NCBI RefSeq assembly: GCF_004403985.1
Contig: NZ_SOHL01000013.1
Span: 248,001 to 312,000 of the forward strand
Direction of reading: 5' to 3'
Length of the DNA: 64,000 nt
Origin: Cryobacterium gelidum
GTDB lineage: Bacteria; Actinomycetota; Actinomycetes; Actinomycetales; Microbacteriaceae
Position 1 is the first letter of the stretch. Each line of letters opens with the position of its first letter. The translations under genes were made by a program, and so were the position numbers. The notes beneath the pieces are model-generated. The model was not told the origin of the DNA. It was given only the letters and a program-made list of their open reading frames with translations, and did not search any database. Below, piece by piece: positions 1 to 64,000 of the stretch.

Positions 1-564
1 GGTCAGGAAACCGGCCGAGCCAAAGTCGGGGTTGGTGAAGGCATGGAGCGCGAAGGTCTGTGCTTTGCGCACGCCGCGGGCGGGGAATATCTCGCCGGCG
101 AAAACGATCAACACGCCGAGGCCTGCTGCCGCAGGTGATCCAGCGACCGCGATGGCATCGGCGAGGTTGCCGGGACCGTCGGGGTCGGCGGCATCGGCGG
201 ATTTCTGCGCCCCGGTGAAGACCACCGGACTCACGTGGTCGTGGGTGAGGTCGGCCAGGTAGGCGGTCTCTTCCATGGTGTCAGTGCCGTGCGTGACGAC
301 GACCCCCCGCACTGAGGGGTCGGCGAGGGCAATCTTGATCTGCGCGCAGATCGCGATCATGTCGACGAGAGTGAGCAGGTAGGACCCCTCACAGGCGACG
401 TCGACGACCCGCACAGGGTAGGCCGGGGCTGTGGCCAGACCGCCGAGAACCTGTGCACCGGCGTCGGCGGCAACCGCGGCACCGCCTTCCGCAGGGCGGG
501 CGCGCGACGAGATTGTTCCACCGGTCGCCAGCAACACCACGTGGGTGCCGGCACGATCTGTCAT
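1..564 (-). CDS. L-asparaginase, C-terminus cut by window edge
   Basis: The first 188 codons of a type I/II L-asparaginase, which hydrolyses asparagine to aspartate and ammonia. Both catalytic threonine motifs are present: ATGGTI at residues 13-18 and THGTDTMEET at 91-100. A later FTGAQ segment also fits the family. The ATG at 564 is preceded by CCGGAG at good spacing. No signal peptide is seen, so it is probably cytoplasmic. The gene is divergent from a LacI-type regulator, and a 16-bp operator lies only 21 bp upstream of the start, so that regulator probably represses it. The frame is open to base 1 and the rest lies outside the window. Confidence 0.93.
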   Translation of the reverse strand, partial: MTDRAGTHVVLLATGGTISSRARPAEGGAAVAADAGAQVLGGLATAPAYPVRVVDVACEGSYLLTLVDMIAICAQIKIALADPSVRGVVVTHGTDTMEETAYLADLTHDHVSPVVFTGAQKSADAADPDGPGNLADAIAVAGSPAAAGLGVLIVFAGEIFPARGVRKAQTFALHAFTNPDFGSAGFLT

Positions 565-584
565 TATTTTCTCCGGGGGTCGGT

Positions 585-600
585 ACCCAAACGATTGGGT
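585..600. promoter_or_regulatory. LacI-family operator O1 (asparaginase side)
   Basis: The 16-bp palindrome ACCCAAACGATTGGGT has a central CG as LacI-family operators do. It is the exact reverse complement of the site at 672-687. It sits in the leader or promoter of the asparaginase gene. A degenerate half-site (GGTACCCAA again) lies at 617-625. Confidence 0.8.
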
Positions 601-671
601 TTCTTGATGCAAGAGTGGTACCCAATGTTTCGGCCGACTGCACGCGTCATTGCGGGTACGTAACGTTCACT

Positions 672-687
672 ACCCAATCGTTTGGGT
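672..687. promoter_or_regulatory. LacI-family operator O2 (regulator side)
   Basis: ACCCAATCGTTTGGGT is identical to O1 on the other strand. With flanking bases the palindrome grows to CTACCCAA...TTGGGTAG (670-689). O1 and O2 centres are 87 bp apart, a distance that would allow looping by a tetramer. Confidence 0.8.
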
Positions 688-709
688 AGTGAGGTCGTCA
701 AACTATAGA
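682..709 (+). promoter_or_regulatory. Probable promoter of the LacI-type gene
   Basis: TTGGGT (682-687) and TATAGA (704-709) are separated by 16 bp. The -35 box is the right arm of operator O2, which suggests autorepression. Inferred from sequence only. Confidence 0.45.
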
Positions 710-777
710 ATGAGATCGACAGGCAAGTCAAGCTTCGTGTCCGGCTTTCTCGGATCACGGAAACTGGAGACAGCGAC

Positions 778-1815
778 ATGACAGGCATCAGACCGGGGTC
801 CGTCACCCTCAAAGATCTGGCCGCCGAACTCGGCCTGCACCCGTCGACCGTGTCACGGATCCTGCACGGGAAAGCTGAAACAGCACGCGGCGCCGCCGCG
901 CCGGTCACGGCCCAACGTGTGCGTGACCTCGCCAAGAAGGTGGGCTACTCCCCCGACCCCCAGGCCACGAGCCTGCGCACCCGGCGCACGCATCTTCTCG
1001 GAGTTATCGTTCCGCGTCTTTCCGACCTCGTGCTTGCGGTTATGTACGAAGGGATCGACGAGGCAGCCGACGACGCCAACTACTCCACATTCGTCATGAC
1101 CTCTCGTGACGATACATCGATACAGCGGCGCAAGATGGAAATCATGCTGTCTCGGCGGGTAGACGGCCTCATCATCGGTGACGCGCACCTTGACGGCAAT
1201 ATTCTTGACGAGCTCACCGAACGCAAGGTGCCGTTCGTGCTCATGAACCGCGCCATTGCCGGTTTTGCATCAGCCACCTGCGATGACACCCTTGGCGGAG
1301 CTCTGGTGGCGCAGCACCTATGGGACCAGGGCCACCGCGATGTTTCCATCATCGCCGGTGAACCCTATGCCAGTACCGCAGTCGATCGTACCCAGGGCTT
1401 CGTCTCCCGGTTTCGCACGCTTGGCGGAACGATCCCCGAAAGCGCCATCGTGTGGTCGCGCTTCGACACAACGGGCGGGCACACCGCAGCGGATAGCATT
1501 CTGCGAGACACACATCGTCGCCCCAGTGCGATCTTCGCGGTCAACGACTTCGCGGCCATCGGCGCCATGGGCGCGGCAAATTCTCACGGATTGCACGTGG
1601 GCAGCGATCTGGCAATTGTCGGATTCAATGACACGTCGCTGGCCGCGCAACTGCCCATCGCGCTGTCGTCGGTGCGATCGCCGATGCTCGACATCGGCCG
1701 GGTCGCCGTGAAGTTGCTCCTCGACGTACTGAACGAAGACGCCGTGGAGTCGGTTAAACTCCTTCCTGTTTTGTGCGTGCGAGACAGCAGTGATTTCACG
1801 TGGGCGGCGCGGTAA
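778..1815 (+). CDS. LacI-family transcriptional regulator
   Basis: 345 aa, the usual LacI/GalR length. Residues 9-31 form the N-terminal helix-turn-helix (LKDLAAELGLHPSTVSRIL), followed by the hinge and a periplasmic-binding-protein-like effector domain (about 65-340) with the LLGVIVP entry and VGFNDTSLA segment. GGAGA lies before the ATG. The two palindromes in the upstream intergenic region make it the likely regulator of both itself and the divergent asparaginase gene. The effector cannot be read from sequence. LacI proteins usually sense sugars or nucleosides, so control of asparagine breakdown would be less common. Confidence 0.93.
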   Translation: MTGIRPGSVTLKDLAAELGLHPSTVSRILHGKAETARGAAAPVTAQRVRDLAKKVGYSPDPQATSLRTRRTHLLGVIVPRLSDLVLAVMYEGIDEAADDANYSTFVMTSRDDTSIQRRKMEIMLSRRVDGLIIGDAHLDGNILDELTERKVPFVLMNRAIAGFASATCDDTLGGALVAQHLWDQGHRDVSIIAGEPYASTAVDRTQGFVSRFRTLGGTIPESAIVWSRFDTTGGHTAADSILRDTHRRPSAIFAVNDFAAIGAMGAANSHGLHVGSDLAIVGFNDTSLAAQLPIALSSVRSPMLDIGRVAVKLLLDVLNEDAVESVKLLPVLCVRDSSDFTWAAR

Positions 1816-1876
1816 GAGGCGGTTACTGCCCGAAACGGTGAGGGTGACCAGACAGGTGTATCCGGGCGGGGCTGGG

Positions 1877-2341
1877 TCAGGGAACTGTGGGGGGCCAGAT
1901 GCCGTCGCATCCGTCGGCGAAAACGGCGCACATTAGTGCCCCCGCAGGGCGGGGGCCAGGGCAGCCGCGCAGGTGTACACGGCCGCCGACTGCCGGTAAG
2001 GGTCGTCGATGTCGTCGAGAGTGGGTGGATTCGGCGATCTTGGGGCTACGCAGGTCGGCGTCGACGAGCAGAAAGCGAGCACCCGCGTCAGACCGGGCGA
2101 TGGCCAGGTTGGAGCTCGTCGTGCTCTTGCCTTCACCGCCGGTGGAAGGCGCGACGACAAAAGAGCGATCGGCGCGGCCGAGATCAGCTTTTCTTGAACA
2201 CAGTGAGGGTCCCCGCGGGTACTCGGATGGTTGCCACATCAAAGTTGACACTCTCCGGCACATCATCTTGAAATACCCTTTTTCTCGACGTTGAGCGCCG
2301 TGCCTGGTGCCCGGAATACAGACGTTAGCGACGGTAGGCAC
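1877..2341 (-). pseudogene. Remnant of a CpsD/CapB-type tyrosine kinase (Wzz/BY-kinase)
   Basis: About 50 residues read as a bacterial tyrosine kinase: ADRSFVVAPSTGGEGKSTTS carries a Walker A motif (about 2120-2140) and is followed by FLLVDADLRSPKI, the Walker A' motif of polysaccharide-export kinases. Both flanks lose similarity abruptly. There is no upstream Wzz domain, no catalytic continuation and no tyrosine tail, so this is a decayed piece and not a working gene. Part of the adjacent sequence (about 2193-2290, minus strand, another frame) also looks protein-like but was not identified. This remnant fills the otherwise gene-free stretch between the LacI gene and modC. Confidence 0.5.
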
Positions 2342-3452
2342 TCACATCGGTGGCCTTGACCGAAAGCCAGACCGTCGAGCCCACCTGCAGGCCGAGGTCG
2401 GCAACCGCGGCCGGGGTCAGTTCCGCGATGACCTCCGGGTCACCGCTCGTACGCAGGCGCACTCCGCCGCTGCCCGGCTCAATGCCTCTCACCCGGGCCG
2501 ACCAGACGTTGCGGGGGCTGGCGTGCCGGGGCTGTTCCGTGTGCACGACAACGGAGGCCGGGCGAAAGACGGCCGCGGCGGGCGCGGGGGCTTCTGCGCC
2601 GGGGGTTGCGGGCGACAGGGCTGCAGCATCCGCTGGGCGCACCCGGAACGTGCGGCCGTCTGGGGCGACGACCGCGCCGTTCTGCGCGGTGCCCACCACG
2701 AGATTCACGCCGGCGAGGGCCGCGACGAAGGGGTTCTGCGGGGCCGCGAGCACCGCTGCGGTCGTGCCTTCGTCGATGAGCGTGCCGTGGTGCAGCACGG
2801 CGACGCGGTGGGCGAGAACGACGGCGTCGACGATGTCATGGGTGACGATGATGGCGCTGGTGCCGGTTTCGGCAAGCTGCTCGCGGATGAGTTGACGGAT
2901 GAACGGCGCTGTTTCCGCGTCGAGAGCGGCCATCGGCTCGTCGAGCAGGAGCACGCGCGGGCCGGCCGCGAGGGCGCGGGCGAGGGCGACGCGCTGCTGC
3001 TGCCCGCCGGAGAGGGCGCCCGGCAGGCTGCTGCCGAGGCCGGCCAGGCCGACCCGGTCGAGCCAGCGGTCGGCCTGCACCCGGGCCGGGGCGGCGTTCA
3101 GTCGCGCTTCGCCGAACCGGAGCGCGAAGGCCACGTTGGCGCGGGCGCTCAGGTGCGGAAAGAGCAGGGGCTCTTGTCCGAGCAGACCGATAGCACGATT
3201 CTCGGGTGCCACGAGCCGGCCGGGCGCGGTGAGGGTCGCACCATCGAGGGTGACGGTTCCGGTATCGGGGGTGGCCAGTCCCGCGAGCAGGTCGAGCACG
3301 GTCGACTTGCCCGAGCCGTTCGGGCCAAGGAGGGCCAGCACTTCGCCGGGCGCGAGCGTGAGTTGCACGTCGAGGGTGAACCCGCCTCGGGTGAGCTGTA
3401 GGTTCGCGGCGAGAAGTGCGGTGACGACGTCTCGGCCGAGGGTGGCGGTCAT
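2325..3452 (-). CDS. modC: Molybdate ABC transporter ATPase ModC
   Basis: 375 aa ATP-binding subunit of the molybdate importer. Walker A GPNGSGKST lies at residues 43-51, the ABC signature LSGGQQQRVALARAL near 145 and Walker B VLLLDEPMAALD near 165. A C-terminal TOBE/Mop-type domain (about 295-370) ends in VKATDVSAYRR. The C-terminal domain distinguishes it from generic ABC ATPases and can bind oxyanion for feedback control. The ATG overlaps the modB stop by 4 nt (ATGA), giving translational coupling. It is last in the HTH-Mop, modA, modB, modC order. Confidence 0.95.
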   Translation of the reverse strand: MTATLGRDVVTALLAANLQLTRGGFTLDVQLTLAPGEVLALLGPNGSGKSTVLDLLAGLATPDTGTVTLDGATLTAPGRLVAPENRAIGLLGQEPLLFPHLSARANVAFALRFGEARLNAAPARVQADRWLDRVGLAGLGSSLPGALSGGQQQRVALARALAAGPRVLLLDEPMAALDAETAPFIRQLIREQLAETGTSAIIVTHDIVDAVVLAHRVAVLHHGTLIDEGTTAAVLAAPQNPFVAALAGVNLVVGTAQNGAVVAPDGRTFRVRPADAAALSPATPGAEAPAPAAAVFRPASVVVHTEQPRHASPRNVWSARVRGIEPGSGGVRLRTSGDPEVIAELTPAAVADLGLQVGSTVWLSVKATDVSAYRR

Positions 3453-4231
3453 GAGAGTACGCTCGCCCGGCGGGTTCCGACCAGCACGAGGATGATCACG
3501 GCGACCGCGATCAACAGCAGCGACAAGGCGACAGCCTGGTCGGTCGTCACGCCCGAGCCGTTGAAGGCGGTGTAGATGGCAAGGGGCATGGTGCGGGTGA
3601 CTCCGACCTGGTTGCCGGCGAAGAGGGCGGTCGCACCGAATTCGCCGAGCGCGCGGGCGAAGCTGAGAACGGTGCCGGCGAGAAGTCCGGGGCCGACGAG
3701 CGGCAGCGTGATGCGCGCGAAGACCGTGCCGCGGCCGGCGCCGAGGGTCGCGGCGACACGCTCGTAGCGGATGCCGGCGGTGCGCAGCGCCCCCTCGACC
3801 GCGATCACGAGAAACGGCAGGGCCACGAAGGTTTGCGCAATGACGACCGCCGCGGTCGTGAATGGAATGCGCAGTCCGGCAAGTTCGAGGGTGTTGCCGA
3901 GTACGCCGCCGCGTCCGAGCAGGGAGAGCAGTGCGATACCGCCGACGAGCGGCGGCAGCACGAGCGGCACGGTGACGAGCGCCCGCAGCAGACCGGCTGC
4001 ACGCGGCTTCGACCGCGCGATGACGACGGCGAGCGGCACGCCGAGCAGCAGGCAGAGCAGCGTCGAAACGGATGCCGTCACCAGCGACAAACCCAGCGGC
4101 TGCAGGGCCTCGGGTGAAAGCAGCAGGGCGGGCAGGGCGGCCCAGTCGACCTTGAGCAGGAGACCGGCGAGCGGCAGCACGAGCAGGGCCAGGCCGATGC
4201 TCGCGGGCAGATAGAGGAGGCGCGGAATCAC
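3449..4231 (-). CDS. modB: Molybdate ABC transporter permease ModB
   Basis: 260 aa inner-membrane permease with five to six hydrophobic segments. The cytoplasmic EAA loop (about 155-185, LGAGRGTVFARITLPL) couples to the ATPase. It follows the SLVTASVSTLLCLLLGVPLA pattern of ModB/CysW permeases. It lies between modA and modC, overlapping modC by 4 nt. A 137-bp gap separates it from modA, and this gap carries a palindromic repeat that could alter expression of the distal genes. Confidence 0.94.
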   Translation of the reverse strand: MIPRLLYLPASIGLALLVLPLAGLLLKVDWAALPALLLSPEALQPLGLSLVTASVSTLLCLLLGVPLAVVIARSKPRAAGLLRALVTVPLVLPPLVGGIALLSLLGRGGVLGNTLELAGLRIPFTTAAVVIAQTFVALPFLVIAVEGALRTAGIRYERVAATLGAGRGTVFARITLPLVGPGLLAGTVLSFARALGEFGATALFAGNQVGVTRTMPLAIYTAFNGSGVTTDQAVALSLLLIAVAVIILVLVGTRRASVLS

Positions 4232-4254
4232 GGGCGCAGGCCGCGCGGGCCGCG

Positions 4255-4292
4255 CCGGGCGCAGGTTCGATGGCCGGGCGCAGGCTCTATCG
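4255..4292. repeat. Tandem 19-bp imperfect repeat in the modA-modB gap
   Basis: CCGGGCGCAGGTTCGATGG (4255-4273) is followed directly by CCGGGCGCAGGCTCTATCG (4274-4292), which differ at only a few bases. The second copy is the left part of the 47-bp palindromic element. Confidence 0.7.
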
Positions 4293-4320
4293 TGCGCCCA
4301 GCGGGCAACGCTGCGCCCGG
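4274..4320. repeat. 47-bp palindromic intergenic repeat, copy 1
   Basis: The element starts CCGGGCGCA and ends TGCGCCCGG, a perfect 9-bp inverted repeat, and contains TCTATCGTGCGCCC. A second copy of the same length lies at 50694-50740 with identical ends and the same internal 14-mer but a different 12-bp spacer. This REP-like element sits between modA and modB. Confidence 0.8.
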
Positions 4321-4346
4321 GCGGGTTCCCGAGCTCTGCGGGGTGT

Positions 4347-4379
4347 TCACGGGGCGGTCACGGGGCGGTCACGGGGCAA
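4347..4379. repeat. 11-bp tandem repeat over the modA stop codon
   Basis: TCACGGGGCGG occurs at 4347-4357 and 4358-4368, with a partial third copy (TCACGGGGCAA) from 4369. The third copy supplies the modA TGA. Duplication at the 3' end of modA is likely. Confidence 0.7.
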
Positions 4380-5154
4380 GAAAACCGTGGGCGGCGAGCA
4401 CGGCCTGGCCGGCCGGCGAGAGCACCAGGTCGACGAAGGCCTGCGCGGCCTCGGCGTGCGCGCTGCCGGCCACGACCGCGATCGGGTAGTGCCCGACGAC
4501 TTCGCTGGCTCCGGCCGGGGTCACGCCGTCGATGCGGTCGGGGTTGGCGGCGACGTCCGTGGCGTAGACGAGGCCGGCATCCGCTTCGCCGCTGGCGATC
4601 TTGGTGACCACGGCCGTCACATTCTGTTCCTCGCTCGCGGGGCTGAGAGTGACGCCGGCGTTGGACAGCAGGGCAGCGGATGCCGCACCGCACGGCACCT
4701 GCGCCGCGCACAGCACGGTGATCACGCCGGCCCGGGCGAGATCTGCGAGGTTTTCGATGCGCAGCGGGTTGCCGGGGGCGACCGCGATACGAAGCGTGTT
4801 GCCGGCGAACAGGGTGGCCGGACCGACCAGTGCGTCGTCGGCGAGCGGCTGCATGTTCTTCTGGTCGGCACTGGCGAACACGTCGGCGGGGGCGCCGGCC
4901 GCGATCTGGGTGGCCAGGGTGGAGGATCCGTCGTAGCTGACCTGCACGTCCACGGCCGGATTCTCGCGTTCGAGCAGGGCGGCCATCTCGTCGAAGGCTC
5001 CGGTGAGAGAGGCGGCAGCATAGACGCTGAGGGTCTGGGGCTCGAGCCCCGTAGCGGTCGGCTCAACGGTGTCCGCGGCGTTCGACGGCGCACAGCCGGT
5101 GAGGGCCAGGGCGAGCACAGCCAGAACGACCAGGGCCTGCGGGAGGCGGCTCAC
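4369..5154 (-). CDS. modA: Molybdate-binding lipoprotein ModA
   Basis: 261 aa substrate-binding protein of the molybdate transporter. A lipoprotein signal peptide (residues 1-21) ends in LALTGC, so Cys21 would be lipidated. The mature part has LSVYAAASLTGAFDEMA, SYDGSSTL and ADVFASAD, the ModA ligand-site segments. The GTG at 5154 was chosen because it puts the signal peptide at the N-terminus and overlaps the preceding stop as GTGA. The longer upstream frame is translation of the preceding gene out of phase. Confidence 0.93.
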   Translation of the reverse strand: MSRLPQALVVLAVLALALTGCAPSNAADTVEPTATGLEPQTLSVYAAASLTGAFDEMAALLERENPAVDVQVSYDGSSTLATQIAAGAPADVFASADQKNMQPLADDALVGPATLFAGNTLRIAVAPGNPLRIENLADLARAGVITVLCAAQVPCGAASAALLSNAGVTLSPASEEQNVTAVVTKIASGEADAGLVYATDVAANPDRIDGVTPAGASEVVGHYPIAVVAGSAHAEAAQAFVDLVLSPAGQAVLAAHGFLAP

Positions 5155-5555
5155 GGCATCCGTCCCGGAGTTTCGACGATCACATTGGTGGCCTTGATCA
5201 CGGCGACGCTGAGCGAGCCGATAGCGAGGCCGAGTTCGCGCACGGCCTCGCTCGACATGAGCGAGACCACGCGGTGCGGGCCGCACTGCAGTTCGACCTG
5301 GGCCATGACGGTGTCCATGGTGATGGCGGTGACGATGCCAACGAATCGATTGCGGGCGCTGCGGCCAACACTCGACGGGTCGGTCGGGGCGTTCGCCTGC
5401 TCGACCGCGAAGGCGGCGAGCGCGGCTCCGTCAACCGCGAGGCGACCGGAGGCGTCGGTAGTCGCGGCAAGGCGACCACCGTCGACCCAGCGTCGCACGG
5501 TGTCGTCGCTGACACCGAGCAGCTCGGCGGCCTCACTGATCCGATATTGCGTCAT
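5151..5555 (-). CDS. HTH-Mop (TOBE) molybdenum-responsive regulator
   Basis: 134 aa. Residues 1-30 (YRISEAAELLGVSDDTVRRW) are a MerR/excisionase-type helix-turn-helix. Residues 68-130 are a Mop/TOBE domain (NRFVGIVTAITMDTVMAQVE ... VIKATNVIVE) that binds molybdate or tungstate. This is a compact equivalent of ModE and the first gene of the mod operon, so autogenous molybdate control of modABC is likely. No clear ribosome-binding site is seen; TATTCT lies 7 nt before the ATG, which suggests a leaderless transcript. Confidence 0.88.
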   Translation of the reverse strand: MTQYRISEAAELLGVSDDTVRRWVDGGRLAATTDASGRLAVDGAALAAFAVEQANAPTDPSSVGRSARNRFVGIVTAITMDTVMAQVELQCGPHRVVSLMSSEAVRELGLAIGSLSVAVIKATNVIVETPGRMP

Positions 5556-5603
5556 AAACAGCAGAATAGCACCGCATCTGCGGGGGTGATCGCTCGGCTG
5601 TTT

Positions 5604-5647
5604 CGGAAACCTCGCGGGGCTGGCCCGGAAACCTCGCGGGGCTGGCC
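5604..5647. repeat. Perfect 22-bp tandem duplication
   Basis: CGGAAACCTCGCGGGGCTGG plus CC (22 bp) occurs at 5604-5625 and again at 5626-5647 with no mismatch. It lies in the divergent region between the mod operon and moeZ. Confidence 0.85.
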
Positions 5648-5655
5648 CGCCCTGC

Positions 5656-5748
5656 GCATAACTCCTGCAAATTGCCCCTCCCCGCTGCTGTGTTCCGCTC
5701 AGCTGGGGGCATAGCGACGGCGGCGGCGACAGATTGCAGGAGTTATGC
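5656..5748. repeat. 15-bp perfect inverted repeat with 63-bp spacer
   Basis: GCATAACTCCTGCAA (5656-5670) and TTGCAGGAGTTATGC (5734-5748) are exact reverse complements. The spacer shows no gene. It may be a REP-type element or a pair of regulator sites for the divergent mod/moeZ promoters. Confidence 0.75.
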
Positions 5749-5807
5749 CGCCGGGCAGGTCGGTTCGGCGGCAGTCTCCCGCCGAGCTGGTGGCCGCGAG
5801 GCCCGGC

Positions 5808-5820
5808 AACGCTTAGCGTT
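5808..5820. promoter_or_regulatory. Palindrome and probable leaderless promoter of moeZ
   Basis: AACGC-TTA-GCGTT is a perfect inverted repeat. TAGCGT (5814-5819) fits a TANNNT -10 box, and the ATG of moeZ follows 6 nt later at 5826 with no ribosome-binding site. An operator over the -10 of a leaderless gene is the simplest reading. Confidence 0.4.
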
Positions 5821-5825
5821 AAGCC

Positions 5826-7127
5826 ATGGCTATTCCTCCCCTCGTCGAGCCCATTGATCAGCTCACCGCCTCCGAATCCGTGCGTACCGCCCGCCAGCGT
5901 CGCCTCCCCCAGCTCAATGAACTCGGCCAGCGCCGCCTCGCCAACGCCCGGGTGCTCGTACTCGGCGCCGGCGGGCTCGGTTCCCCCGCCCTGCTCTACC
6001 TCGCAGCGGCCGGCGTGGGCACCATCGGCATCGTCGACGATGACGACGTGGAACCGAGCAACCTGCAGCGCCAGATCGCCCATGGGCAAGCGGATGTCGG
6101 CCATCCCAAGGTCGACAGCGCCGCCGAGCGCATCGCCGAGATCGCCCCGGAAACCACGGTCATCCGGCACGCTGAACGACTGGTGGCGAGCAACGCGGCC
6201 GAGATCATCGGCGGCTACGACATTGTCATCGACGGCACCGACAATTTTCCGACCCGGTTCCTCGTGAACGACACCTGCGCGCGACTGGGGCTGCCGCTGG
6301 TGTGGGCATCCGTTCTGCGCTTCGACGCCCAGCTCTCGGTGTTCTGGGCCACTCCGCCGGCCGGTAGCGGGATCACCGGCGTGCACCTGCGCGACCTGTT
6401 TCCGACGCCGCCGGCCGAGGGCGAGGTACCCAACTGCGCCGATGCCGGTGTGCTCGGCGCGCTGTGTGGCCAGGTCGGGTCGCTCATGGCGACCGAAACC
6501 ATCAAGCTCATCACCGGAATCGGCTCGCCGCTGATCGGACGGGTGCTCGTGATCGACGCGCTGTCGGGCCGGTTCAATGAGATTCCGCTGCTCGGAACCG
6601 GCATTGCCGCCGAACCGACCGCCGCCGAGCTCGCCGCCGAGCGTTCTGCCGAACTCGCCCAGGCGGCCAGGGAGAGCACCCCGGAGGTCTCGAGCGTCGA
6701 ACTCGCCGGGCGCCTCGCCGCCCAGAGCGCCGGCACCGACAGCTTTCTGGTCCTGGACGTGCGCGAGCCGAACGAATACGCCGAAAGCTCGATTCCGACG
6801 GCTCAACTGCTGCCCATCGGTGAGCTCCTCAGCGACGGCGTGCTCTCGGACAGTGGCCGCGCCGCGCTGCCCCAAAACACCCCGCTGATCGTGCATTGCC
6901 ACGCCGGCGGCCGGGCCGCCCGGGCCGCGAACGCGCTGCGCGAGGCGGGATTCACCGATGTTTCGGTGCTGACCGGCGGAATCCTCGCTTGGGATGACCT
7001 CGTCACGGCCGGGCGTGCTCCCGGACTCGGCAGCAGATGGCCGTCGCCCGAGCCCGCCCTGACCGCGCCAGACGCGTCGACCCGCGATGACGCCGGCAGT
7101 GCCAGCCCGTCCGACAGCCTGGTCTAG
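5826..7127 (+). CDS. moeZ: MoeB/MoeZ-type adenylyltransferase-sulfurtransferase
   Basis: 433 aa. Residues 20-265 are a ThiF/MoeB/UBA1 domain with the nucleotide loop GAGGLGSPALLYLAAAGVG and DDDDVEPSNLQRQ. Residues 295-400 are a rhodanese domain with the cysteine loop IVHCHAGGRAAR. It activates the C-terminal glycine of MoaD by adenylation and passes sulfur to it for molybdopterin synthesis. In actinobacteria such proteins can also serve other sulfur carriers. The CxxC zinc pairs of E. coli MoeB are absent, as is common in the actinobacterial fusion type. It heads the moeZ-moeA-moaC-mobA-moaD operon. Confidence 0.93.
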   Translation: MAIPPLVEPIDQLTASESVRTARQRRLPQLNELGQRRLANARVLVLGAGGLGSPALLYLAAAGVGTIGIVDDDDVEPSNLQRQIAHGQADVGHPKVDSAAERIAEIAPETTVIRHAERLVASNAAEIIGGYDIVIDGTDNFPTRFLVNDTCARLGLPLVWASVLRFDAQLSVFWATPPAGSGITGVHLRDLFPTPPAEGEVPNCADAGVLGALCGQVGSLMATETIKLITGIGSPLIGRVLVIDALSGRFNEIPLLGTGIAAEPTAAELAAERSAELAQAARESTPEVSSVELAGRLAAQSAGTDSFLVLDVREPNEYAESSIPTAQLLPIGELLSDGVLSDSGRAALPQNTPLIVHCHAGGRAARAANALREAGFTDVSVLTGGILAWDDLVTAGRAPGLGSRWPSPEPALTAPDASTRDDAGSASPSDSLV

Positions 7128-7130
7128 CCG

Positions 7131-8483
7131 GTGACCGACACCGAACGACCCGATGCCGGCGCGCGTGACACTGCGCCAGGCGATCACGCGAACCACTCGC
7201 ACACGCGGACGGATGCCTGCGCGCCCGCCGCATCCGCGCGCACCGTTGCCGAGCAACTCGCGATCGTGCTCGCCAGCGTCGCTCCCCTGTCGCCCGTGCG
7301 CGTGGAGCTCGATGCGGCCCGCGGTCTGGTGCTGGCCGAAGATGTGCTCACCGTGACCGATACGCCTCCCTTCGACAATTCCGCGATGGACGGCTACGCC
7401 GTCATCCGCTCTGATCTGCTCAGCGCCTCGCCCCAGAACCCGATCACCCTGCCCGTCATCGCCGACCTCGCCGCCGGCACCGCGGAGAACCCGCGCCTCC
7501 TGCCCGGGCAGGTCGCGCGCATCATGACGGGCGCGCCCATTCCCGACGGAGCGGACGCCGTCGTGCCGATCGAGGACACCGACCAGGGCATCGAACGAGT
7601 CGCCATCGTGCGGGCGCCCGGCGCCGCGGCGCACGTGCGCCGGGCCGGCGAAGACGCCCACGCCGGCGACCGGGTGCTGCGCGCGGGAAGTGTGCTCTGG
7701 CCCACCCGGGTCGCCGCAGCGGCGAGCGCCGGAACCAGCTCGGTGCTGGTACACCCCGCTCCGCGCGTGGCCGTCATCTCGACCGGAAGCGAACTGGTCA
7801 CGCCCGGCAGCCCGACCCGTCGCGGCCAGATTCCCGACTCCAATTCCTTTCTGCTTTCGGCGGCCGTCGCCGAGGCCGGCGGCATAGCCGTGCGGATCGG
7901 CGCCGTACCGGACGACGACGACGTGCTGCGCGCGCTGTTGGCCGAACTGGCCGGCTCGGTCGACGTGATCGTGCTCTCCGGCGGCGTGAGCGTCGGCGCG
8001 TACGACGTGGTCAAGGCCGTGTTGAAACCGCTCGGCACCGTGGACTTCGGGCCGGTCAAGATGCAGCCCGGCAAGCCGCAGGGTTTCGGGCGCTGGCCCG
8101 CCACCGAACAAGCAGCCGGACCGCTCATCTTCGCCCTGCCCGGCAACCCGGTCAGCGCCTACGTGTCCTTCGAGGTGTTCGTACGGCCCGCACTCCAGCG
8201 CCTGCTCGGCCGGCCGATCCTGCACCGGCGCACCGTCACGGCGACCGTCGTCGACGGCTGGCGCTCCCCACCCGGACGCGCCCAGTACATGCCCGTCATT
8301 GTCACGAACCGCACCGACGGCACCGAAAACGGCACCCGGACCGAGGCGCGCCCAGCTTCCCGGGGCGGTTCGGGCTCGCACCTCGTCGCCGGCCTGGCGC
8401 AGGCATCTGGACTCGCCATCGTGCCCGAGGATGCCACTCACATTCGCGGCGGCGACGTCATCACTGTCATGCTGACATCATGA
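7131..8483 (+). CDS. moeA: Molybdopterin molybdotransferase MoeA
   Basis: 450 aa, somewhat longer than E. coli MoeA. MoeA inserts molybdate into adenylated molybdopterin. Recognised segments are [10 protein letters not shown] (about 83-92), the [20 protein letters not shown] stretch, [15 protein letters not shown] and the [13 protein letters not shown] motif. The GTG start lies 3 nt after the moeZ stop, and the stop overlaps the moaC ATG (ATGA). The N-terminal 30 residues are poorly conserved, so a start slightly further in is possible. Confidence 0.94.
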
Positions 8484-8995
8484 CGCACACCACCGACACG
8501 GCCGGGGCGGCCGTACCCGCCCAGCTTTTCACCCACCTCGACTCGGCAGGGCAAGCCCGTATGGTCGACGTGACCAACAAGGTCCCGACCGTGCGCAGCG
8601 CCACCGCCGCCGGTTTCGTGCGCTGCGGGACGACGGTGATCGCGGCCCTCCGCGACGGCACCGCGCCCAAGGGCGACGTGCTCGCCGTGGCCCGCATCGC
8701 GGGGATCCAGGGTGCCAAGAAGACCGCCGACCTGCTTCCGCTGGCCCACGTGATCGGCGTGCACGGCGCCGTCGTCGACCTCACGGTCGAGGATGACGGC
8801 GTGCGCATCACCGCCACGGTGCGCACCGCCGACCGCACCGGGGTCGAAATGGAGGCGTTCACCGCCGTCTCGGTCGCCGCCCTCGCCGTCGTCGATATGG
8901 TCAAGGGCCTCGACAAATCCGTCACGATCGAGAACGTGCGCCTGCTCGCCAAGAGTGGCGGCAAGAGCGGCGACTGGCTGCGCGCCGAAATCTAA
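8480..8995 (+). CDS. moaC: Cyclic pyranopterin monophosphate synthase MoaC
   Basis: 171 aa. MoaC converts the MoaA product to cyclic pyranopterin monophosphate. The family signature [16 protein letters not shown] occurs near residues 28-43, and [20 protein letters not shown] followed by KGLDKSV carries the conserved basic residues. The ATG overlaps the moeA stop. The partner enzyme gene moaA is absent from this window and must lie elsewhere if the pathway is complete. Confidence 0.95.
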
Positions 8996-8999
8996 GCGG

Positions 9000-9722
9000 A
9001 TGCTGCCGGTTGACCTCATCGTGCTCGCGGGCGGCCGCGGCAGCCGTCTCGGCGGCGTGCTCAAACCCGCGGTCGAGGTGGCCGGGCGTACCCTACTCTC
9101 GCGCGTTCTCGATGCCCGCCCGGTCGCTCGGCACGCCGTCGTGGTCGGCCCGCCAGCCGCCCAGCCCGCGGCAGTCCCACCGGTCACCGCGCCCGTCGCG
9201 CACACCCCGCTGATCTGGGCGCTCGAAGACCCACCGTTCGGCGGGCCGGTGGCCGGCCTCGCCGCCGGCCTCGCCGCGCTCGACGCCCACGCAGCCCGTG
9301 CAACGAACGCACCGCTCGACACGAACGAAGACGGCCCTGAACCACCCGTCGGCTGGCTGCTGGTGCTCGCCTGCGATCTGCCCTGGGGAGCGGATGCCGC
9401 ACGCCTGCTGGTCGCTGCAGCATCCGCTCTCGAGAAAACGGATGACCGGCAGGACGGCGTGCACCTCGTCGACAGCAGCGGCCACGCGCAGTGGCTCGCC
9501 GCGATCTATCGGGCACCCGCTTTGCGCGCGGCCGTGGCCCGTCTCGGCGACCGCGTCGACGGCGCCAGCATGCGACAACTGCTCGCCGGTTTACAGCTCG
9601 ACGGGCTGCAAGACGAAGCCGGAGCCGGTATCGACGTGGACACGTGGCAGGATGTTAAGAGTAGTACCGTGCGGTTGACCGACGCATCCGGACCCGACCA
9701 TTCAGCCCGACCAGAGGAGTGA
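9000..9722 (+). CDS. mobA: Molybdenum cofactor guanylyltransferase MobA-like
   Basis: 240 aa NTP-transferase of the MobA family. It would attach GMP to the molybdenum cofactor to give the guanine dinucleotide form needed by NarG. LAGGRGSRLGGVLKP at residues 9-23 is the nucleotide-binding loop (the canonical form is LAGGxSxRMGxDK). DLPW (about 127-130) supplies a metal-binding aspartate. The ATG at 9000 follows the moaC stop by 4 nt. The middle (about 90-120) is a poorly conserved loop. Confidence 0.87.
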   Translation: MLPVDLIVLAGGRGSRLGGVLKPAVEVAGRTLLSRVLDARPVARHAVVVGPPAAQPAAVPPVTAPVAHTPLIWALEDPPFGGPVAGLAAGLAALDAHAARATNAPLDTNEDGPEPPVGWLLVLACDLPWGADAARLLVAAASALEKTDDRQDGVHLVDSSGHAQWLAAIYRAPALRAAVARLGDRVDGASMRQLLAGLQLDGLQDEAGAGIDVDTWQDVKSSTVRLTDASGPDHSARPEE

Positions 9723-9728
9723 ACCCGA

Positions 9729-10001
9729 ATGAGCTCTGCACCGCTGCCTCCCGAAGCGCTCGACGACTGGCTCACCGCCCTCGCCGACCGACTGCAGCTC
9801 AACTCCGAAGACGTGCCCGTGGGCGGCCTGCTCGACGTGGCCCGCGACGTGGCCCACAACGTGGCGCGCCCGGCCGCGCCGCTCAGCACCTTTCTGATCG
9901 GACTCGCCGCCGCGAAGAATGGTGGAACCACCGCCGATATCGAAGCGGCCTGCGCCACCGCGACCGAACTCGCCCTCGCCTGGACCCCCGGCACACGCTG
10001 A
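9729..10001 (+). CDS. DUF6457-type small protein of the Moco operon
   Basis: 90 aa, starting LPPEALDDWLTALADRLQL and carrying VGGLLDVARDVAHNVARPAAPLSTFL. This is the pattern of a small actinobacterial family often found next to or fused with MobA and labelled DUF6457. Its function is not established. GGAG lies 6 nt before the ATG. The stop overlaps the moaD ATG. The context suggests an accessory role in cofactor maturation. Confidence 0.72.
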   Translation: MSSAPLPPEALDDWLTALADRLQLNSEDVPVGGLLDVARDVAHNVARPAAPLSTFLIGLAAAKNGGTTADIEAACATATELALAWTPGTR

Positions 10002-10240
10002 TGGCGACCCTCCGCTTTTTCGCCGGTGCTGCCGAAGCCGCTCAGACCGAAACGGCCACCCTCAATGCGGGCACAATCGGCGAACTGCGCACCGAACTCG
10101 GCGAGCGTTACGGCAACGAGTTCGTGCGCGTGCTCGGCCTGTGTTCCCTGCTCGTGAACGGCGCCCGCGCTACGGATGACGCGGTCGCGCTCTCGCCGAC
10201 CGATGCGATCGACGTGCTCCCGCCTTTCGCGGGCGGGTAG
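10001..10240 (+). CDS. moaD: Molybdopterin synthase small subunit MoaD
   Basis: 79 aa ubiquitin-like sulfur carrier ending in PPFAGG. The terminal Gly-Gly becomes the thiocarboxylate used by molybdopterin synthase. The beta-grasp fold is indicated by LRFFAGAAEAA at the start and CSLLVNGARATDDAVALS in the middle. The ATG overlaps the preceding stop (TGATG). Last gene of the rightward Moco operon, convergent with moaE, leaving only 14 bp between the two. Confidence 0.93.
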   Translation: MATLRFFAGAAEAAQTETATLNAGTIGELRTELGERYGNEFVRVLGLCSLLVNGARATDDAVALSPTDAIDVLPPFAGG

Positions 10241-10254
10241 CACTCCCGACAGGC

Positions 10255-10677
10255 CTACAAACCGACCCAGGAATGGCTGCCGTCGACCTCGTACTGCTTC
10301 TTCCAGATCGGCACCTCCGCTTTCACGGTCTCCACCAGGCTCTCGCAGGCCGCAAAAGCGTCGCCGCGGTGCGCGCTCGCGACCGCCGCGACGAGGGCGA
10401 GGTCGCCCACGTCGAGGTGACCGATGCGGTGGCTGACGGCCAAGACGACAAGCGGATGCTGCGCCCGCACCCGGTCGGCGATCTCGCCAATGATGCGCCC
10501 CGCGTCGGGGTGCGCGCTGTAATCGAGGCCCGTGACACGTCCGGCAGCATCCGGATCGTGATCGCGTACCTGCCCGATGAACGTGACGACGGCGCCGTGC
10601 GTGGCGTCGGACACGGCGGTCACGTGCTCACCGACGTCGAGCAGCGACTGGGTGACCTGGGCAAACCCGGCTCCCAT
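10255..10677 (-). CDS. moaE: Molybdopterin synthase catalytic subunit MoaE
   Basis: 140 aa. MoaE uses MoaD thiocarboxylate to convert cyclic pyranopterin monophosphate to molybdopterin. Typical segments are GAVVTFIGQVRDHD (about 28-41), the LVVLAVSHRIGHLDVGD stretch, the VASAHR motif, and VPIWKKQ with the active-site lysines. The ATG overlaps the moaB stop (TGATG), so the two genes form a leftward operon facing the rightward moaD. Confidence 0.95.
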   Translation of the reverse strand: MGAGFAQVTQSLLDVGEHVTAVSDATHGAVVTFIGQVRDHDPDAAGRVTGLDYSAHPDAGRIIGEIADRVRAQHPLVVLAVSHRIGHLDVGDLALVAAVASAHRGDAFAACESLVETVKAEVPIWKKQYEVDGSHSWVGL

Positions 10678-11192
10678 CAGTGGTCGCCGCCGTCGAGCTG
10701 GTCGATGATGTGCCGCACGAGCGGCGCGAGAATAGCAACGCCGTCACGTACCGCGCCGGCCGAACCGGGCAGATTCACCACGAGGGCGCCGTTGTTACCG
10801 ACCGAATCGGCGATTCCGGCGATCCCGCGGGACAGCATCGCGGTGGGGATCGTGGCAACGCTCACCGCACGTATCCGCTCGGAGATGCCCGGCAGGTTCG
10901 TGCGCAACAACGGCGCCGTTCCCTCGGGGGTCAGGTCCCGCGATGACACTCCGGTGCCACCAGTCGTCACCACGAGGCGGGCGCCATCCCCGAGTGCGGC
11001 GGCGATCGCGCCGGCCACGCTCTCGATGCCGTCGGGCACAACCCGCGGCTGCGCACACGGGATCCCCACTTCGGCGAGGGCATCAACGGCGGCCGGCCCC
11101 GATCGGTCCTCGCGTTCTCCGCGCGAACAACGATCAGACACGGTGATCACGACGGCCCCGAGTTCGGCCCCAAGCTTGAGCTGAGTTTTCAC
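10677..11192 (-). CDS. moaB: MoaB/Mog-family molybdopterin adenylyltransferase
   Basis: 171 aa. Mog/MoaB proteins activate molybdopterin with ATP before MoeA inserts molybdate. VVITVSDRCSRGEREDRSG (about 14-32) and the VVTTGGTGVSSRDLTPE motif (about 94-110) are diagnostic. A GTG at 11192 is used; a GGAAAG lies very close to it, so the exact start is uncertain by a few codons. First gene of the moaB-moaE pair. Confidence 0.93.
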   Translation of the reverse strand: MKTQLKLGAELGAVVITVSDRCSRGEREDRSGPAAVDALAEVGIPCAQPRVVPDGIESVAGAIAAALGDGARLVVTTGGTGVSSRDLTPEGTAPLLRTNLPGISERIRAVSVATIPTAMLSRGIAGIADSVGNNGALVVNLPGSAGAVRDGVAILAPLVRHIIDQLDGGDH

Positions 11193-11206
11193 CTTTCCAC
11201 ATTACC

Positions 11207-11217
11207 GTGACCGTCAC
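11207..11217. promoter_or_regulatory. Short palindrome GTGACCGTCAC between moaB and narK
   Basis: A perfect 11-bp palindrome in the divergent promoter region, 15 bp from the moaB start. GTGA/TCAC halves recall CRP/FNR-family sites, but the spacing (1 bp between arms) is shorter than the canonical TGTGA-N6-TCACA, so assignment is weak. Confidence 0.3.
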
Positions 11218-11342
11218 AGGCCTCCCCGCATCGGCTTTCACCGGAATCATTTTTCACGGTGTTTGACCGGTGCACCTTGCCCGACAAGCGAACAAGCTGG
11301 CTACCAAGCGGGTCGAACGCCCGACCAAAAGACGAGGAAGCC

Positions 11343-12668
11343 ATGTCAACCGTCTCACCACCACGCGTCGTCTCCACGCTGAAGTCGGACCTTTCCAACT
11401 GGGATCCGGAACACGACGAAACGTGGGATTCGCACCTCGCCTGGCGCACCCTGTGGATCACCACCTTCAGCATGACGCTCGGGTTCGCAGCCTGGTATCT
11501 GGTCAGCGCGATCGCCCCGCGTCTCAATGACATCGGCTTCGACCTGAGCACCAGCCAGCTGTACTGGCTCGTCGCCCTGCCCGGCCTCGCTGCGGGACTG
11601 CTGCGGCTTGTGTTCATGTTCCTACCGCCGATTCTGGGCACCCGAGTGCTCGTCGCCCTCTCGAGCGCGCTGCTCTTGCTGCCGATGATCGGCTGGACTC
11701 TGGTGGCCCGTGACACGTCTACGCCCTACTGGGTACTACTCGCCCTGTCGTTCGCGGCGGGCATCGGCGGCGGCAGCTTTTCTGGCTTCATGGCCTCGAC
11801 CAGCTATTTCTTTCCCAAGCGCCTGGCCGGCACAGCGCTTGGATTGCAGGCAGGACTCGGCAACTTCGGCATCGGCCTCATTCAGCTGCTCACCCCGTGG
11901 GTCGTGGGTTTCGGCCTGCTCGGCACCGCAGTGCTCACCCCGGAGAGCGATTCAAACGGCGAGTTGGTCTGGCTGCACAACGGCGGGCTCGTGCTCATTC
12001 CCTGGGTGATCCTCGCGGTCATCCTCGCCCTCCTGTTTCTGCGCCACGTGCCGATCAAGGCCAACTTCAGGCAGCAGCTGGACATCTTCAAGGTCAAGCA
12101 CACCTGGATCATGACCGCGATCTACCTCATGAGCTTCGGCGCGTTCAGCGGCCTCGCCGCCCAGATGGGCCTCATCATTCTCAACGTCTACGGCGACTTT
12201 CCCGACGCGCCCAACCCGCTCGCCTACGCCTTCATCGGTCCGGTCGTCGGCGCCCTGGTGCGCGCAGCCTCCGGCCCGCTCTGCGATCGGTTCGGCGGCG
12301 CTATCTTCACGTTCATCGGCGGCGCCGGTATGGCGGTGGGCACCACCGCCACCGTGTTCTTCCTCACCCCCACGGACGTCTCGGAGTTCAACGGGTTTCT
12401 GACCGGAATGATCATCATTTTCTTCTTCTCGGGCTTGGCCAACGCCGGCACGTTCAAGCAGATGCCGATGATTTTCCCCAAGCGCCAGGCTGGCGGGGCC
12501 ATTGGCTGGACGGCCGCGATTGCCGCTTTCGGACCGTTCATCGTTGGTATGGCCCTCACCGGCATGAGCCCGTCCACCTTCTTCATCGGCTGCGCCGTGT
12601 TCTGCGCGCTGTGCACCGCGCTCGCCTGGTTCTATTACGCCCGTCCTGGCGCGCCCAACCCGAGCTGA
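11343..12668 (+). CDS. narK: Nitrate/nitrite transporter NarK (MFS)
   Basis: 441 aa major facilitator with about 12 membrane segments. It would import nitrate for, or exchange nitrite from, the NarGHI reductase. Family marks are WYLVSAIAPRLNDIGF near the N-terminus, the glycine-rich FAAGIGGGSFSGFMASTSYFFPKR nitrate-porter signature (split here over helix 4-5) and a second related segment GLANAGTFKQMPMIFPKR in the C-terminal half. The ATG at 11343 follows GAGGAAG. An upstream in-frame extension to 11259 lacks conservation. A strong terminator follows at 12684. Confidence 0.93.
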   Translation: MSTVSPPRVVSTLKSDLSNWDPEHDETWDSHLAWRTLWITTFSMTLGFAAWYLVSAIAPRLNDIGFDLSTSQLYWLVALPGLAAGLLRLVFMFLPPILGTRVLVALSSALLLLPMIGWTLVARDTSTPYWVLLALSFAAGIGGGSFSGFMASTSYFFPKRLAGTALGLQAGLGNFGIGLIQLLTPWVVGFGLLGTAVLTPESDSNGELVWLHNGGLVLIPWVILAVILALLFLRHVPIKANFRQQLDIFKVKHTWIMTAIYLMSFGAFSGLAAQMGLIILNVYGDFPDAPNPLAYAFIGPVVGALVRAASGPLCDRFGGAIFTFIGGAGMAVGTTATVFFLTPTDVSEFNGFLTGMIIIFFFSGLANAGTFKQMPMIFPKRQAGGAIGWTAAIAAFGPFIVGMALTGMSPSTFFIGCAVFCALCTALAWFYYARPGAPNPS

Positions 12669-12683
12669 CGCTCCCTCCCACGA

Positions 12684-12724
12684 CCCGAAGCCCCTACTCC
12701 TCCAGCGGGGGCTTCGGGTTTCTT
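12684..12724 (+). terminator. Intrinsic terminator after narK
   Basis: CCCGAAGCCCC (12684-12694) pairs with GGGGCTTCGGG (12708-12718) around a 13-nt loop and is followed by TTTCTT. The best terminator in the window. Confidence 0.85.
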
Positions 12725-12762
12725 CCTGCCGACGGGGTCATACTGAAACGAGGAGGTCACCG

Positions 12763-12909
12763 ATGACCGAATACGACGCAATCGACGAACCCCTCGGCGG
12801 CGACCCGGTCTGCTGGCTCGAACAGGTCTGCCCGGAGTGCGGCGCCTACGTCTCCGGCGAGCTGCCAGCCCGGTGTTGGCGCTGCGACACCCTGGTCTCG
12901 CCGTCCTGA
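12763..12909 (+). CDS. Zinc-ribbon miniprotein (48 aa)
   Basis: A short reading frame with an excellent ribosome-binding site (AGGAGG, 7 nt before ATG). It encodes a 48-residue acidic protein with two knuckles, CPECG near residues 23-27 and CWRCD near 38-42, spaced like a rubredoxin-type or zinc-ribbon fold. Cys17 is an additional thiol. It follows the narK terminator and precedes a ferredoxin-reductase-like flavoprotein, so it may bind zinc or be a small electron carrier. No known family was recognised. Confidence 0.7.
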   Translation: MTEYDAIDEPLGGDPVCWLEQVCPECGAYVSGELPARCWRCDTLVSPS

Positions 12910-13035
12910 CCCGCCTCCGCCCACGCGATGCCCCTCAAAACATACCGCCCGATCCACGAACTGCGCACAAGTCACCCCTCGCCCAACCGGGCAAACCCTC
13001 GTACAGTCGGAGCACGCCCACGGAAGGACAATGCC

Positions 13036-14265
13036 ATGGCCGACCAGCAAAGTTTTGTGATCGTGGGGGCCTCCCTCGCGGGTGCGAGCGCAGCCCGCAT
13101 CCTGCGTGATGAGGGTTTCAATGGAGAGATTCATCTGATCGGCGCGGAAGAGCACCATCCGTATATCCGCCCGCCGCTGTCGAAGGACTATCTCGCCGGC
13201 ACAGCCGAGCGAGACTCCGTCTTTGTCGAAAGCCGAAGCTGGTACACCGACCGCGACGTGCAGTTTCACCCCGGCACCCGCGCGGTCGACCTCGATCTTG
13301 CGGCACACCTGGTGAGCACCGACGACGGCGAGTCGCGCCGCTATGATCGGCTCCTGCTGGCCACCGGCTCCCGCCCCCGCCCCCTGACCGTGCCGGGCAC
13401 CGACCTCGGCGGGGTGCATTACCTGCGCACCCTCGACCACGCAGAGGCGTTGCGCTCCCTGTTGGTCGGCGGCGACAAACGGCTCGTGGTCGTCGGGTCT
13501 GGATGGATTGGCATGGAAGTGGCCGCGACCGCCCGAACCCTCGGTAACGAGGTGACCATCCTCGAGCGCGGTGCGGTGCCGCTTGCGGCGGTGCTCGGCG
13601 ACGAGCTGGGCAGCCTGTTCGCGGGCCTGCATGAGGAGCACGGGGTGGTCGTGCGCCGATCCGTGGTGGTCGAGAGCCTCGTCGGAACCGACGGCCAGGT
13701 GACCGGGGTGCTCCTCGCCGGCGGTGAAACAGTGCTCGCCGACCTCGTGCTGGTGGGCATCGGCGCGGTTCCGAACGTGGAACTCGCCCAGAAAGCCGGT
13801 CTCGACGTCGACAACGGAATCCTGGTCAACGCGAGCCTCACAACGAGTGACCCAGACGTCTTTGCAGCGGGGGATGTCGCCAGCGCGGAGCATCCGCTGA
13901 TTCAGCAGCGCCTGCGCAGCGAGCACTGGGCGAACGCCTTGAACGGCGGCCCGGTGGCGGCGCGGGCGATGCTCGGCCAGAACGTGTCCTTCGACGCCAT
14001 CCCATACTTCTACACCGACCAGTTCGACCTCGGCATGGAGTACTCCGGCTTCGGCCCGCTCACCCGCGACGCCGAACTGGTCTATCGCGGCAACCCGGGA
14101 ACCCGGGAGTTCATCGCGTTCTGGCTGAACGCCGGCCGGGTCGTCGCGGGCATGAACGTGAATGTCTGGGATGTCAACGACGCCGTGCAGGACCTGATCC
14201 GACACGGCCGACCGGTTGATCCGTCCCGGCTGAGCGACGAGACCATCCCGCTGGGCAACGTCTAG
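13036..14265 (+). CDS. FAD-dependent ferredoxin/rubredoxin reductase-like oxidoreductase
   Basis: 409 aa. Residues 5-35 give the FAD Rossmann segment VIVGASLAGASAARILRDEG. The NAD(P) fold appears near 145-175 (RLVVVGSGWIGMEVAATARTLG). DVFAAGDVAS near 275 contacts FAD, and an RSEHWANA motif and C-terminal reductase domain follow. This is the layout of ferredoxin/rubredoxin reductases serving oxygenases and other redox enzymes. The ATG at 13036 follows GGAAGGA. No ferredoxin gene is adjacent, though the zinc-ribbon miniprotein lies 126 bp upstream. Confidence 0.88.
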   Translation: MADQQSFVIVGASLAGASAARILRDEGFNGEIHLIGAEEHHPYIRPPLSKDYLAGTAERDSVFVESRSWYTDRDVQFHPGTRAVDLDLAAHLVSTDDGESRRYDRLLLATGSRPRPLTVPGTDLGGVHYLRTLDHAEALRSLLVGGDKRLVVVGSGWIGMEVAATARTLGNEVTILERGAVPLAAVLGDELGSLFAGLHEEHGVVVRRSVVVESLVGTDGQVTGVLLAGGETVLADLVLVGIGAVPNVELAQKAGLDVDNGILVNASLTTSDPDVFAAGDVASAEHPLIQQRLRSEHWANALNGGPVAARAMLGQNVSFDAIPYFYTDQFDLGMEYSGFGPLTRDAELVYRGNPGTREFIAFWLNAGRVVAGMNVNVWDVNDAVQDLIRHGRPVDPSRLSDETIPLGNV

Positions 14266-14288
14266 AACCCCGAGTGCGTTTCAACACT

Positions 14289-14337
14289 CACCGGCGAGCG
14301 GAGGCGGCACGAGCCGCACTCGCCTCCGATGCCGGTG
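14289..14337. terminator. Bidirectional hairpin between convergent genes
   Basis: CACCGGC/GCCGGTG (14289-14295, 14331-14337) encloses GGAGGCG/CGCCTCC (14300-14306, 14321-14327). There is no clear U-run, so it is a hairpin-type rather than a classic intrinsic terminator. It lies between two convergent genes. Confidence 0.5.
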
Positions 14338-14342
14338 CGAGA

Positions 14343-15764
14343 TTAGACCCGAGTGTCGGCCAACGTGCTCGGCGCTGATGCGGTGGATTCCTCAGAATCG
14401 TCCGTGAACGGCTGGGCCGTGCGCGGGGCGTTGTAGAGAGTCTCATTCAGGATTCCCTGGCGCTTAGCCACAATCGTGGGCACGAGCGCCTGGCCCGCCA
14501 CGTTGACGGCCGTACGACCCATGTCCATGATTGGGTCGATGGCCAAGAGCAGGCCGACGCCGGCCAGTGGCAGTCCAAGCGTCGACAGGGTGAGTGTCAG
14601 CATGACGACGGCGCCCGTCGTGCCGGCCGTGGCCGCAGAACCCAGGACTGAGACGAGTACGATCAGCAGGTACTGGCTGAGGTCCAGCTGGATACCAAAG
14701 AACTGGGCGACGAAAATCGCGGCGACGGCCGGGTAGATGGCCGCGCAACCGTCCATCTTGGTCGTTGCGCCCAGCGGCACGGCGAAGGATGCGTAGCCGC
14801 GGGGTACCCCGAGGCTGCGTTCGGTCACGCGCTGGGTCAGCGGAAGGGTTCCGATGGACGAGCGCGACACGAAGCCCAACTGAACGGCCGGCCACACGCC
14901 AGAGTAGTACTGCTTGACGGAGAGCCCGTGGGACTTGATCAGAACGGGGTAGACCACGAACAGAACCAGAATCAGGCCAATGTAGATGGTGACTGCGAAC
15001 TTGCCCAATGACCCCATGGTGTCCCAGCCGTAAACCGCTACCGCGTTTCCGATCAGGCCGATCGTGCCCAGCGGTGCGATGCGGATGATCCACCAGAGCA
15101 CCTTCTGAATGACCGCGAGGGCTGACGCGTTGAGGTTCAGGAACGGTTCGGCTGCCTTGCCCACCTTCAACGCAGCGATGCCCACCGCGATGGCGATGAC
15201 CAGAATCTGCAACACGTTGAAGCTGATGTTGGTGGTCGCGATGCCGTCGACGACGTTGGTACTGGCGCCCAGACCGAGGAAGTTCTTCGGGAAGAGCCCG
15301 GTCAAAAAGGCCCACCAGTCACCGGTCTTGCCGGAGTACTCGGCGTTATCGGCAATATCGGTGCCGGCCCCCGGCCGCACCAGCACACCCAGCCCGATTC
15401 CGATCAGAACGGCGATCAACGCGGTGATGGCGAACCAGAGCAATGTGTTCCAGGCGAGCTTTGCTGCGTTGGACACCTGACGCAGGTTCGCGATGGAACT
15501 GACTACGGCCGTGAAGATGAGCGGCACGACGGCCGCCTGCAGCAGCGAGACGTAGCTCGAGCCGATAATTTTCAGGGTGGCACCGAGGCCGTTGGGGTTT
15601 GCTTCTGTACTGCCGGTGTATTTGGCCACGAGCCCAAGGCCCAGACCGATGATGAGTGCTGCGATGATCTGCACCCCGAAGGAGCGCACCCACTTGTGAA
15701 GTCTGCTGTGGCTGGTGCTGACGGGAATTACTGAAGGCACTGGTTCGACACTTTCTGTTGTCAT
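14343..15764 (-). CDS. Dicarboxylate/amino-acid:cation symporter (DctA/GltP family)
   Basis: 473 aa with eight or more hydrophobic segments of the DAACS family, which imports C4-dicarboxylates or glutamate/aspartate with sodium or protons. The helical hairpin 1 segment SRSSIGTLPLTQRV, FAVPLGATTKMDGCA and the NVAGQALV region carry the substrate and cation site. The serine-rich SRSS motif and MDG favour the dicarboxylate/glutamate group without fixing the substrate. The ATG at 15764 (MTTESVEP) was preferred to an upstream in-frame GTG/ATG extension rich in arginine. Confidence 0.92.
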   Translation of the reverse strand: MTTESVEPVPSVIPVSTSHSRLHKWVRSFGVQIIAALIIGLGLGLVAKYTGSTEANPNGLGATLKIIGSSYVSLLQAAVVPLIFTAVVSSIANLRQVSNAAKLAWNTLLWFAITALIAVLIGIGLGVLVRPGAGTDIADNAEYSGKTGDWWAFLTGLFPKNFLGLGASTNVVDGIATTNISFNVLQILVIAIAVGIAALKVGKAAEPFLNLNASALAVIQKVLWWIIRIAPLGTIGLIGNAVAVYGWDTMGSLGKFAVTIYIGLILVLFVVYPVLIKSHGLSVKQYYSGVWPAVQLGFVSRSSIGTLPLTQRVTERSLGVPRGYASFAVPLGATTKMDGCAAIYPAVAAIFVAQFFGIQLDLSQYLLIVLVSVLGSAATAGTTGAVVMLTLTLSTLGLPLAGVGLLLAIDPIMDMGRTAVNVAGQALVPTIVAKRQGILNETLYNAPRTAQPFTDDSEESTASAPSTLADTRV

Positions 15765-15900
15765 TTGTGAGACACGCTGACGCCCCCTGACCCGCATGCG
15801 GGGAGCCCCTCGAGATTCCCCTCCACGTGCGGGCGCTCTAGACCCAAGGCCGAAAGCGGGCTCAGTATTCCTCCGCGCGAATTGTGGACCTGTGCGTCGA

Positions 15901-16257
15901 CTATTCCTGCAGGTATTCGGCGAGCACCCGCGCGTGGTTCACCTGCGGGTCCTTGGCCCCGTAGATCAGAGTTGTGACCTGCGACCCCGCGGCGAGCGCA
16001 CGCAGCTCCTGGACGGCCGCCTGGGTTGGCGCGTTGCCGTCGAGTTCGGCGCGGTAGCGCAGCGCGAACTCGTCCATTCGCTTCGGGTCGTGCTTCCACC
16101 ATGTGCGCAGCGCGGGCGACGGTGCAACGTCTTTCAGCCACTCGTCGAGCGCGGCGTGCTCCTTGGAGACACCGCGTGGCCAGAGTCGGTCAACCAGCAC
16201 CCGGCATCCATCGGAAGCGGATGCCGCCTCATACGCTCTTTTAATTCGTAGTGTCAT
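15901..16257 (-). CDS. DUF488 family protein
   Basis: 118 aa. It begins LRIKRAYE and carries VLVDRLWPRGVSKE, LRTWWKHDP and the FALRYRAEL stretch, the signature of DUF488/YeaO proteins. The biochemical role of this family is not settled. The ATG at 16257 is 18 bp downstream of the narI stop on the same strand, so it may be co-transcribed as a fifth gene of the nar operon. Confidence 0.85.
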   Translation of the reverse strand: MTLRIKRAYEAASASDGCRVLVDRLWPRGVSKEHAALDEWLKDVAPSPALRTWWKHDPKRMDEFALRYRAELDGNAPTQAAVQELRALAAGSQVTTLIYGAKDPQVNHARVLAEYLQE

Positions 16258-16275
16258 GCAGCCAGTATCGTGCCA

Positions 16276-17034
16276 TTATTTGCGCGAGCGCTCGAGCGGA
16301 CGCTCGCTCTTTTCCCAGCCGCGCCGCGGCGGGCGCGATCCGGCACCCCGAGGGGCGTCCCGCGAACGGTAGACCACGTAGGGGCGCACGAGGTAGCCGA
16401 GCGGCGCCGAGAACACGTGCACCAGCCGGGTGAAGGGCCACAGCAGAAACAGAGCGGTCGCCGTGAGCACGTGCAGTTGGAAGAAGAACGGCACATCGCT
16501 CATGAGCGACGGGTCGGGCTGAAGACTGTACAGCGAGCGGATCCAGGGTGAGATCGACCCTCGATAGTCATACCCGCCGCCGAAGATCTGGTACAGCACG
16601 GTGGCCGTCGTGCCAAAGGTGATCGTGCTGGCCAGGAACACGTACATGACCTTGTCCATCACCGTTGTCACGAGTAACACCCGTTTGGTCAGGCGGCGGC
16701 GGTAGATCAAAATGGCGAGCCCGGCAACGGTGAGCACGGCCGCGAAACTGCCCAGCCAGGTAGCACCGAGGTGATACATGTGCTCGGTCACGCCGAAGAA
16801 TTCAAGCCACGGCTTAGGAATGAACAGGCCGACGACGTGCCCGCCGATCACCATGAGGATGCCGTAGTGGAACATGGGCGAGCCCCACCGCAGCAGCCGG
16901 TTCTCGTAGGTCTGGCTGGACCGGCTCGTCCAGCCGAACTGGTCGTAGCGGAAGCGCAGCAGATGCCCCACCACGAATACGCCAGAGGCGGCATAGGGAA
17001 AAGCGACCCAGAGCAGGTAATCCCAGGCGGTCAT
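16276..17034 (-). CDS. narI: Respiratory nitrate reductase gamma subunit NarI
   Basis: 252 aa membrane cytochrome b subunit with five hydrophobic segments. It oxidises menaquinol and passes electrons to NarH. Heme-ligand histidines can be placed in GHLLRFRYDQF, FHYGILMVIGGHVVGLF and the late QLHVLTATALFLLWPFTRLVHVF segment. The last 25 residues are unusually rich in Arg and Pro. The ATG overlaps the narJ stop by 4 nt. Confidence 0.95.
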   Translation of the reverse strand: MTAWDYLLWVAFPYAASGVFVVGHLLRFRYDQFGWTSRSSQTYENRLLRWGSPMFHYGILMVIGGHVVGLFIPKPWLEFFGVTEHMYHLGATWLGSFAAVLTVAGLAILIYRRRLTKRVLLVTTVMDKVMYVFLASTITFGTTATVLYQIFGGGYDYRGSISPWIRSLYSLQPDPSLMSDVPFFFQLHVLTATALFLLWPFTRLVHVFSAPLGYLVRPYVVYRSRDAPRGAGSRPPRRGWEKSERPLERSRK

Positions 17035-17756
17035 ACTCTCACATCTTCATTTGCGTGCGCGGAAAACGGTTTCAGATTGCCGAGGTAGGTCATTCCGACC
17101 GTCTCGGTCGGCGGCCCCTCGTTGACGAGGTTGAGGTAGCGTTCGCGGGTCTCGTCGTCGATCACGGGCAGCGACAGGCACACCGCCTCCACAAGGTGGG
17201 CGTAGGGACTGTCGAACTTCTCGAGCGCCGAACGCAACACCTCGATACCGTCGCGGTGCGCGGCGAGCAGTTCCTGCGCGATCAAAGAGTCGGAGAGCGC
17301 TGAGAATTCCAGCACCATCGGCAGGTAGTCGGGCAGTTCGTCGGCGTCAACCTGCCAGCCCGCGGCCCGGTAGGCCGCGACGAACCGCACGAGCGCCATG
17401 CCGCGGCGGCGGGTATCCCCGGCCGCATAGTAGGTGAGGTACGGGCAGCACTTGCGTTTCAGGTCGAACGTCGCGGTGAAGTGCGTTTCGAGCTGCTGCT
17501 GGCTGAGCGCGTTCACCGCGGTGAAAAAGGCTTGGAAGCTGCGGCGCAGCTCGCCGGGCAGATCCGCAACGGATTCCTCCACCAGCGAAAACTGCGCCCG
17601 CCGCTGGGGCGTGGGGTAGTCGAGCAGAATCGACGCCGCCATGTGCGCGATCACTCCTTGCTCGGGCGTCAGCGGAACGGCCGCGATCGCTCGCGGAGCC
17701 GTCTTGGGCGCCCGAAAGCCGAAGTTCATCCGTGCGCCGAGGGTGCCCACGTTCAT
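17031..17756 (-). CDS. narJ: Nitrate reductase assembly chaperone NarJ
   Basis: 241 aa TorD/NarJ-type chaperone that holds NarGH until the molybdenum cofactor is inserted. MAASILLDYPTPQRR near residue 40 and HFTATFDLKRKCCPYLTYY near 90-108 are typical of actinobacterial NarJ, and LPDYLPMVLEFSAL near 140 is the conserved core. The ATG overlaps the narH stop (ATGA). An alternative ATG exists at residue 10. Confidence 0.94.
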   Translation of the reverse strand: MNVGTLGARMNFGFRAPKTAPRAIAAVPLTPEQGVIAHMAASILLDYPTPQRRAQFSLVEESVADLPGELRRSFQAFFTAVNALSQQQLETHFTATFDLKRKCCPYLTYYAAGDTRRRGMALVRFVAAYRAAGWQVDADELPDYLPMVLEFSALSDSLIAQELLAAHRDGIEVLRSALEKFDSPYAHLVEAVCLSLPVIDDETRERYLNLVNEGPPTETVGMTYLGNLKPFSAHANEDVRV

Positions 17757-19420
17757 GCGGGGCTCCCGGCATCCGCTATCGGCGGGAACATGCCCTGGGG
17801 CGCTCCCTTACCGTTCCAGTTGAGCAGGTTGACCCGGCCCGGGGTGGTCGGCGCGGTCGCACTCGGGCGCCCGGTCATCGTGTTGTAGTTGTCGACCGTG
17901 GCGCCGAGCGGCATGCCGACGGTGTTGCCGTAGGGGCCACTGTGCCCGGCGGAGCCAGGCCCGCCCATGCCGGGGCCGCCGTCGGTGTCGAGCGAGCAGC
18001 CGAGCTCTTCGAGCTCCCGCGCGGTCTCGACGTGGGCCTTGGGAATGACGTAGCGATCTTCGTACTTGGCGATTGCCAGCAGCCGGTACATGGCGGTGAT
18101 GGTCTCACTGGTCATGCCGACCGCGTTCGGAATGCGCTCGTCGGGCTCGTTGCCGAGATTGATGTCACGCATGTAGGCGCGCATCGCGGCGAGCTTGCGC
18201 AGTGACAGCTCGACCGGAACGACGTCGCCGGCCGAGAACAGTCCGGCGAGGTATTCCACGGGAATGCGCAGCTTGTCGATCGCGGCGAACAGCGTGCGGG
18301 CGTCTTCCCCGTCGCTGCCCGAGTTGCTCACAACGTCGACGACCGGCGAGAGCGGGGGGATGTACCAGACCATGGGCATGGTGCGGTATTCCGGGTGCAG
18401 CGGCAGGGCGATCTCGTACTCGGAGATGAGCTTGTAGATCGGACTGTTCTGGGCGGCTTCGATCCAGTCGTCGGCCATGCCCTCCGCCTTGGCGGCGGCG
18501 ATGACCTCGGGGTCGAACGGGTCGAGAAAGCAGGCGCGTTGGGCGTCAAGCAGATCCTGATCATTTTCGATCGAGGCCGCGGCGAGCACCGCGTCGGCGT
18601 CGTAGAGCATGAGGCCCAGGTAACGCAGGCGTCCGACACAGGTTTCGGAGCAGATGGTGGGTTTACCCTGCTCGATCAATGGGTAGCACAGCGTGCACTT
18701 CTCGGCCTTGCCCGTTTTGTGGTTGAAGTACACCTTCTTATAGGGGCAGGCGGAGACGCACATGCGCCAGCCGCGGCACCCGTCTTCGTCCACGAGCACG
18801 ATGCCGTCTTCTTCACGCTTGTACATGGCACCGGAGGGGCAGGCCGCCACGCAGGCGGGGTTGAGGCAGTGCTCGCAGATGCGCGGCAGGTAGAACATGA
18901 AGGTCTCTTCGAACTCCATCTTCACGTGCTCGCTCATCGTGGCGAGAATCGGGTCCTGCGCGGCAGTTTCCTGCGAGCCGCCGAGATTGTCGTCCCAGTT
19001 GCCCGACCATTTGATGTCCATGTCCTGGCCGGTCAGGAGCGACTTCGGGCGTGCGACCGGGCTTTGTGTGCCGGCCGGGGCGGTGGTGAGCATGTCGTAG
19101 TCGTAGGTCCACGGCTCGTAATAGTCGTCGATTTGCGGCAGATTCGGGTTGTTGAAGATCTGCGAGAGCTTCTTCAGGCGTCCGCCGGCCTTCAGCTGCA
19201 GCCGGCCGCGCTTGTTACGCACCCAGCCGCCCTTCCACTTCTCCTGGTTCTCGTACTCGCGCGGGTAGCCGATGCCGGGCCGCGTCTCCACGTTGTTGAA
19301 CCAGGCGTACTCCACACCGGTACGGTTGGTCCACACCTGCTTACAGGTGACGGAGCAGGTGTGACACCCGATGCACTTGTCGAGGTTCATGATCATCGAC
19401 ATCTGGGCCATGACACGCAC
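17753..19420 (-). CDS. narH: Respiratory nitrate reductase beta subunit NarH
   Basis: 555 aa iron-sulfur subunit. Four cysteine groups bind three [4Fe-4S] and one [3Fe-4S] cluster: CIGCHTCSVTC (about 19-29), CEHCLNPACVAACP, CRGWRMCVSACP (Trp in place of one Cys, giving the [3Fe-4S] site) and CTLCYP with CSETC. The GTG at 19420 overlaps the last base of the narG stop (TAGTG) and gives the N-terminus VRVMAQMSM, as in other actinobacterial NarH. The open frame running further upstream is antiparallel-phase noise inside narG. Confidence 0.96.
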   Translation of the reverse strand: MRVMAQMSMIMNLDKCIGCHTCSVTCKQVWTNRTGVEYAWFNNVETRPGIGYPREYENQEKWKGGWVRNKRGRLQLKAGGRLKKLSQIFNNPNLPQIDDYYEPWTYDYDMLTTAPAGTQSPVARPKSLLTGQDMDIKWSGNWDDNLGGSQETAAQDPILATMSEHVKMEFEETFMFYLPRICEHCLNPACVAACPSGAMYKREEDGIVLVDEDGCRGWRMCVSACPYKKVYFNHKTGKAEKCTLCYPLIEQGKPTICSETCVGRLRYLGLMLYDADAVLAAASIENDQDLLDAQRACFLDPFDPEVIAAAKAEGMADDWIEAAQNSPIYKLISEYEIALPLHPEYRTMPMVWYIPPLSPVVDVVSNSGSDGEDARTLFAAIDKLRIPVEYLAGLFSAGDVVPVELSLRKLAAMRAYMRDINLGNEPDERIPNAVGMTSETITAMYRLLAIAKYEDRYVIPKAHVETARELEELGCSLDTDGGPGMGGPGSAGHSGPYGNTVGMPLGATVDNYNTMTGRPSATAPTTPGRVNLLNWNGKGAPQGMFPPIADAGSPA

Positions 19421-22400
19421 TAGTAGTCCACTTTCTGGCTGCGACGACGAATCACGGTGACCTCGTCGCGTTGGTTTCCGGTCGGGCCGAGGTAGTTGAA
19501 GGCGAAGGACAGCTGGGCGTAGCCGCCGATCAGGTGGCTGGGTTTCAAGAGGATGCGGGTCAGCGAGTTGTTGGTGCCGCCGCGCATGCCGCTGGTTTCG
19601 GCGACCGGCACGTTGATGGTGCGGTCCTTCGCGTGGTACATGTACACGGTGCCCTCCGGCATGCGGTGCGAGACGATCGCTCGCGCCACGACGACGCCGT
19701 TGCGGTTGTACGACTCGATCCACTCGTTGTCGCGCACCCCGATCTTGTCGGCGTCCTGCGGGCTCATCCAGATGGTCGGCCCGCCGCGGGAGAGCGACAA
19801 CATAAGCAGGTTGTCCTGGTATTCGGAGTGGATCGACCACTTCGAGTGCGGGGTCAGGTAGCGCACGGCGACTTCGGCATGACCCGCGGAACCCGTCGCC
19901 CCGGACGCGGTCGTGGCGCCGACGATCGAGTCGTCGAACAACCGGTGCATATCCAGCGGCGGCCGAAAAATGGGTAGCTGTTCGCCCAATTCGATCATCC
20001 AGTCGTGGTCCAGGTAGAAATGCTGACGGCCGGTGAGGGTGTGCCAGGGCTTCAGGTGCTCGACGTTGATGGTGAAGGCGCTGTAGCGGCGGCCACCGTG
20101 CTCGGAACCGGACCATTCCGGGGAGGTGAGCACCGGAACCGGCGCCCCCTGCACATCCGGGTAGCTGAATCGGCGGCCCTCGTTGTCGCTGGCGAGGTGG
20201 GCAAGCTTGACGCCCGTACGTTCCTCGAGCTGCCGAAAACCCTGCGTGCCGAGACGGCCGTTGGTGGTGCCGGAGAGGGCTAGTACCATTTCGCAGGCAT
20301 GGATCGCGGTCGACAGGCGTGGGCGGCCAGCGGCCGGCCCGCTGGCCACCAGGCCGTTCTTCTTGCCGAGGTAGTCGACCTCCACGTCGGGGTTGAATTT
20401 CACCCCCTTGGTGACCATGCCTTCCGCGGCGGTGAGCGGGCCGAGCGCGCCGAGCTGCGCGGCGAACGCCGGGTAGTCCCGTTCCACCACGACGAGCCTC
20501 GGCATGGTGACGCCGGGAATGAGCGGCTGATCGTTCAAGACCGTTCCGTGCGGGGTGGCCATGGCGTCGGGCGTGTCATGTTGCAGCGGCGCCGCGACGA
20601 GGTCTTTACGCACGCCGAGGTGGGTCTGTGACATTTCGGAGATCTTCGCTGCGAGCACGTGGAAGATGTCGAAGTCGGTCTTGGCCTGCCACGGCGGCGC
20701 GATCGCCGGGTTGAAGGAGTGGATGAACGGATGCATGTCCGTCGTCGAGAGGTCATTCTTCTCGTACCAGGTGGCCGGCGGCAAGACGACGTCGCTGTAG
20801 ATGGTCGTCGAAGTCATGCGGAAGTCGCTCGTGACCATCAGGTCGAGCTTGCCCTCCGGCGCGCTTTCGTGCCATTTCATGGTTTTCGGGCGGCGAGCCG
20901 GCATCGACTCGACGGCGCGCACGGCGGAGGGCGCCCCGAGCAGGTGCTTGAGGAAGTATTCGTTGCCCTTGCCGGAGGAGCCGAGCACGTTGGCCCGCCA
21001 CACCACGAGCACGCGCGGAAAGTTCTCGGGCGCATCCGGGTCTTCACACGAGAACTCCAGCGAGCCGTCCCTCAGCGAATCGACCACGTATTCCGCTGGC
21101 TCCCGGCCCGCGGCTGCGGCGTCGTCGACGAGGTCGAGCGAGCTGCGGTTGAAGGTGGGGTAGCTGGGCATCCAGCCGCGCTTGGCCGATTCGACCAGGC
21201 AGTCAGCGGTGGTGCGGTCCGCAAACGTGCCGCTACCGAGCGGGCTCGCGAGGGTGTCGGCGGAGAGTCCGTCGTAGCGCCACTGGTCGGTGGCGAGGTA
21301 GAAGAACCCGGTGCCGATCATCTGGCGCGGCGGGCGTACCCAGTCCAGGCCGAAGGCGTACTGGCCGTACCCAGTGAGGGGGCGCACCTTCTCCTGGCCA
21401 ACATAGTGGGCCCAGCCGCCGCCGTTGACGCCCTGGCAGCCGGTCATGGTGGTGAGCGCGAGAAATGCGCGGTAGATGGTGTCGGAGTGGAACCAGTGGT
21501 TGGTGCCGGCACCCATCAGAATCATCGAGCGCCCCTGCGAGTCCTCGGCATTCTGCGCGAATTCACGACCGATACGTGCGGCGGCCTGCCACGGCACCGA
21601 GGTGATCTCTTCCTGCCAGGCCGGGGTGCCCGGCGTCGACGCGTCGTCGTAGCCGGTGGGCCACACGCCTGGCAGGCCGGGGCGGCCGACGCCGTACTGC
21701 GCGAGCAGCAGGTCGAATACCGTCGTCACCAGCACACCAGCGACGACGCGAACGGGCACGCCGCGGCGTACGATTCCGGCCGCTCCAGCGTGCTGTTGGC
21801 CCGCAGTATCGTGCTCGGCGTCGGGCGTGACGTCGAAGCGGGGCAGGTCGATCGCAACGGAGTGGCCGTCGTAGTCGGGGGCATCCGCTATCGAGAGCAG
21901 CGGGTCGCGCCCCTCGAGGTCGAGGTTCCACTTGCCGTTGTCGGCCTCGCTGAACCGGTGGCCGATCGAGCCGTTCGGCACGAAGGGCTCGCCGTTCTCA
22001 TCGAGCATGACGGTCTTGAAGGCGGCACTCGACACGGATGCGTCGGTGCCGGGCAGTGCGTCGGCCGTGAGGAATTTGCCGGGAACCCAGGCGTCCTGGC
22101 GCGGGGTGAGTGCGATCAGGTAGGACGAGTCGCTGAATTTCTTCATGTACTCGACGAAGCGCGGCGTGCGCCGGTCGACCAGGAATTCCTTGAGCACGAC
22201 GTGACCCATGGCGAGGGCGAGGGCGCCGTCGGTACCGGGATGCACGGCGAGCCACTCGTCGGCGAACTTGGAGTTGTCGGCGTAGTCGGGCGAAACGGTG
22301 ACGACCTTCTGGCCGCGATAGCGGGCCTCGACCATGAAGTGGGCGTCGGGGGTGCGGGTGACGGGGACGTTGGAGCCCCACATCATGAGGTAGCTGGAGT

Positions 22401-23208
22401 TCCACCAGTCGGCGGACTCCGGCACGTCGGTCTGGTCGCCGAACACCTGCGGGCTGGCCACCGGCAGGTCGGCGTACCAGTCGTAGAACGAGAGCATGGT
22501 GCCGCCGAGCAGCGAGATGAATCGGTTGCCGACGCCCTGCGACACGATCGACATGGCCGGAATCGGACTGAAGCCGACGACCCGGTCCGGGCCGAAGGTC
22601 TTGATGGTGTGCACGTGGGCGGCGGCGACAATTTCGGCGGCTTCGTCCCAGCTGGCACGCACCAGTCCGCCCTGGCCGCGGGCGCTCTTGTACTGTCGTG
22701 CGGTCTCGGGGTTGCCGGTGATCTCCGCCCAGGCGAGCACCGGGTCGCCCAGGCGGGCCTTCGCCTCCCGGTAGAGGTTCAGCAGCACGCCGCGCACGTA
22801 GGGGTAGCGCACCCGGGTGGGCGAGTAGGTGTACCAACTGAACGCGGCACCGCGGGGGCAGCCGCGGGGTTCGTATTCGGGGCTGTCCGGGCCGACACTG
22901 GGATAGTCGGTCTGCTGGGTTTCCCAGGTGATGATGCCGTCTTTGACGTACACCTTCCAGGAGCAGCTGCCGGTGCAGTTCACTCCGTGGGTGCTGCGCA
23001 CCTCCTTGTCGTGCGTCCAGCGGTCACGGTAGAACGTGTCGGCGCCGCGACCGCCGTCCTTGAAGACGCTGCGCAGGTCTTCGCTGGTTTCGCCGCGGCG
23101 CAGAAAACGGCCGAGCTTGAGCAGCGAGTCGGCGACCGGACCATCGGTGCCTGGCTTGGTCGAAATGCTCTTTGAGATGCGTGTGTTTGTGCCTGTGCGC
23201 GTTTTCAC
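19420..23208 (-). CDS. narG: Respiratory nitrate reductase alpha subunit NarG
   Basis: 1262 aa catalytic subunit, which reduces nitrate to nitrite at a bis-MGD molybdenum centre on the cytoplasmic face. HGVNCTGSCSWKVYVKDG and the later RGCPRGA form the FS0 cluster site (His plus three Cys). MMWGSNVPVTRTPDAHF and the GVNGGGWAHYVGQEKVRP stretch bind cofactor. The GTG at 23208 was preferred to an upstream start because AAGGGG lies 6 nt before it. A twin-arginine signal is absent, as expected. First gene of narGHJI. The regulator 23354-24028 points the same way just upstream. Confidence 0.95.
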   Translation of the reverse strand: MKTRTGTNTRISKSISTKPGTDGPVADSLLKLGRFLRRGETSEDLRSVFKDGGRGADTFYRDRWTHDKEVRSTHGVNCTGSCSWKVYVKDGIITWETQQTDYPSVGPDSPEYEPRGCPRGAAFSWYTYSPTRVRYPYVRGVLLNLYREAKARLGDPVLAWAEITGNPETARQYKSARGQGGLVRASWDEAAEIVAAAHVHTIKTFGPDRVVGFSPIPAMSIVSQGVGNRFISLLGGTMLSFYDWYADLPVASPQVFGDQTDVPESADWWNSSYLMMWGSNVPVTRTPDAHFMVEARYRGQKVVTVSPDYADNSKFADEWLAVHPGTDGALALAMGHVVLKEFLVDRRTPRFVEYMKKFSDSSYLIALTPRQDAWVPGKFLTADALPGTDASVSSAAFKTVMLDENGEPFVPNGSIGHRFSEADNGKWNLDLEGRDPLLSIADAPDYDGHSVAIDLPRFDVTPDAEHDTAGQQHAGAAGIVRRGVPVRVVAGVLVTTVFDLLLAQYGVGRPGLPGVWPTGYDDASTPGTPAWQEEITSVPWQAAARIGREFAQNAEDSQGRSMILMGAGTNHWFHSDTIYRAFLALTTMTGCQGVNGGGWAHYVGQEKVRPLTGYGQYAFGLDWVRPPRQMIGTGFFYLATDQWRYDGLSADTLASPLGSGTFADRTTADCLVESAKRGWMPSYPTFNRSSLDLVDDAAAAGREPAEYVVDSLRDGSLEFSCEDPDAPENFPRVLVVWRANVLGSSGKGNEYFLKHLLGAPSAVRAVESMPARRPKTMKWHESAPEGKLDLMVTSDFRMTSTTIYSDVVLPPATWYEKNDLSTTDMHPFIHSFNPAIAPPWQAKTDFDIFHVLAAKISEMSQTHLGVRKDLVAAPLQHDTPDAMATPHGTVLNDQPLIPGVTMPRLVVVERDYPAFAAQLGALGPLTAAEGMVTKGVKFNPDVEVDYLGKKNGLVASGPAAGRPRLSTAIHACEMVLALSGTTNGRLGTQGFRQLEERTGVKLAHLASDNEGRRFSYPDVQGAPVPVLTSPEWSGSEHGGRRYSAFTINVEHLKPWHTLTGRQHFYLDHDWMIELGEQLPIFRPPLDMHRLFDDSIVGATTASGATGSAGHAEVAVRYLTPHSKWSIHSEYQDNLLMLSLSRGGPTIWMSPQDADKIGVRDNEWIESYNRNGVVVARAIVSHRMPEGTVYMYHAKDRTINVPVAETSGMRGGTNNSLTRILLKPSHLIGGYAQLSFAFNYLGPTGNQRDEVTVIRRRSQKVDY

Positions 23209-23353
23209 GACTGCCCCTTGCCTGGCGGGGAGTGCCGCAGCGGCACCCACCCTCAGATCAAGCTTCGCCGCCCACCCAAACGCCTACAACCGCAAACGAC
23301 CGTGAATAATGCTTCCCCGCCCAGTAGAGCCCACGAGAGCGACGGAAGCGCCG

Positions 23354-24028
23354 CTAGGCACCCGTTCCGGGGACACTTTTGACGTTCTCGCGCTCGATTG
23401 ACGCGGCCATCACGTCGATCACGCAGAGGTGGGGGGCATCGATCAGGTTGAGGCCGACCGCGCGCAACGGACCGTCGGCCTGCTCGAGTACGCCCTGAAT
23501 CAGCCGGTAGTGCACACCGCAGACCTCCGGGTGCTCCTTGACCATCTCCGAATATGGGCAGTCGTGCAGGTTCAACTGCTCGCCGTCCGCGGATCGGCTG
23601 GCGTCGAAGCCGGCCTGGTCGAGGTGGTCGTCGAGCGCGTCGAGCTGCCGCTGTACGTCGGGACCAAAGCAGCCGGCTGGCGCTGGCTGGTTACTCTGCA
23701 GCAGCGGAAGCATCTTTCGCAGCTGTTGGGCACGTTCCTGCGCGGCCTCGATTTTGCGAGCTCGAATCGACCCGAGTTCAATACTGACCCCGCCCGCGGC
23801 GCTGTACAGCATCTTCGGGCGGCCCTTGCTCTCACGCGTTTCCGGCGAGCACGTGACGAAACCGTCGTTGATCAGCCGATCGAGGTGTTCCCTGGCCGTG
23901 TTGTGGTGCAGGCCGGCGGCCTCGGCCAGGTCATTCACCGTCATCGTTCCACGACTCTGCAGCTGATACAGCAGGTTCATGCGACTCAGGCTGGCGAGCG
24001 TCTTGTAACTCGGAGGTTGGGCGGCCAT
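23354..24028 (-). CDS. SufR-like winged-helix regulator with Cys cluster (putative nar regulator)
   Basis: 224 aa. Residues 8-75 are an ArsR/DeoR-type winged helix (VNDLAEAAGLHHNTAREHL). The C-terminal part holds Cys157, Cys170 and Cys202 in the order CPYSEMVKEHPEVC ... HLCVID, the arrangement that binds an Fe-S cluster in SufR. It lies directly upstream of narG, so an oxygen- or NO-sensitive switch for nitrate respiration is a reasonable guess. The ATG at 24028 is preferred over a GTG at 24061, because a palindrome and a -10 box lie between the two. A paralogue is at 27630. Confidence 0.85.
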   Translation of the reverse strand: MAAQPPSYKTLASLSRMNLLYQLQSRGTMTVNDLAEAAGLHHNTAREHLDRLINDGFVTCSPETRESKGRPKMLYSAAGGVSIELGSIRARKIEAAQERAQQLRKMLPLLQSNQPAPAGCFGPDVQRQLDALDDHLDQAGFDASRSADGEQLNLHDCPYSEMVKEHPEVCGVHYRLIQGVLEQADGPLRAVGLNLIDAPHLCVIDVMAASIERENVKSVPGTGA

Positions 24029-24033
24029 GACAC

Positions 24034-24053
24034 CATTATGTCTTTTCACAATG
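24034..24053 (-). promoter_or_regulatory. Operator-like palindrome and leaderless promoter of the SufR-like gene
   Basis: On the minus strand CATTGTG-N6-CATAATG is a near-perfect inverted repeat (one mismatch). CATAAT at its end fits a -10 box placed 6 nt before the ATG at 24028, and no ribosome-binding site is seen. The arrangement suggests a leaderless, autoregulated transcript. Confidence 0.5.
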
Positions 24054-24114
24054 GGTGACACCGAGAGACGACGAGTTTGCTACCCCTCTATCCACTCCCA
24101 GTTTGAAAGGAAAT

Positions 24115-24128
24115 CTTTGCAAACAAAG
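24115..24128. promoter_or_regulatory. Palindrome upstream of the 2-oxoacid dehydrogenase operon
   Basis: CTTTG-CAAA-CAAAG is a perfect 5-bp inverted repeat, 43 bp before the E1 alpha ATG. It may be a regulator site. No partner is identified. Confidence 0.3.
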
Positions 24129-24170
24129 CGTTAGGCTTAATGGACGTAGTCAGCAGGAAAGTGGGACCAC

Positions 24171-25244
24171 ATGGCGACCAAAGCCCGCACGCGAGCGAAG
24201 CAAGTCGACGCTCAGGGCGGTGACCCCGCCGGTACACTGCGTGACTATTACGAACAGATGTCACTGGTGCGGGCCTTCGAGCTGCGCTCCGGTGAGATGT
24301 ATGCCCGGGCCAAGATCGGCGGCTACTGCCACCTGAACCTTGGCGAGGAAGCCACGGTGGTCGGTCTGATGGCCGCCATCGAAGCCCGAGATTACCTGTT
24401 CACCGGCTATCGCGACCACGGCTACGCCCTGCTGCGCGGCCTCTCACCCGAGCGCGTGATGGCCGAGCTGTTCGGCAAGACCACCGGCGTGTCGGGCGGA
24501 CGCGGCGGCTCCATGCACCTTTTCGACGCCGAAACGCGACTGTTCGGCGGCTACGGCATCGTCGGCGGCCAGATTCCCCCGGCGACCGGTGCCGCGCTCG
24601 CCCTGAAATATCAGGAATCGGCCGGCCCCGATGCAGCCGCCGTGATGTGCCTGCTCGGCGACGGCACGACCAACATCGGCGCGTTCCACGAATCGCTCAA
24701 CCTCGCCGGCCTCTGGAAGCTGCCGATCGTGTACGTGATCGTCAATAATGGGCTCGGTATGGGTACGACGGTGGAGAAGGCATCCGCTGAACCGGAGCTG
24801 TACAAGCGCGCCGCCTCGTACCGCATGCCCGGCCTGCGGGTCGACGGCGACGATGTGCTCGCCGTACGCGACGCCGCCCGCGATGCGCTCCAGCAGGCCC
24901 GTGAGTCGCGCCAGCCGGTACTACTCGAGGTCATGTGCTACCGCCTGCGCGGCCATTCTGTGGTCGATCCGGCCCGCTACCGCTCCCCCGAAGACACCAC
25001 GATCGCCCAGCAGTCCGACCCGGTGCCGAGCTTTCGCGCCGAGCTGATCGCCTCCGGCGTGCTCAGCGAAGCGGATGCCACCGCCATCGACGAGGCCGCC
25101 GATGCGCGGGTCACCGAGGCGGTCACCTTCGCCGAGGAAAGCCCGGAGCCCGACCCCGACGACCTGTTCGCGTATGTGTACGCGACAGCGGTGGCGAATG
25201 CGCCATCCGCTCTGCCCGGAGAACCCGTTATGGATGCGCTGTGA
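24171..25244 (+). CDS. pdhA: 2-oxoacid (pyruvate/acetoin) dehydrogenase E1 alpha
   Basis: 357 aa thiamine-diphosphate subunit of a pyruvate-, acetoin- or branched-chain-type dehydrogenase complex. The TPP motif is LLGDGTTNIGAFHESLNLA ... VNN near 165-195. FTGYRDHGYALLRG and GRGGSMHLF are E1 alpha marks, with the phosphorylation-loop region YRSPEDTT later. AGGAAAG precedes the ATG. The stop overlaps the E1 beta GTG. GYGIVGGQIP favours the pyruvate/acetoin group over branched-chain, but the substrate is not proven. Confidence 0.9.
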   Translation: MATKARTRAKQVDAQGGDPAGTLRDYYEQMSLVRAFELRSGEMYARAKIGGYCHLNLGEEATVVGLMAAIEARDYLFTGYRDHGYALLRGLSPERVMAELFGKTTGVSGGRGGSMHLFDAETRLFGGYGIVGGQIPPATGAALALKYQESAGPDAAAVMCLLGDGTTNIGAFHESLNLAGLWKLPIVYVIVNNGLGMGTTVEKASAEPELYKRAASYRMPGLRVDGDDVLAVRDAARDALQQARESRQPVLLEVMCYRLRGHSVVDPARYRSPEDTTIAQQSDPVPSFRAELIASGVLSEADATAIDEAADARVTEAVTFAEESPEPDPDDLFAYVYATAVANAPSALPGEPVMDAL

Positions 25245-26284
25245 ATACCGATACCGATAACACTGAAGCCGTGACCACCCGCACGATCACCTACCGCCAG
25301 GCGCTCAATGAAACCCTGCGCGCGGAGCTGGAGCACGACGAGAAGGTCTTCCTCATCGGCGAAGAGATCGGCGTGTTCGAGGGGTCGTACAAGATCACCG
25401 CCGGACTGCTCGAGGACTTCGGGCCCGACCGGGTGCTTGATGCTCCGATCGCCGAAGAGGGTTTCGTGGGCGCTGCGCTCGGCGCCGCGATGCTCGGCAT
25501 GCGGCCTGTGGTCGAGATCATGACCATCAACTTCAGCCTCATCGCCATCGACCAGATCGTGAACCATGCGGCCAAGATGCGGTCGATGTTCGCCGGCCAG
25601 GTCTCCATTCCCCTGGTCATTCGCATGCCCGGCGGCGGCGGTCAGCAGCTCGCCGCGACCCACTCACAGAACCTCGAGGTCTGGTACGCACACATTCCCG
25701 GGCTCAAGGTCGTCGCCCCATCGACTCCGGCCGACGCCAAGGCTCTGCTCACCGCGGCCATTCGCGACGATGACCCGGTGATCTTCTTAGAGAACCTGTC
25801 GCTCTACAGCGCCAAGGGCGAGGTGCCGGACGGCGAACAGATCGCCGAGATCGGCAAGGCCGCTGTGGTCAAGACCGGCATCGACCTCACCATCGTGAGC
25901 TACTCGCGCGGCACCACGACCGCCCTCGAGGTGGCCAACCAGCTCGAAGCCGAGGGCCTGTCGATCGAGGTCGTCGATCTGCGCAGCCTGCGGCCGCTCG
26001 ACCGCGACACCATTTGCGCCTCGGTGAAGAAGACCGGCCACGCCGTCGTCTTCGAGGACGACTGGCTCAGCTACGGCATCGGCGCCGAGATATCGGCGAC
26101 CATCGGCGAGGGCGTCTTCGATTTTCTCGACGCCCCGGTGCGCCGCGTCGCCGCCGCCGAGGTGCCGTTGCCCTACGCCAAATCACTCGAGCGCGCCGCG
26201 CTGCCCAGCGCAGCCGACCTCGCCCGCGTCGTGCGCGAGGTACTCAATCTCGCCCCCGCTACAGCTACCTCGAACGACAAGTAG
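25241..26284 (+). CDS. pdhB: 2-oxoacid (pyruvate/acetoin) dehydrogenase E1 beta
   Basis: 347 aa. ITYRQALNETLRAELEHDE and the LIGEEIGVFEGSYKITAGL stretch at the N-terminus, EEGFVGAALGAAMLGMRPVV, and the C-terminal transketolase fold (DLTIVSYSRG ... VEVVDLRSLRPLD) are typical E1 beta. The GTG at 25241 overlaps the E1 alpha stop (GTGA), so the two subunits are translationally coupled. E2 follows after 9 nt. Confidence 0.92.
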   Translation: MNTDTDNTEAVTTRTITYRQALNETLRAELEHDEKVFLIGEEIGVFEGSYKITAGLLEDFGPDRVLDAPIAEEGFVGAALGAAMLGMRPVVEIMTINFSLIAIDQIVNHAAKMRSMFAGQVSIPLVIRMPGGGGQQLAATHSQNLEVWYAHIPGLKVVAPSTPADAKALLTAAIRDDDPVIFLENLSLYSAKGEVPDGEQIAEIGKAAVVKTGIDLTIVSYSRGTTTALEVANQLEAEGLSIEVVDLRSLRPLDRDTICASVKKTGHAVVFEDDWLSYGIGAEISATIGEGVFDFLDAPVRRVAAAEVPLPYAKSLERAALPSAADLARVVREVLNLAPATATSNDK

Positions 26285-26293
26285 GAGCCGGCC

Positions 26294-27565
26294 ATGCCCG
26301 ACGTCATCATGCCCCGCCTCTCCGACACCATGGAGGAGGGCGAACTCAGCCGCTGGATGAAGCAGGTCGGCGACGAGATTCACAAGGGCGACGTGCTCGC
26401 CGAGATCGAGACTGACAAGGCGACGATGGATCTCGAAGCCTTCGACAACGGCATCCTCGAGCAGCTGCTCGTCGCTGCCGGCGCCCTCGTGCCGATCGGC
26501 GCGCCGGTCGCTCGCATCGGAGACGGCAGCAATATCGTTGCCGACGGCGCGGCGCCCGCAGCACCAACGACAGCACCAACGACAGCACCAACGGACGCTC
26601 CCACGGCGGTCGCCCCCGCTCCCGCCACCGCAGCCCCCACTTCCCCGGCAAGGCCCACCGGCGAACTGCGCACGTCACCGCTCGCCCGCAAGATCGGCCG
26701 TGAGCACGGCCTCGACCTGCACACCATCGTCGGCACCGGCCCTCAAGGCCGCATCACCCGCACCGACGTGGACGCGGCGATCGCCAAGCAGGAGACGGCC
26801 GTCACCACAGCGGCCAGCGCGCCCGTATCCGCTCCGTTAGCCGTCATTCCTCAGCCAGCCACCACCTCGACCGGGTCGACGGACTCCGTCGCCGTGCCCG
26901 TCAGCCGCATTCGCGCCGTCACGGCTCGCCGACTCACGGAGAGCCAGGCCGTGCCGCACTTCTTCCTCACGAGCGTCGTCGACGTCGAGCGCCTGATCGC
27001 GTTCCGCGCCGACGCGAATGCCTCGCTCGCCGCGCTCGGCATCAAGGTCAGCCTGAACGACCTGTTCGTGCGCGCTAGCGCCGTCGCCCTGCGCGCCCAC
27101 CCCGAAGTCAATGCATCCTGGGGCGACGGCGTCATCCTGCGCCACAGCCACGTCAACGTTGGCGTGGCCGTCGCGACCGATGACGGACTGCTCGTTCCCG
27201 TCGTTACCGACGCCGACCAGAAGTCCCTTGGCGCCATCGCCACCGAGACCCGCGCCCTGGCCGGCCTCGCCCGCACGGGCGGCCTGTCCCTCGCCCAGAT
27301 GTCGGGCGGAACCTTTACCATCAGCAATCTCGGCATGTTCGGCATCGACTCCTTCACCGCCGTGTTGAACCCTCCCGAGGCTGGCATCCTGGCGATCGGA
27401 GCGGCGAGCGACGTGCCGGCAGTGCGTGACGGTGTTCTCGTGACGGTACCAACGGTGAAGATCACCCTGACCGTCGACCATCGAGTGCTCGACGGCGCCG
27501 TCGCGGCCGCGTTCCTGCGCGACCTCACCACCCTGCTCGAAGAGCCGCTGCGCATCGTTCTCTAG
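26294..27565 (+). CDS. pdhC: Dihydrolipoamide acyltransferase E2
   Basis: 423 aa. Domains in order: one lipoyl domain (1-80, lipoylated lysine in ETDKATMDLE), an Ala/Thr/Pro linker with a short APTT repeat, an E3-binding domain (about 115-155, SPLARKIGREHGLDL ... GPQGRITRTDV), a second Ala/Pro linker, and the acyltransferase core (about 200-423) ending in VDHRVLDGAVAAAFL with catalytic His and Asp. GGAG lies 7 nt before the ATG. No E3 gene follows, so the complex must share a lipoamide dehydrogenase encoded elsewhere. Confidence 0.94.
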   Translation: MPDVIMPRLSDTMEEGELSRWMKQVGDEIHKGDVLAEIETDKATMDLEAFDNGILEQLLVAAGALVPIGAPVARIGDGSNIVADGAAPAAPTTAPTTAPTDAPTAVAPAPATAAPTSPARPTGELRTSPLARKIGREHGLDLHTIVGTGPQGRITRTDVDAAIAKQETAVTTAASAPVSAPLAVIPQPATTSTGSTDSVAVPVSRIRAVTARRLTESQAVPHFFLTSVVDVERLIAFRADANASLAALGIKVSLNDLFVRASAVALRAHPEVNASWGDGVILRHSHVNVGVAVATDDGLLVPVVTDADQKSLGAIATETRALAGLARTGGLSLAQMSGGTFTISNLGMFGIDSFTAVLNPPEAGILAIGAASDVPAVRDGVLVTVPTVKITLTVDHRVLDGAVAAAFLRDLTTLLEEPLRIVL

Positions 27566-27614
27566 CCCGGCAGCCCGTCGCAGCATTAAAAGCACACCAT
27601 TGCTCCCAAATCAG

Positions 27615-27629
27615 GGTTATTCTTTAACC
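27615..27629 (+). promoter_or_regulatory. Operator-like palindrome over a leaderless promoter
   Basis: GGTTA-TTCTT-TAACC abuts the GTG at 27630. TATTCT inside it (27618-27623) is a TANNNT -10 box placed 6 nt before the start codon. There is no ribosome-binding site. Confidence 0.5.
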
Positions 27630-28307
27630 GTGGAATTCGAAGAACGCAGTCCCGGCTGGCACGCAGCACTCGCGTCGCCAATTCGGCGCAGTGTGCTCGA
27701 GTTTTTAGTCGAATCGGGCGAGCCGCTCGACGCGCCTGCCGTCGCCGCCCAGATGAATCTGCACGTCACAACGGCGCGGTTTCACCTGGAACAGCTGCTG
27801 GGCGCCAAGCTCATTCGACGCGAACCCGACCGGTCAGGCCAGCGCGGCCGACCACGCATCCGCTTCACCGCCGTGAGGGCAGCGCGCGGCGACGCCCGCG
27901 ATCAGCTCGGCCACGCCCTCGCCAGCGTGCTCGCCGAAGACGACGACGGCGGCCGGGCCCGGGCCATTCGGGCCGGCGAAAAATGGTCGGAAGCCTTCGC
28001 CGGCGGCCTCACGGCGTCAACCAGCGCGGGCGCCACCCCGCTCGTCGAACTCCTCGACCAGCTCGAATTCGCCCCGCAACTCGATGAGGAGGGTCGGTCC
28101 ATCGCGCTCACGGCCTGCCCGTTCCGCGAGGCGGCCCGCGCAAACCCGGGAGTGGTTTGTGCCGTGCACCTGGGGCTTATTCAACGGGTCGCCCTGACGC
28201 TCGGCCACGACGACAGCGCGGTCGAGCTGCGCCCCTTCGTTGGGCCGCACCTCTGCGTCGTCGACCTCGGCACCGACTGGAATGCCGATCCGCACGACCC
28301 GAGCTAG
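27630..28307 (+). CDS. SufR-like winged-helix regulator with Cys cluster (second copy)
   Basis: 225 aa, same family as the regulator at 23354-24028. A winged helix covers residues 12-80 (IRRSVLEFLVESGEPLDAPA ... TTARFHLEQL). The C-terminal cysteines are Cys163, Cys177 and Cys209 (CPFREAARANPGVVC ... PHLCVVD), a likely Fe-S site. The GTG at 27630 is chosen because the HTH fits and a -10/palindrome abuts it. The TTG at 27600 would place the promoter inside the gene. Directly downstream of the E2 gene, it may control that operon by redox state. Confidence 0.82.
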   Translation: MEFEERSPGWHAALASPIRRSVLEFLVESGEPLDAPAVAAQMNLHVTTARFHLEQLLGAKLIRREPDRSGQRGRPRIRFTAVRAARGDARDQLGHALASVLAEDDDGGRARAIRAGEKWSEAFAGGLTASTSAGATPLVELLDQLEFAPQLDEEGRSIALTACPFREAARANPGVVCAVHLGLIQRVALTLGHDDSAVELRPFVGPHLCVVDLGTDWNADPHDPS

Positions 28308-28531
28308 ATCTGTCGCGGTCGTCGCTGCGGCGCGGGCGGCACTGCCTTCGCGGCAACGACGTCACTCATCGCGAGCGTGACCAATCCCCGCTTGGTCTCC
28401 ACCGAAACGGATGCCGCGCTGCGGCCCCGCAGAAAGCCCAGCGCATCGGTATACCCACCTGCAATTCGCGTGCGTACGACGACACGGGTGCCGAGCGGGG
28501 CATCCGCAAGAAAAGCGAAGGGACCGCTCAT
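28304..28531 (-). CDS. SH3-like domain miniprotein (Rv0428c N-domain type)
   Basis: 75 aa. GTRVVVRTRIAGGYTDALGF ... SVETKRGLVTLAMSDVVAAK resembles the beta-barrel domain found N-terminal to the acetyltransferase of mycobacterial Rv0428c-type proteins. Here it stands alone with no GNAT part. Function unknown. The ATG overlaps the ktrA stop by 4 nt, so it is the last gene of the ktrB-ktrA operon. It is convergent with and overlaps the SufR-like gene by 4 nt. Confidence 0.6.
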   Translation of the reverse strand: MSGPFAFLADAPLGTRVVVRTRIAGGYTDALGFLRGRSAASVSVETKRGLVTLAMSDVVAAKAVPPAPQRRPRQI

Positions 28532-29226
28532 CGCATCAGGCTGTACTCTTCGACCCGCGTCGACTCACCGGCGATCAGAATGATGTCGCCGTCTTCGATC
28601 ACCGTGTCGAGCGACGTGTAGCTCCAGCCGGCGCCGGGGCGGTGGAAGGCCGTGACGGTAATGCCGTAGCGGGCGCGCACCTTGGCCTGGCCGAGCGGTA
28701 CGCCGATGAGCGCGCGCGGCGGGGCCGTCTTGACCAGCGCGAAGTTCTCGCCGATCTCGATGTAGTCCTGCATGGCACCGCGCACCAGGTGGGCAACTCG
28801 CTGCCCCATATCTTTCTCCGGGTAGATGACATGGTTGACGCCGAGCTGGGTGAGAATCTCACCGTGCGGGTCGCTGACCGCCTTAGCCCAGATGTTCGCA
28901 ATGCCCAGCTTGAGCAGCAGCGAAGCGGTGAGAATGTTCGCCTGGATATCGCCGCCGATCGCCACGACCACGCTCGAGAAATCGGGCACCGAGAGCTCCC
29001 GCAAGGTCGCTTCCTTGGTGGAGTCGGCACGCACCACATGGGTGAGCAGCCCATTGTGCATCTGCACCACCTCTTCGTCGCCGTCGATACCGAGCACCTC
29101 GGTGCCACTCTTCATGAGTTCGAGGGCGAGGGCGCTGCCAAACCGGCCCAGACCGATGACGACGACCGATTCAGCTTCGGCGAGGCGCGCGGGGTCGCTA
29201 CGCCCGAACAACGAATATTTAGCCAA
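28528..29226 (-). CDS. ktrA: Potassium uptake regulatory subunit KtrA (RCK/TrkA)
   Basis: 232 aa cytoplasmic gating subunit. An RCK_N Rossmann domain is at about 20-145 (VVVIGLGRFGSALALELMKS, acidic GIDGDEE at the end of beta-2) and an RCK_C domain at about 150-230. It binds ATP/ADP to gate KtrB. The start is a TTG at 29226 (reads MAKYSLFG), overlapping the ktrB stop by 8 nt, with GGAAAGG upstream. No better ATG or GTG fits the Rossmann fold start. Confidence 0.92.
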   Translation of the reverse strand: MAKYSLFGRSDPARLAEAESVVVIGLGRFGSALALELMKSGTEVLGIDGDEEVVQMHNGLLTHVVRADSTKEATLRELSVPDFSSVVVAIGGDIQANILTASLLLKLGIANIWAKAVSDPHGEILTQLGVNHVIYPEKDMGQRVAHLVRGAMQDYIEIGENFALVKTAPPRALIGVPLGQAKVRARYGITVTAFHRPGAGWSYTSLDTVIEDGDIILIAGESTRVEEYSLMR

Positions 29227-30613
29227 TGATCGGCCTTTCCTTGGGAAGTTCGTAGGTGGCGTGGCGCTCTCGCAGGGCGATGGCCGACGCGAAGGTGATT
29301 GGTCCGAGGCGGCCGATGAACATAAGCAGAATCAGGATGACCTGCCCTCCCCAGGGCAGCCCCGCGGTGATGCCGGTCGATAGTCCCACCGTCGCAAAAG
29401 CAGAGATCGTCTCGAACAGCAGGGCGTCCAGCGAAATGTCCGTCATGAGCATGAGCACCGCCGTCGCGGTAATGATGACGCCAACGGCCAGCAGGGCGAT
29501 CGTGATCGCCTCGCGGTGTACCGCCCGGGACAGACGCTTGCCGAACACGTTGACGGCAACTTGGCCGCGCACCTCGGTCCAGAGGATGAAGAACAAGACG
29601 GCGAAGGTCGTGATCTTGATACCGCCGGCGGTTCCGGCCGGGCCGCCACCGATGAGCATCAAAACGTCCATGCCGAGAAGGGTGGCGGAGTCGAGCTGGG
29701 CGATGTCGACGCTGTTGAAACCGGCGGTGCGGGTCTGAACCGCCTGGAAGAAACCAACGAGGAGCTTGCCGGGCCAGCCCAGCGGGCCAAGGGTATTCGG
29801 ATTGGACCATTCAACAGCGGTGATGTACGCCGTTCCCAGAACCAGGAGCACGATCGTGCCGGCGATCACGATGCGGGTGTTCATAGTCCAGGTGCGAATC
29901 GACCAGCGGAACGGTTGCCGCACCTGCGCCCGCAGCTGTCGCCGCAGTTGCACGATGACGGGAAAGCCGAGTCCACCGAGAATGACGGCGGCGCAAATCG
30001 GCAAGCAGATCCAGGCATCCGTTGCGTAACCCATGAGGTTGTCGCTGAACAGGGCGAAGCCGGCGTTGTTGAAGCTCGACACCGAGTGGAACACCCCCAG
30101 CCAGACGGCCCGGCCAACGGGCTCGCCGTAACCGATCATAAAACGTAATGCCAGCATCAGCGCGACGGTGGCTTCGATAGCCAGAGAAATACGCACAACG
30201 CCGACAACAAGCCCCTTCACGTCTTCGAGACCGACGCTCTTGGTCTCCGCAGCCGCTGTCATGCGCGAGCGCAGCGAGAGCTTGCGAGCGATCGCGAGGC
30301 CCACCACTGAGGCGAACGACATGATCCCGAACCCGCCGATCTGAATGAGAAACAGGATCACGATCTGGCCGAAGGGGGTCCAGTACACAGCTGTATCCAC
30401 GACGGTCAGCCCGGTGACGCACACGGCGCTCGTCGCCGTGAACAGCGCCTCCAGAAACGACGCCGCGCCGGGCCCGACCCGGGCGTTCGGCAGCATCAGC
30501 AACGCCGTGCCAACAAGAATGGTCAGGGCAAAACCAGAAACGACGACCTGCGCCGGATGCAGCCTGTTCCGCTTCGTTGTGTTGCCGCGTTCGCGGACGG
30601 CCCGTGAGTGCAC
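29219..30613 (-). CDS. ktrB: Potassium uptake channel subunit KtrB
   Basis: 464 aa Trk/Ktr/HKT membrane protein. Four pore-loop repeats are visible with their selectivity-filter glycines: TSAVCVTGLT, SSFNNAGFAL, QTRTAGFNSVD and SAFATVGLSTG. It moves K+ with Na+ dependence in related systems. About eight to ten membrane helices. The GTG at 30613 is the only long-frame start with the hydrophobic start VVSGFALTILVGTALLML intact. The ribosome-binding site is weak. Confidence 0.93.
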   Translation of the reverse strand: MHSRAVRERGNTTKRNRLHPAQVVVSGFALTILVGTALLMLPNARVGPGAASFLEALFTATSAVCVTGLTVVDTAVYWTPFGQIVILFLIQIGGFGIMSFASVVGLAIARKLSLRSRMTAAAETKSVGLEDVKGLVVGVVRISLAIEATVALMLALRFMIGYGEPVGRAVWLGVFHSVSSFNNAGFALFSDNLMGYATDAWICLPICAAVILGGLGFPVIVQLRRQLRAQVRQPFRWSIRTWTMNTRIVIAGTIVLLVLGTAYITAVEWSNPNTLGPLGWPGKLLVGFFQAVQTRTAGFNSVDIAQLDSATLLGMDVLMLIGGGPAGTAGGIKITTFAVLFFILWTEVRGQVAVNVFGKRLSRAVHREAITIALLAVGVIITATAVLMLMTDISLDALLFETISAFATVGLSTGITAGLPWGGQVILILLMFIGRLGPITFASAIALRERHATYELPKERPIIG

Positions 30614-30765
30614 GCAGCCAACTCTACGCTGGGCACGCTGACCGGGTCCACACGATGGCTCGCCATCCGGTCGTACTCGATTGAGACAGCTCTGTCTACC
30701 CTGGTAGGCCGTGCGGATTTTCCGACCGAAGTGCGGGATACTGTCACCAGGGGGGAACAGGACAC

Positions 30766-31323
30766 ATGGTGAGTGAGGGGATCAAACCGGTAGGACCGGA
30801 AATTTTTCGGCCCCGGCGAATGCTGGTCGCACGGTCGATCATCGCGGCCCTGTCGCTATCGGTGCCGCTGCTGGTCGTGCTGTACTGGCTCACTATCCCC
30901 CGCGGCACGTGGATTATTGTGGCGGGGGTGCAGGGTGGGCTGACCGTTCTGGCTGCCGTGGCCGTGTTCGCAGTCCGCAGAATCCGTGTAACCGTCACCC
31001 CGCACAGCCTGGAGAGCCGAAACCTGCTGGGCCGGGTGACGACCTTGGGCACGACCGATATCGCCAGTGGTGTGCTCGTCAACCTGTATCAAAGCGGATC
31101 CGTCGAGACTCTCCCGCATCTCTATCTGCTCGACGCCGACGGCGAAGTTCTGCTGCGTTTCCGGGGTCAGATCTGGCCGCGTTCGGGCTTGGAAAAGCTG
31201 ATCGACACGCTCGGGGTCGCTGTTGAGCGCCTGGCCGACCCGCTCACCGTGGCTGAACTCGGGCGAATACACCCGCAGCTGGTGCACCATCGCACGCGCC
31301 AGGCCGCCCGAACCGGCGTCTAG
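30766..31323 (+). CDS. Membrane protein with PH-like domain, unknown function
   Basis: 185 aa. Two membrane helices (about 22-44 and 48-70) are followed by a soluble part, IRVTVTPHSLESRNLLGRVT ... LPHLYLLDADGEVLLRFRG, that resembles bacterial PH (bPH2-type) domains. Function not recognised. A purine-rich GGGGGGAA precedes the ATG. It is convergent with the oxidoreductase at 31320 and the stop codons overlap by 4 bp. Confidence 0.7.
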   Translation: MVSEGIKPVGPEIFRPRRMLVARSIIAALSLSVPLLVVLYWLTIPRGTWIIVAGVQGGLTVLAAVAVFAVRRIRVTVTPHSLESRNLLGRVTTLGTTDIASGVLVNLYQSGSVETLPHLYLLDADGEVLLRFRGQIWPRSGLEKLIDTLGVAVERLADPLTVAELGRIHPQLVHHRTRQAARTGV

Positions 31324-32717
31324 TGGCCCCGACCCGACACGACGTCGGCCACCCGCGCGAGCGGTGATGTGGTGCGACGACCGCTCAGCTCAGCTCGATC
31401 AGCCAGGGAATAGGCCCGGTACAGCGCGGTGACGGCGAGCCAGCGCAACGGTTCGGGCTCCCATTTTCGCACCCGATGGTTCACCCAGGGCAGCTCTGCG
31501 AGGCTGCTGTCCCGGCCGAGAATCAGGTCGGTGAGTGTGCGCCCGGCCAGGTTCGTGGTTGCGACCCCGGTGCCTACATAGCCGCCGGCCCACGCCAGTC
31601 CGGTCTGTGGGTCGAGACCCACGGTCGCCGCCCAGTCCCGAGGCACGCCGAGCACACCAGACCATGCATGATCGATCCGGGCTGCGGCCGTCGCTGGAAA
31701 AAAGCGCACGAGAATGTTGCGCAGAGCGTTGATCGTGGTCTGCGGGGTCTGGCCGTCGGCATCCGTTCTCGAACCAAATCGGTAGGGTACGCCGCGCCCG
31801 CCGATCGCGATGCGGTCATCGCTCGTGCGCTGCGCGTACATGTAGGCGTGCGCCATATCGCCCAGGGTCTCCCGGCCCGCCCAGCCCATGCTTTCCCAGA
31901 CGGATGCCTGGAGCGGCTCGGTCACGATCAGCGACGAATTCATGGGGAGCCAGGTTCTGCGCAGCCCCTTGAGGCCGGCCGTGAATCCCTCGGTCGCGCG
32001 GACGACAAACGAAGCCTCGACGGTACCGGCCGCGGTCAGGGCCCGATGCGGCGCGATCTCACTTACCGGGGTGTTTTCGTAGATCTCCACGCCGAGCGCT
32101 TCGACCGTGCGGGCCAGTCCGGCCACGAGGGCGGCCGGGTTGATGCGGGCGCAGTGCGGATGCCACATGCCGCCGGTGGTGCCCGCCACGTTGATGCGGT
32201 TCTGCGCCGCGGTGCTGGACAGCAACTCAACGTCGGTGTGCGCCCAGGACTGCTCGGCCCGGGCGACCTGCTCCAGACGGTGCTGTTGCGCGTTGTCGTA
32301 GGCCACCGTGAACTCGCCGCCCTTGACTATCCCCGCGTCGATGCCCTCGTCAGCGGCGACCCGAATGACCTCATCGACCGTGTCGTTCATGGCGGCCTGA
32401 AACCGTTCGGCGGCGGGGCGACCGTGGCTTTTCACGTACTGCTCACGGCCGCCGGTGACCGAGTTGGTCAGCCAGCCGCCATTCCGGCCGGAAGCACCGA
32501 ATCCGGCGAAGCGCGCCTCCAACACGACGATCCGCAGGTGCGGCGCCGCCTTCTTGAGGTAGTAGGCCGTCCAGAGCCCGGTGTAGCCGGCGCCGACGAT
32601 GACGACATCGGCTCGGGTCGATCCGGGCAGGGCTGCGCGCGGGGCCGGCTGACCGAGCTGGTTCCACCAGAACGAGACCTTCCCGTTCTGCCGCGGCTCG
32701 TGCGGCGAGCTTGTCAT
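31320..32717 (-). CDS. FAD-dependent amine oxidase (DAO family, PuuB-like)
   Basis: 465 aa. The FAD loop ADVVIVGAGYTGLWTAYYL lies at 37-54, followed by VVLEARFAGFGASGRNGGW, the pattern of gamma-glutamylputrescine oxidase and related DAO flavoproteins. WAGGYVGTGVATTNLAGRTL near the C-terminus closes the FAD site. The substrate is not assured: gamma-glutamylputrescine, sarcosine-like or other secondary amines fit. Its ATG overlaps the stop of the PAP2 gene by 4 nt, an odd pairing. No other puu gene is present. Confidence 0.82.
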   Translation of the reverse strand: MTSSPHEPRQNGKVSFWWNQLGQPAPRAALPGSTRADVVIVGAGYTGLWTAYYLKKAAPHLRIVVLEARFAGFGASGRNGGWLTNSVTGGREQYVKSHGRPAAERFQAAMNDTVDEVIRVAADEGIDAGIVKGGEFTVAYDNAQQHRLEQVARAEQSWAHTDVELLSSTAAQNRINVAGTTGGMWHPHCARINPAALVAGLARTVEALGVEIYENTPVSEIAPHRALTAAGTVEASFVVRATEGFTAGLKGLRRTWLPMNSSLIVTEPLQASVWESMGWAGRETLGDMAHAYMYAQRTSDDRIAIGGRGVPYRFGSRTDADGQTPQTTINALRNILVRFFPATAAARIDHAWSGVLGVPRDWAATVGLDPQTGLAWAGGYVGTGVATTNLAGRTLTDLILGRDSSLAELPWVNHRVRKWEPEPLRWLAVTALYRAYSLADRAELSGRRTTSPLARVADVVSGRGH

Positions 32718-33433
32718 GACGTGACCGTTCTCTGCCGCTTCCGCTGTCGTTCGAGCCGCCGCCGGGCGCTGATTTCACGTTCACCATCGAGCTTGGCGGC
32801 AACCGGAGCCCACAGCACGATGGCGACACCGGCGCCGAGCAACAACCCGCCGATGGTGTCGGTGAGCCAGTGCGCACCCAGGTAGGTACGGCTGAGCAGC
32901 ATCAGCATCGTGTACGCGGCGCCGGCGAGCGCCACCCAGAGTCGCGGAAAGATGATGGCGAGGCACACCGCCATGGTCGCCGCGTTGGCGACGTGGCCAG
33001 AAGGAAACGATCCGAAATCAGACGTGACCAATATGTCTTCAGGCCGAGCCCGCCCAAAAGCCTGTTTGAGCAGTTGCACGCAGCCCGCACTGAGCACGGT
33101 CGCCACGAGGTAATACCCGGCTGCCCACGGCCGTTTGATCAGCACGATCACAAGAGTGATGACGAGCGGCACGACAAGAACGCCGAACAGGCCGCCGCCG
33201 AGGGCGTTCATGAACAGCGACGGAATCTCCCAGATCGGCGAGCGGTGCTCGATGATCTCGCCCATCCACTCGGTGTCGACCTCGAGGGCGAGGCTGTTGG
33301 CCCGCACGACAACGACGAGGCCGACCAGAGCAGCCAGCACCATGGCGGAGAGCCCGCTGATCACCGGCCAGCGGCGCGACACGCGGCGAGCAGCGGGATC
33401 AGCGGCGCGTTCCGGAGGCGACGGGTTAGTCAT
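32714..33433 (-). CDS. PAP2-family membrane phosphatase
   Basis: 239 aa with about five to six membrane segments. The three PAP2 motifs are present: KQAFGRARPE (about 123-132), FPSGHVANA (about 144-152) and SRTYLGAHWLTD (about 186-197), giving catalytic His residues. Such enzymes dephosphorylate undecaprenyl pyrophosphate or phosphatidylglycerol phosphate-type lipids. The Arg/Lys-rich tail is cytoplasmic by the positive-inside rule. It is translationally coupled to the downstream oxidase. Confidence 0.9.
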   Translation of the reverse strand: MTNPSPPERAADPAARRVSRRWPVISGLSAMVLAALVGLVVVVRANSLALEVDTEWMGEIIEHRSPIWEIPSLFMNALGGGLFGVLVVPLVITLVIVLIKRPWAAGYYLVATVLSAGCVQLLKQAFGRARPEDILVTSDFGSFPSGHVANAATMAVCLAIIFPRLWVALAGAAYTMLMLLSRTYLGAHWLTDTIGGLLLGAGVAIVLWAPVAAKLDGEREISARRRLERQRKRQRTVTS

Positions 33434-33569
33434 CCCGCCATCGTAGGACAGCCCGGTACGTAAAATCGGAAAGGACTAGCCCGCCGCAACCCCCGAATGC
33501 GGCGTGACATGAAATCAACGGGTTCTACGTACCCGACTCGGCGCAGACCGCCAGCGGCGCGCGCCCCCG

Positions 33570-34847
33570 TCAGTGGTCGAGTGCCAGCACGCTGCGCGGG
33601 CGTACGACGAGCCAGAGCACGAGAATCGAGATCACGGCGGTGACACCCATGACAGATGCCATCGGTATCGCCGTGCCCACTCCGAGCAGTCCCACGATCG
33701 GCGAGATCAGTCCGGCCACACCGAAGTTGGCGGCGCCGAGCAATGACGCCGCGGTTCCGGCCTCGTGTCCGTGGGTGTTGAGCGCGATGACCTGCACACT
33801 CGGCAACGTGAAGCCGCAGGCCGCGATGAAGAACCAGAGTGGCACCAGCGTGCCCCACAGCCCGATCCCGGCCAGGTCGAGCAGCACGATCGCGGCAGCG
33901 GTGATCACCAGCACAACGGTGGAGACGGAAAGAATCCACTGCGGCCCAATGTTGTACCGGTGCATCAGGCGCGAGCTCAGCTGTACCCCGGAGACGACAC
34001 CGAGGGAGTTGACAGCAAACAGCAGGCCGTACTCCTGCGGACTGAACTGGTAGACGTCCTGAAACAGAAATGGCGAGGCCGACAGGTAGGAGAACAGCCC
34101 GGTGAACGTCATCGCCCCGATGATCGCGACGCCCACGAAGGTGCGGTCGCTCAGTACCGCTTTGTACCGCTGCCCGAGTGTGCTGTGCCCGTTCGCGTGT
34201 CGTTCACTCTCTGGCAGCGTCTCGACGATCCAGAAGGCGACGGCCAGAATCACGATGACGCCGTAGGCGGCGAGTACCCAGAAGATGCCCCGCCAGTTCA
34301 TGACGAGCAGCAGCTGCGAGCCGATCACCGGCGCCAACACCGGCGCGAGGCCGCTGACGAGCGCGAGGCGGGAGAGCATCTTGACGAGCGGCTTGCCACC
34401 GAACAGGTCGCGCACCATGGCCATCGCGACGACAGCGCCGGCCGCGGCGCCGAAGCCCTGCAACACACGGAAGATGGCGAGCACGATGATGTCGTTCGAC
34501 AGGGCGGCGCCGACACAGGCGAGAATGTGCACACCGGTCGCGAGCATGAGCGGCAGCCGGCGCCCGACTTTGTCGCTCCAGGGGCCTACGACCAGCTGCC
34601 CGAAACCGAAACCGATCATGGTGCCGGTCAGGGTGAGCTGGATGACCGACGGCAACACGCCGAATTCGCTTTCCAGAGTCGGAAACGCCGGCAGATACAG
34701 GTCGATGGTGAACGGTCCGAGCGCCGTGAGCGCACCGAGGATGAGAATGTAGGCGATGCGCTGTCGCCGAGTCAGTTTGTCCCCGGGGTGCACGGCGGTG
34801 GAGGCGAGTTGCGCGGCGCTGACCACGGGGATACTGGCAGTAATCAC
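33570..34847 (-). CDS. Bcr/CflA-type MFS drug exporter
   Basis: 425 aa, about 12 membrane helices. ALTALGPFTIDLYLPAFPTL and GQLVVGPWSDKVGRRLPL are hallmarks of the DHA1/Bcr-CflA family of multidrug and chloramphenicol or bicyclomycin exporters. VLQGFGAAAGAVVAMAMVRD follows in helix 4-5. Start is a GTG at 34847 with a weak ribosome-binding site. It lies 134 bp after the ROK gene on the same strand. The drug specificity cannot be read from sequence. Confidence 0.88.
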   Translation of the reverse strand: MITASIPVVSAAQLASTAVHPGDKLTRRQRIAYILILGALTALGPFTIDLYLPAFPTLESEFGVLPSVIQLTLTGTMIGFGFGQLVVGPWSDKVGRRLPLMLATGVHILACVGAALSNDIIVLAIFRVLQGFGAAAGAVVAMAMVRDLFGGKPLVKMLSRLALVSGLAPVLAPVIGSQLLLVMNWRGIFWVLAAYGVIVILAVAFWIVETLPESERHANGHSTLGQRYKAVLSDRTFVGVAIIGAMTFTGLFSYLSASPFLFQDVYQFSPQEYGLLFAVNSLGVVSGVQLSSRLMHRYNIGPQWILSVSTVVLVITAAAIVLLDLAGIGLWGTLVPLWFFIAACGFTLPSVQVIALNTHGHEAGTAASLLGAANFGVAGLISPIVGLLGVGTAIPMASVMGVTAVISILVLWLVVRPRSVLALDH

Positions 34848-34981
34848 GAAAACGGATGTCCTTGGCTGGTCTAGAGAGGCTGGGTGGCGGGCGGTGCGAT
34901 TTCGGGCGACACGGCCGCGGTGACACTTCCGGCCGCCCTTACGCCAAGCGGGGAGGGATCCGCAGTATTCCCGGGATCGAA

Positions 34982-36136
34982 CTATGGGTCGAGAAGCAGC
35001 GCTTCGAAGGCCAGCTCGGCGGCACCGATCAGGAGCAGATTCGAGCCGAGGAGAGCGGGGGCAATCCGCACCTCGTCGAACGCAGCCCCCAGCGTCAGTG
35101 CCGCCACCGCGCGGGTCAGCCGCCCCGGGTCGACCCCGTAGAGCGCGGCGAGAAAGCCGCCGAGCACGATGAGCTCTGGGTTGAGGATATTGACGGCGCC
35201 GGCCAGGGCGACGGCCAGAAAATCGAGCTGCCGATCCACTTCGGCGCGTACCGCGGGTGCGTCGGAGGCGAGCAGTGCGCGTTCGAGGGCGTCGGCATCC
35301 GTGTCACCGGCCCGCAGACCGAGCACCGCGAGGAGCGCGCCGCGGGTTACCTCGGCTTCGAGGGTGCCGGCGATACCGGCTGAGTCGGTGCGGCGGCCCG
35401 CGCTCACCCTGGTATGCCCGAATTCCCCCGCGTAGCCCGTGCGCCCGCCGGCCGCGACTCCCCCGACGACGAGGCCGCCACCGATGCCGCTCGAGCCGCC
35501 GTTGAGATAGATGAGATCGGTCATTCCCCGTCCCGCACCGAAGTGGCGTTCCGCCGTGACGCCGAGGCTCGCGTCGTTGGCGGCCACGACGGGCAGACCG
35601 GTGACCGCGGCGAGCATCTCGCAGAGGGGTTCATCGACCCAGCCGAGATGTGGGGCGTTGCGAACCAGACCATCGTGTGCACGCACCAGGCCCGGCACGG
35701 CCACACCCATTCCGATTATGGAATATTCTTCGTATTCGCGCCGCAGGTCGGTGACAATGCCCGCCGTGATGGTGACCGCCTCGGCGGCCGTCGGCGTGGT
35801 CGGCGTCGCGAAGCGGATGCTCCGATGCACGACGCCGCTGAGGGCGATGACTCCCACGGTGATCGCGTCGATTTCAGGATTCACAGCGATGGCCACAACT
35901 CGGTCGCTCGCCGCCACGATCGGGCTCGGGCGCCCGGCGAGTTTGGTGGGGGTGGGAGTTCGTTCCTCGACCAGTCCGCGTTCGACCAGTTCTCCGACCA
36001 GCGCGCCGATGGTCGACCGGTTCAAGCCGGTCAGGCGGGTCAGCTGGGCGCGCGACGCCGCGCCTTGGCGGTGCACGAGGCGCAGGATGGTCGACAGGTT
36101 GTGCCGGCGTACATCGTCATGGTTGTTGCCCTGCAT
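34982..36136 (-). CDS. ROK-family transcriptional repressor (XylR/NagC type)
   Basis: 384 aa. The N-terminal winged helix (8-70) is ILRLVHRQGAASRAQLTRLT ... STIGALVGEL. The ROK sugar-kinase-like domain runs from about 80 to 380, with YLNGGSSGIGGGLVVGG and GEFGHTRV. The usual zinc cluster (CxCGxxGCxE) is lost: the three Cys positions are Thr, Ser and Thr in RRTDSAGIAGTLE. It is divergent from the aldo/keto reductase and adjacent to the alditol oxidase and xylose isomerase genes, so a pentose or pentitol effector is likely. The shared promoter element TAYGTT-N11-CAAATC is its probable operator. Confidence 0.88.
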   Translation of the reverse strand: MQGNNHDDVRRHNLSTILRLVHRQGAASRAQLTRLTGLNRSTIGALVGELVERGLVEERTPTPTKLAGRPSPIVAASDRVVAIAVNPEIDAITVGVIALSGVVHRSIRFATPTTPTAAEAVTITAGIVTDLRREYEEYSIIGMGVAVPGLVRAHDGLVRNAPHLGWVDEPLCEMLAAVTGLPVVAANDASLGVTAERHFGAGRGMTDLIYLNGGSSGIGGGLVVGGVAAGGRTGYAGEFGHTRVSAGRRTDSAGIAGTLEAEVTRGALLAVLGLRAGDTDADALERALLASDAPAVRAEVDRQLDFLAVALAGAVNILNPELIVLGGFLAALYGVDPGRLTRAVAALTLGAAFDEVRIAPALLGSNLLLIGAAELAFEALLLDP

Positions 36137-36214
36137 GGCGTCCAGCCCTCGGCTTCCAGCTCGCTTTTTTCGGTCAAAAGTCAGGTTACCGCGCCGGATG
36201 CGCTTGATGGATGA

Positions 36215-36237
36215 TACGTTGCCAATGTCAACAAATC
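36215..36237 (+). promoter_or_regulatory. Putative ROK operator, copy 1 (aldo/keto reductase)
   Basis: TACGTT-N11-CAAATC, 42 nt before the ATG at 36280 and in the divergent region with the ROK gene. The following ATCATCGA-type bases are also shared with the xylA copy (identical CAACAAATCATCGA, 36229-36242 and 39712-39725). Confidence 0.65.
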
Positions 36238-36279
36238 ATCGAGGGCGCTGACAGATAAGAGGCGCCAGACAGGGACGTC

Positions 36280-37284
36280 ATGGAGTTTCGATATCTCGGC
36301 AACAGTGGATTGAAAGTCTCGGAGATAACCTACGGTAACTGGCTCACCCACGGGTCCCAGATCGAGAACGACACCGCGACGGCCTGTGTGCGCGCGGCCC
36401 TCGACGCCGGAATCAGCTCGTTCGACACCGCGGACGTCTACGCCAATACCGTCGCCGAACAGGTACTGGGGGATGCCCTGCGCGGTGAACGCCGACAGTC
36501 CATCGAAATCTTCACCAAGGTATTCGGCCCGACCGGCCCCAAGGGACACAACGACACCGGCCTCTCCCGCAAGCACATCCTCGAGTCGATCGACGGCTCG
36601 CTCCACCGACTGCAAACGGATTACGTCGACCTCTACCAGGCGCATCGTTACGACGTGGAGACCCCGCTCGAGGAGACGATGCAGGCCTTCGCCGATATCG
36701 TGCGTCAGGGCAAGGCCCTCTATATCGGGGTGAGCGAGTGGAACGCCGAGCAGCTGCGCGCCGGCCACACCCTGGCCCGCGAACTGGGCTTCCAGCTCAT
36801 CTCCAACCAGCCGCAGTACTCGATGCTGTGGCGCGTGATCGAGTCCGAGGTGGTTCCGGCCGCCGAGGAGCTGGGCGTCTCGCAGATCGTCTGGTCCCCG
36901 ATTGCGCAGGGCGTGCTCACCGGTAAGTATCTGCCGGGTCAGGCGCCCCTCGCGGGCAGCCGGGCAACGGATACCCAGGGTGGCGCCAACATGATCAAAC
37001 GTTGGATGAGCGAGCCGGTACTCACCGGGGTGCAGAAATTGCGTCCGATCGCCGACGAGCTTGGCTTGACCATGGCGCAGCTCGCGCTCGCCTGGGTGCT
37101 GGCCAATAAGAACGTCGCATCCGCCATCATGGGCGCGTCCCGGCCCGAGCAGGTCGCCGACAACGTGAAGGCCGCCGGTGTGCATCTCGACGCCGACGTG
37201 CTGACACGAATCGATGCCGCCGTGCGCGACCTGGCCGAATTCGACCCGCGCAAGACCACCTCGCCCGAGCAACGCGAGGCGTGA
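36280..37284 (+). CDS. Aldo/keto reductase (Kv-beta/YghZ-like)
   Basis: 334 aa TIM-barrel NADPH-dependent reductase. The tetrad is visible: Asp and Tyr in SSFDTADVYAN, Lys in EIFTKVFGP and His in YQAHRYD. YRYLGNSGLKVS-type opening (here FRYLGNSGLKVSEITYGNW) and SQIVWSPIAQGVLTGKY match the potassium-channel-beta-like AKR branch. In this cluster it may interconvert pentose/pentitol or related carbonyls, but the substrate is not known. AGGGA precedes the ATG. The SDR gene follows on the same strand. Confidence 0.9.
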   Translation: MEFRYLGNSGLKVSEITYGNWLTHGSQIENDTATACVRAALDAGISSFDTADVYANTVAEQVLGDALRGERRQSIEIFTKVFGPTGPKGHNDTGLSRKHILESIDGSLHRLQTDYVDLYQAHRYDVETPLEETMQAFADIVRQGKALYIGVSEWNAEQLRAGHTLARELGFQLISNQPQYSMLWRVIESEVVPAAEELGVSQIVWSPIAQGVLTGKYLPGQAPLAGSRATDTQGGANMIKRWMSEPVLTGVQKLRPIADELGLTMAQLALAWVLANKNVASAIMGASRPEQVADNVKAAGVHLDADVLTRIDAAVRDLAEFDPRKTTSPEQREA

Positions 37285-37342
37285 TGCGGCCGCGTCAGCA
37301 TCCGCTGGTGCAATCTTTCGCTCGACCGATCAAGGAGTACTC

Positions 37343-38188
37343 ATGAGAATCGCCGTCACCGGTGGCAGCGGCAAGCTCGGACGCAGCGTTGTCGCACGCC
37401 TGGCGAAGGAGGGCCACGCCGTCACCAACCTCGACCGCGCGGGACCTCGCGGTTCGGGATTCACCACGATCGACCTGACCGATTACGGCCAGGTCATCGA
37501 CGTGATGTTCGGCATCGACGACCGCACAGACGGATTCGACGCGCTCGTGCACCTCGGGGCTATCCCGGCCCCTGGCCTGCTGCCCGATGTGGCCACGTTC
37601 CACAACAACATGCTCGCAACCTTCAACGTCTTCCAGGCCGCCCGCCGGGCCGGAATCAAGACGGTCGTCTATGCCTCGAGTGAGACGACACTCGGCCTGC
37701 CATTCGACATCGACCCGCCCTACATTCCCGTCGACGAAGAATACCCGGCCCGCCCGGAGAGCACCTATTCGCTGGTGAAGCACCTCGAGGAGCAGATGGC
37801 CATCCAGCTCGTGCGCTGGGATCCGCTGCTGAGCATCACGGCGCTGCGCTTCTCCAACGTGATGGACGAGGAGGACTACGCGGCCTTCCCCGGCTTTGAC
37901 GCTGACGCCACCCTGCGCAAGTGGAACCTGTGGGGCTACATCGACGGTCGCGACGGCGCCCAGGCCGTGCTGCGGGCGCTCGAACAGGCCCAGCCAGGGT
38001 TCGAGACGTTCATCATCGCGGCCGCCGACACCGTGATGAGCCGCTCCAGCGCGAGCCTCGCCGCCGAGGTCTTCCCGAACGTCACGCTCACCAAGACGGT
38101 CGGTGAGCACGAGACCCTGCTGTCGATCGACAAGGCGAAACGGATGCTCGGCTTCGCCCCCGAGCACAGCTGGCGCGACCACGTGTAG
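37343..38188 (+). CDS. NAD(P)-dependent epimerase/dehydrogenase (extended SDR)
   Basis: 281 aa. The NAD loop is VTGGSGKLGRSVVARL at residues 5-20. A LVHLGAIPAP motif and a YSLVKH catalytic Tyr-x3-Lys (about 144-148) with the preceding SSE give an extended SDR. Similar proteins act on UDP-sugars or free sugars/uronates. The substrate cannot be assigned. AAGGAG lies 5 nt before the ATG at 37343. Co-directional with the aldo/keto reductase and likely in the same ROK-controlled unit. Confidence 0.88.
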   Translation: MRIAVTGGSGKLGRSVVARLAKEGHAVTNLDRAGPRGSGFTTIDLTDYGQVIDVMFGIDDRTDGFDALVHLGAIPAPGLLPDVATFHNNMLATFNVFQAARRAGIKTVVYASSETTLGLPFDIDPPYIPVDEEYPARPESTYSLVKHLEEQMAIQLVRWDPLLSITALRFSNVMDEEDYAAFPGFDADATLRKWNLWGYIDGRDGAQAVLRALEQAQPGFETFIIAAADTVMSRSSASLAAEVFPNVTLTKTVGEHETLLSIDKAKRMLGFAPEHSWRDHV

Positions 38189-38286
38189 TTCTTCACGACT
38201 GGTAGTCAACTTGGGCAGTTTCGCTCCGGACCGCCGGCATCCGCTCGCTGCTGTGACGACGGATGTCGCGGCCCGCGTGAACTGCG

Positions 38287-39552
38287 TCAGACCCGTACGC
38301 GCCCGAAGACCGTGCGCTCCAAAAACGCGTTGCGAAATTTCTGTGCCGGGTCGAGTCGGTCAGCGAGAGCACGGAAGTCGTTGAAGCGTCGGTAGCGGGT
38401 GGCGAGCAGCTCGGCATCCGCGTGAAACAGCTTGCCCCAATGCGGCCGAACCGCGAAGGGGGCCAGTCCCGCTTCGAGCGCCGGCAGCAACGCCTCAACG
38501 GCGGCCTGCTCGGGCTTCCAGGTGAAGTGCAGTGCCACGCCGGCCCGTTCGAAGTTCGGGCTGAGCCAGAGGTCGTCGGCCGCGATGCTGCGAACCTCGC
38601 TGACCAGCAGCAGCGGCGCGATCCGGTCGGACAGAGTGCGCATCGCCTCGATCGCCGCGACGGCATGCTCGCGCGGCACGTGGTATTCGCTCTGCAACTC
38701 CTCGCCATTGCTCGGAGTGAAGGCCATTCGAAAGTGCGCCAGACGCTCAGACCACGGCCCGGCCACACCGAGCTGCTCGGTGCAGTTGACCGCTGAGATA
38801 TTGGGCAGCGGATGCCGCCCCTTTGTCGCCGGAGCTCCCCCGAAGAACTCGGATTCCCCCGCAAAATCATCGTTGCGGCTTTTCACCCAGGCCTGATCAG
38901 CCGACTCGCCTTGCCAATCCGTGAACAGGCTCACGCTGTAGGCGCTACTCATCACGGCATCAAAATTCTCCAGGACGCTGGTCCATGGCAGGTTCTCGTA
39001 GACGAACTGTCGCACGTCGAACGCCGGCTGAATATCCAGCGTGACCCGGGTGACGATGCCGAGGGCGCCCAGCGCCACGACCATGCCCGCAAAGTCAGGC
39101 GTCGAAGCCCGGCTGACCCGCAACAGTTCCCCGGAACCCGTTACGATCTCCAGGGCCGTCACTGCGGTAGCCAGACTACCGTTCTGGTCGCCGGAGCCGT
39201 GGGTTCCCGTGGCGATCGCACCCGCCACGCTGATGTGCGGCAACGAAGCCAGGTTGTGCAGGGCGTACCCCTGGCGCTCCAGCTCCACGGCAAGCGTGCC
39301 GTAGGTCGTGCCGCCAGAGACGGTCACGCTCATCGCGGCCGGGTCGATGACGATCGCGTTGTCGACCCGGCCGAGCGCCAGGAGAATGCCGGGGGAATCG
39401 GCGATCGCGTTGAAGGAGTGGCGGGAGCCGAGCGCGCGCACCTGTGAGGCCGCGGCCACGAGCTCCTGTACTTCATCGATCGATGTCGGATGCACGATCA
39501 GAGCCGCGTAGCGGTAGTTCCGAGCCCAATTGCGTTCACTCGCCTGATTCAT
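38287..39552 (-). CDS. Alditol (xylitol) oxidase, FAD-linked
   Basis: 421 aa VAO-family flavoenzyme. It closely follows Streptomyces AldO along its length: VRALGSRHSFNAIADSPGIL, NLASLPHISVAGAIATGTHG (histidine for covalent FAD), AYSVSLFTDWQGES, NCTEQLGVAGPWSERL, and RPHWGKLF near the active site. AldO oxidises terminal hydroxyls of xylitol and sorbitol to aldoses with release of hydrogen peroxide. The ATG at 39552 matches the family N-terminus (NWARNYRY). The gene is divergent from xylA, which would take the xylose product. Confidence 0.92.
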   Translation of the reverse strand: MNQASERNWARNYRYAALIVHPTSIDEVQELVAAASQVRALGSRHSFNAIADSPGILLALGRVDNAIVIDPAAMSVTVSGGTTYGTLAVELERQGYALHNLASLPHISVAGAIATGTHGSGDQNGSLATAVTALEIVTGSGELLRVSRASTPDFAGMVVALGALGIVTRVTLDIQPAFDVRQFVYENLPWTSVLENFDAVMSSAYSVSLFTDWQGESADQAWVKSRNDDFAGESEFFGGAPATKGRHPLPNISAVNCTEQLGVAGPWSERLAHFRMAFTPSNGEELQSEYHVPREHAVAAIEAMRTLSDRIAPLLLVSEVRSIAADDLWLSPNFERAGVALHFTWKPEQAAVEALLPALEAGLAPFAVRPHWGKLFHADAELLATRYRRFNDFRALADRLDPAQKFRNAFLERTVFGRVRV

Positions 39553-39568
39553 GCCGGCCGCCTCACGA

Positions 39569-39591
39569 GATTTGATGTTTTGGACAACATA
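39569..39591 (-). promoter_or_regulatory. Putative ROK operator, copy 2 (alditol oxidase)
   Basis: On the minus strand TATGTT-N11-CAAATC, ending 16 nt before the ATG. The plus strand reads ATGTT-N6-AACAT, an inverted repeat reminiscent of XylR operators. Confidence 0.65.
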
Positions 39592-39697
39592 CCAGCCCAC
39601 TCAGGTCACCTTGGCACGATCGCACTCGGATTCTGGAGCTGCGTGGCTCCGACGGATTCAATGGTCCGGCTATTGACGACTGCACCCATCCCCGGTA

Positions 39698-39720
39698 TAT
39701 GTTTGAGTAACCAACAAATC
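39698..39720 (+). promoter_or_regulatory. Putative ROK operator, copy 3 (xylA)
   Basis: TATGTT-N11-CAAATC, 29 nt before the xylA ATG. TATATG (39696-39701) could be the -10 box, so bound repressor would block the promoter. Confidence 0.65.
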
Positions 39721-39749
39721 ATCGACGAAGCTGAATCGGAAGTACTGAT

Positions 39750-40955
39750 ATGACCCTGAGTGACGTGAGCCTGACCCCCACCCGCGACGACAAGTTCTCC
39801 TTCGGTCTCTGGACCGTCGGCTACAACGGCAGTGACCCGTTCGGCGGCCCGACGCGCCCCAAGCTCGACGTCGTCGATGCCGTGACCAATCTGGCCGAAC
39901 TCGGCGCCTACGGCCTGACCTTTCACGACGATGACCTGTTCGACTTCGGTTCAACGGATGCCGCCCGCCAGTCCCAGATCGACCGCCTGAAGCAGGCGCT
40001 CGCCGACACCGGCCTGATCGTGCCGATGGTCACCACCAACCTGTTCAGCGCCCCGGTCTTCAAGGACGGCGGCTTCACCTCGAACGACCGCGCGGTACGC
40101 CGGTTCGCCCTCCGCAAGGTGCTGCGCAACATCGACCTCGCTGCCGAGCTCGGCGCCAAGACATTCGTCATGTGGGGCGGCCGCGAGGGCGCCGAGTATG
40201 ACGCGGCCAAGGACATCCGTTCGGCGCTTGAGCGCTACCGCGAGGCCGTGAACCTGCTCGGTGACTACGTCACAGACAGGGGCTACGACATCCGCTTTGC
40301 CATTGAGCCCAAGCCCAACGAACCGCGCGGCGATATTCTGCTGCCGACAGTCGGCCACGCGATGGCCTTCATTGAAACCCTCGAGCGTCCCGAAATGGTC
40401 GGCGTGAACCCTGAGGTCGGGCACGAGCAGATGGCCGGGCTCAACTTCGCCGCTGGCATCGCACAGGCGCTGTACCAGGGCAAGCTGTTCCACATCGACC
40501 TCAATGGTCAGCGCGGCATCAAGTACGACCAGGACCTCGTCTTCGGCCACGGCGACCTGCAGAACGCCTTCGCGCTCGTCGACCTGCTCGAAAACGGCGG
40601 CCCGAGCGGCGGCCAGGCTTACACCGGGCCGCGCCACTTCGACTACAAGCCGAGCCGCACCGAAGACGTCGCCGGAGTGTGGACGTCGGCCGCGGCCAAC
40701 ATGCGCACCTACTTGCTGCTCAAGCAGCGGGCAGCGGCGTTCCGCGCGGATCCTGAGGTGCAGGCGGCCCTCGCCGCGTCGAAGGTGCCTGATCTGTCGA
40801 GCAATACCCTTGCATCCGGCGAAAGCTACGATGACCTGCTCGCCGACCGCGGTGCCTACGAAGACTTCGACACCGACGCGTACTTCGGTGGCAAGGGCTT
40901 CGGCTTCGTGCACCTGCAGCAGCTCGCCCTCGAGCACCTGCTCGGCGCGCGCTAG
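39750..40955 (+). CDS. xylA: Xylose isomerase
   Basis: 401 aa class I (actinobacterial-type) xylose isomerase, which converts D-xylose to D-xylulose with two divalent metals. [31 protein letters not shown] (catalytic His-Asp pair), the [13 protein letters not shown] metal site, [16 protein letters not shown] and [11 protein letters not shown] are all intact. A weak CGGAAG precedes the ATG. No xylulokinase or xylose transporter is in the window. Together with the alditol oxidase it gives a route xylitol to xylose to xylulose. Confidence 0.96.
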
Positions 40956-41229
40956 CCCCACGGCATGTCCAACTGGGTCTGAGCGATGCCGATCCAGGAG
41001 GACATTACCGACGAGTCGGATGCAGGTTCAATCGGCCATCAGATACTTCAGCCACCCCATCTCCACAACCGGGCCTTTTCTGACCCCCGGACGGGTGCAG
41101 GGTTCTGAGCTCTCAGCCAGCTCACAGCCGGTCGGAACCGCACGAGGAGCAACGGCCAGTAACGTCAGAGGCAGTGCGGTGCCCAGCAGCACCCGGCATC
41201 GACCCGACGAACGAATGGTGAACTTCCGC

Positions 41230-42117
41230 ATGAGCACTTCCGGCCAGTCCCGTCCCCCGAAAAGAAGCCGACGCGAGGACGCCAGAGAACAGGCCCGCCT
41301 CATGCTCGTAGAACAGGCTAAGCGGGACAAGCGCCATCGTCTCTTTCTGCGCGGCGGAATCGGCATCGGTCTGCTCGCCGTGGTCGCCATCGTGGCCCTC
41401 GTCATCGTGAACAATGTCAACGCATCGGCGGCACCGGGGCCGGCCAACATGGCCAGCGACGGCATTCTGCTTGGCAGCGACGGCAGCACGGTCTCCGCCG
41501 CCACGACGGTCGCCCGTGGCGCCGACGCCAATCCCATCGCGACCGACCAGACCACCCTGACCGATACGGCCAACATCGTGCTGTACGTCGACTACCTCTG
41601 CCCGATCTGTGGCAATTTTGAGACCACCAACGGCGAGCAGATCACCCGCTGGGTGACCGCTGGCAATGCCACGGTCGAGATCCACCCGATCTCGATTCTC
41701 GACCGCGCGTCGTCGGGCACCAGGTACGCCACTCGCGCCGCGAACGCGGCGGCCTGCGTGGCCAACTACGACCCCGACAACTTTCTCCCCTTCAACACGG
41801 CGATGTACGCCGGTCAGCCCGCAGAGAACTCGAGCGGCCTGACGGACGCTGAATTGACCAGCCTCGCCCAGGGGGCCGGGGTGACCTCCACCGAGGTCGC
41901 CGGCTGCATCACGGATCAGACCTACGCCGGCTGGGTGAATGCTTCGACCCAACGCGCGCTCGCGGGGCCGATTCCCCACTCCGACATAGAAAAAGTCAAG
42001 GGAACGCCTACCGTGCTAGTGAACGGCGTGAGCTACACCGGCTCGTTTACCGACGCCGCCGCCTTCGAAGCGTTCGTCACCGCACAGGTGAGCAAAGCTG
42101 CCGGATCGGGCGAATAA
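41230..42117 (+). CDS. Membrane-anchored DsbA-like thiol-disulfide protein
   Basis: 295 aa. A charged cytoplasmic N-terminus (1-40, rich in Arg/Lys) is followed by one membrane helix (about 42-61). An extracytoplasmic thioredoxin-fold domain carries the redox pair CPIC (Cys125, Cys128) and a cis-proline region KGTPTVLVNGVSYTGSF. This is the DSBA/Thioredoxin_4 type common in actinobacteria, likely an oxidase for secreted proteins. An in-frame ATG at 41215 is an alternative start. The 270-bp gap before it holds nothing recognised. Confidence 0.9.
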   Translation: MSTSGQSRPPKRSRREDAREQARLMLVEQAKRDKRHRLFLRGGIGIGLLAVVAIVALVIVNNVNASAAPGPANMASDGILLGSDGSTVSAATTVARGADANPIATDQTTLTDTANIVLYVDYLCPICGNFETTNGEQITRWVTAGNATVEIHPISILDRASSGTRYATRAANAAACVANYDPDNFLPFNTAMYAGQPAENSSGLTDAELTSLAQGAGVTSTEVAGCITDQTYAGWVNASTQRALAGPIPHSDIEKVKGTPTVLVNGVSYTGSFTDAAAFEAFVTAQVSKAAGSGE

Positions 42118-42137
42118 CCGCGTAGGCAGGAAACCAA

Positions 42138-42512
42138 ATGTCGAACAGCGACGGCGCAGCACCGACGACGGGTTCCGCGCCGACCGTGTACGGGGCGGTT
42201 CTCGATGCGTCGACCCGGTGTATCCACTTTCACTCGGAGCGCGACATTGTGGCGATCAAGTTCGCCTGCTGCCGGCGGTATTATCCGTGCTTTCAGTGCC
42301 ACGACGAAGCCGTGCGGCGGGAACTTTCCCCCCACACGGCCCGGCAGTGGCCGCAGGCGGAGTGGTCGGAACTCGCGATACTGTGCGGTGCCTGCCATCG
42401 CCAGCTCAGCATCACCGAGTATCGCCAGGTTGACCGCTGCCCCCACTGCGCCGCTGAGTTCAATCCCGGTTGCCGACTGCACGGTCACCTCTACTTCGAC
42501 GAGTCTGACTGA
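42138..42512 (+). CDS. CHY-type zinc finger protein
   Basis: 124 aa. The N-terminal half (28-64) reads CIHFHSERDIVAIKFACC ... YYPCFQCHDE, and the second half has CGACH (about 93-97) and CPHC (about 110-113), eight or more Cys/His ligands for zinc. CHY-zinc proteins of this length are widespread in bacteria with no settled role. Eukaryotic relatives include RCHY1 and Hot13. It begins 20 nt after the DsbA-like gene and may be co-transcribed, hinting at thiol-redox work. Confidence 0.88.
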   Translation: MSNSDGAAPTTGSAPTVYGAVLDASTRCIHFHSERDIVAIKFACCRRYYPCFQCHDEAVRRELSPHTARQWPQAEWSELAILCGACHRQLSITEYRQVDRCPHCAAEFNPGCRLHGHLYFDESD

Positions 42513-42569
42513 GTTTCATCCCTAGACGGCTAGATTGTGGGCCCGCGGTCCGGCCGGGGCCGGGCAGCC

Positions 42570-42950
42570 TTAACCCAGCCCGAGCCCGGCCCAGAGGCCG
42601 AGTGCTGCAGCGACAACGGATGCCACGAGCATGCCCATTCCGTTGACGACCGCGGCCAGATACCGGTGCGCCTGGGCGAGCCGAACGGTCTCGAAGCTGG
42701 CCGTGCTGAACGTCGTGTAGCCGCCGAGCAGACCGACGCCGAGCACGAGGCTCCACTCCGGCGCGAGGAGGTGGTGCATGGCGAGGCCGGTGACGAGGCC
42801 GAGCAGCAGCGAGCCACTCACGTTGATGATCGTGGTGCCGAACGGAAACGCCCCGCCGAGCCGAGAGCACACAACGCCGTCGAGATAGAGGCGGGCGGCC
42901 GCGCCCGCGCCTCCGGCGGTGGCGATTGCCAGAAACAGCAGCGGGCTCAT
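42570..42950 (-). CDS. crcB: CrcB fluoride channel subunit 2
   Basis: 126 aa, four membrane helices. Fluc/CrcB proteins export fluoride as dual-topology dimers. GAGAAARLYLDGVV (about 14-27), TTIINVSGSLLLGLVTG with the pore Asn, and LLGGYTTFSTASFETVRL with the phenylalanine box are conserved. The ATG overlaps the crcB1 stop by 4 nt, so this is the second half of a heteromeric pair. Confidence 0.93.
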   Translation of the reverse strand: MSPLLFLAIATAGGAGAAARLYLDGVVCSRLGGAFPFGTTIINVSGSLLLGLVTGLAMHHLLAPEWSLVLGVGLLGGYTTFSTASFETVRLAQAHRYLAAVVNGMGMLVASVVAAALGLWAGLGLG

Positions 42951-43399
42951 CTCTGCTCCCCTGCGGCGGATGCATCGCCAGCGTTCCTACCCCGGTAAAG
43001 CGCTGTGCCGATCACGATGCCGAGCCAGGTGGCGAGGCCGCCGAACAGAACCGTGCCGACCATATAGGCAAGTGCGACTCCAACGGCGCCGCCCTGCAAT
43101 AGCACGACACTGTCGGTTGCGAGGGCGCTGTAGGTCGTGAAAGCACCGAGCAGACCAGTGCCGAGCAACACGCGGGCGGTACGCCGGCCATCGGCATCGA
43201 GTCCTCCGCGCCCAAGGGCCTCGAGCAGCAGGCCGAGCAGCAGGGCGCCCAGCAGGTTGATGCCGAGTGTGGTCAGCGGGAGGCGTGAGCCCGAGGCGAG
43301 ATCGACCGGTGGCAGCGCGAGCTCGAGCGCGGCGCGAAGAGCTGTGCCCACGGTTCCGCCGAGAAAAACCAAGCCAAGGTAGCGCCAGCGCAGGTGCAC
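42947..43399 (-). CDS. crcB: CrcB fluoride channel subunit 1
   Basis: 150 aa, four membrane helices. GGTVGTALRAALELALPP (about 14-31), LTTLGINLLGALLLGLLLE and the LLGAFTTYSALATDSVVLL stretch are the CrcB signatures. Together with crcB2 it forms the paired arrangement in which the two chains have opposite topology. No fluoride riboswitch was recognised in the 125 bp upstream. Confidence 0.93.
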   Translation of the reverse strand: MHLRWRYLGLVFLGGTVGTALRAALELALPPVDLASGSRLPLTTLGINLLGALLLGLLLEALGRGGLDADGRRTARVLLGTGLLGAFTTYSALATDSVVLLQGGAVGVALAYMVGTVLFGGLATWLGIVIGTALYRGRNAGDASAAGEQR

Positions 43400-43524
43400 G
43401 GGGCTCGCCGTGATGCTATCGATGGTCTACCTGCCTGTTGGATCGCGGGTGTCGTCCGTCGGAATCGCCAGCGGTGCGCGCGCCTGCCCTGGCGGGATGC
43501 TTCGCCGTGACCAGAATACATGCC

Positions 43525-44025
43525 CTAGTCGGTGGATGCCCACGGCAGCTCGTCGCGGAAGGCGACCGGTGCCAACGGGATGACTACGACCGGCCGGTGC
43601 TGCCGGTGCGCGAGGTGCACCGCAACAGAGCCGCCGAAGAACTCCTGGATACCAGCGCGAATGCCGGACTCACGGGTGCCCACCACGATCATCGCAGCGT
43701 CGAGCGTGTCGGCAAGGTCGGCCAGGGCCCGGGCCGGGTCGCCTGCCAGCGCGCGCGTCGACCAGGCCAGATTGCGGCGGTCGAGCAGGGTCGTCAGATG
43801 AGCCCGGAGCGCCACGTTGAACCCGTCGTCGTCCAGGTCGAGCAGGTCGGGGTCGACCGGCAGCGACACGATGCTGTTGTCGCTGAATTCATCAATGGCA
43901 TACCGGCCCGGCTCGACCGTGGCGCAGACGAGCTCGGCATGAAACTGGGCCGCAAAGGCGGCGGCCTCCAGCACGATAGTGTCGGGCTGGCCCGGTGTCA
44001 CCCCGACGATCACGTAGGTGCTCAC
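43525..44025 (-). CDS. Universal stress protein, single domain
   Basis: 166 aa UspA-fold protein. YVIVGVTPGQPDTIVLEAAAF opens the Rossmann-like fold. VVGTRESGIRAGIQEFFGGS carries the G-2X-G-9X-G(S/T) ATP-binding motif, and RPVVVIP is the last strand. AAGGAG lies before the ATG. It stands alone between crcB and arsR. It is more divergent than the USPs at 56 and 59 kb and lacks an upstream DosR-type box. Confidence 0.88.
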   Translation of the reverse strand: MSTYVIVGVTPGQPDTIVLEAAAFAAQFHAELVCATVEPGRYAIDEFSDNSIVSLPVDPDLLDLDDDGFNVALRAHLTTLLDRRNLAWSTRALAGDPARALADLADTLDAAMIVVGTRESGIRAGIQEFFGGSVAVHLAHRQHRPVVVIPLAPVAFRDELPWASTD

Positions 44026-44120
44026 GACTGACTCCTTAGCCTGACAACCCGACTCCCGGTGTGCCGCCAGCTTGGCAGCATTTCGGCCGACCGGCTAGGG
44101 GCGCCCGGTGCGAGCGTGAC

Positions 44121-44162
44121 CGAACCGGGCGAGCCGAACCGGGCGAGCCGAACCGGGCGAGC
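44121..44162. repeat. 14-bp tandem triplication
   Basis: CGAACCGGGCGAGC occurs three times without gaps (44121-44134, 44135-44148, 44149-44162), then degrades (CGAACAGC). It fills part of the intergenic region between the USP and arsR genes. Confidence 0.85.
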
Positions 44163-44209
44163 CGAACAGCGGCTGGCCGGGATCGCCCCTGCGGCATCAC
44201 CGGCAGGCG

Positions 44210-44575
44210 TCAGATGGCGGCGAGCACTGCGCCGACGGCGGTGAGGGAGCCGGGAACGAGGCTGTAGTACGACCAGGTTCCGCGTTTGGCACGGATCAGA
44301 AAGCCCGCTTCGACGAGCACCTTGAGGTGGTGCGAGATCGTCGGCTGGCTCAGCGTGAGCTGGTCGGTCAGGTCGCAGACGCAGGCTTCCTGGTCGGCGT
44401 GGGCGGAGACGATCGAGAGGATGCGCAGCCGCGCCGGATCGGCGAGGGCCTTGAGTGAGTGAGCGAGGGCGTCGGCGCGTTCAGCGGCGATGGCCTCGCG
44501 GGCCAGCGGGGAGGAACAGGCGGCAGCATCCGCTTGAGAGATGTCGGTCAGTGGCAGGAAATGGGCAATCGTCAC
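44210..44575 (-). CDS. arsR: Arsenical resistance repressor ArsR
   Basis: 121 aa ArsR/SmtB winged helix. ADPARLRILSIVSAH is followed by EACVCDLTDQLTLSQPTISHHLKVL, where the CVC pair at the start of the recognition-helix region is the classic As(III) site. An extra Cys near residue 20 (AACSSPL) may be a third ligand. The GTG at 44575 follows AAGGAG by 11 nt; three closer GTGs overlap the ribosome-binding site. Divergent from acr3. Confidence 0.92.
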   Translation of the reverse strand: MTIAHFLPLTDISQADAAACSSPLAREAIAAERADALAHSLKALADPARLRILSIVSAHADQEACVCDLTDQLTLSQPTISHHLKVLVEAGFLIRAKRGTWSYYSLVPGSLTAVGAVLAAI

Positions 44576-44598
44576 GTGAACACACACTCCTTAGATTG

Positions 44599-44617
44599 AC
44601 AATGGTCGATATATTGT
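44599..44617. promoter_or_regulatory. Putative ArsR operator
   Basis: ACAAT-N9-ATTGT, an inverted repeat in the AT-rich divergent region between arsR and acr3. A related CAACAATCAATG stretch lies at 44634-44645. Confidence 0.45.
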
Positions 44618-44691
44618 TCTAGCGTAGGCATCGACAACAATCAATGTTACCGCGAGTCGCCGTAACGGGTCTGTCCCAACTTTGGAGATTC

Positions 44692-45801
44692 GTGAGCATT
44701 ACGGCACCCGCCCCCACCCGACTCGGCGCGATCGATCGGCTGCTGCCGGTGTGGATCATCGCCGCCATGGGCCTCGGCCTGCTGCTGGCCATTTACGTGC
44801 CGGTCGTCGGCGACCTGCTGCACGCCTTCACGATCGGGTCGATCAGTGTGCCGATCGCCATCGGGCTGCTCGTCATGATGTACCCGGTGCTCGCCAAGGT
44901 TCGCTACACGGATGCCCGCGCCGTAGCCGGCGACAAGCGCCTGCTGGTCTCCTCCCTGCTGTTGAACTGGCTGGTCGGGCCGGCGCTCATGTTCGCCCTG
45001 GCCTGGATTTTTCTACCCGACCTGCCGGAATACCGCACCGGCCTCATCATCGTTGGTCTCGCCCGCTGCATCGCCATGGTGCTGATCTGGAACGACCTGG
45101 CCTGCGGCGACCGCGAAGCCGCCGCCTTTCTCGTCGCCGTGAACTCGGTGTTCCAGGTCGTCGCGTTCGGCGCGCTGGGCTGGTTCTACCTGCAGATACT
45201 TCCGGCCTGGCTCGGCCTGCCGACCACGAGCGCCGAGTTCTCGATCTGGGCGATCACCGCGAGTGTGCTGGTGTTCCTCGGCATCCCGCTGCTGGCCGGC
45301 TACCTGTCCCGCAGCATTGGCGAGGCCCGGCGCGGCCGCGAGTGGTACGAGGGGCGTTTTCTGCCGCGGGTCGGCCCCTTCGCCCTCTGGGGGCTGTTGT
45401 TCACGATCGTGATGCTGTTCGCCCTGCAAGGCCAGCAGGTCATCGACCACCCCGGTGATGTCGCGCGGATCGCGCTGCCGATGCTGGTCTACTTCGCGGT
45501 CATGTTCCTGGTCGGTTTTCTCACCGGACGCCTGCTGCGCATGACCTACGAGCGCACCACGACGCTTGCCTTCACGGCCGCCGGCAACAACTTCGAACTC
45601 GCCATCGCCGTCGCGATCGGCACCTTCGGCGCGCTCAGCGGCCAGGCCCTGGCCGGCATCGTCGGTCCGCTGATCGAGGTGCCGGCGCTCGTCGCCCTGG
45701 TCTACGTCGCGCTGTGGCTAAAGCCCCGTCTGTTTCCCGAGCGGATGCCGGCGACCGACGCGCCGACGCCGACCGCGGCATCCGCTCGCACCCTCGTCTA
45801 A
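44692..45801 (+). CDS. acr3: Arsenite efflux transporter Acr3
   Basis: 369 aa, ten membrane helices, ACR3 family. LARCIAMVLIWNDLACGDRE carries the essential cysteine of the arsenite path, and TTLAFTAAGNNFELAIAVAI is the second conserved crossing. It exports arsenite (and possibly antimonite) driven by the proton gradient. The GTG at 44692 follows GGAG by 5 nt. The short upstream in-frame extension is not conserved. arsC follows after 16 nt. Confidence 0.94.
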   Translation: MSITAPAPTRLGAIDRLLPVWIIAAMGLGLLLAIYVPVVGDLLHAFTIGSISVPIAIGLLVMMYPVLAKVRYTDARAVAGDKRLLVSSLLLNWLVGPALMFALAWIFLPDLPEYRTGLIIVGLARCIAMVLIWNDLACGDREAAAFLVAVNSVFQVVAFGALGWFYLQILPAWLGLPTTSAEFSIWAITASVLVFLGIPLLAGYLSRSIGEARRGREWYEGRFLPRVGPFALWGLLFTIVMLFALQGQQVIDHPGDVARIALPMLVYFAVMFLVGFLTGRLLRMTYERTTTLAFTAAGNNFELAIAVAIGTFGALSGQALAGIVGPLIEVPALVALVYVALWLKPRLFPERMPATDAPTPTAASARTLV

Positions 45802-45817
45802 CCGAAAGAAGCCAAAC

Positions 45818-46231
45818 ATGACCATCGAAAAACCTTCAGTTCTCTTCGTCTGTGTGCACAACGCTGGCCGCTCGCAGATGGCCGCCGGTTTTCTGACCGC
45901 CCTGGCGCAGGGTCGCGTCGACGTGTTCTCGGCCGGGTCCGAACCCAAGGACCAGATCAACCCGGTCGCGATCGCCGCGATGGCCGAAGAGGGCATCGAT
46001 ATCGCGGGCAACGTGCCGAAAATTCTCACGACCGAGGCCGTCAGGCAGTCCGATGTGGTCATCACCATGGGCTGCGGCGACGCCTGCCCGATCTTTCCGG
46101 GCAAGCGTTACGAAGACTGGCAGCTCGACGACCCGGCCGGCCAGGGCATCGAGAGCGTGCGACCCATCCGTGATGAGATCAAGACGCGTATCGAGGCGCT
46201 GCTCGCCGAGATCCTGCCGGTCCAGGCCTGA
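45818..46231 (+). CDS. arsC: Arsenate reductase ArsC (low-Mr phosphatase fold), copy 1
   Basis: 137 aa. The catalytic P-loop CVHNAGRSQMA lies at residues 12-22. ITMGCGDACPIFPGKRYEDW near 84-103 is the second cysteine region. It reduces arsenate to arsenite for Acr3. Sequence features match the actinobacterial group, some members of which use mycothiol/mycoredoxin rather than thioredoxin; which applies here is not decidable by eye. AAAGAAG precedes the ATG. Confidence 0.93.
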   Translation: MTIEKPSVLFVCVHNAGRSQMAAGFLTALAQGRVDVFSAGSEPKDQINPVAIAAMAEEGIDIAGNVPKILTTEAVRQSDVVITMGCGDACPIFPGKRYEDWQLDDPAGQGIESVRPIRDEIKTRIEALLAEILPVQA

Positions 46232-46233
46232 CC

Positions 46234-46902
46234 TTGACGAACGTGAGCGACCGCCGCGCGCTGCCCGGCCTCAGCTATCCCGAAGAGTCGCTCAAGCGTC
46301 TGTCCAGTGACCTCGCCGAGCGATTTCACGGCATCTTCGCTGCCGAGACGGTCGAGCGATACGTGCTCGAGTCCTATACCGGGCTGCTACGCACGTCGAG
46401 CGTGAAGGCGCACCTGACGACCCGCACGTCGAGTTTTGCCCGAGAGCGCCTTACCGCGCTCGCCCAGGCCAAGGGTGCCATTGAACACCCGGTGCCCGAG
46501 GTTCTGTTTGTGTGCGAGCAAAATGCCGGACGCTCGCAGATGGCCGCCGTGTTCACCAACGCGCTGTCCGGCGGTGCCGTGCACGTGCGGTCGGCCGGTT
46601 CGATGCCGTCCTCGGAACTCAATCCGACCGTGGTGCAGGTCATGAACGAACTTGGCCTGTCACTGAACGAGTCCTTTCCCAAACCACTCACCGACGATGT
46701 GGTGCAGGCGGCAGACATCGTGATCACCATGGGCTGCGGCGACGCCTGCCCGATCTACCCCGGAAAACGCTACGTGGACTGGGAACTCCTCGACCCGGCT
46801 GGCCAGTCGATCGATGAGGTACGTCGCATTCGCGACCAAATCAAGACGAACGTCAGCGCAATGCTGGTGGGGCTCGGTGTCGCCCCGGTTGCGGAGCACT
46901 GA
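46234..46902 (+). CDS. arsC: Arsenate reductase ArsC with N-terminal helical domain, copy 2
   Basis: 222 aa. Residues 1-85 form a helical extension (LSYPEESLKRLSSDLAERFH ... VKAHLTTRTSSFARERL) like that of two-domain actinobacterial arsenate reductases. Residues 90-215 repeat the ArsC fold with CEQNAGRSQMAAVF and ITMGCGDACPIYPGKRY. A TTG at 46234, 2 nt after the previous stop, or a GTG at 46243 could be the start. The paired short and long reductases may differ in reducing partner. Confidence 0.88.
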   Translation: MTNVSDRRALPGLSYPEESLKRLSSDLAERFHGIFAAETVERYVLESYTGLLRTSSVKAHLTTRTSSFARERLTALAQAKGAIEHPVPEVLFVCEQNAGRSQMAAVFTNALSGGAVHVRSAGSMPSSELNPTVVQVMNELGLSLNESFPKPLTDDVVQAADIVITMGCGDACPIYPGKRYVDWELLDPAGQSIDEVRRIRDQIKTNVSAMLVGLGVAPVAEH

Positions 46903-48282
46903 GTGTCCGAGCTCCTGACCCTCTCCCTGCCGCCGCGAACCGACGACTCGAGGCTTGCGGGGCTGCCCGTGGCCATCATCGGCGCCGGGCCGGTCGGCCT
47001 GGCTGCTGCTGCCCAGCTGCAGGAACGCGGCATTGACGTCGTGATCTTCGAGGCGGGCGGCGCGGCGGGCGCGGCGGTCTCCAGCTGGGGCCACATCCGT
47101 TTGTTCACACCCTGGGAGTACCTCATTGATGCGGCGAGCGCTCGCCTGCTCACCCGTGCCGGCTGGCAGGCGCCTGCCGACCTCACGGCTCTGCCGCTCG
47201 GACGCGACCTGGTCGAACGGTACCTTGTGCCGCTCGCCGCGACGCCGGAGCTGGCCGGTCGCATCCGCTTCAACTCGACCGTCGTCGCGGTCAGTCGTCA
47301 GGGCATGGATCGCAGTCGCTCGACGAACCGTGCCGGTACACCGTTCGTACTGCGGGTGCACACGGATGTCGGCACCCTCGATTACGAGGCCCGCGCCGTC
47401 ATCGACGCATCCGGCACGCACGGCACGCCAAACGGCCTCGTCGCCTCTGGACTGGATCCCCTGCACGCTGACGAGGTGCGCGGCAGTATCCTGCCAGCCC
47501 TGCCCGACGTGCTCGGCGCCGATCGGGCCCGGTTCACTGGCCGTCACACGCTCGTGGTCGGCGCCGGACACTCGGCAGCGAACACCCTGATCGACCTGGC
47601 GCGGCTCGCCGACGACGAACCCGACACCACCATCACCTGGGCCATTCGCGCGGCGAGCCCGGAGCGGGTATTTGGGTCGGAACAGGATGAGCTCGCCGCC
47701 CGCGGTTCTCTCGGCGCCCGCGTCCAGGCGCTGGTCGAGCTCGGACGGATCACCCTGGTCGACCGGTTTGAAATCGACGACGTGCAGCGCTCGACCGATG
47801 GTCGCGTCGCGGTCGTGGGGCGTCGCCTTGGCCTTGGCTCGCCCGACGACGGTGGCCCCGCGCCGGTCGAAGCGGGCGGCCGCGTGCGCGTTGACACCAT
47901 CGTCGTAGACCTGGTTGTGACGGCCACCGGGTTCCGGCCCGATCTTGTGCCGCTGAGGGAGATTCGCCTCTCGCTCGACGAGATCGTCGAGGCGCCGCGA
48001 TTGCTGGCTCCGCTGATCGATCCGAACCTGCATAGTTGCGGAACCGTACCTGCCCATGGCGTCGACGTGCTCACCCACCCCGAGCCCAATTTCTACATTG
48101 CCGGAATGAAGAGCTTCGGGCGGGCACCGACATTCCTGCTCGCCACCGGGTACGAGCAGGTGCGTTCAATCGCCGACGAGCTTGCCGGAAATTGGCAGGC
48201 CGCTCGCACGGTTGCGCTCGTGCTGCCCGAGACCGGCGTCTGTTCCACCGGCGGCACCGACGCCGGTTCCTGCTGCGCCTAA
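46903..48282 (+). CDS. Ars-operon FAD/NAD(P) flavoprotein
   Basis: 459 aa. FAD loop VAIIGAGPVGLAAAAQL (23-39), NAD(P) loop TLVVGAGHSAANTLIDL (about 208-224) and TATGFRPDLVPL near the end follow the flavin monooxygenase/thioredoxin-reductase-like plan. The C-terminal tail is cysteine-rich (VCSTGGTDAGSCCA), which could bind arsenite or act as a redox relay. It starts with a GTG directly after the arsC stop. Fifth gene of the arsenic cluster. The reaction is unknown. Confidence 0.85.
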   Translation: MSELLTLSLPPRTDDSRLAGLPVAIIGAGPVGLAAAAQLQERGIDVVIFEAGGAAGAAVSSWGHIRLFTPWEYLIDAASARLLTRAGWQAPADLTALPLGRDLVERYLVPLAATPELAGRIRFNSTVVAVSRQGMDRSRSTNRAGTPFVLRVHTDVGTLDYEARAVIDASGTHGTPNGLVASGLDPLHADEVRGSILPALPDVLGADRARFTGRHTLVVGAGHSAANTLIDLARLADDEPDTTITWAIRAASPERVFGSEQDELAARGSLGARVQALVELGRITLVDRFEIDDVQRSTDGRVAVVGRRLGLGSPDDGGPAPVEAGGRVRVDTIVVDLVVTATGFRPDLVPLREIRLSLDEIVEAPRLLAPLIDPNLHSCGTVPAHGVDVLTHPEPNFYIAGMKSFGRAPTFLLATGYEQVRSIADELAGNWQAARTVALVLPETGVCSTGGTDAGSCCA

Positions 48283-48323
48283 ACCCGCGGCCAGGCCCGG
48301 CGCGCGAATGCCCCGTCAGGGCG

Positions 48324-48905
<582 letters not shown>

Positions 48906-48909
<4 letters not shown>

Positions 48910-50573
48910 GCAAGGACCCTTTCAGCAGTGGGGGGAACAATAATGCTAGACGTTCCAGCAAGCCAGGTGCGATAGCCGCCGTCGAGATTGCGCACGTCGA
49001 ATCCGTGCTGGGTGAGAATACGAGCGGCGGTGTGCCCGCGCTGGCCAACCTGGCAGTGCACGATCAGCGGCACCCGCGGCAGTTCGTCTTGCCGCGCGCG
49101 CAGGTCGTCGAGCGATACGTTGAGCGCTCCGGGAATGCTGCCCGCAGCGAATTCGCCCGCGGAGCGCACGTCGACGAGCACGGCGCCATTCGTGCGGGCC
49201 GCATCCAGCTCGTGCCACTGCAGACTCTGGCTCGCACCCTGCGCGAGGTTGTCGGCGACGTAGCCGAGCTGGTTGATCGGGTCTTTCGCCGAGGCGTACT
49301 GCGGTGCGTAGGCGAGTTCGAGACGCGTCAAAGCGGAGGCGCTCAGCCCGGCCGCCATCGCGACCGCCAGCACGTCGATGCGCTTGTCCACCCCCGCACC
49401 ACCCACGATCTGCGCGCCGAGGATGGCGTCGGTCTCGGCGTCGATGAGCAGTTTGATGGACATCCCCTGCGCGCCGGGATAGTAGCCGGCGTGGTTGGCG
49501 GGGTGGGTGTGCGCGATGCGATGGGCACGCCCAGCGGCGACGAGGCGCTTCTCGTTCCAGCCGACCAGTGCCACGGTCAGGCCGAAGATTCCGACGATTC
49601 CGGTGCCGAGGGCCGGGGTGGCCTGCTCGGGGGTGCCGGCGATGCTGTCGGCGACGGAGCGCCCGTGGCGGTTGGCGAGGCCGGCCATGGTGACGAGCGC
49701 GCCGGAGCCGTCGACGGCATCCGTTTTCTCCACGCCGTCGCCGACCGCGAAGATGAGCGGGTCGCTCGTGGCCTGGGTGCCGTCAACCCAGATGCCACCG
49801 TTCTCGCCGATTCTGAGGCCGGCCCGCTCAGCGAGGGTCAGGTCGGGGCGCACGCCGCTCGCGTCGATCACCAGGTCGGCGGGCACGGTCGTGCCGTCAC
49901 TGAGTGTCACGACGCCGGGGGCGGAGGCGCTGCTGACGGTCGTGCTCAGTCGCACGTCGACGCCGCGTTCGCGCAGCCGGTCGAGCACCGGCGCGGCCAT
50001 TTCCGCATCGAGGGGGGTGAAAATCTGGGGTCCACGCTGCACGAGCGTAACGTGCACGCCGCGGAGCACGAGGTTCTCGACGGCTTCGAGGCCGATGAAT
50101 CCGCCGCCGATGACCACAGCGGATGCCGCGCCCTTACTCGCCAGCACCGCGGTGATGTGGTCGACGTCGTCGACCGTGCGCAGTGTGTGGGTGGGAATCG
50201 TGCCGTCCTCGGACGCACCGGAGCGGGCGGTGGCGCCGGCGGCGAGCACGAGGCGATCGTAGCCCTCCACCGTTTCGGCGCCGGTGAGCAGATTGCGCAC
50301 CGAGACGGTCTGGGCGACGCGGTCGATCCGCACGACCTCGGTATCGATGCGCACGTCGAGCCCGAAGCGGCTACCGAGGGATTCCGGGGTCTGCAACAGC
50401 AGGTCGTCGCGATCACGGATGACTCCCCCCACGAAATACGGCAGACCGCAGTTCGCAAACGACACGTAGTGCCCGCGCTCGAACACGATGATCTCGGCCG
50501 CCTCGTCGAGTCGGCGCAACCTGGTCGCCGCTGACATTCCGCCCGCAACCCCGCCCACGATGATGATTTTCAC
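48906..50573 (-). CDS. CoA-disulfide reductase/rhodanese fusion (persulfide reductase type)
   Basis: 555 aa. Residues 1-445 are a pyridine nucleotide-disulfide reductase: FAD loop IIIVGGVAGGMSAATRLRRL, active cysteine in SFANCGLPYF (Cys42), NAD loop VVIGGGFIGLEAVENL, FAVGDGVE, and the dimer domain with AYAPQYASAKDPIN. Residues 455-545 are a rhodanese domain (VDVRSAGEFAAGSIPGALNV, active Cys in HCQVGQRGH). Such fusions reduce CoA-persulfide and polysulfide. GGAGG lies before the ATG, and the CstR-type operator lies 20 nt further upstream. Confidence 0.91.
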
Positions 50574-50592
50574 GTTTACCTCCGTCGTCAGG

Positions 50593-50608
50593 ATACCCTA
50601 GAGGGTAT
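50593..50608. promoter_or_regulatory. CstR-type operator of the persulfide operon
   Basis: ATACCCT-AG-AGGGTAT, a 16-bp palindrome 20 bp upstream of the fusion gene. Compare the CsoR sites near 53.3 kb (TACCCC-N3-GGGGTA): related halves, different length of G/C run. Confidence 0.7.
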
Positions 50609-50693
50609 ACGCGCGCAAACGCAGAGCCGCGGCGGCATCCGCATTGTTGGCGGCAGCAGCAGCAGCAGCTTGCTCCGGGCCCACCTTGTGCAA

Positions 50694-50740
50694 CCGGGCG
50701 CACTTTCTATCGTGCGCCCGACAACCTAACGTGCGCCCGG
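50694..50740. repeat. 47-bp palindromic intergenic repeat, copy 2
   Basis: Same length, ends (CCGGGCGCA/TGCGCCCGG) and internal TCTATCGTGCGCCC as copy 1 at 4274-4320. It lies between copA and the persulfide operon. Absent from coding regions as far as read. Confidence 0.8.
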
Positions 50741-50769
50741 CTCCGCAAGCCCGCGAACTGAGGTGCGCG

Positions 50770-53016
50770 TCAGGGGGTCGGCAGCGCTCGGAACCCACGC
50801 AGGCGCAGGCTGTTGGTCACCACGAAGACAGACGACAGGGCCATCGCGGCGCCCGCGATGAGTGGATTGAGCAGTCCGGCCATCGCGAGCGGAATCGCCG
50901 CGACGTTGTAGGCGAAGGCCCAGAACAGGTTGGCCTTGATCGTCGTCAGGGTGCGGCGAGACAGCCGGATGGCATCCGCTGCTGCGAGCAAATCGCTCCG
51001 CATGAGGGTGAGGTCGCTCGCTTCGATGGCCACGTCGGTACCCGTACCCATGGCAATGCCCAGGTCGGCCGTGGCGAGAGCGACCGCATCGTTCACGCCG
51101 TCCCCGACCATGGCGACCACGCGCCCCTGCGACTGCAGCTCGCGAATAACCCGAGCCTTGCCTTCGGGTAGCACCCCCGCGGTGACGTCGGTGATGCCGA
51201 CCTCGGCCGCGACACTCTCCGCCACGGCGAAATTGTCGCCGGTGACGAGCATGGGCGTCAGGCCCATCGCACGAAACTGAGCGATCGCACCGGCACTCGT
51301 GGGCTTGATCGTGTCGCCAACCGTGATTATTCCGCGCACCTTGCCCTCCCAGGCGACCATCACGGCCGTCCTGCCGCGCGTCTCGGCGGTGCTCATCATG
51401 GCCTGCAACTCGGTCGGCACGGTCAGGCTCCACCGCTCGATGAGCCACGCCGGTCGACCGACCAGAATCTGTCGCCCACCCACCGTCGCCTGCACTCCGA
51501 GCCCCTGCTCCGATAGAAACGCCGACGCGTCGGGCAACGCTCCCAGCCGGTCGCGGGCACCCGCGGTGATGGCGCGCGCGATCGGGTGCTCCGACCCGCT
51601 CTCTGCCGCCCCCGCCAGCAGCAGGAGCTCGTTTTCATCGCCACACTCGTGCACGTCGACGTTCGAGAGCGTCATACGCCCGGTGGTGACCGTGCCGGTC
51701 TTGTCGAGAACGATCGTGTCGACGCGGCGCGTGGATTCCAGAACCTGCGGTCCCTTGATCAGAATGCCGAGTTGGGCACCACGCCCGGTCCCCACCAGCA
51801 ACGCGGTCGGCGTGGCCAGCCCGAGCGCGCATGGGCAGGCAATGATAAGCGTCGCCACGGCTGCGGTGAACGCCATCGCAGCGCCCGCGCCGACCAGCAG
51901 CCAGCCGACCAGAGTGGCCAGGGCCAGCCCGATCACGATCGGCACGAACACGCCGGAGACCCGATCGGCCAGGCGCTGCACCTCGGCCTTGCCGGTCTGC
52001 GCCTGCTCCACCAGCCGGCCGATGTGGGCCAGCTCGGTATCGGCGCCGACCTGCGTCGCCCGCACCACGAGGCGCCCGCCGGAATTCAGGGTGGCGCCCA
52101 CAACGCTGTCGCCGGGCCCAACCTCGATCGGCACCGATTCGCCGGTGAGCAGGCTCGCATCGATAGCGGATGACCCATCAACGATCACCCCGTCGGTCGC
52201 GACCTTTTCCCCCGGTCGCACGACAAACTGGTCGCCGGCCACGAGCAGCGCGGTGCTGATGCGACTCTCCACGCCGTCTCGCAACAGCGTGGTCTCCTTC
52301 GCGCCGAGTTCGAGCAGTGCCTGCAGTGCCGCGCCGGAGTTGCGCTTGGCCCGCGCTTCCGCGTAGCGACCGGCCAGAATAAACACAGTGACAGCGGATG
52401 CCACCTCGAGATAGATCTCGTCGGTGCCGCTTCCCGGGGTGGCCGAGAAGGTGAAGCTCATGGTCATGCCGGCCATTCCGGCCATGCCGAAGAACAGGGC
52501 GTAGAGCGACCAGCCGAGGGCGGCGAGCACGCCGACGCTGACCAGGGTGTCCATGGTCGCGGCTCCGTGGCGGGCGTTCACCCAGGCTGCGCGGTGGAAT
52601 GGCCAGGCACCCCAGGTGGCGACGGGGGCCGCGAGGGTCAGGGCCAGCCACTGCCAGTTGTCGAACTGCAGCACGGGAATCATCGACAGGGCGGCGACCG
52701 GCAGGGTCAGCGCGGCTGACAACAGCAGACGTTGGCGCAGGGCCGACACCTCCAGCTCGGCGGCGTCGGGCACGCTGGAGTTCGGCGGAGTCGGCAGCGG
52801 CTGTACGGCCGTGTAACCGGTGGCTTCGATGGTCTTGATGGCATCGTCGACACTCGTGCCGGCGGGCACGAAGACGCTCGCCTTTTCGGTGGCGTAGTTG
52901 ACCGTGGCGGCGACCCCGGGCATCCGGTTGAGTTTCTTCTCGATGCGGGCCGCACAGGAGGTGCAGGTCATCCCCCCGACGAGGAGATCGACCTGCTGGC
53001 CGAGGTCTGAGGTCAT
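50770..53016 (-). CDS. copA: Copper-exporting P1B-type ATPase CopA
   Basis: 748 aa. An N-terminal heavy-metal domain has GMTCTSCAARIEK (Cys18, Cys21). Membrane helices follow with the ion-site motif ACPCALGLATPTAL near 400, the phosphorylation motif VLDKTGTVTTG, SGSEHPIARA with the P1B-specific HP dipeptide, and GDGVNDAVALATADLGIAMG. The usual proline of NDAPALA is valine here. The last helices carry NVAAIPLAMAG and MALSSVFVVTNSLRLR, which fits Cu(I) specificity. copZ ends where it starts (4-nt junction). Confidence 0.94.
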   Translation of the reverse strand: MTSDLGQQVDLLVGGMTCTSCAARIEKKLNRMPGVAATVNYATEKASVFVPAGTSVDDAIKTIEATGYTAVQPLPTPPNSSVPDAAELEVSALRQRLLLSAALTLPVAALSMIPVLQFDNWQWLALTLAAPVATWGAWPFHRAAWVNARHGAATMDTLVSVGVLAALGWSLYALFFGMAGMAGMTMSFTFSATPGSGTDEIYLEVASAVTVFILAGRYAEARAKRNSGAALQALLELGAKETTLLRDGVESRISTALLVAGDQFVVRPGEKVATDGVIVDGSSAIDASLLTGESVPIEVGPGDSVVGATLNSGGRLVVRATQVGADTELAHIGRLVEQAQTGKAEVQRLADRVSGVFVPIVIGLALATLVGWLLVGAGAAMAFTAAVATLIIACPCALGLATPTALLVGTGRGAQLGILIKGPQVLESTRRVDTIVLDKTGTVTTGRMTLSNVDVHECGDENELLLLAGAAESGSEHPIARAITAGARDRLGALPDASAFLSEQGLGVQATVGGRQILVGRPAWLIERWSLTVPTELQAMMSTAETRGRTAVMVAWEGKVRGIITVGDTIKPTSAGAIAQFRAMGLTPMLVTGDNFAVAESVAAEVGITDVTAGVLPEGKARVIRELQSQGRVVAMVGDGVNDAVALATADLGIAMGTGTDVAIEASDLTLMRSDLLAAADAIRLSRRTLTTIKANLFWAFAYNVAAIPLAMAGLLNPLIAGAAMALSSVFVVTNSLRLRGFRALPTP

Positions 53017-53240
53017 CAGGCCGCGGCGACCAGCTGGTAGCCCGCCTCCTCGACGGCTGCGGCGACCAGGGCGCGGTCCAACGTGTCGGCACTCGTGACG
53101 GTGACCTGCGAGGTGCCACCCTTGACCAGTTCCACGGTGACGTTTTCGGCACCCGCGATGAGGCCGATCTCTTCGGTCACGCTCGCGACGCAGTGGCCGC
53201 AGGTCATTCCGTCAACGCCGTAGGCGGTCGTGGTGCTCAT
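53016..53240 (-). CDS. copZ: Copper chaperone CopZ
   Basis: 74 aa heavy-metal-associated domain. GMTCGHCVASVTEEIG puts the Cu(I)-binding pair at Cys14 and Cys17. The ferredoxin-like fold continues to AAAVEEAGYQLV. It delivers copper to CopA. It is first in the copZ-copA unit and divergent from csoR, with two CsoR operators between them. Confidence 0.93.
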   Translation of the reverse strand: MSTTTAYGVDGMTCGHCVASVTEEIGLIAGAENVTVELVKGGTSQVTVTSADTLDRALVAAAVEEAGYQLVAAA

Positions 53241-53288
53241 GGTGGTACCTCACTGTCTTCTACCCTCGAATGGGCCTTCCTTCGAGCA

Positions 53289-53303
53289 TACCCCTTGGGG
53301 GTA
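53289..53303. promoter_or_regulatory. CsoR operator 1 (copZ side)
   Basis: TACCCC-TTG-GGGGTA. One of two CsoR-type sites between divergent copZA and csoR. The centres of the two are 29 bp apart. Confidence 0.75.
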
Positions 53304-53311
53304 CTGATCCC

Positions 53312-53338
53312 CTACTATACCCCGAGGGGGTACAGTAG
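53312..53338. promoter_or_regulatory. CsoR operator 2 (csoR side)
   Basis: CTACT-a-TACCCC-GAG-GGGGTA-c-AGTAG: a 27-bp palindrome with one mismatched pair. It lies 14 bp before the csoR ATG, so bound CsoR would block its own gene. Confidence 0.78.
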
Positions 53339-53352
53339 GAAACGGGGGATTC

Positions 53353-53694
53353 ATGAGCGACGCAGAGGACATTGTCATGCACGAGTCAGACCCGGCCGAG
53401 ACCCACGACGGCCCACACGGCTACATCTCGAACAAGGACGCCTACCTGAAACGCCTGCGCCGCATCGAGGGCCAAGCCCGCGGGCTGCAGGGCATGGTCA
53501 CCGACGACAAGTACTGCATCGACATTTTGACCCAGATCTCAGCCATGACGAGCGCTCTCGAATCGGTTGCTCTCGGCCTGCTCGACGACCACCTCAACCA
53601 CTGCGTGTTACACGCGGCCATGGCCGGTGGCACCGAAGCCGAGGCCAAGCTGCAGGAGGCATCGGCGGCCATCGCCCGGCTGGTGCGGTCCTGA
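53353..53694 (+). CDS. csoR: Copper-sensing repressor CsoR
   Basis: 113 aa. Cu(I) ligands Cys55, His80 and Cys84 are all present (KYCIDILTQISAM ... DDHLNHC), in contrast to the CstR-like paralogue at 48.3 kb. LKRLRRIEGQARGLQGMV is the DNA-contact helix. GGGGGA precedes the ATG. Copper binding releases it from the paired operators upstream and induces copZA and itself. Confidence 0.94.
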   Translation: MSDAEDIVMHESDPAETHDGPHGYISNKDAYLKRLRRIEGQARGLQGMVTDDKYCIDILTQISAMTSALESVALGLLDDHLNHCVLHAAMAGGTEAEAKLQEASAAIARLVRS

Positions 53695-53697
53695 AGA

Positions 53698-53714
53698 CCG
53701 GACCTTTGGCCCTA
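53698..53714 (+). promoter_or_regulatory. DosR-type box 1 (response regulator gene)
   Basis: CCGGACCTTTGGCCCTA, about 70 bp before the response regulator start. It shares GGCCCTA and the GGAC-type left half with boxes at 57187, 57235 and 58975. Confidence 0.7.
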
Positions 53715-53784
53715 GTCGCCGGTCACGGACGCACGCGACACTGAGAATACGTAAAGCCTGCGTGCTCATTCGGGAAGGACCACC

Positions 53785-54471
53785 ATGAACCCGCCGCACA
53801 GCGCGCCCCCGACGACAATGGAGGCGACCGCTGCCGACGCCATTCGCGTCTTCATTCTCGACGACCATGAACTGGTGCGCCGCGGCCTGCGTGAACTTCT
53901 CGAGGGTGAAGGTTTCAACGTCGTCGCCGACAGCGGCCTCGCAGCGGAAGCCACCGTCATGATTTTGCAGCTTCGCCCCGATGTGGCCATTCTCGACGCC
54001 CGCCTGCCCGACGGCACGGGCATCGAGGTCTGCCGCGACGTACGTTCGGTCAACCCCACCCAGCAGTGCCTCATCCTCACCAGCTACGACGACGAGCAGG
54101 CGCTGCGCGGTGCGGTGCTGGCGGGTGCGGCCGGCTACGTGTTGAAGGAGATTCGCAGTACCGACCTGCTCGGCAAGATCCAGCGCGCGGCCGCTGGGGA
54201 ATCCCTGTTCGATCCGACGCTCAAGGCGAGCATCATCGCCGGGCTGGCCGATCCGCAAGACGCCCGGCTCGCCTCACTCACCGCCCAGGAACGCAAAGTT
54301 CTCGACCTGATCGGCGACGGCCTGACCAACCGTGAAATCGGTAAGACCATGTTTCTGGCCGAGAAAACGGTCAAGAACTACGTGTCGTCGATGCTGGCGA
54401 AGCTGGATTTTCAGCGCCGAACCCAGGCTGCCGTGTACGTCGCGAAACGTGGAGACGAACACCCACGGTAA
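53785..54471 (+). CDS. DosR/DevR-like LuxR-family response regulator
   Basis: 228 aa. The receiver domain (20-135) has acidic Asp26/Asp27, phospho-acceptor Asp71 in AILDARLPDGTG, and Lys near 123 (YVLKEI). The NarL/LuxR helix-turn-helix (165-220) reads LTAQERKVLDLIGDGLTNRE and FLAEKTVKNYVSSMLAKL, nearly the same as mycobacterial DosR. It would bind the DosR-type boxes in this region and switch on the hypoxia/NO genes. GGAAGGA precedes the ATG. Its last 101 bp overlap the kinase gene on the other strand. Confidence 0.92.
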   Translation: MNPPHSAPPTTMEATAADAIRVFILDDHELVRRGLRELLEGEGFNVVADSGLAAEATVMILQLRPDVAILDARLPDGTGIEVCRDVRSVNPTQQCLILTSYDDEQALRGAVLAGAAGYVLKEIRSTDLLGKIQRAAAGESLFDPTLKASIIAGLADPQDARLASLTAQERKVLDLIGDGLTNREIGKTMFLAEKTVKNYVSSMLAKLDFQRRTQAAVYVAKRGDEHPR

Positions 54472-56152
54472 CCTCCGGCACCGGCACCGACCAGCGCAAC
54501 CGCGTTCCCTCGCCCAAAACGCTGCGCACCGAGAACTTTCCGCCGAGCAGCGTCGCGCGCTCCTTGAGGTTGTCGAGGCCGCTGCGCCGGATGGGTTTAA
54601 TGAACCCGCAGCCGTTGTCGGCGATGACAAGTTTGATGCGATCAGTGTCGGCGTCGACCGAGATGTCGATCGCGCTCGCCTGGGAATGCCGCGCAGCATT
54701 GCTGAGCCCCTCCGAGATGACCGCGAGCAGGCTGCTGCTCAGGTCATCAGCGAGCGGCGCGTCGATCGGCCCTGACAAGCGGATGCGCGGCGCATACGAC
54801 AGACTCGCCGCGCCCTCCTTGATCACGGTCAGAATGCGGCTGCTGAGCGTGCCGGTGTCCTGCGCCATGCCGCGCAGCGAATAGATCGTGTCGCGCAACT
54901 CGCGGATGGTGTCATCGAGCTCGGTGGTGACGGCGTTGATGCGGTCGAGCGCTACGGAATCGTTGGTGAACCGTCGCAAACTCTGTATGCTCAGCCCGGC
55001 GGCGAATAGCCGCTGAATGACCAGGTCGTGCAGGTCGCGGGCGATGCGGTCGCGGTCACCGAGCACGGCCTGCTCTTCGCGCATGCGATGCACCGAGGCC
55101 AGTTCCAGGGCGAGCGACACCTGGGTACCGAATACCGCGCTCATCTCCACATCGGTGAGGCTGTATCCAGTGGATGCGGGTGCGCGCGACAGCAAGATGA
55201 CTCCCTGCCCGTCGCCGGCCGGGCCCAGGGCAGCAATGAGCGTGGAACCCAACTGCGACCACTGGGCAGCCGAGCCGGGCGCGGTATCCGCGCTCTGCAG
55301 GGGCGGGCGGGCGAGTGTGACGGACCGGCCGGTAGCCTGCAGCTCGCGCAGAACGCCGGGCTGCAGCAGTACGGTCGCGCCGACCAGCGCCGCGGCGGTC
55401 GTGGCAGCTGCAGTGCCAGCAATGCCAGCAGTGCTGGTGCCGGCCGCGGCCGCACAGTAGAGGCTGTCGTCGGTGGGAAACCCGATCACGGCCAGTTCGG
55501 CGCCCGACGCCGCGAGTACCCGCTGAACGACGAGATTGAGACCGTCGCCGTCCCCGTCGACCGGTCGCAGCAGGTCGCGGCCCATCGCAGCGACCGCTTC
55601 GAGCCAACCTGAGCGGGCACGGGACTCATCGTAGAGACGAGCGTTCTCGATCGTGACGCCGGCAGCCGCGGCGAGCGCGACGGCCAGTTCCTGGTCTTCG
55701 TCCGTGAAGTCGCCGCCACCTTCTTTCTCGGTGAGATAAAGGTTGCCGAAGACCGTGTCGCGCACCCGCACCGGAACGCCGAGAAACGACTTCATCGGCA
55801 GGTGATGTGCGGGAAAGCCGAAGGAGTCCGGGTGATCGTGCAGATCGTGCAGGCGAAGGGGATGGGGTTCGCGAATGAGCAGGCCGAGCACGCCGTGCCC
55901 GACCGGCAGGGCGCCGATCTGACGAATCGTCTCCTGGTCAAAGCCCACGGTGACGAAGTGGCTGAGTGCCTGGTCGGGGCCGATCACGCCGAGGGCGCCG
56001 AAACGGGCCTGCACGAGCTGGCAGGCCGCCGTGACGACGCGTTCGAGCACCGCTTCGAGGCTGAGGTCTTCAGCCACCGATACGACAGCGTCGAGCAGGC
56101 CGCGCATGCGTTCCTGGGTGAGGGCAAGTTCGGTGGCGGTCTGATCCGTCAT
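54371..56152 (-). CDS. DosS/DevS-like GAF sensor histidine kinase
   Basis: 593 aa soluble kinase. GAF-A covers about 25-175 with FGFPAHHLPMKSFLGVPVRV, a histidine pair (116/117) in the loop that in DosS carries the heme ligand (from memory of the family). GAF-B covers about 190-375. The dimerisation/phospho-acceptor site is DRDRIARDLHDLVIQRLFAAG and the ATPase domain carries EGLSNAARHS, ADNGCGF and GLDNLKERATLLGG. Redox, oxygen or NO sensing is likely. The C-terminal about 30 residues after RWSVPVPE are non-conserved and lie antisense to the response regulator gene. Confidence 0.91.
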   Translation of the reverse strand: MTDQTATELALTQERMRGLLDAVVSVAEDLSLEAVLERVVTAACQLVQARFGALGVIGPDQALSHFVTVGFDQETIRQIGALPVGHGVLGLLIREPHPLRLHDLHDHPDSFGFPAHHLPMKSFLGVPVRVRDTVFGNLYLTEKEGGGDFTDEDQELAVALAAAAGVTIENARLYDESRARSGWLEAVAAMGRDLLRPVDGDGDGLNLVVQRVLAASGAELAVIGFPTDDSLYCAAAAGTSTAGIAGTAAATTAAALVGATVLLQPGVLRELQATGRSVTLARPPLQSADTAPGSAAQWSQLGSTLIAALGPAGDGQGVILLSRAPASTGYSLTDVEMSAVFGTQVSLALELASVHRMREEQAVLGDRDRIARDLHDLVIQRLFAAGLSIQSLRRFTNDSVALDRINAVTTELDDTIRELRDTIYSLRGMAQDTGTLSSRILTVIKEGAASLSYAPRIRLSGPIDAPLADDLSSSLLAVISEGLSNAARHSQASAIDISVDADTDRIKLVIADNGCGFIKPIRRSGLDNLKERATLLGGKFSVRSVLGEGTRLRWSVPVPEVTVGVRLHVSRRTRQPGFGAENPASPASTTRSS

Positions 56153-56218
56153 CGTCCTCCCCCACCCTCAGCGTGCCATCTGGTGTTCTCACCTTGGCAC
56201 GACTGGGTGGTGATGACC

Positions 56219-57073
56219 CTACTTCCGGCTGGTTCTGGTGACAATCGTCGGGCAGGTGATGTGCAGTAGCACCTCGTGGCTGACCGAACCCATCAGCAGG
56301 CGCTGCAGCGAGCCCCGGCCCCGGCTGCCGACCACCAGCATCTGGGCATGCTGGGCCGCGGCGACGAGCGCGCGGGCTGGCGATTCGTCGGTCTCGAGAA
56401 CCTGATGCACCACGAGGTCGGGGTAACGCGCGGTGAGACCGGCCACGGATTGGGCGAGCACGACGCGTTCTTCGTCCATGCGCTCGGTCACGGCGTCGGC
56501 CGGAATTCTGCGCAGCACACGACGGTTCGGCAGGTGTACCGCGTAAAGGGCGTACAAATCCTGGCCGGTGCGGTCGGCCTCGGCGGCGGCGAACGTCACT
56601 GCGGCGATCGAATCGGCCGACCCGTCGACGCCGACGTAGATGCCGGAGCGCACGGTTTCGGGCAACGAGGGGATAACGGCGACGGGACAGGCAGCCAGCG
56701 CGGCAATCTGCAGGCTCACGCTGCCAAACAATTCGCCCTCAACCCGGCCCTTGCGGTCTGTGCCCACAACGATGAGGTCGGCGTCTTTGGACAGCTCGCT
56801 GAGCACGCGCGGGGCGCTGCCGGTGCGAAGGTCGGTGCGGGTGGCCACGGCGGGGGCCAGAGTTGCGGCGCGGGCTCCGGCCTCGGTGAGCAGTTTCTTC
56901 TCGGCGTCGAGAATGGAGTCGTAGTAGCCGTAGCCGTCGGCCAGCCAGGTTTCGTACACGGTGTGCACGAGGGTCACCGCGCTTTTGACGCTGTCGGCCC
57001 GGGCCATGGCCCAGGCGAGGGCGGTCTCGCCGGCAGCCGATTCGTCGATGCCGACCACAATCATCCGGTTCAT
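56219..57073 (-). CDS. Dual-domain universal stress protein
   Basis: 284 aa with two tandem USP domains (about 1-140 and 145-284). MIVVGIDESAAGETALAWAM opens the first, SGIYVGVDGSADSIAAVTFA the second. VVGSRGRGSLQRLLMGSVSH carries the full ATP-binding motif, while the first domain has a partial one (VVGTDRKGRVEGELFGSVS). This is the type induced by DosR in mycobacteria. The ATG at 57073 gives the conserved N-terminus. A DosR-type box lies 114 bp upstream. Confidence 0.93.
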   Translation of the reverse strand: MNRMIVVGIDESAAGETALAWAMARADSVKSAVTLVHTVYETWLADGYGYYDSILDAEKKLLTEAGARAATLAPAVATRTDLRTGSAPRVLSELSKDADLIVVGTDRKGRVEGELFGSVSLQIAALAACPVAVIPSLPETVRSGIYVGVDGSADSIAAVTFAAAEADRTGQDLYALYAVHLPNRRVLRRIPADAVTERMDEERVVLAQSVAGLTARYPDLVVHQVLETDESPARALVAAAQHAQMLVVGSRGRGSLQRLLMGSVSHEVLLHITCPTIVTRTSRK

Positions 57074-57186
57074 TGCTCTACCTCGATCTGAATCAGTGGT
57101 CGCAGCAGTGGAGTCCCCCGCTACGGGTGAGGAGCTGCTGCCCCATCGCCTTGACGCCATCCTGTCAGCCGACAGCGCGAACGCCT

Positions 57187-57203
57187 AGGGCCGGAAGTCC
57201 CGA
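57187..57203 (-). promoter_or_regulatory. DosR-type box 2 (universal stress protein)
   Basis: On the minus strand CGGGACTTCCGGCCCTA, pointing at the USP gene. Fits the consensus derived from all four boxes. Confidence 0.75.
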
Positions 57204-57234
57204 TTAGGTGCCCAATCCGCGGTCTCGGCCCAAC

Positions 57235-57251
57235 GGGACTTTTGGCCCTAG
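57235..57251 (+). promoter_or_regulatory. DosR-type box 3 (zinc alcohol dehydrogenase)
   Basis: CGGGACTTTTGGCCCTA, the best match to the mycobacterial DosR motif (GGGACTWWAGTCCC-like), 78 bp before the dehydrogenase start. Confidence 0.8.
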
Positions 57252-57316
57252 TCGCACCGGCCCGCCGGTCGTATCGTACTTGTGACGGGCCGCTTGCCCG
57301 CCCACATTCGCGAATC

Positions 57317-57322
57317 AAGGAG
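57317..57322 (+). promoter_or_regulatory. Ribosome-binding site that fixes the ADH start
   Basis: AAGGAG is followed directly by ATG (57323), too close for use, and then by GTG at 57329 with a 6-nt spacer. The GTG is therefore the probable start. Confidence 0.6.
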
Positions 57323-57328
57323 ATGCCC

Positions 57329-58384
57329 GTGAAGGCACTGGTGTACGGCGGCCCCGGTCTGAAGAGCTGGACCGATGTTCCCGATCCGACCCTGCAGAAG
57401 TCGACCGATGCGATCGTGCGGGTGGACACCACCACGATCTGCGGCACCGACCTGCATATTCTCAAGGGCGACGTTCCCGCCGTCACGGTCGGGCGCATCC
57501 TGGGCCACGAAGGTGTCGGTACCATCACCGAGCTCGGCTCCTCCGTGAGCAACCTGAAGGTCGGCGACCGGGTCATCATCTCCTGCATCAAGAGCTGTGG
57601 CCACTGCAGCAATTGCGCAAACGGACTCTACTCGCACTGTCTGGGCGACGAGGGTGCCTCCGGCATCGGCTGGGTCTTCGGACACCTCATCGACGGCACC
57701 CAGGCTGAGTTCGTGCGCGTGCCCTACGCCGATAATTCCCTGCACAAGCTGCCCGAGGGCGTAAGTGACGACCAGGGCGTCATGCTCAGCGATATTCTGC
57801 CGACCGGTTTTGAGATCGGCGTGCAGTACGGCCGGGTCAAGCCCGGCGATGTCGTCGCTGTGATCGGCGCCGGTCCGGTCGGGCTCGCCGCTATCGCCAC
57901 CGCGGGCCTGTACGGCGCCGCGACCATCATCGCGATCGATCTCGACCACAACCGCCTCGAGCGGGCCCGCGACTTCGGCGCTACCGACACGGTCGTTTCC
58001 GGTGCCGCCGACTGGAAGGAACAGGTTTTGGCACTCACCGACGGCGCGGGCGTCGACGTGGCCATCGAGGCCGTCGGCATTCCGCAGACCTTCACCATGG
58101 CCACCGAGATCGTGCGCCCGGGCGGCAACGTCGCCAACGTCGGCGTGCACGGCAAGCCGGTCGACCTGCACCTCGAAAACCTGTGGATTCAGAACATCAC
58201 CATCAGCATGGGCCTGGTCAACGCCAACACCACGAAGATGCTGCTGAAGCTCGTAGCGAGCAAGAAGCTGCCGGCCGAAAAACTGGCCACGCACCACTTC
58301 AGCTTCGACCAGTTTCTCGAGGCCTACGACACTTTTGGTCGCGCGAGCGAAACCAAGGCGCTCAAGGTCATCATTTCCCGCTAG
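57329..58384 (+). CDS. Zinc-dependent alcohol dehydrogenase
   Basis: 351 aa medium-chain dehydrogenase. Catalytic zinc ligands are in CGTDLH and GHEGVG. Structural zinc ligands are the four Cys in CGHCSNCANGLYSHC. The NAD loop is VIGAGPVGLAAIATAG. It oxidises or reduces small alcohols/aldehydes. It sits in the DosR-type cluster, so regenerating NAD under low oxygen is a possible role. The GTG at 57329 is used (see the RBS entry). The flavodoxin gene follows after 25 nt. Confidence 0.93.
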   Translation: MKALVYGGPGLKSWTDVPDPTLQKSTDAIVRVDTTTICGTDLHILKGDVPAVTVGRILGHEGVGTITELGSSVSNLKVGDRVIISCIKSCGHCSNCANGLYSHCLGDEGASGIGWVFGHLIDGTQAEFVRVPYADNSLHKLPEGVSDDQGVMLSDILPTGFEIGVQYGRVKPGDVVAVIGAGPVGLAAIATAGLYGAATIIAIDLDHNRLERARDFGATDTVVSGAADWKEQVLALTDGAGVDVAIEAVGIPQTFTMATEIVRPGGNVANVGVHGKPVDLHLENLWIQNITISMGLVNANTTKMLLKLVASKKLPAEKLATHHFSFDQFLEAYDTFGRASETKALKVIISR

Positions 58385-58409
58385 CTCTCGTCGCTCTTCT
58401 GGAGGTTCC

Positions 58410-58979
58410 ATGCGCGCCCTGATCGTCTACGAATCGATGTACGGCAATACCCGTCTCATCGCCGAGGCGATCGGGCGTGGCCTGGCCCCCGCCGAGGTGA
58501 TCCTCGTACCCACCACTCAGGCCGCGGGGGTGGACCTGTCGCAGGTCGACCTGCTCGTGGTCGGCAGCCCCACCCACGTGCACGGCATGAGTCGGCCGCG
58601 TACCCGCCAGGGCGCCATCGACGCCGCGGTCACGCCCCAGCGCACCCTTCACCTCGAAGCGGATGCCGCCGGTACCGGCGTGCGCGAATGGCTCGCGCCC
58701 CTGAGCGGGCTGGTCTGCCGCGCTGCGGCGTTTGACACCCGGCAGGAGGGTCCGATCCTGCTGACCGGGCACGCGGCCAAGAGCATTGGCAAGGACCTGC
58801 TCGAAGCGGGCGCCGATCTCGTCGCCGACGCAATGAGTTTTCTGGTGACCAAGAGCACGGTTCTGGTGCCGGGTGAGGTGCGCCGCGCCGAAGCCTGGGG
58901 CGCCATGCTCCTCAAGCAGGTGACAGCCCCGCCGCGGCATCCGCCGGTCGACACGGGATTAATCACAATCGCGACGTGA
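58410..58979 (+). CDS. Flavodoxin-like protein
   Basis: 189 aa. ALIVYESMYGNTRLIAEAIG (3-22) is the FMN-phosphate loop, and LLVVGSPTHVHGMSRPRTRQ (about 49-68) is the second flavin loop. AKSIGKDLLEAGADLV lies in the C-terminal half. It is likely an FMN electron carrier or quinone/heme-oxygenase-type flavodoxin under low oxygen. GGAGG precedes the ATG. Its stop codon lies inside DosR-type box 4. Confidence 0.9.
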   Translation: MRALIVYESMYGNTRLIAEAIGRGLAPAEVILVPTTQAAGVDLSQVDLLVVGSPTHVHGMSRPRTRQGAIDAAVTPQRTLHLEADAAGTGVREWLAPLSGLVCRAAAFDTRQEGPILLTGHAAKSIGKDLLEAGADLVADAMSFLVTKSTVLVPGEVRRAEAWGAMLLKQVTAPPRHPPVDTGLITIAT

Positions 58980-58991
58980 CTTAAGGCCCTA
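58975..58991 (+). promoter_or_regulatory. DosR-type box 4 (second dual USP)
   Basis: CGTGACTTAAGGCCCTA overlaps the end of the flavodoxin gene, about 100 bp before the USP start. GGCCCTA is kept exactly. Confidence 0.7.
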
Positions 58992-59091
58992 CTCCGGCGC
59001 GCCGGCCGCGGCTAGCGTGAAGAACAATCGTTACTGACGGTCGCGACATTTCCACTCGCTGCCCGGCACCACAGAAGGGATGGAGCTCATG

Positions 59092-59952
59092 ATGCACACG
59101 CTCACACGGAGCCAGACGGTAGTCGCCTGGGATGGGTCGGAACCGGCCAGGGCTGCCCTGGCTTGGTCGCTCGCCCGTGCCGCCGGCGGCGACTTCACCC
59201 TGGTGCGTGTGCTTGACCGTACGGTATCGACGGCCGACTACTTCACGGAGGAATCCACCACCGTGCGTGCTCGCGAGGTCTTGAAGGATGATGCCGACCG
59301 GGTGAGCGCTCAGTATCCGACTCTCACCGTGCACGCCGATCTGCGCTCCGGCGACCCGATCACCGAACTGCGGGCGTTGAGCGCACCTGACACCCTGGTC
59401 GTGGTCGGAACGCACCGCCGCCGCGGCTCTACCCTGCGTTACGAATGGTCGATGGGGGCCAGGCTGGCCGGTTCGGCCAACGGACCGATCGCGATCATTC
59501 CGGAGAGTGATGACACACACCACACCGGTATCGTGGTCGGCGTCGACGGTTCGGCGGCGTCGAACGCTGCCGTGGACTTCGCCGCTGCCGAGGCGGATCG
59601 CACCGGTCAGGAACTGCACGCGATCCACGCCTGGCAGGAACCGCTGGTCTGGCGCGATACGACCGAACCCGACGGACGCTTTCTGCAGACGCTCGAGACC
59701 TCGCATCGGCACGTCCTCGACCAGTCGCTGCTCGCCATCTCCCGGCGCTATCCAGCGCTCGACATTCGCGCCTCGCTCGTGCGCGGCGCCCCGCAATCGG
59801 CGCTGCTCGACGCCGCCCGTGGGGCAGCGCTGCTCGTCGTCGGCGACCACGGGCTCACCGCGGTGTCGAAAGTGCTGCTCGGTTCGGTGAGCCACTCGAT
59901 CGTGCTGAACCTTCAGTCGCCGATGGTGGTCATCCCGGCCCCGTCCGACTAA
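59092..59952 (+). CDS. Dual-domain universal stress protein, second copy
   Basis: 286 aa with two USP domains (about 1-135 and 145-285). TVVAWDGSEPARAALAWSLA opens the first and GIVVGVDGSAASNAAVDFAA the second. GDHGLTAVSKVLLGSVSHS holds an ATP-binding-like motif in domain 2; domain 1 is degenerate (GTHRRRGSTLRYEWS). The ATG at 59092 is preferred to 59080 or 59089 because GGAG lies 6 nt before it. Paralogous to the USP at 56.2 kb. Confidence 0.92.
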   Translation: MHTLTRSQTVVAWDGSEPARAALAWSLARAAGGDFTLVRVLDRTVSTADYFTEESTTVRAREVLKDDADRVSAQYPTLTVHADLRSGDPITELRALSAPDTLVVVGTHRRRGSTLRYEWSMGARLAGSANGPIAIIPESDDTHHTGIVVGVDGSAASNAAVDFAAAEADRTGQELHAIHAWQEPLVWRDTTEPDGRFLQTLETSHRHVLDQSLLAISRRYPALDIRASLVRGAPQSALLDAARGAALLVVGDHGLTAVSKVLLGSVSHSIVLNLQSPMVVIPAPSD

Positions 59953-59973
59953 CGAGTCTGCCCAGACCACCAG

Positions 59974-60049
59974 CGGCTCGCGGCACTCGTTTGGCACGCG
60001 GGCACCCCTAGGGACGAGTGCCCGCTTCTCGCAGGCGTGCCGCGAGCCG
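59974..60049 (+). terminator. Nested hairpin, terminator-like, after the USP
   Basis: An outer 13-bp perfect stem (59974-59986 with 60037-60049, CGGCTCGCGGCAC/GTGCCGCGAGCCG) encloses an inner 8-bp stem GCGGGCAC/GTGCCCGC (59998-60005, 60018-60025) followed by TTCTC. Either a strong terminator or a structured leader for the gene at 60074. Confidence 0.6.
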
Positions 60050-60073
60050 GCTGGCCACGGTTAGGGTTTTGGT

Positions 60074-60991
60074 ATGAGCACATTCGCGCTGCCCCGTCGT
60101 CTTCTGCGCATTGTGGCGACCGGGGTGGCCCTCGCCGGGGTTGCGGCGACGCTCATCGCGCTGCCGTCGCCGCCGGTCGCCGCAGCGCCGCTACTCACCG
60201 CCAGCACCGAGCCCGCGCCCTTCGACCCGGGCCTCATCATCAGCGATTACAACTTCTTCAACCCCGACAGTCTCACCGAGAGTGAGATTCAGGATTTTCT
60301 TGAGGAGCGCTCGTGCCGGCCGAGCGACGGTGTGCCGTGTCTCTGGGAATACCGCGAGACGACGACCAGCCAACCGGCGAAGGGTGACGGGCACTGCCTG
60401 CCCTACTCCGGCGCCGAGAACGAGACGGCCGCTCGCATCATCGCGAAGATCGCGGCGGCGTGCACGATCAGCCCCGAGGTCTTGCTGGTGTTGTTGCAGA
60501 AGGAGCAGTCCCTGCTGACCCGGCCGAGCGCATCCGGTTATTTGCGCGCCTCGGGCTATGGCTGCCCGGACACCGCCGACTGCGACGCCCAGTACTTCGG
60601 GTTTTTCAATCAGGTCTACAACGCGGCCTGGCAATTTCGCCAGTACACGCAGGAGCCCGACCGGGCTTTCCAGGTCGGAACCGTCGACGTTGGCTTCAAT
60701 CCCAGCGCCGAGTGCGGGTCCGCCGCCGTCTCCATCGCGAACCAGGCCACGGCCAACCTGTACAACTACACGCCGTACCAGCCCAACCCGGTTGCCGTCG
60801 AGAACGCCGGTGACGAGGGCGACGGATGCTCGACCTACGGCAACCTGAATTTCTGGCTGTTCTTCACCGACTGGTTCGGGGATTCGGCTCGTGAACCGTT
60901 CTCGGTCGTCTTCGACGACTGCCTGAACTTCGTCGACGGTCAGGGCTGCCCGCCCGTGTCGCTACTGCCGACCGTTCCCGCTGCCGGCTAG
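60074..60991 (+). CDS. Secreted protein of unknown function (lysozyme-like traits)
   Basis: 305 aa with a clear signal peptide (1-38: RRLLRIVATGVALAG then hydrophobic to PPVAAAP). The mature part starts GLIISDYNFFNPDSLTESEI, has several cysteine pairs, and holds LLVLLQKEQSLLTRPSASGY then YFGFFNQVYNAAWQF, which recalls the Glu-Ser active-site helix of lytic transglycosylases. This is only a suggestion. Similar exported actinobacterial proteins lack a defined role. No classical ribosome-binding site is seen; AGGG lies 8 nt before the ATG. Confidence 0.78.
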   Translation: MSTFALPRRLLRIVATGVALAGVAATLIALPSPPVAAAPLLTASTEPAPFDPGLIISDYNFFNPDSLTESEIQDFLEERSCRPSDGVPCLWEYRETTTSQPAKGDGHCLPYSGAENETAARIIAKIAAACTISPEVLLVLLQKEQSLLTRPSASGYLRASGYGCPDTADCDAQYFGFFNQVYNAAWQFRQYTQEPDRAFQVGTVDVGFNPSAECGSAAVSIANQATANLYNYTPYQPNPVAVENAGDEGDGCSTYGNLNFWLFFTDWFGDSAREPFSVVFDDCLNFVDGQGCPPVSLLPTVPAAG

Positions 60992-61761
60992 CTCAGCCCG
61001 CTCGTGCTGTACACCCACGGCACCTGGCCGATCTCCAGGCGGTGCCGCCCCCCGGCCCGCTCGGCGAGCGCATCATCATCGTAGGCGACATCACCGGCCC
61101 AGAACAGCACCGGCCCACGCTCGCTGGCCCCGAGCCGGGTTTTGTAGTGCGTTACCCCGCGCTGCCTCGCAACTGCCATGATCTCGGCCACCGATCCGTG
61201 CCCCTGCATCCCGTGCAGCGTGACCCAAGTCGGTGCCACGAGGGTCAAGGAAGCGGATGCGTGCCGCTCCAGCGCCGCCTCCGGCCTTAGCCAGGCATAG
61301 TCGATGAGCTCGTCCTCGGCCAACACAATCGGCCCGTGCGGCGCCGCCGTGAGGTAGAACCAGGTGCGCAGCCGCTTCGGGGCACTGCGCGGCGGAACCC
61401 ACAGGGCGGTCGCCACGAGCGCATCGGGCGCGACCGCCAGCCCCGTCTCCTCCCGTACTTCACGCACGGCGGCCCGGCGGGCGGCGAGCTGGTCGACGAC
61501 GTCGTCTCGAGCGGCTGCAGCAGCGGTAACGGCAACCTCGAGGGGCGCGCCGGCGTCGCCGGCTGGCACTGCGGCATCCGTTGGCAGTCGGTCGCCGGGG
61601 TCGACTCCTCCGCCCGGAAACACCCAGGCGCCGGCGAACGACCCGCGGTGGCGGGGACGTTCGAGCAGCAGCACTTCGGGGCCATCTACGCTGTCACGCA
61701 GCAAAACGACGGTCGCCGCGTCTCCAATTGGTGCTGGCGCGACCTCGGTTTCTCGCGACAT
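60988..61761 (-). CDS. NUDIX hydrolase
   Basis: 257 aa. GGGVDPGDRLPTD and AAVREVREETGLAV form a Nudix box split by an insertion of about 45 residues between its N-terminal glycines and the REVREETG helix. The opening segment AATVVLLRDSVDGPEVLLL is the usual first strands. The nucleotide substrate is not known; the family includes diphosphoinositol- and CoA-type relatives with long insertions. GAAGGA precedes the ATG at 61761. Convergent with the secreted protein gene (4-bp overlap). Confidence 0.9.
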   Translation of the reverse strand: MSRETEVAPAPIGDAATVVLLRDSVDGPEVLLLERPRHRGSFAGAWVFPGGGVDPGDRLPTDAAVPAGDAGAPLEVAVTAAAAARDDVVDQLAARRAAVREVREETGLAVAPDALVATALWVPPRSAPKRLRTWFYLTAAPHGPIVLAEDELIDYAWLRPEAALERHASASLTLVAPTWVTLHGMQGHGSVAEIMAVARQRGVTHYKTRLGASERGPVLFWAGDVAYDDDALAERAGGRHRLEIGQVPWVYSTSGLS

Positions 61762-61922
61762 TGCCTGTCCTTCGGTGTCGGGTCGTGCACGTTTTCCCAC
61801 CCTAATGCCACGCCCCGACCGGCACCGGAGGCAACCCGGACAGTAGGCTGAAAGTAGGACGGAGTGCACCGCAGGTGCCACGAGGGCATCGTCGGGCTTC
61901 GGTGAGGGAGTAGTGACGCATC

Positions 61923-62978
61923 ATGAAGGCAGCTCGTTTTCACGGCCCGGCGGACATTCGCATCGAGGAGATTCCGGAACCCACCCTTCGAGCGGGAGCC
62001 GTCGCGATCGACGTGGCCTGGTGCGGCATCTGCGGCACAGACCTGCACGAGTACCTCGACGGGCCGATCTTCATTCCGGCCGAGGGACACCCACACCCTC
62101 TCTCGCACGAGGAAGAACCGGTCACGCTCGGCCATGAGTTCTCGGGCACGGTCACCGCACTCGGCGAGGGTGTGTCCGACCTCGCGGTCGGAGACAACGT
62201 CGTGGTCGAACCGTATTTCGTCTGCAACGAGTGCGCCCCCTGCCTGGCCGGAAACTACCACCTCTGCACGAAGATGGGCTTCATCGGCCTGGCTGGCGGA
62301 GGCGGCGGACTCAGCGAGAAGGTCGTCGTCGACCGCCGCTGGGTGCACGCCATCGGCGATATCCCCTTGGATGAAGCGGCGCTGATCGAGCCGCTCTCCG
62401 TTGCCCACCACGCCTTTGTGCGCAGTGGCGCGAAAGCCGGCGATGTCGCCCTCATCGGCGGGGCCGGCCCGATCGGACTGCTCGTCGCCGCCGTGCTCAA
62501 GGCCGAGGGCCTGACCGTGATCATGTCCGAGCTCAGCGAGGCTCGCAAGGAGAAAGCGCGAGTCACCGGGGTGGCGGACTTCGTGCTCGATCCCAGCCAG
62601 GAAGACGTCGTCGCCCGGGTTCGCGAACTCACGGGCGGTAACGGCGCCGACGTCTGCTTCGAGTGCACGAGCGTCAATGTCGTGCTGAGCCAGCTGTTCG
62701 ACGCGGTGCGGCCTGCCGGTGTCATCGTCAACGTGTCGATCTGGGGCAAGCCGGCCAGCATCGACATGCAGAAACTCGTACTCAAGGAGATCGACCTGCG
62801 CGGAACGATTGCCTACGTGCGCGATCACCCGGCCACCATCAAGCTCGTGCAGGACGGCCGGGTCAAGCTGGCGCCGTTCATCACCGGGCGCATCGCGCTC
62901 GACGATCTGATCGCCGAGGGCTTCGACACCCTGATCAACCACAACGAGACCGCGGTCAAGATCATCGTGCACCCCTGA
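61923..62978 (+). CDS. Zinc-dependent 2,3-butanediol dehydrogenase-like enzyme
   Basis: 351 aa medium-chain dehydrogenase. Catalytic zinc: CGICGTDLHEYLDGPIFIP and GHEFSG. Structural zinc: CNECAPCLAGNYHLC. The NAD loop is IGGAGPIGLLVAAVL. The LHEYLDGPIF ... HPHPLSHEEEPVTLGHEF stretch is typical of bacterial (R,R)- or meso-butanediol dehydrogenases, which interconvert acetoin and butanediol. That fits the acetoin/pyruvate-type dehydrogenase at 24 kb. It stands alone. Confidence 0.9.
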   Translation: MKAARFHGPADIRIEEIPEPTLRAGAVAIDVAWCGICGTDLHEYLDGPIFIPAEGHPHPLSHEEEPVTLGHEFSGTVTALGEGVSDLAVGDNVVVEPYFVCNECAPCLAGNYHLCTKMGFIGLAGGGGGLSEKVVVDRRWVHAIGDIPLDEAALIEPLSVAHHAFVRSGAKAGDVALIGGAGPIGLLVAAVLKAEGLTVIMSELSEARKEKARVTGVADFVLDPSQEDVVARVRELTGGNGADVCFECTSVNVVLSQLFDAVRPAGVIVNVSIWGKPASIDMQKLVLKEIDLRGTIAYVRDHPATIKLVQDGRVKLAPFITGRIALDDLIAEGFDTLINHNETAVKIIVHP

Positions 62979-63043
62979 TTAGTGCCGGCAGCGGCACCTC
63001 GCGCATCGGGGTACCGGTCGTGGCAGTCGCTAAGCTGCGAGCT

Positions 63044-63820
63044 ATGCCCGACGACAGCGCCCGCCCGCAGCGCACGAGCCCGCTCACTCGCAGCCTGCTC
63101 GCGCCAAACGCCGGTCCGATGACTCTCGACGGCACCAACACCTATCTGATCGGTGCGCCCGACTCGCGCTCGATTGTCGTCGTCGACCCCGGGCCGCTTG
63201 ACGAGGGCCACCTGTCCACGCTCGCCGCTTCCGGCCAGGTCGAGCTCGTGCTGATCACGCACCGACACGCCGACCACACGGCGGCAAGCGAACGATTCGC
63301 GGCGCTCACCAACGCCCCGGTACGTGCGTTTGATCCCGCCTATTGCGTGAACGGTGCCCCTCTCGTCGACGGGGAGCAGCTCTCAGCCGCTGGTACCAGC
63401 ATCCGCGTTGTGGCCACGCCCGGGCACACCGACGACTCAATCTGCCTACATCTGCCCGGCGACGGCCTCACCGGCTCGGTGCTCACCGGCGACACCATTC
63501 TCGGCCGTGGAACGTCGATCATCGACGGCGCCCTCGCCGACTACCTGGCCTCGCTTGAGGCGCTGCGCGCGCTCGGGCCGGCCACCGTGCTGCCCGCGCA
63601 CGGCCCGATACTGCCCGACCTCGCGGCCATCTGCACTGCCTACCTCGCGCATCGCCACGAACGACTCGACCAGGTGCGATCTGCCCTCGCCACGTTCGGT
63701 TCTGAGGCGACGGTGGCCGAAGTCACCGATCTCGTTTACGCCCAAACGGATGCCGCGGTGCGGTTCGCCGCCGAGGCATCCGTTCGCGCGCAACTGGCCT
63801 ACCTGCGCGAACCGCGCTGA
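63044..63820 (+). CDS. MBL-fold metallo-hydrolase
   Basis: 258 aa. Metal ligands: THRHADH (about 73-79), His of ATPGHTDDS (about 126), Asp in VLTGDTILG (about 150) and the His in LPAHGPI (about 187). The N-terminal NAGPMTLDGTNTYLIG and C-terminal helical cap resemble the LACTB2/RNase-like and beta-lactamase-like branch, which may act on RNA or thioesters. A GTG at 63020 is an alternative start. It lies 65 bp after the butanediol dehydrogenase-like gene. Confidence 0.88.
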   Translation: MPDDSARPQRTSPLTRSLLAPNAGPMTLDGTNTYLIGAPDSRSIVVVDPGPLDEGHLSTLAASGQVELVLITHRHADHTAASERFAALTNAPVRAFDPAYCVNGAPLVDGEQLSAAGTSIRVVATPGHTDDSICLHLPGDGLTGSVLTGDTILGRGTSIIDGALADYLASLEALRALGPATVLPAHGPILPDLAAICTAYLAHRHERLDQVRSALATFGSEATVAEVTDLVYAQTDAAVRFAAEASVRAQLAYLREPR

Positions 63821-63834
63821 CCGAGCTCGCGAGT

Positions 63835-63987
63835 CTACTTGCCGGGCTTCTTGTTCTCCAGGGCCCGGGCCGCCAGGGCGCGGGCTCGCGCAGCGGCAGT
63901 GTCTGCTGCAGCACTGAACCGGGTATTTCTGACCCCCGAGCTGGCGGTTCGTGCAACCTTGTTGCTTTGTTTGGGGTTTTGGGCCAT
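63835..63987 (-). CDS. Basic alanine-rich miniprotein (50 aa)
   Basis: A 50-residue frame starting MAQNPKQSNKVARTASSG and ending ARALENKKPGK: about a quarter of residues are Arg/Lys, with an alanine-rich helix in the middle. The composition suggests a nucleic-acid-binding or disordered peptide. No ribosome-binding site can be judged because the window ends 13 nt upstream. Convergent with the MBL gene, 14 bp apart. No known family recognised. Confidence 0.6.
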   Translation of the reverse strand: MAQNPKQSNKVARTASSGVRNTRFSAAADTAAARARALAARALENKKPGK

Positions 63988-64000
63988 GGTGCACTTTCCA

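Follow-up and report, generated by a model that had tools for sequence, protein, structure and literature searches.

The window analysed here, a stretch of 64,000 nucleotides from Cryobacterium gelidum, contains a response regulator (RR) gene and a sensor kinase gene which lie on opposite strands and meet tail to tail, each stop codon being located inside the partner gene. The features of the locus, in coordinates of the window, are the following:

53353..53694, plus strand: CsoR/RicR-type metal-sensing repressor, directly upstream of the regulator (PF02583; NCBIfam RicR with 150.9 bits, below the cut-off of 175)
53785..54471, plus strand: DosR/DevR-like RR of 228 aa, receiver and GerE/LuxR HTH (Pfam PF00072 and PF00196; DevR 3c3w)
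54371..56152, minus strand: DosS/DevS-like sensor kinase of 593 aa with GAF, HisKA_3 and HATPase_c domains
54371..54471, both genes: tail-to-tail coding overlap of 101 bp, phase RR 123 : kinase 132
54434..54469, minus strand: kinase tail residues 562-573 (TVGVRLHVSRRT), facing RR codons 217-228, kinase frame dominant
54370..54432, plus strand: RR codons 196-216 (HTH end), regulator frame dominant; the opposite strand codes for the last 20 residues and the stop of the kinase
54371..54373, minus strand: kinase stop TGA, made by the RR codons GTC-AAG (Val196-Lys197) of the recognition helix

According to Pfam, the kinase features HisKA_3 (PF07730, residues 367-428) and HATPase_c (PF02518, residues 474-559). 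As to the second GAF domain of DevS/DosT-type kinases, Pfam matches to GAF are confined to residues 30-170, and the region of about 180-350 has no Pfam assignment. The GAF domain matches 2vzw (E 2.6e-51), which we take to be the DosT structure, and 2y8h of DevS (E 1.6e-48). Residue H117, invariant in 17 species, is aligned with the His of the DevS motif PYHPPM, presumably the heme ligand His149, and the DevS/DosT-type feature of a GAF domain with a putative heme-ligand His is present in the kinase. The RR consists of a receiver and a GerE domain with a KTVKN recognition helix of the DosR/DevR type; its best solved relative is DevR 3c3w (E 1.1e-58), and K194, K197 and N198, invariant in the 17 species, match what we assume to be the DosR contact residues. 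Among the NCBIfam matches listed (25 of 91 for the RR), no model reached its cut-off for the kinase or the RR. The kinase is a probable oxygen- or redox-type sensor and the regulator its probable partner.

In the neighbourhood, an ORF at 50770-53016 on the strand opposite to the CsoR/RicR-type repressor reads like a copper-type P-type ATPase. Genes of the universal-stress-protein type lie beyond the kinase, at 56219-57160 (Usp domain, Pfam) and at 59080-59952 (by eye). Universal stress protein genes are also found in mycobacterial dormancy regions.

An earlier note on this DNA had described a tail-to-tail overlap of 101 bp between DosR- and DosS-like genes and a kinase frame that continues for about 30 codons after its conserved end. 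Both descriptions hold, since the ORFs share exactly 54371-54471 and HATPase_c ends at residue 559 of 593; 32 of the 34 residues beyond it lie wholly within the overlap. In this phase, the third base of the RR codons stands opposite the second kinase base and the second RR base opposite the kinase wobble base. Read on the opposite strand, the TCA within GTC AAG, the Val-Lys of the KTVKN helix, gives the kinase TGA. As the kinase stop is thus formed by two codons of the DNA-recognition helix, the length of the overlap is set by the regulator.

At E <= 1e-60, whole-genome searches found the kinase in 46 of the 57 Cryobacterium genomes; of 398 sampled genomes of the family, 110 had a match, 8 of these being Cryobacterium. 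A script determined the gene arrangement for 41 of the 46 and for 24 genomes of the family from other genera, the latter being the best-scoring of 102 genomes with a match and no random draw. The five Cryobacterium genomes left out of the script (G005, G017, G039, G040, G041) carry kinase and regulator in tandem on one strand, as judged from coordinates (5/5). The core set comprises the window and 16 Cryobacterium loci from other assemblies (L005-L020), i.e., 17 species, with kinase identities to that of the window of 83-89% in the best segment. The same convergent pair with an identical 101-bp overlap is kept in all 16 of these loci, which answers the suggestion of the earlier note to look for the overlap in relatives. 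It also occurs in two of the eight next-closest loci (G025 and G032). Four further relatives are convergent without a long overlap, three with 4 bp (G012, G054, G023) and one with a gap of 21 bp (G021), and in G022 and G046 the kinase is found without an adjacent regulator. At a kinase identity of about 40%, all 40 loci (16 in the genus, 24 outside) are tandem, in agreement with the expectation that cognate genes of this kind usually are. In a kinase tree of 40 rows, 13 of them tandem, the tandem and convergent groups stand apart (100/100) and G025/G032 join G022/G046 (100/99). The 101-bp state needs two label changes on this tree when the pair lacking an RR is counted apart, the forks between the convergent subclades being drawn open. 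The kinase tail is short or different in the overlap-free relatives G021, G012, G054 and G023 and is therefore not essential to such kinases. As a side observation, G046 contains a paralogous convergent kinase/regulator pair (L087, about 3001-9782) with a 74-bp overlap in the same phase, in which two codons for Val-Thr supply the kinase stop; another kinase paralogue lies close by. The tandem kinases of L061 and L093 gave odd tail read-outs with an internal stop in the script, which is likely an alignment-offset effect.

The evidence that bears most strongly on selection is the distribution of changes over codon positions, counted by parsimony in the 17 species on a tree from non-overlapping codons, which assumes the parsimony tree and even silent rates. 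RR codons 20-195 follow the usual pattern with 66/33/404 changes at positions 1/2/3, whereas RR codons 217-228 show 0/13/5 changes. This position-2 excess relative to codons 20-195 is significant (Fisher P 2e-11), and 13 of 18 changes at position 2 has a P of 8.5e-4 with all positions equally free. When 12-codon segments with starts from 8 to 217 were scanned, position-2 changes were at least as numerous as position-3 changes only in those starting at 216 and 217. The alleles point the same way: of the 13 variant alleles in RR codons 217-228, ten alter the regulator but not the kinase and three the kinase but not the regulator, and each of the eight in codons 225-228 affects only the RR. The opposite holds for RR codons 196-216, where 17 of 19 variant alleles alter the kinase but leave the regulator as it is. 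A control clade of 12 species with tandem genes shows no such reversal; its changes number 2/0/11 over the final 10 codons and 3/0/32 over the HTH stretch.

Silent sites were further compared with amino-acid-matched expectations for position-3 changes. Over RR codons 197-228 (24 invariant codons) 27 changes were seen vs 51 expected (P 2e-4), and over codons 197-216 22 vs 36 (P 0.012); the upstream codons 163-195 gave 49 vs 57 (P 0.15) and the HTH stretch of the tandem control 32 vs 36 (P 0.27). In the last 7 usable codons of the tandem control, 8 silent changes were seen vs 15.5 expected (P 0.03), so that part of the silent-site reduction near the 3' end may be general. In view of this reduction and of the P of 0.012, the reading of the distal tail as clearly selected was dropped. 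According to a review of antisense proteins, silent rates differ between sites; this caution applies to the silent-site counts and less to the codon-position reversal. Judged by these counts, the overlap is split into a kinase-ruled part (RR codons 217-228) and a regulator-ruled part (RR codons 196-216). Selection appears to be visible in both frames inside the overlap, and for the kinase frame in the distal part it is only suggestive. We conclude that kinase residues 562-573 have probably been selected as protein, while residues 574-593 would be under selection at most weakly.

The simplest alternative is a passive run-on, in which the kinase stop was lost, the antisense frame of a GC-rich RR gene was open by default, and a tail came to be translated but irrelevant, the regulator alone fixing both DNA and length. 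Composition lends itself to this, for the same antisense phase is open up to the V-K codons in 33 of 53 RR genes without the overlap (four of 57 genes were set aside because no V-K motif was found, three having I-K and the frame of L062 being too short), and it is likewise open in 61% of recodings of the window's RR tail with randomly drawn synonymous codons. As the antisense frame is often open by composition, the long frame alone is unremarkable. The site of the kinase stop reads GTC or GTT in 17/17 species and GTC (7) or GTG (5) in the 12 species of the tandem control clade. When neutral simulations were run with only the RR constrained, an overlap of exactly 101 bp survived at all 17 tips in 2.1% (kappa 1.5) or 6.8% (kappa 3) of the runs, depending on the transition bias, so that the conserved length is only mild evidence and was rejected as proof of selection. 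A passive run-on also fits the distal half of the tail. Nevertheless, it does not account for RR codons 217-228, in which changes pile up at position 2 while positions 1 and 3 hardly vary; the tandem control shows nothing of the kind. For these proximal 12 codons a passive origin is accordingly disfavoured, and as an account of the whole overlap we regard it as improbable. It is the codon-position pattern, and not the conservation of length, that provides strong evidence for a tail that appears to be selected.

The earlier note had instead proposed an effect at the RNA level, by which the two facing transcripts would disturb each other or form a duplex in the overlap and thereby limit the kinase/regulator ratio; such an effect could coexist with a coding explanation. 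The convergent geometry is favourable to it, as is the finding that no intrinsic-terminator-like site lies in the overlap (one match in 3.9 kb, at 53836, with a mean of 1.7 in shuffles), for which reason the transcripts may overlap regardless of any ORF overlap. However, the constraint is not uniform but follows the codons of the kinase frame, and this three-base periodicity near the 3' end of the RR gene favours a protein tail over an RNA element, although neither excludes the other. Moreover, the relatives with a 4-bp overlap or a 21-bp gap and the two without an adjacent regulator indicate that such a pair can do without an ORF overlap of 101 nt. Transcriptional proposals are thus not needed for these data, and we consider an RNA device unlikely. 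Still less can be said for a sequencing or assembly error that removed an upstream kinase stop, which the earlier note had placed near 54440: an identical length in 16/16 close loci from other assemblies, and again in G025 and G032, rules it out for practical purposes. Seen as a whole, the interpretation given in the earlier note is partly supported.

Some lineages illustrate how such an overlap may come apart. G025, G032, G022 and G046 possess another DosR-like regulator elsewhere (L129-L132), 76-81% identical to that of the window, and no kinase match was detected within the stretches of roughly 6.6 kb around these genes. From the downstream DNA, the L129-L132 regulators apparently adjoin a universal stress protein gene. 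At the kinase locus, G025 and G032 have kept a regulator which has diverged to 63-66% identity and carries VTG and VRS in place of VKN in the recognition helix. No regulator was detected at the kinase locus of G022 or G046. The best local alignment of the G022 DNA with that of G032 and G025 extends from the kinase core until 9 nt short of the former stop of the kinase; the G022 kinase itself has a new TAG 9 codons ahead of that old stop. By this alignment, the G022 regulator is shown to be gone except for what seems to be about the overlap stretch. The kinase frame of G046 is open and stops 7 codons earlier; the tail it encodes is similar in type (RPGPSP...GFG..NP), but the tail DNA gave no alignment with that of G032 in the local alignment used. 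Between G025 and G032, kinase positions 1/2/3 differ by 2/3/5 over the first 17 codons of the tail (differences silent in 4 codons and not in 3) and by 2/5/1 over the distal 16 (silent in 0 and not in 6), which suggests the same proximal-versus-distal tendency in small numbers.

Taken together, a true dual-coding convergent overlap with a selected kinase tail is very probably the best explanation. It would have started in a Cryobacterium lineage whose kinase and regulator genes faced each other, the kinase stop then being moved into the partner gene, so that the kinase came to read into the regulator 3' end and to terminate at the Val-Lys codons GTC AAG. The first approximately 12 added residues (consensus TVGVRLHVSQRT) would later have come under purifying selection as protein, with the consequence that the kinase frame fixes the DNA there and the last residues of the regulator drift. 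The remaining 20 tail residues would be mostly dictated by the regulator HTH and either tolerated or weakly selected. The tail is presumably translated and would act as a C-terminal appendage of the catalytic domain. That it tunes kinase activity or docking to the regulator is a guess, conceivable but rather doubtful. The AlphaFold model of the kinase (17 close sequences; mean pLDDT 40.4, about 28 in the tail) is too poor for tail structure, and that of the RR is poor, too (mean pLDDT 48.3). Bolder and far less probable is a genetic lock, in which the selected tail and the C-terminal region of the RR share the same DNA so that neither could change alone, the tail would contact the regulator, and the 101-nt sense-antisense stretch would tune the mRNA ratio; the lock would have been opened in the G022/G046 lineage, with its DosR-like regulator elsewhere and none at the kinase locus. 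Long bacterial overlaps are often suspected to be annotation errors, and the present one is readable in 17 species with a hand-over of constraint between the frames. This hand-over, the overlap-free relatives and the lineage in which the partner is lost except for about the overlap make the locus a handy natural experiment on the origin, maintenance and loss of overlaps. As a practical warning, kinase C termini in Cryobacterium should not be trimmed to the catalytic domain.

Regarding known systems, the closest counterparts in domain make-up are DevS/DosT-DevR (DosR) of Mycobacterium tuberculosis and OsdK-OsdR of Streptomyces coelicolor. With the former, the positions which we take to be the heme-pocket His and the DNA-reading residues are aligned as well. 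The pair osdR-osdK is described as an operon (PMC5069765); the Cryobacterium genes, by contrast, converge and overlap. A literature search on Cryobacterium with DosR found nothing, and no convergent overlapping kinase/regulator pair was recognised from titles and abstract starts among the matches listed. Conserved convergent overlaps have reportedly been studied for purifying and directional selection by Rogozin and colleagues in 2002. In the present overlap, the dominant frame switches partway, and it joins a kinase gene with that of the regulator which is likely its cognate. Phase 123:132 is given as the commonest for convergent overlaps under about 50 bp in PMC2174442, and the Cryobacterium overlap has the same phase but a length of 101 bp. 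A statistical study states that the phases of E. coli convergent overlaps agree with a stop-codon-mutation model. In Palleja et al. 2008 (PMC2478687), 54 of 178 long convergent overlaps are judged possibly real, most of them conserved only in very close species, and no co-directional or divergent overlap above 60 bp is judged real. The Cryobacterium pair resembles these convergent overlaps in its opposite strands, shared 3' ends, length of more than 60 bp and moved stop codon, and differs in being kept in 17 species and two in a second subclade, with codon-position support for both frames. The Cryobacterium pair is accordingly a well-supported further case among the known long convergent overlaps, and an unusually well-documented one.
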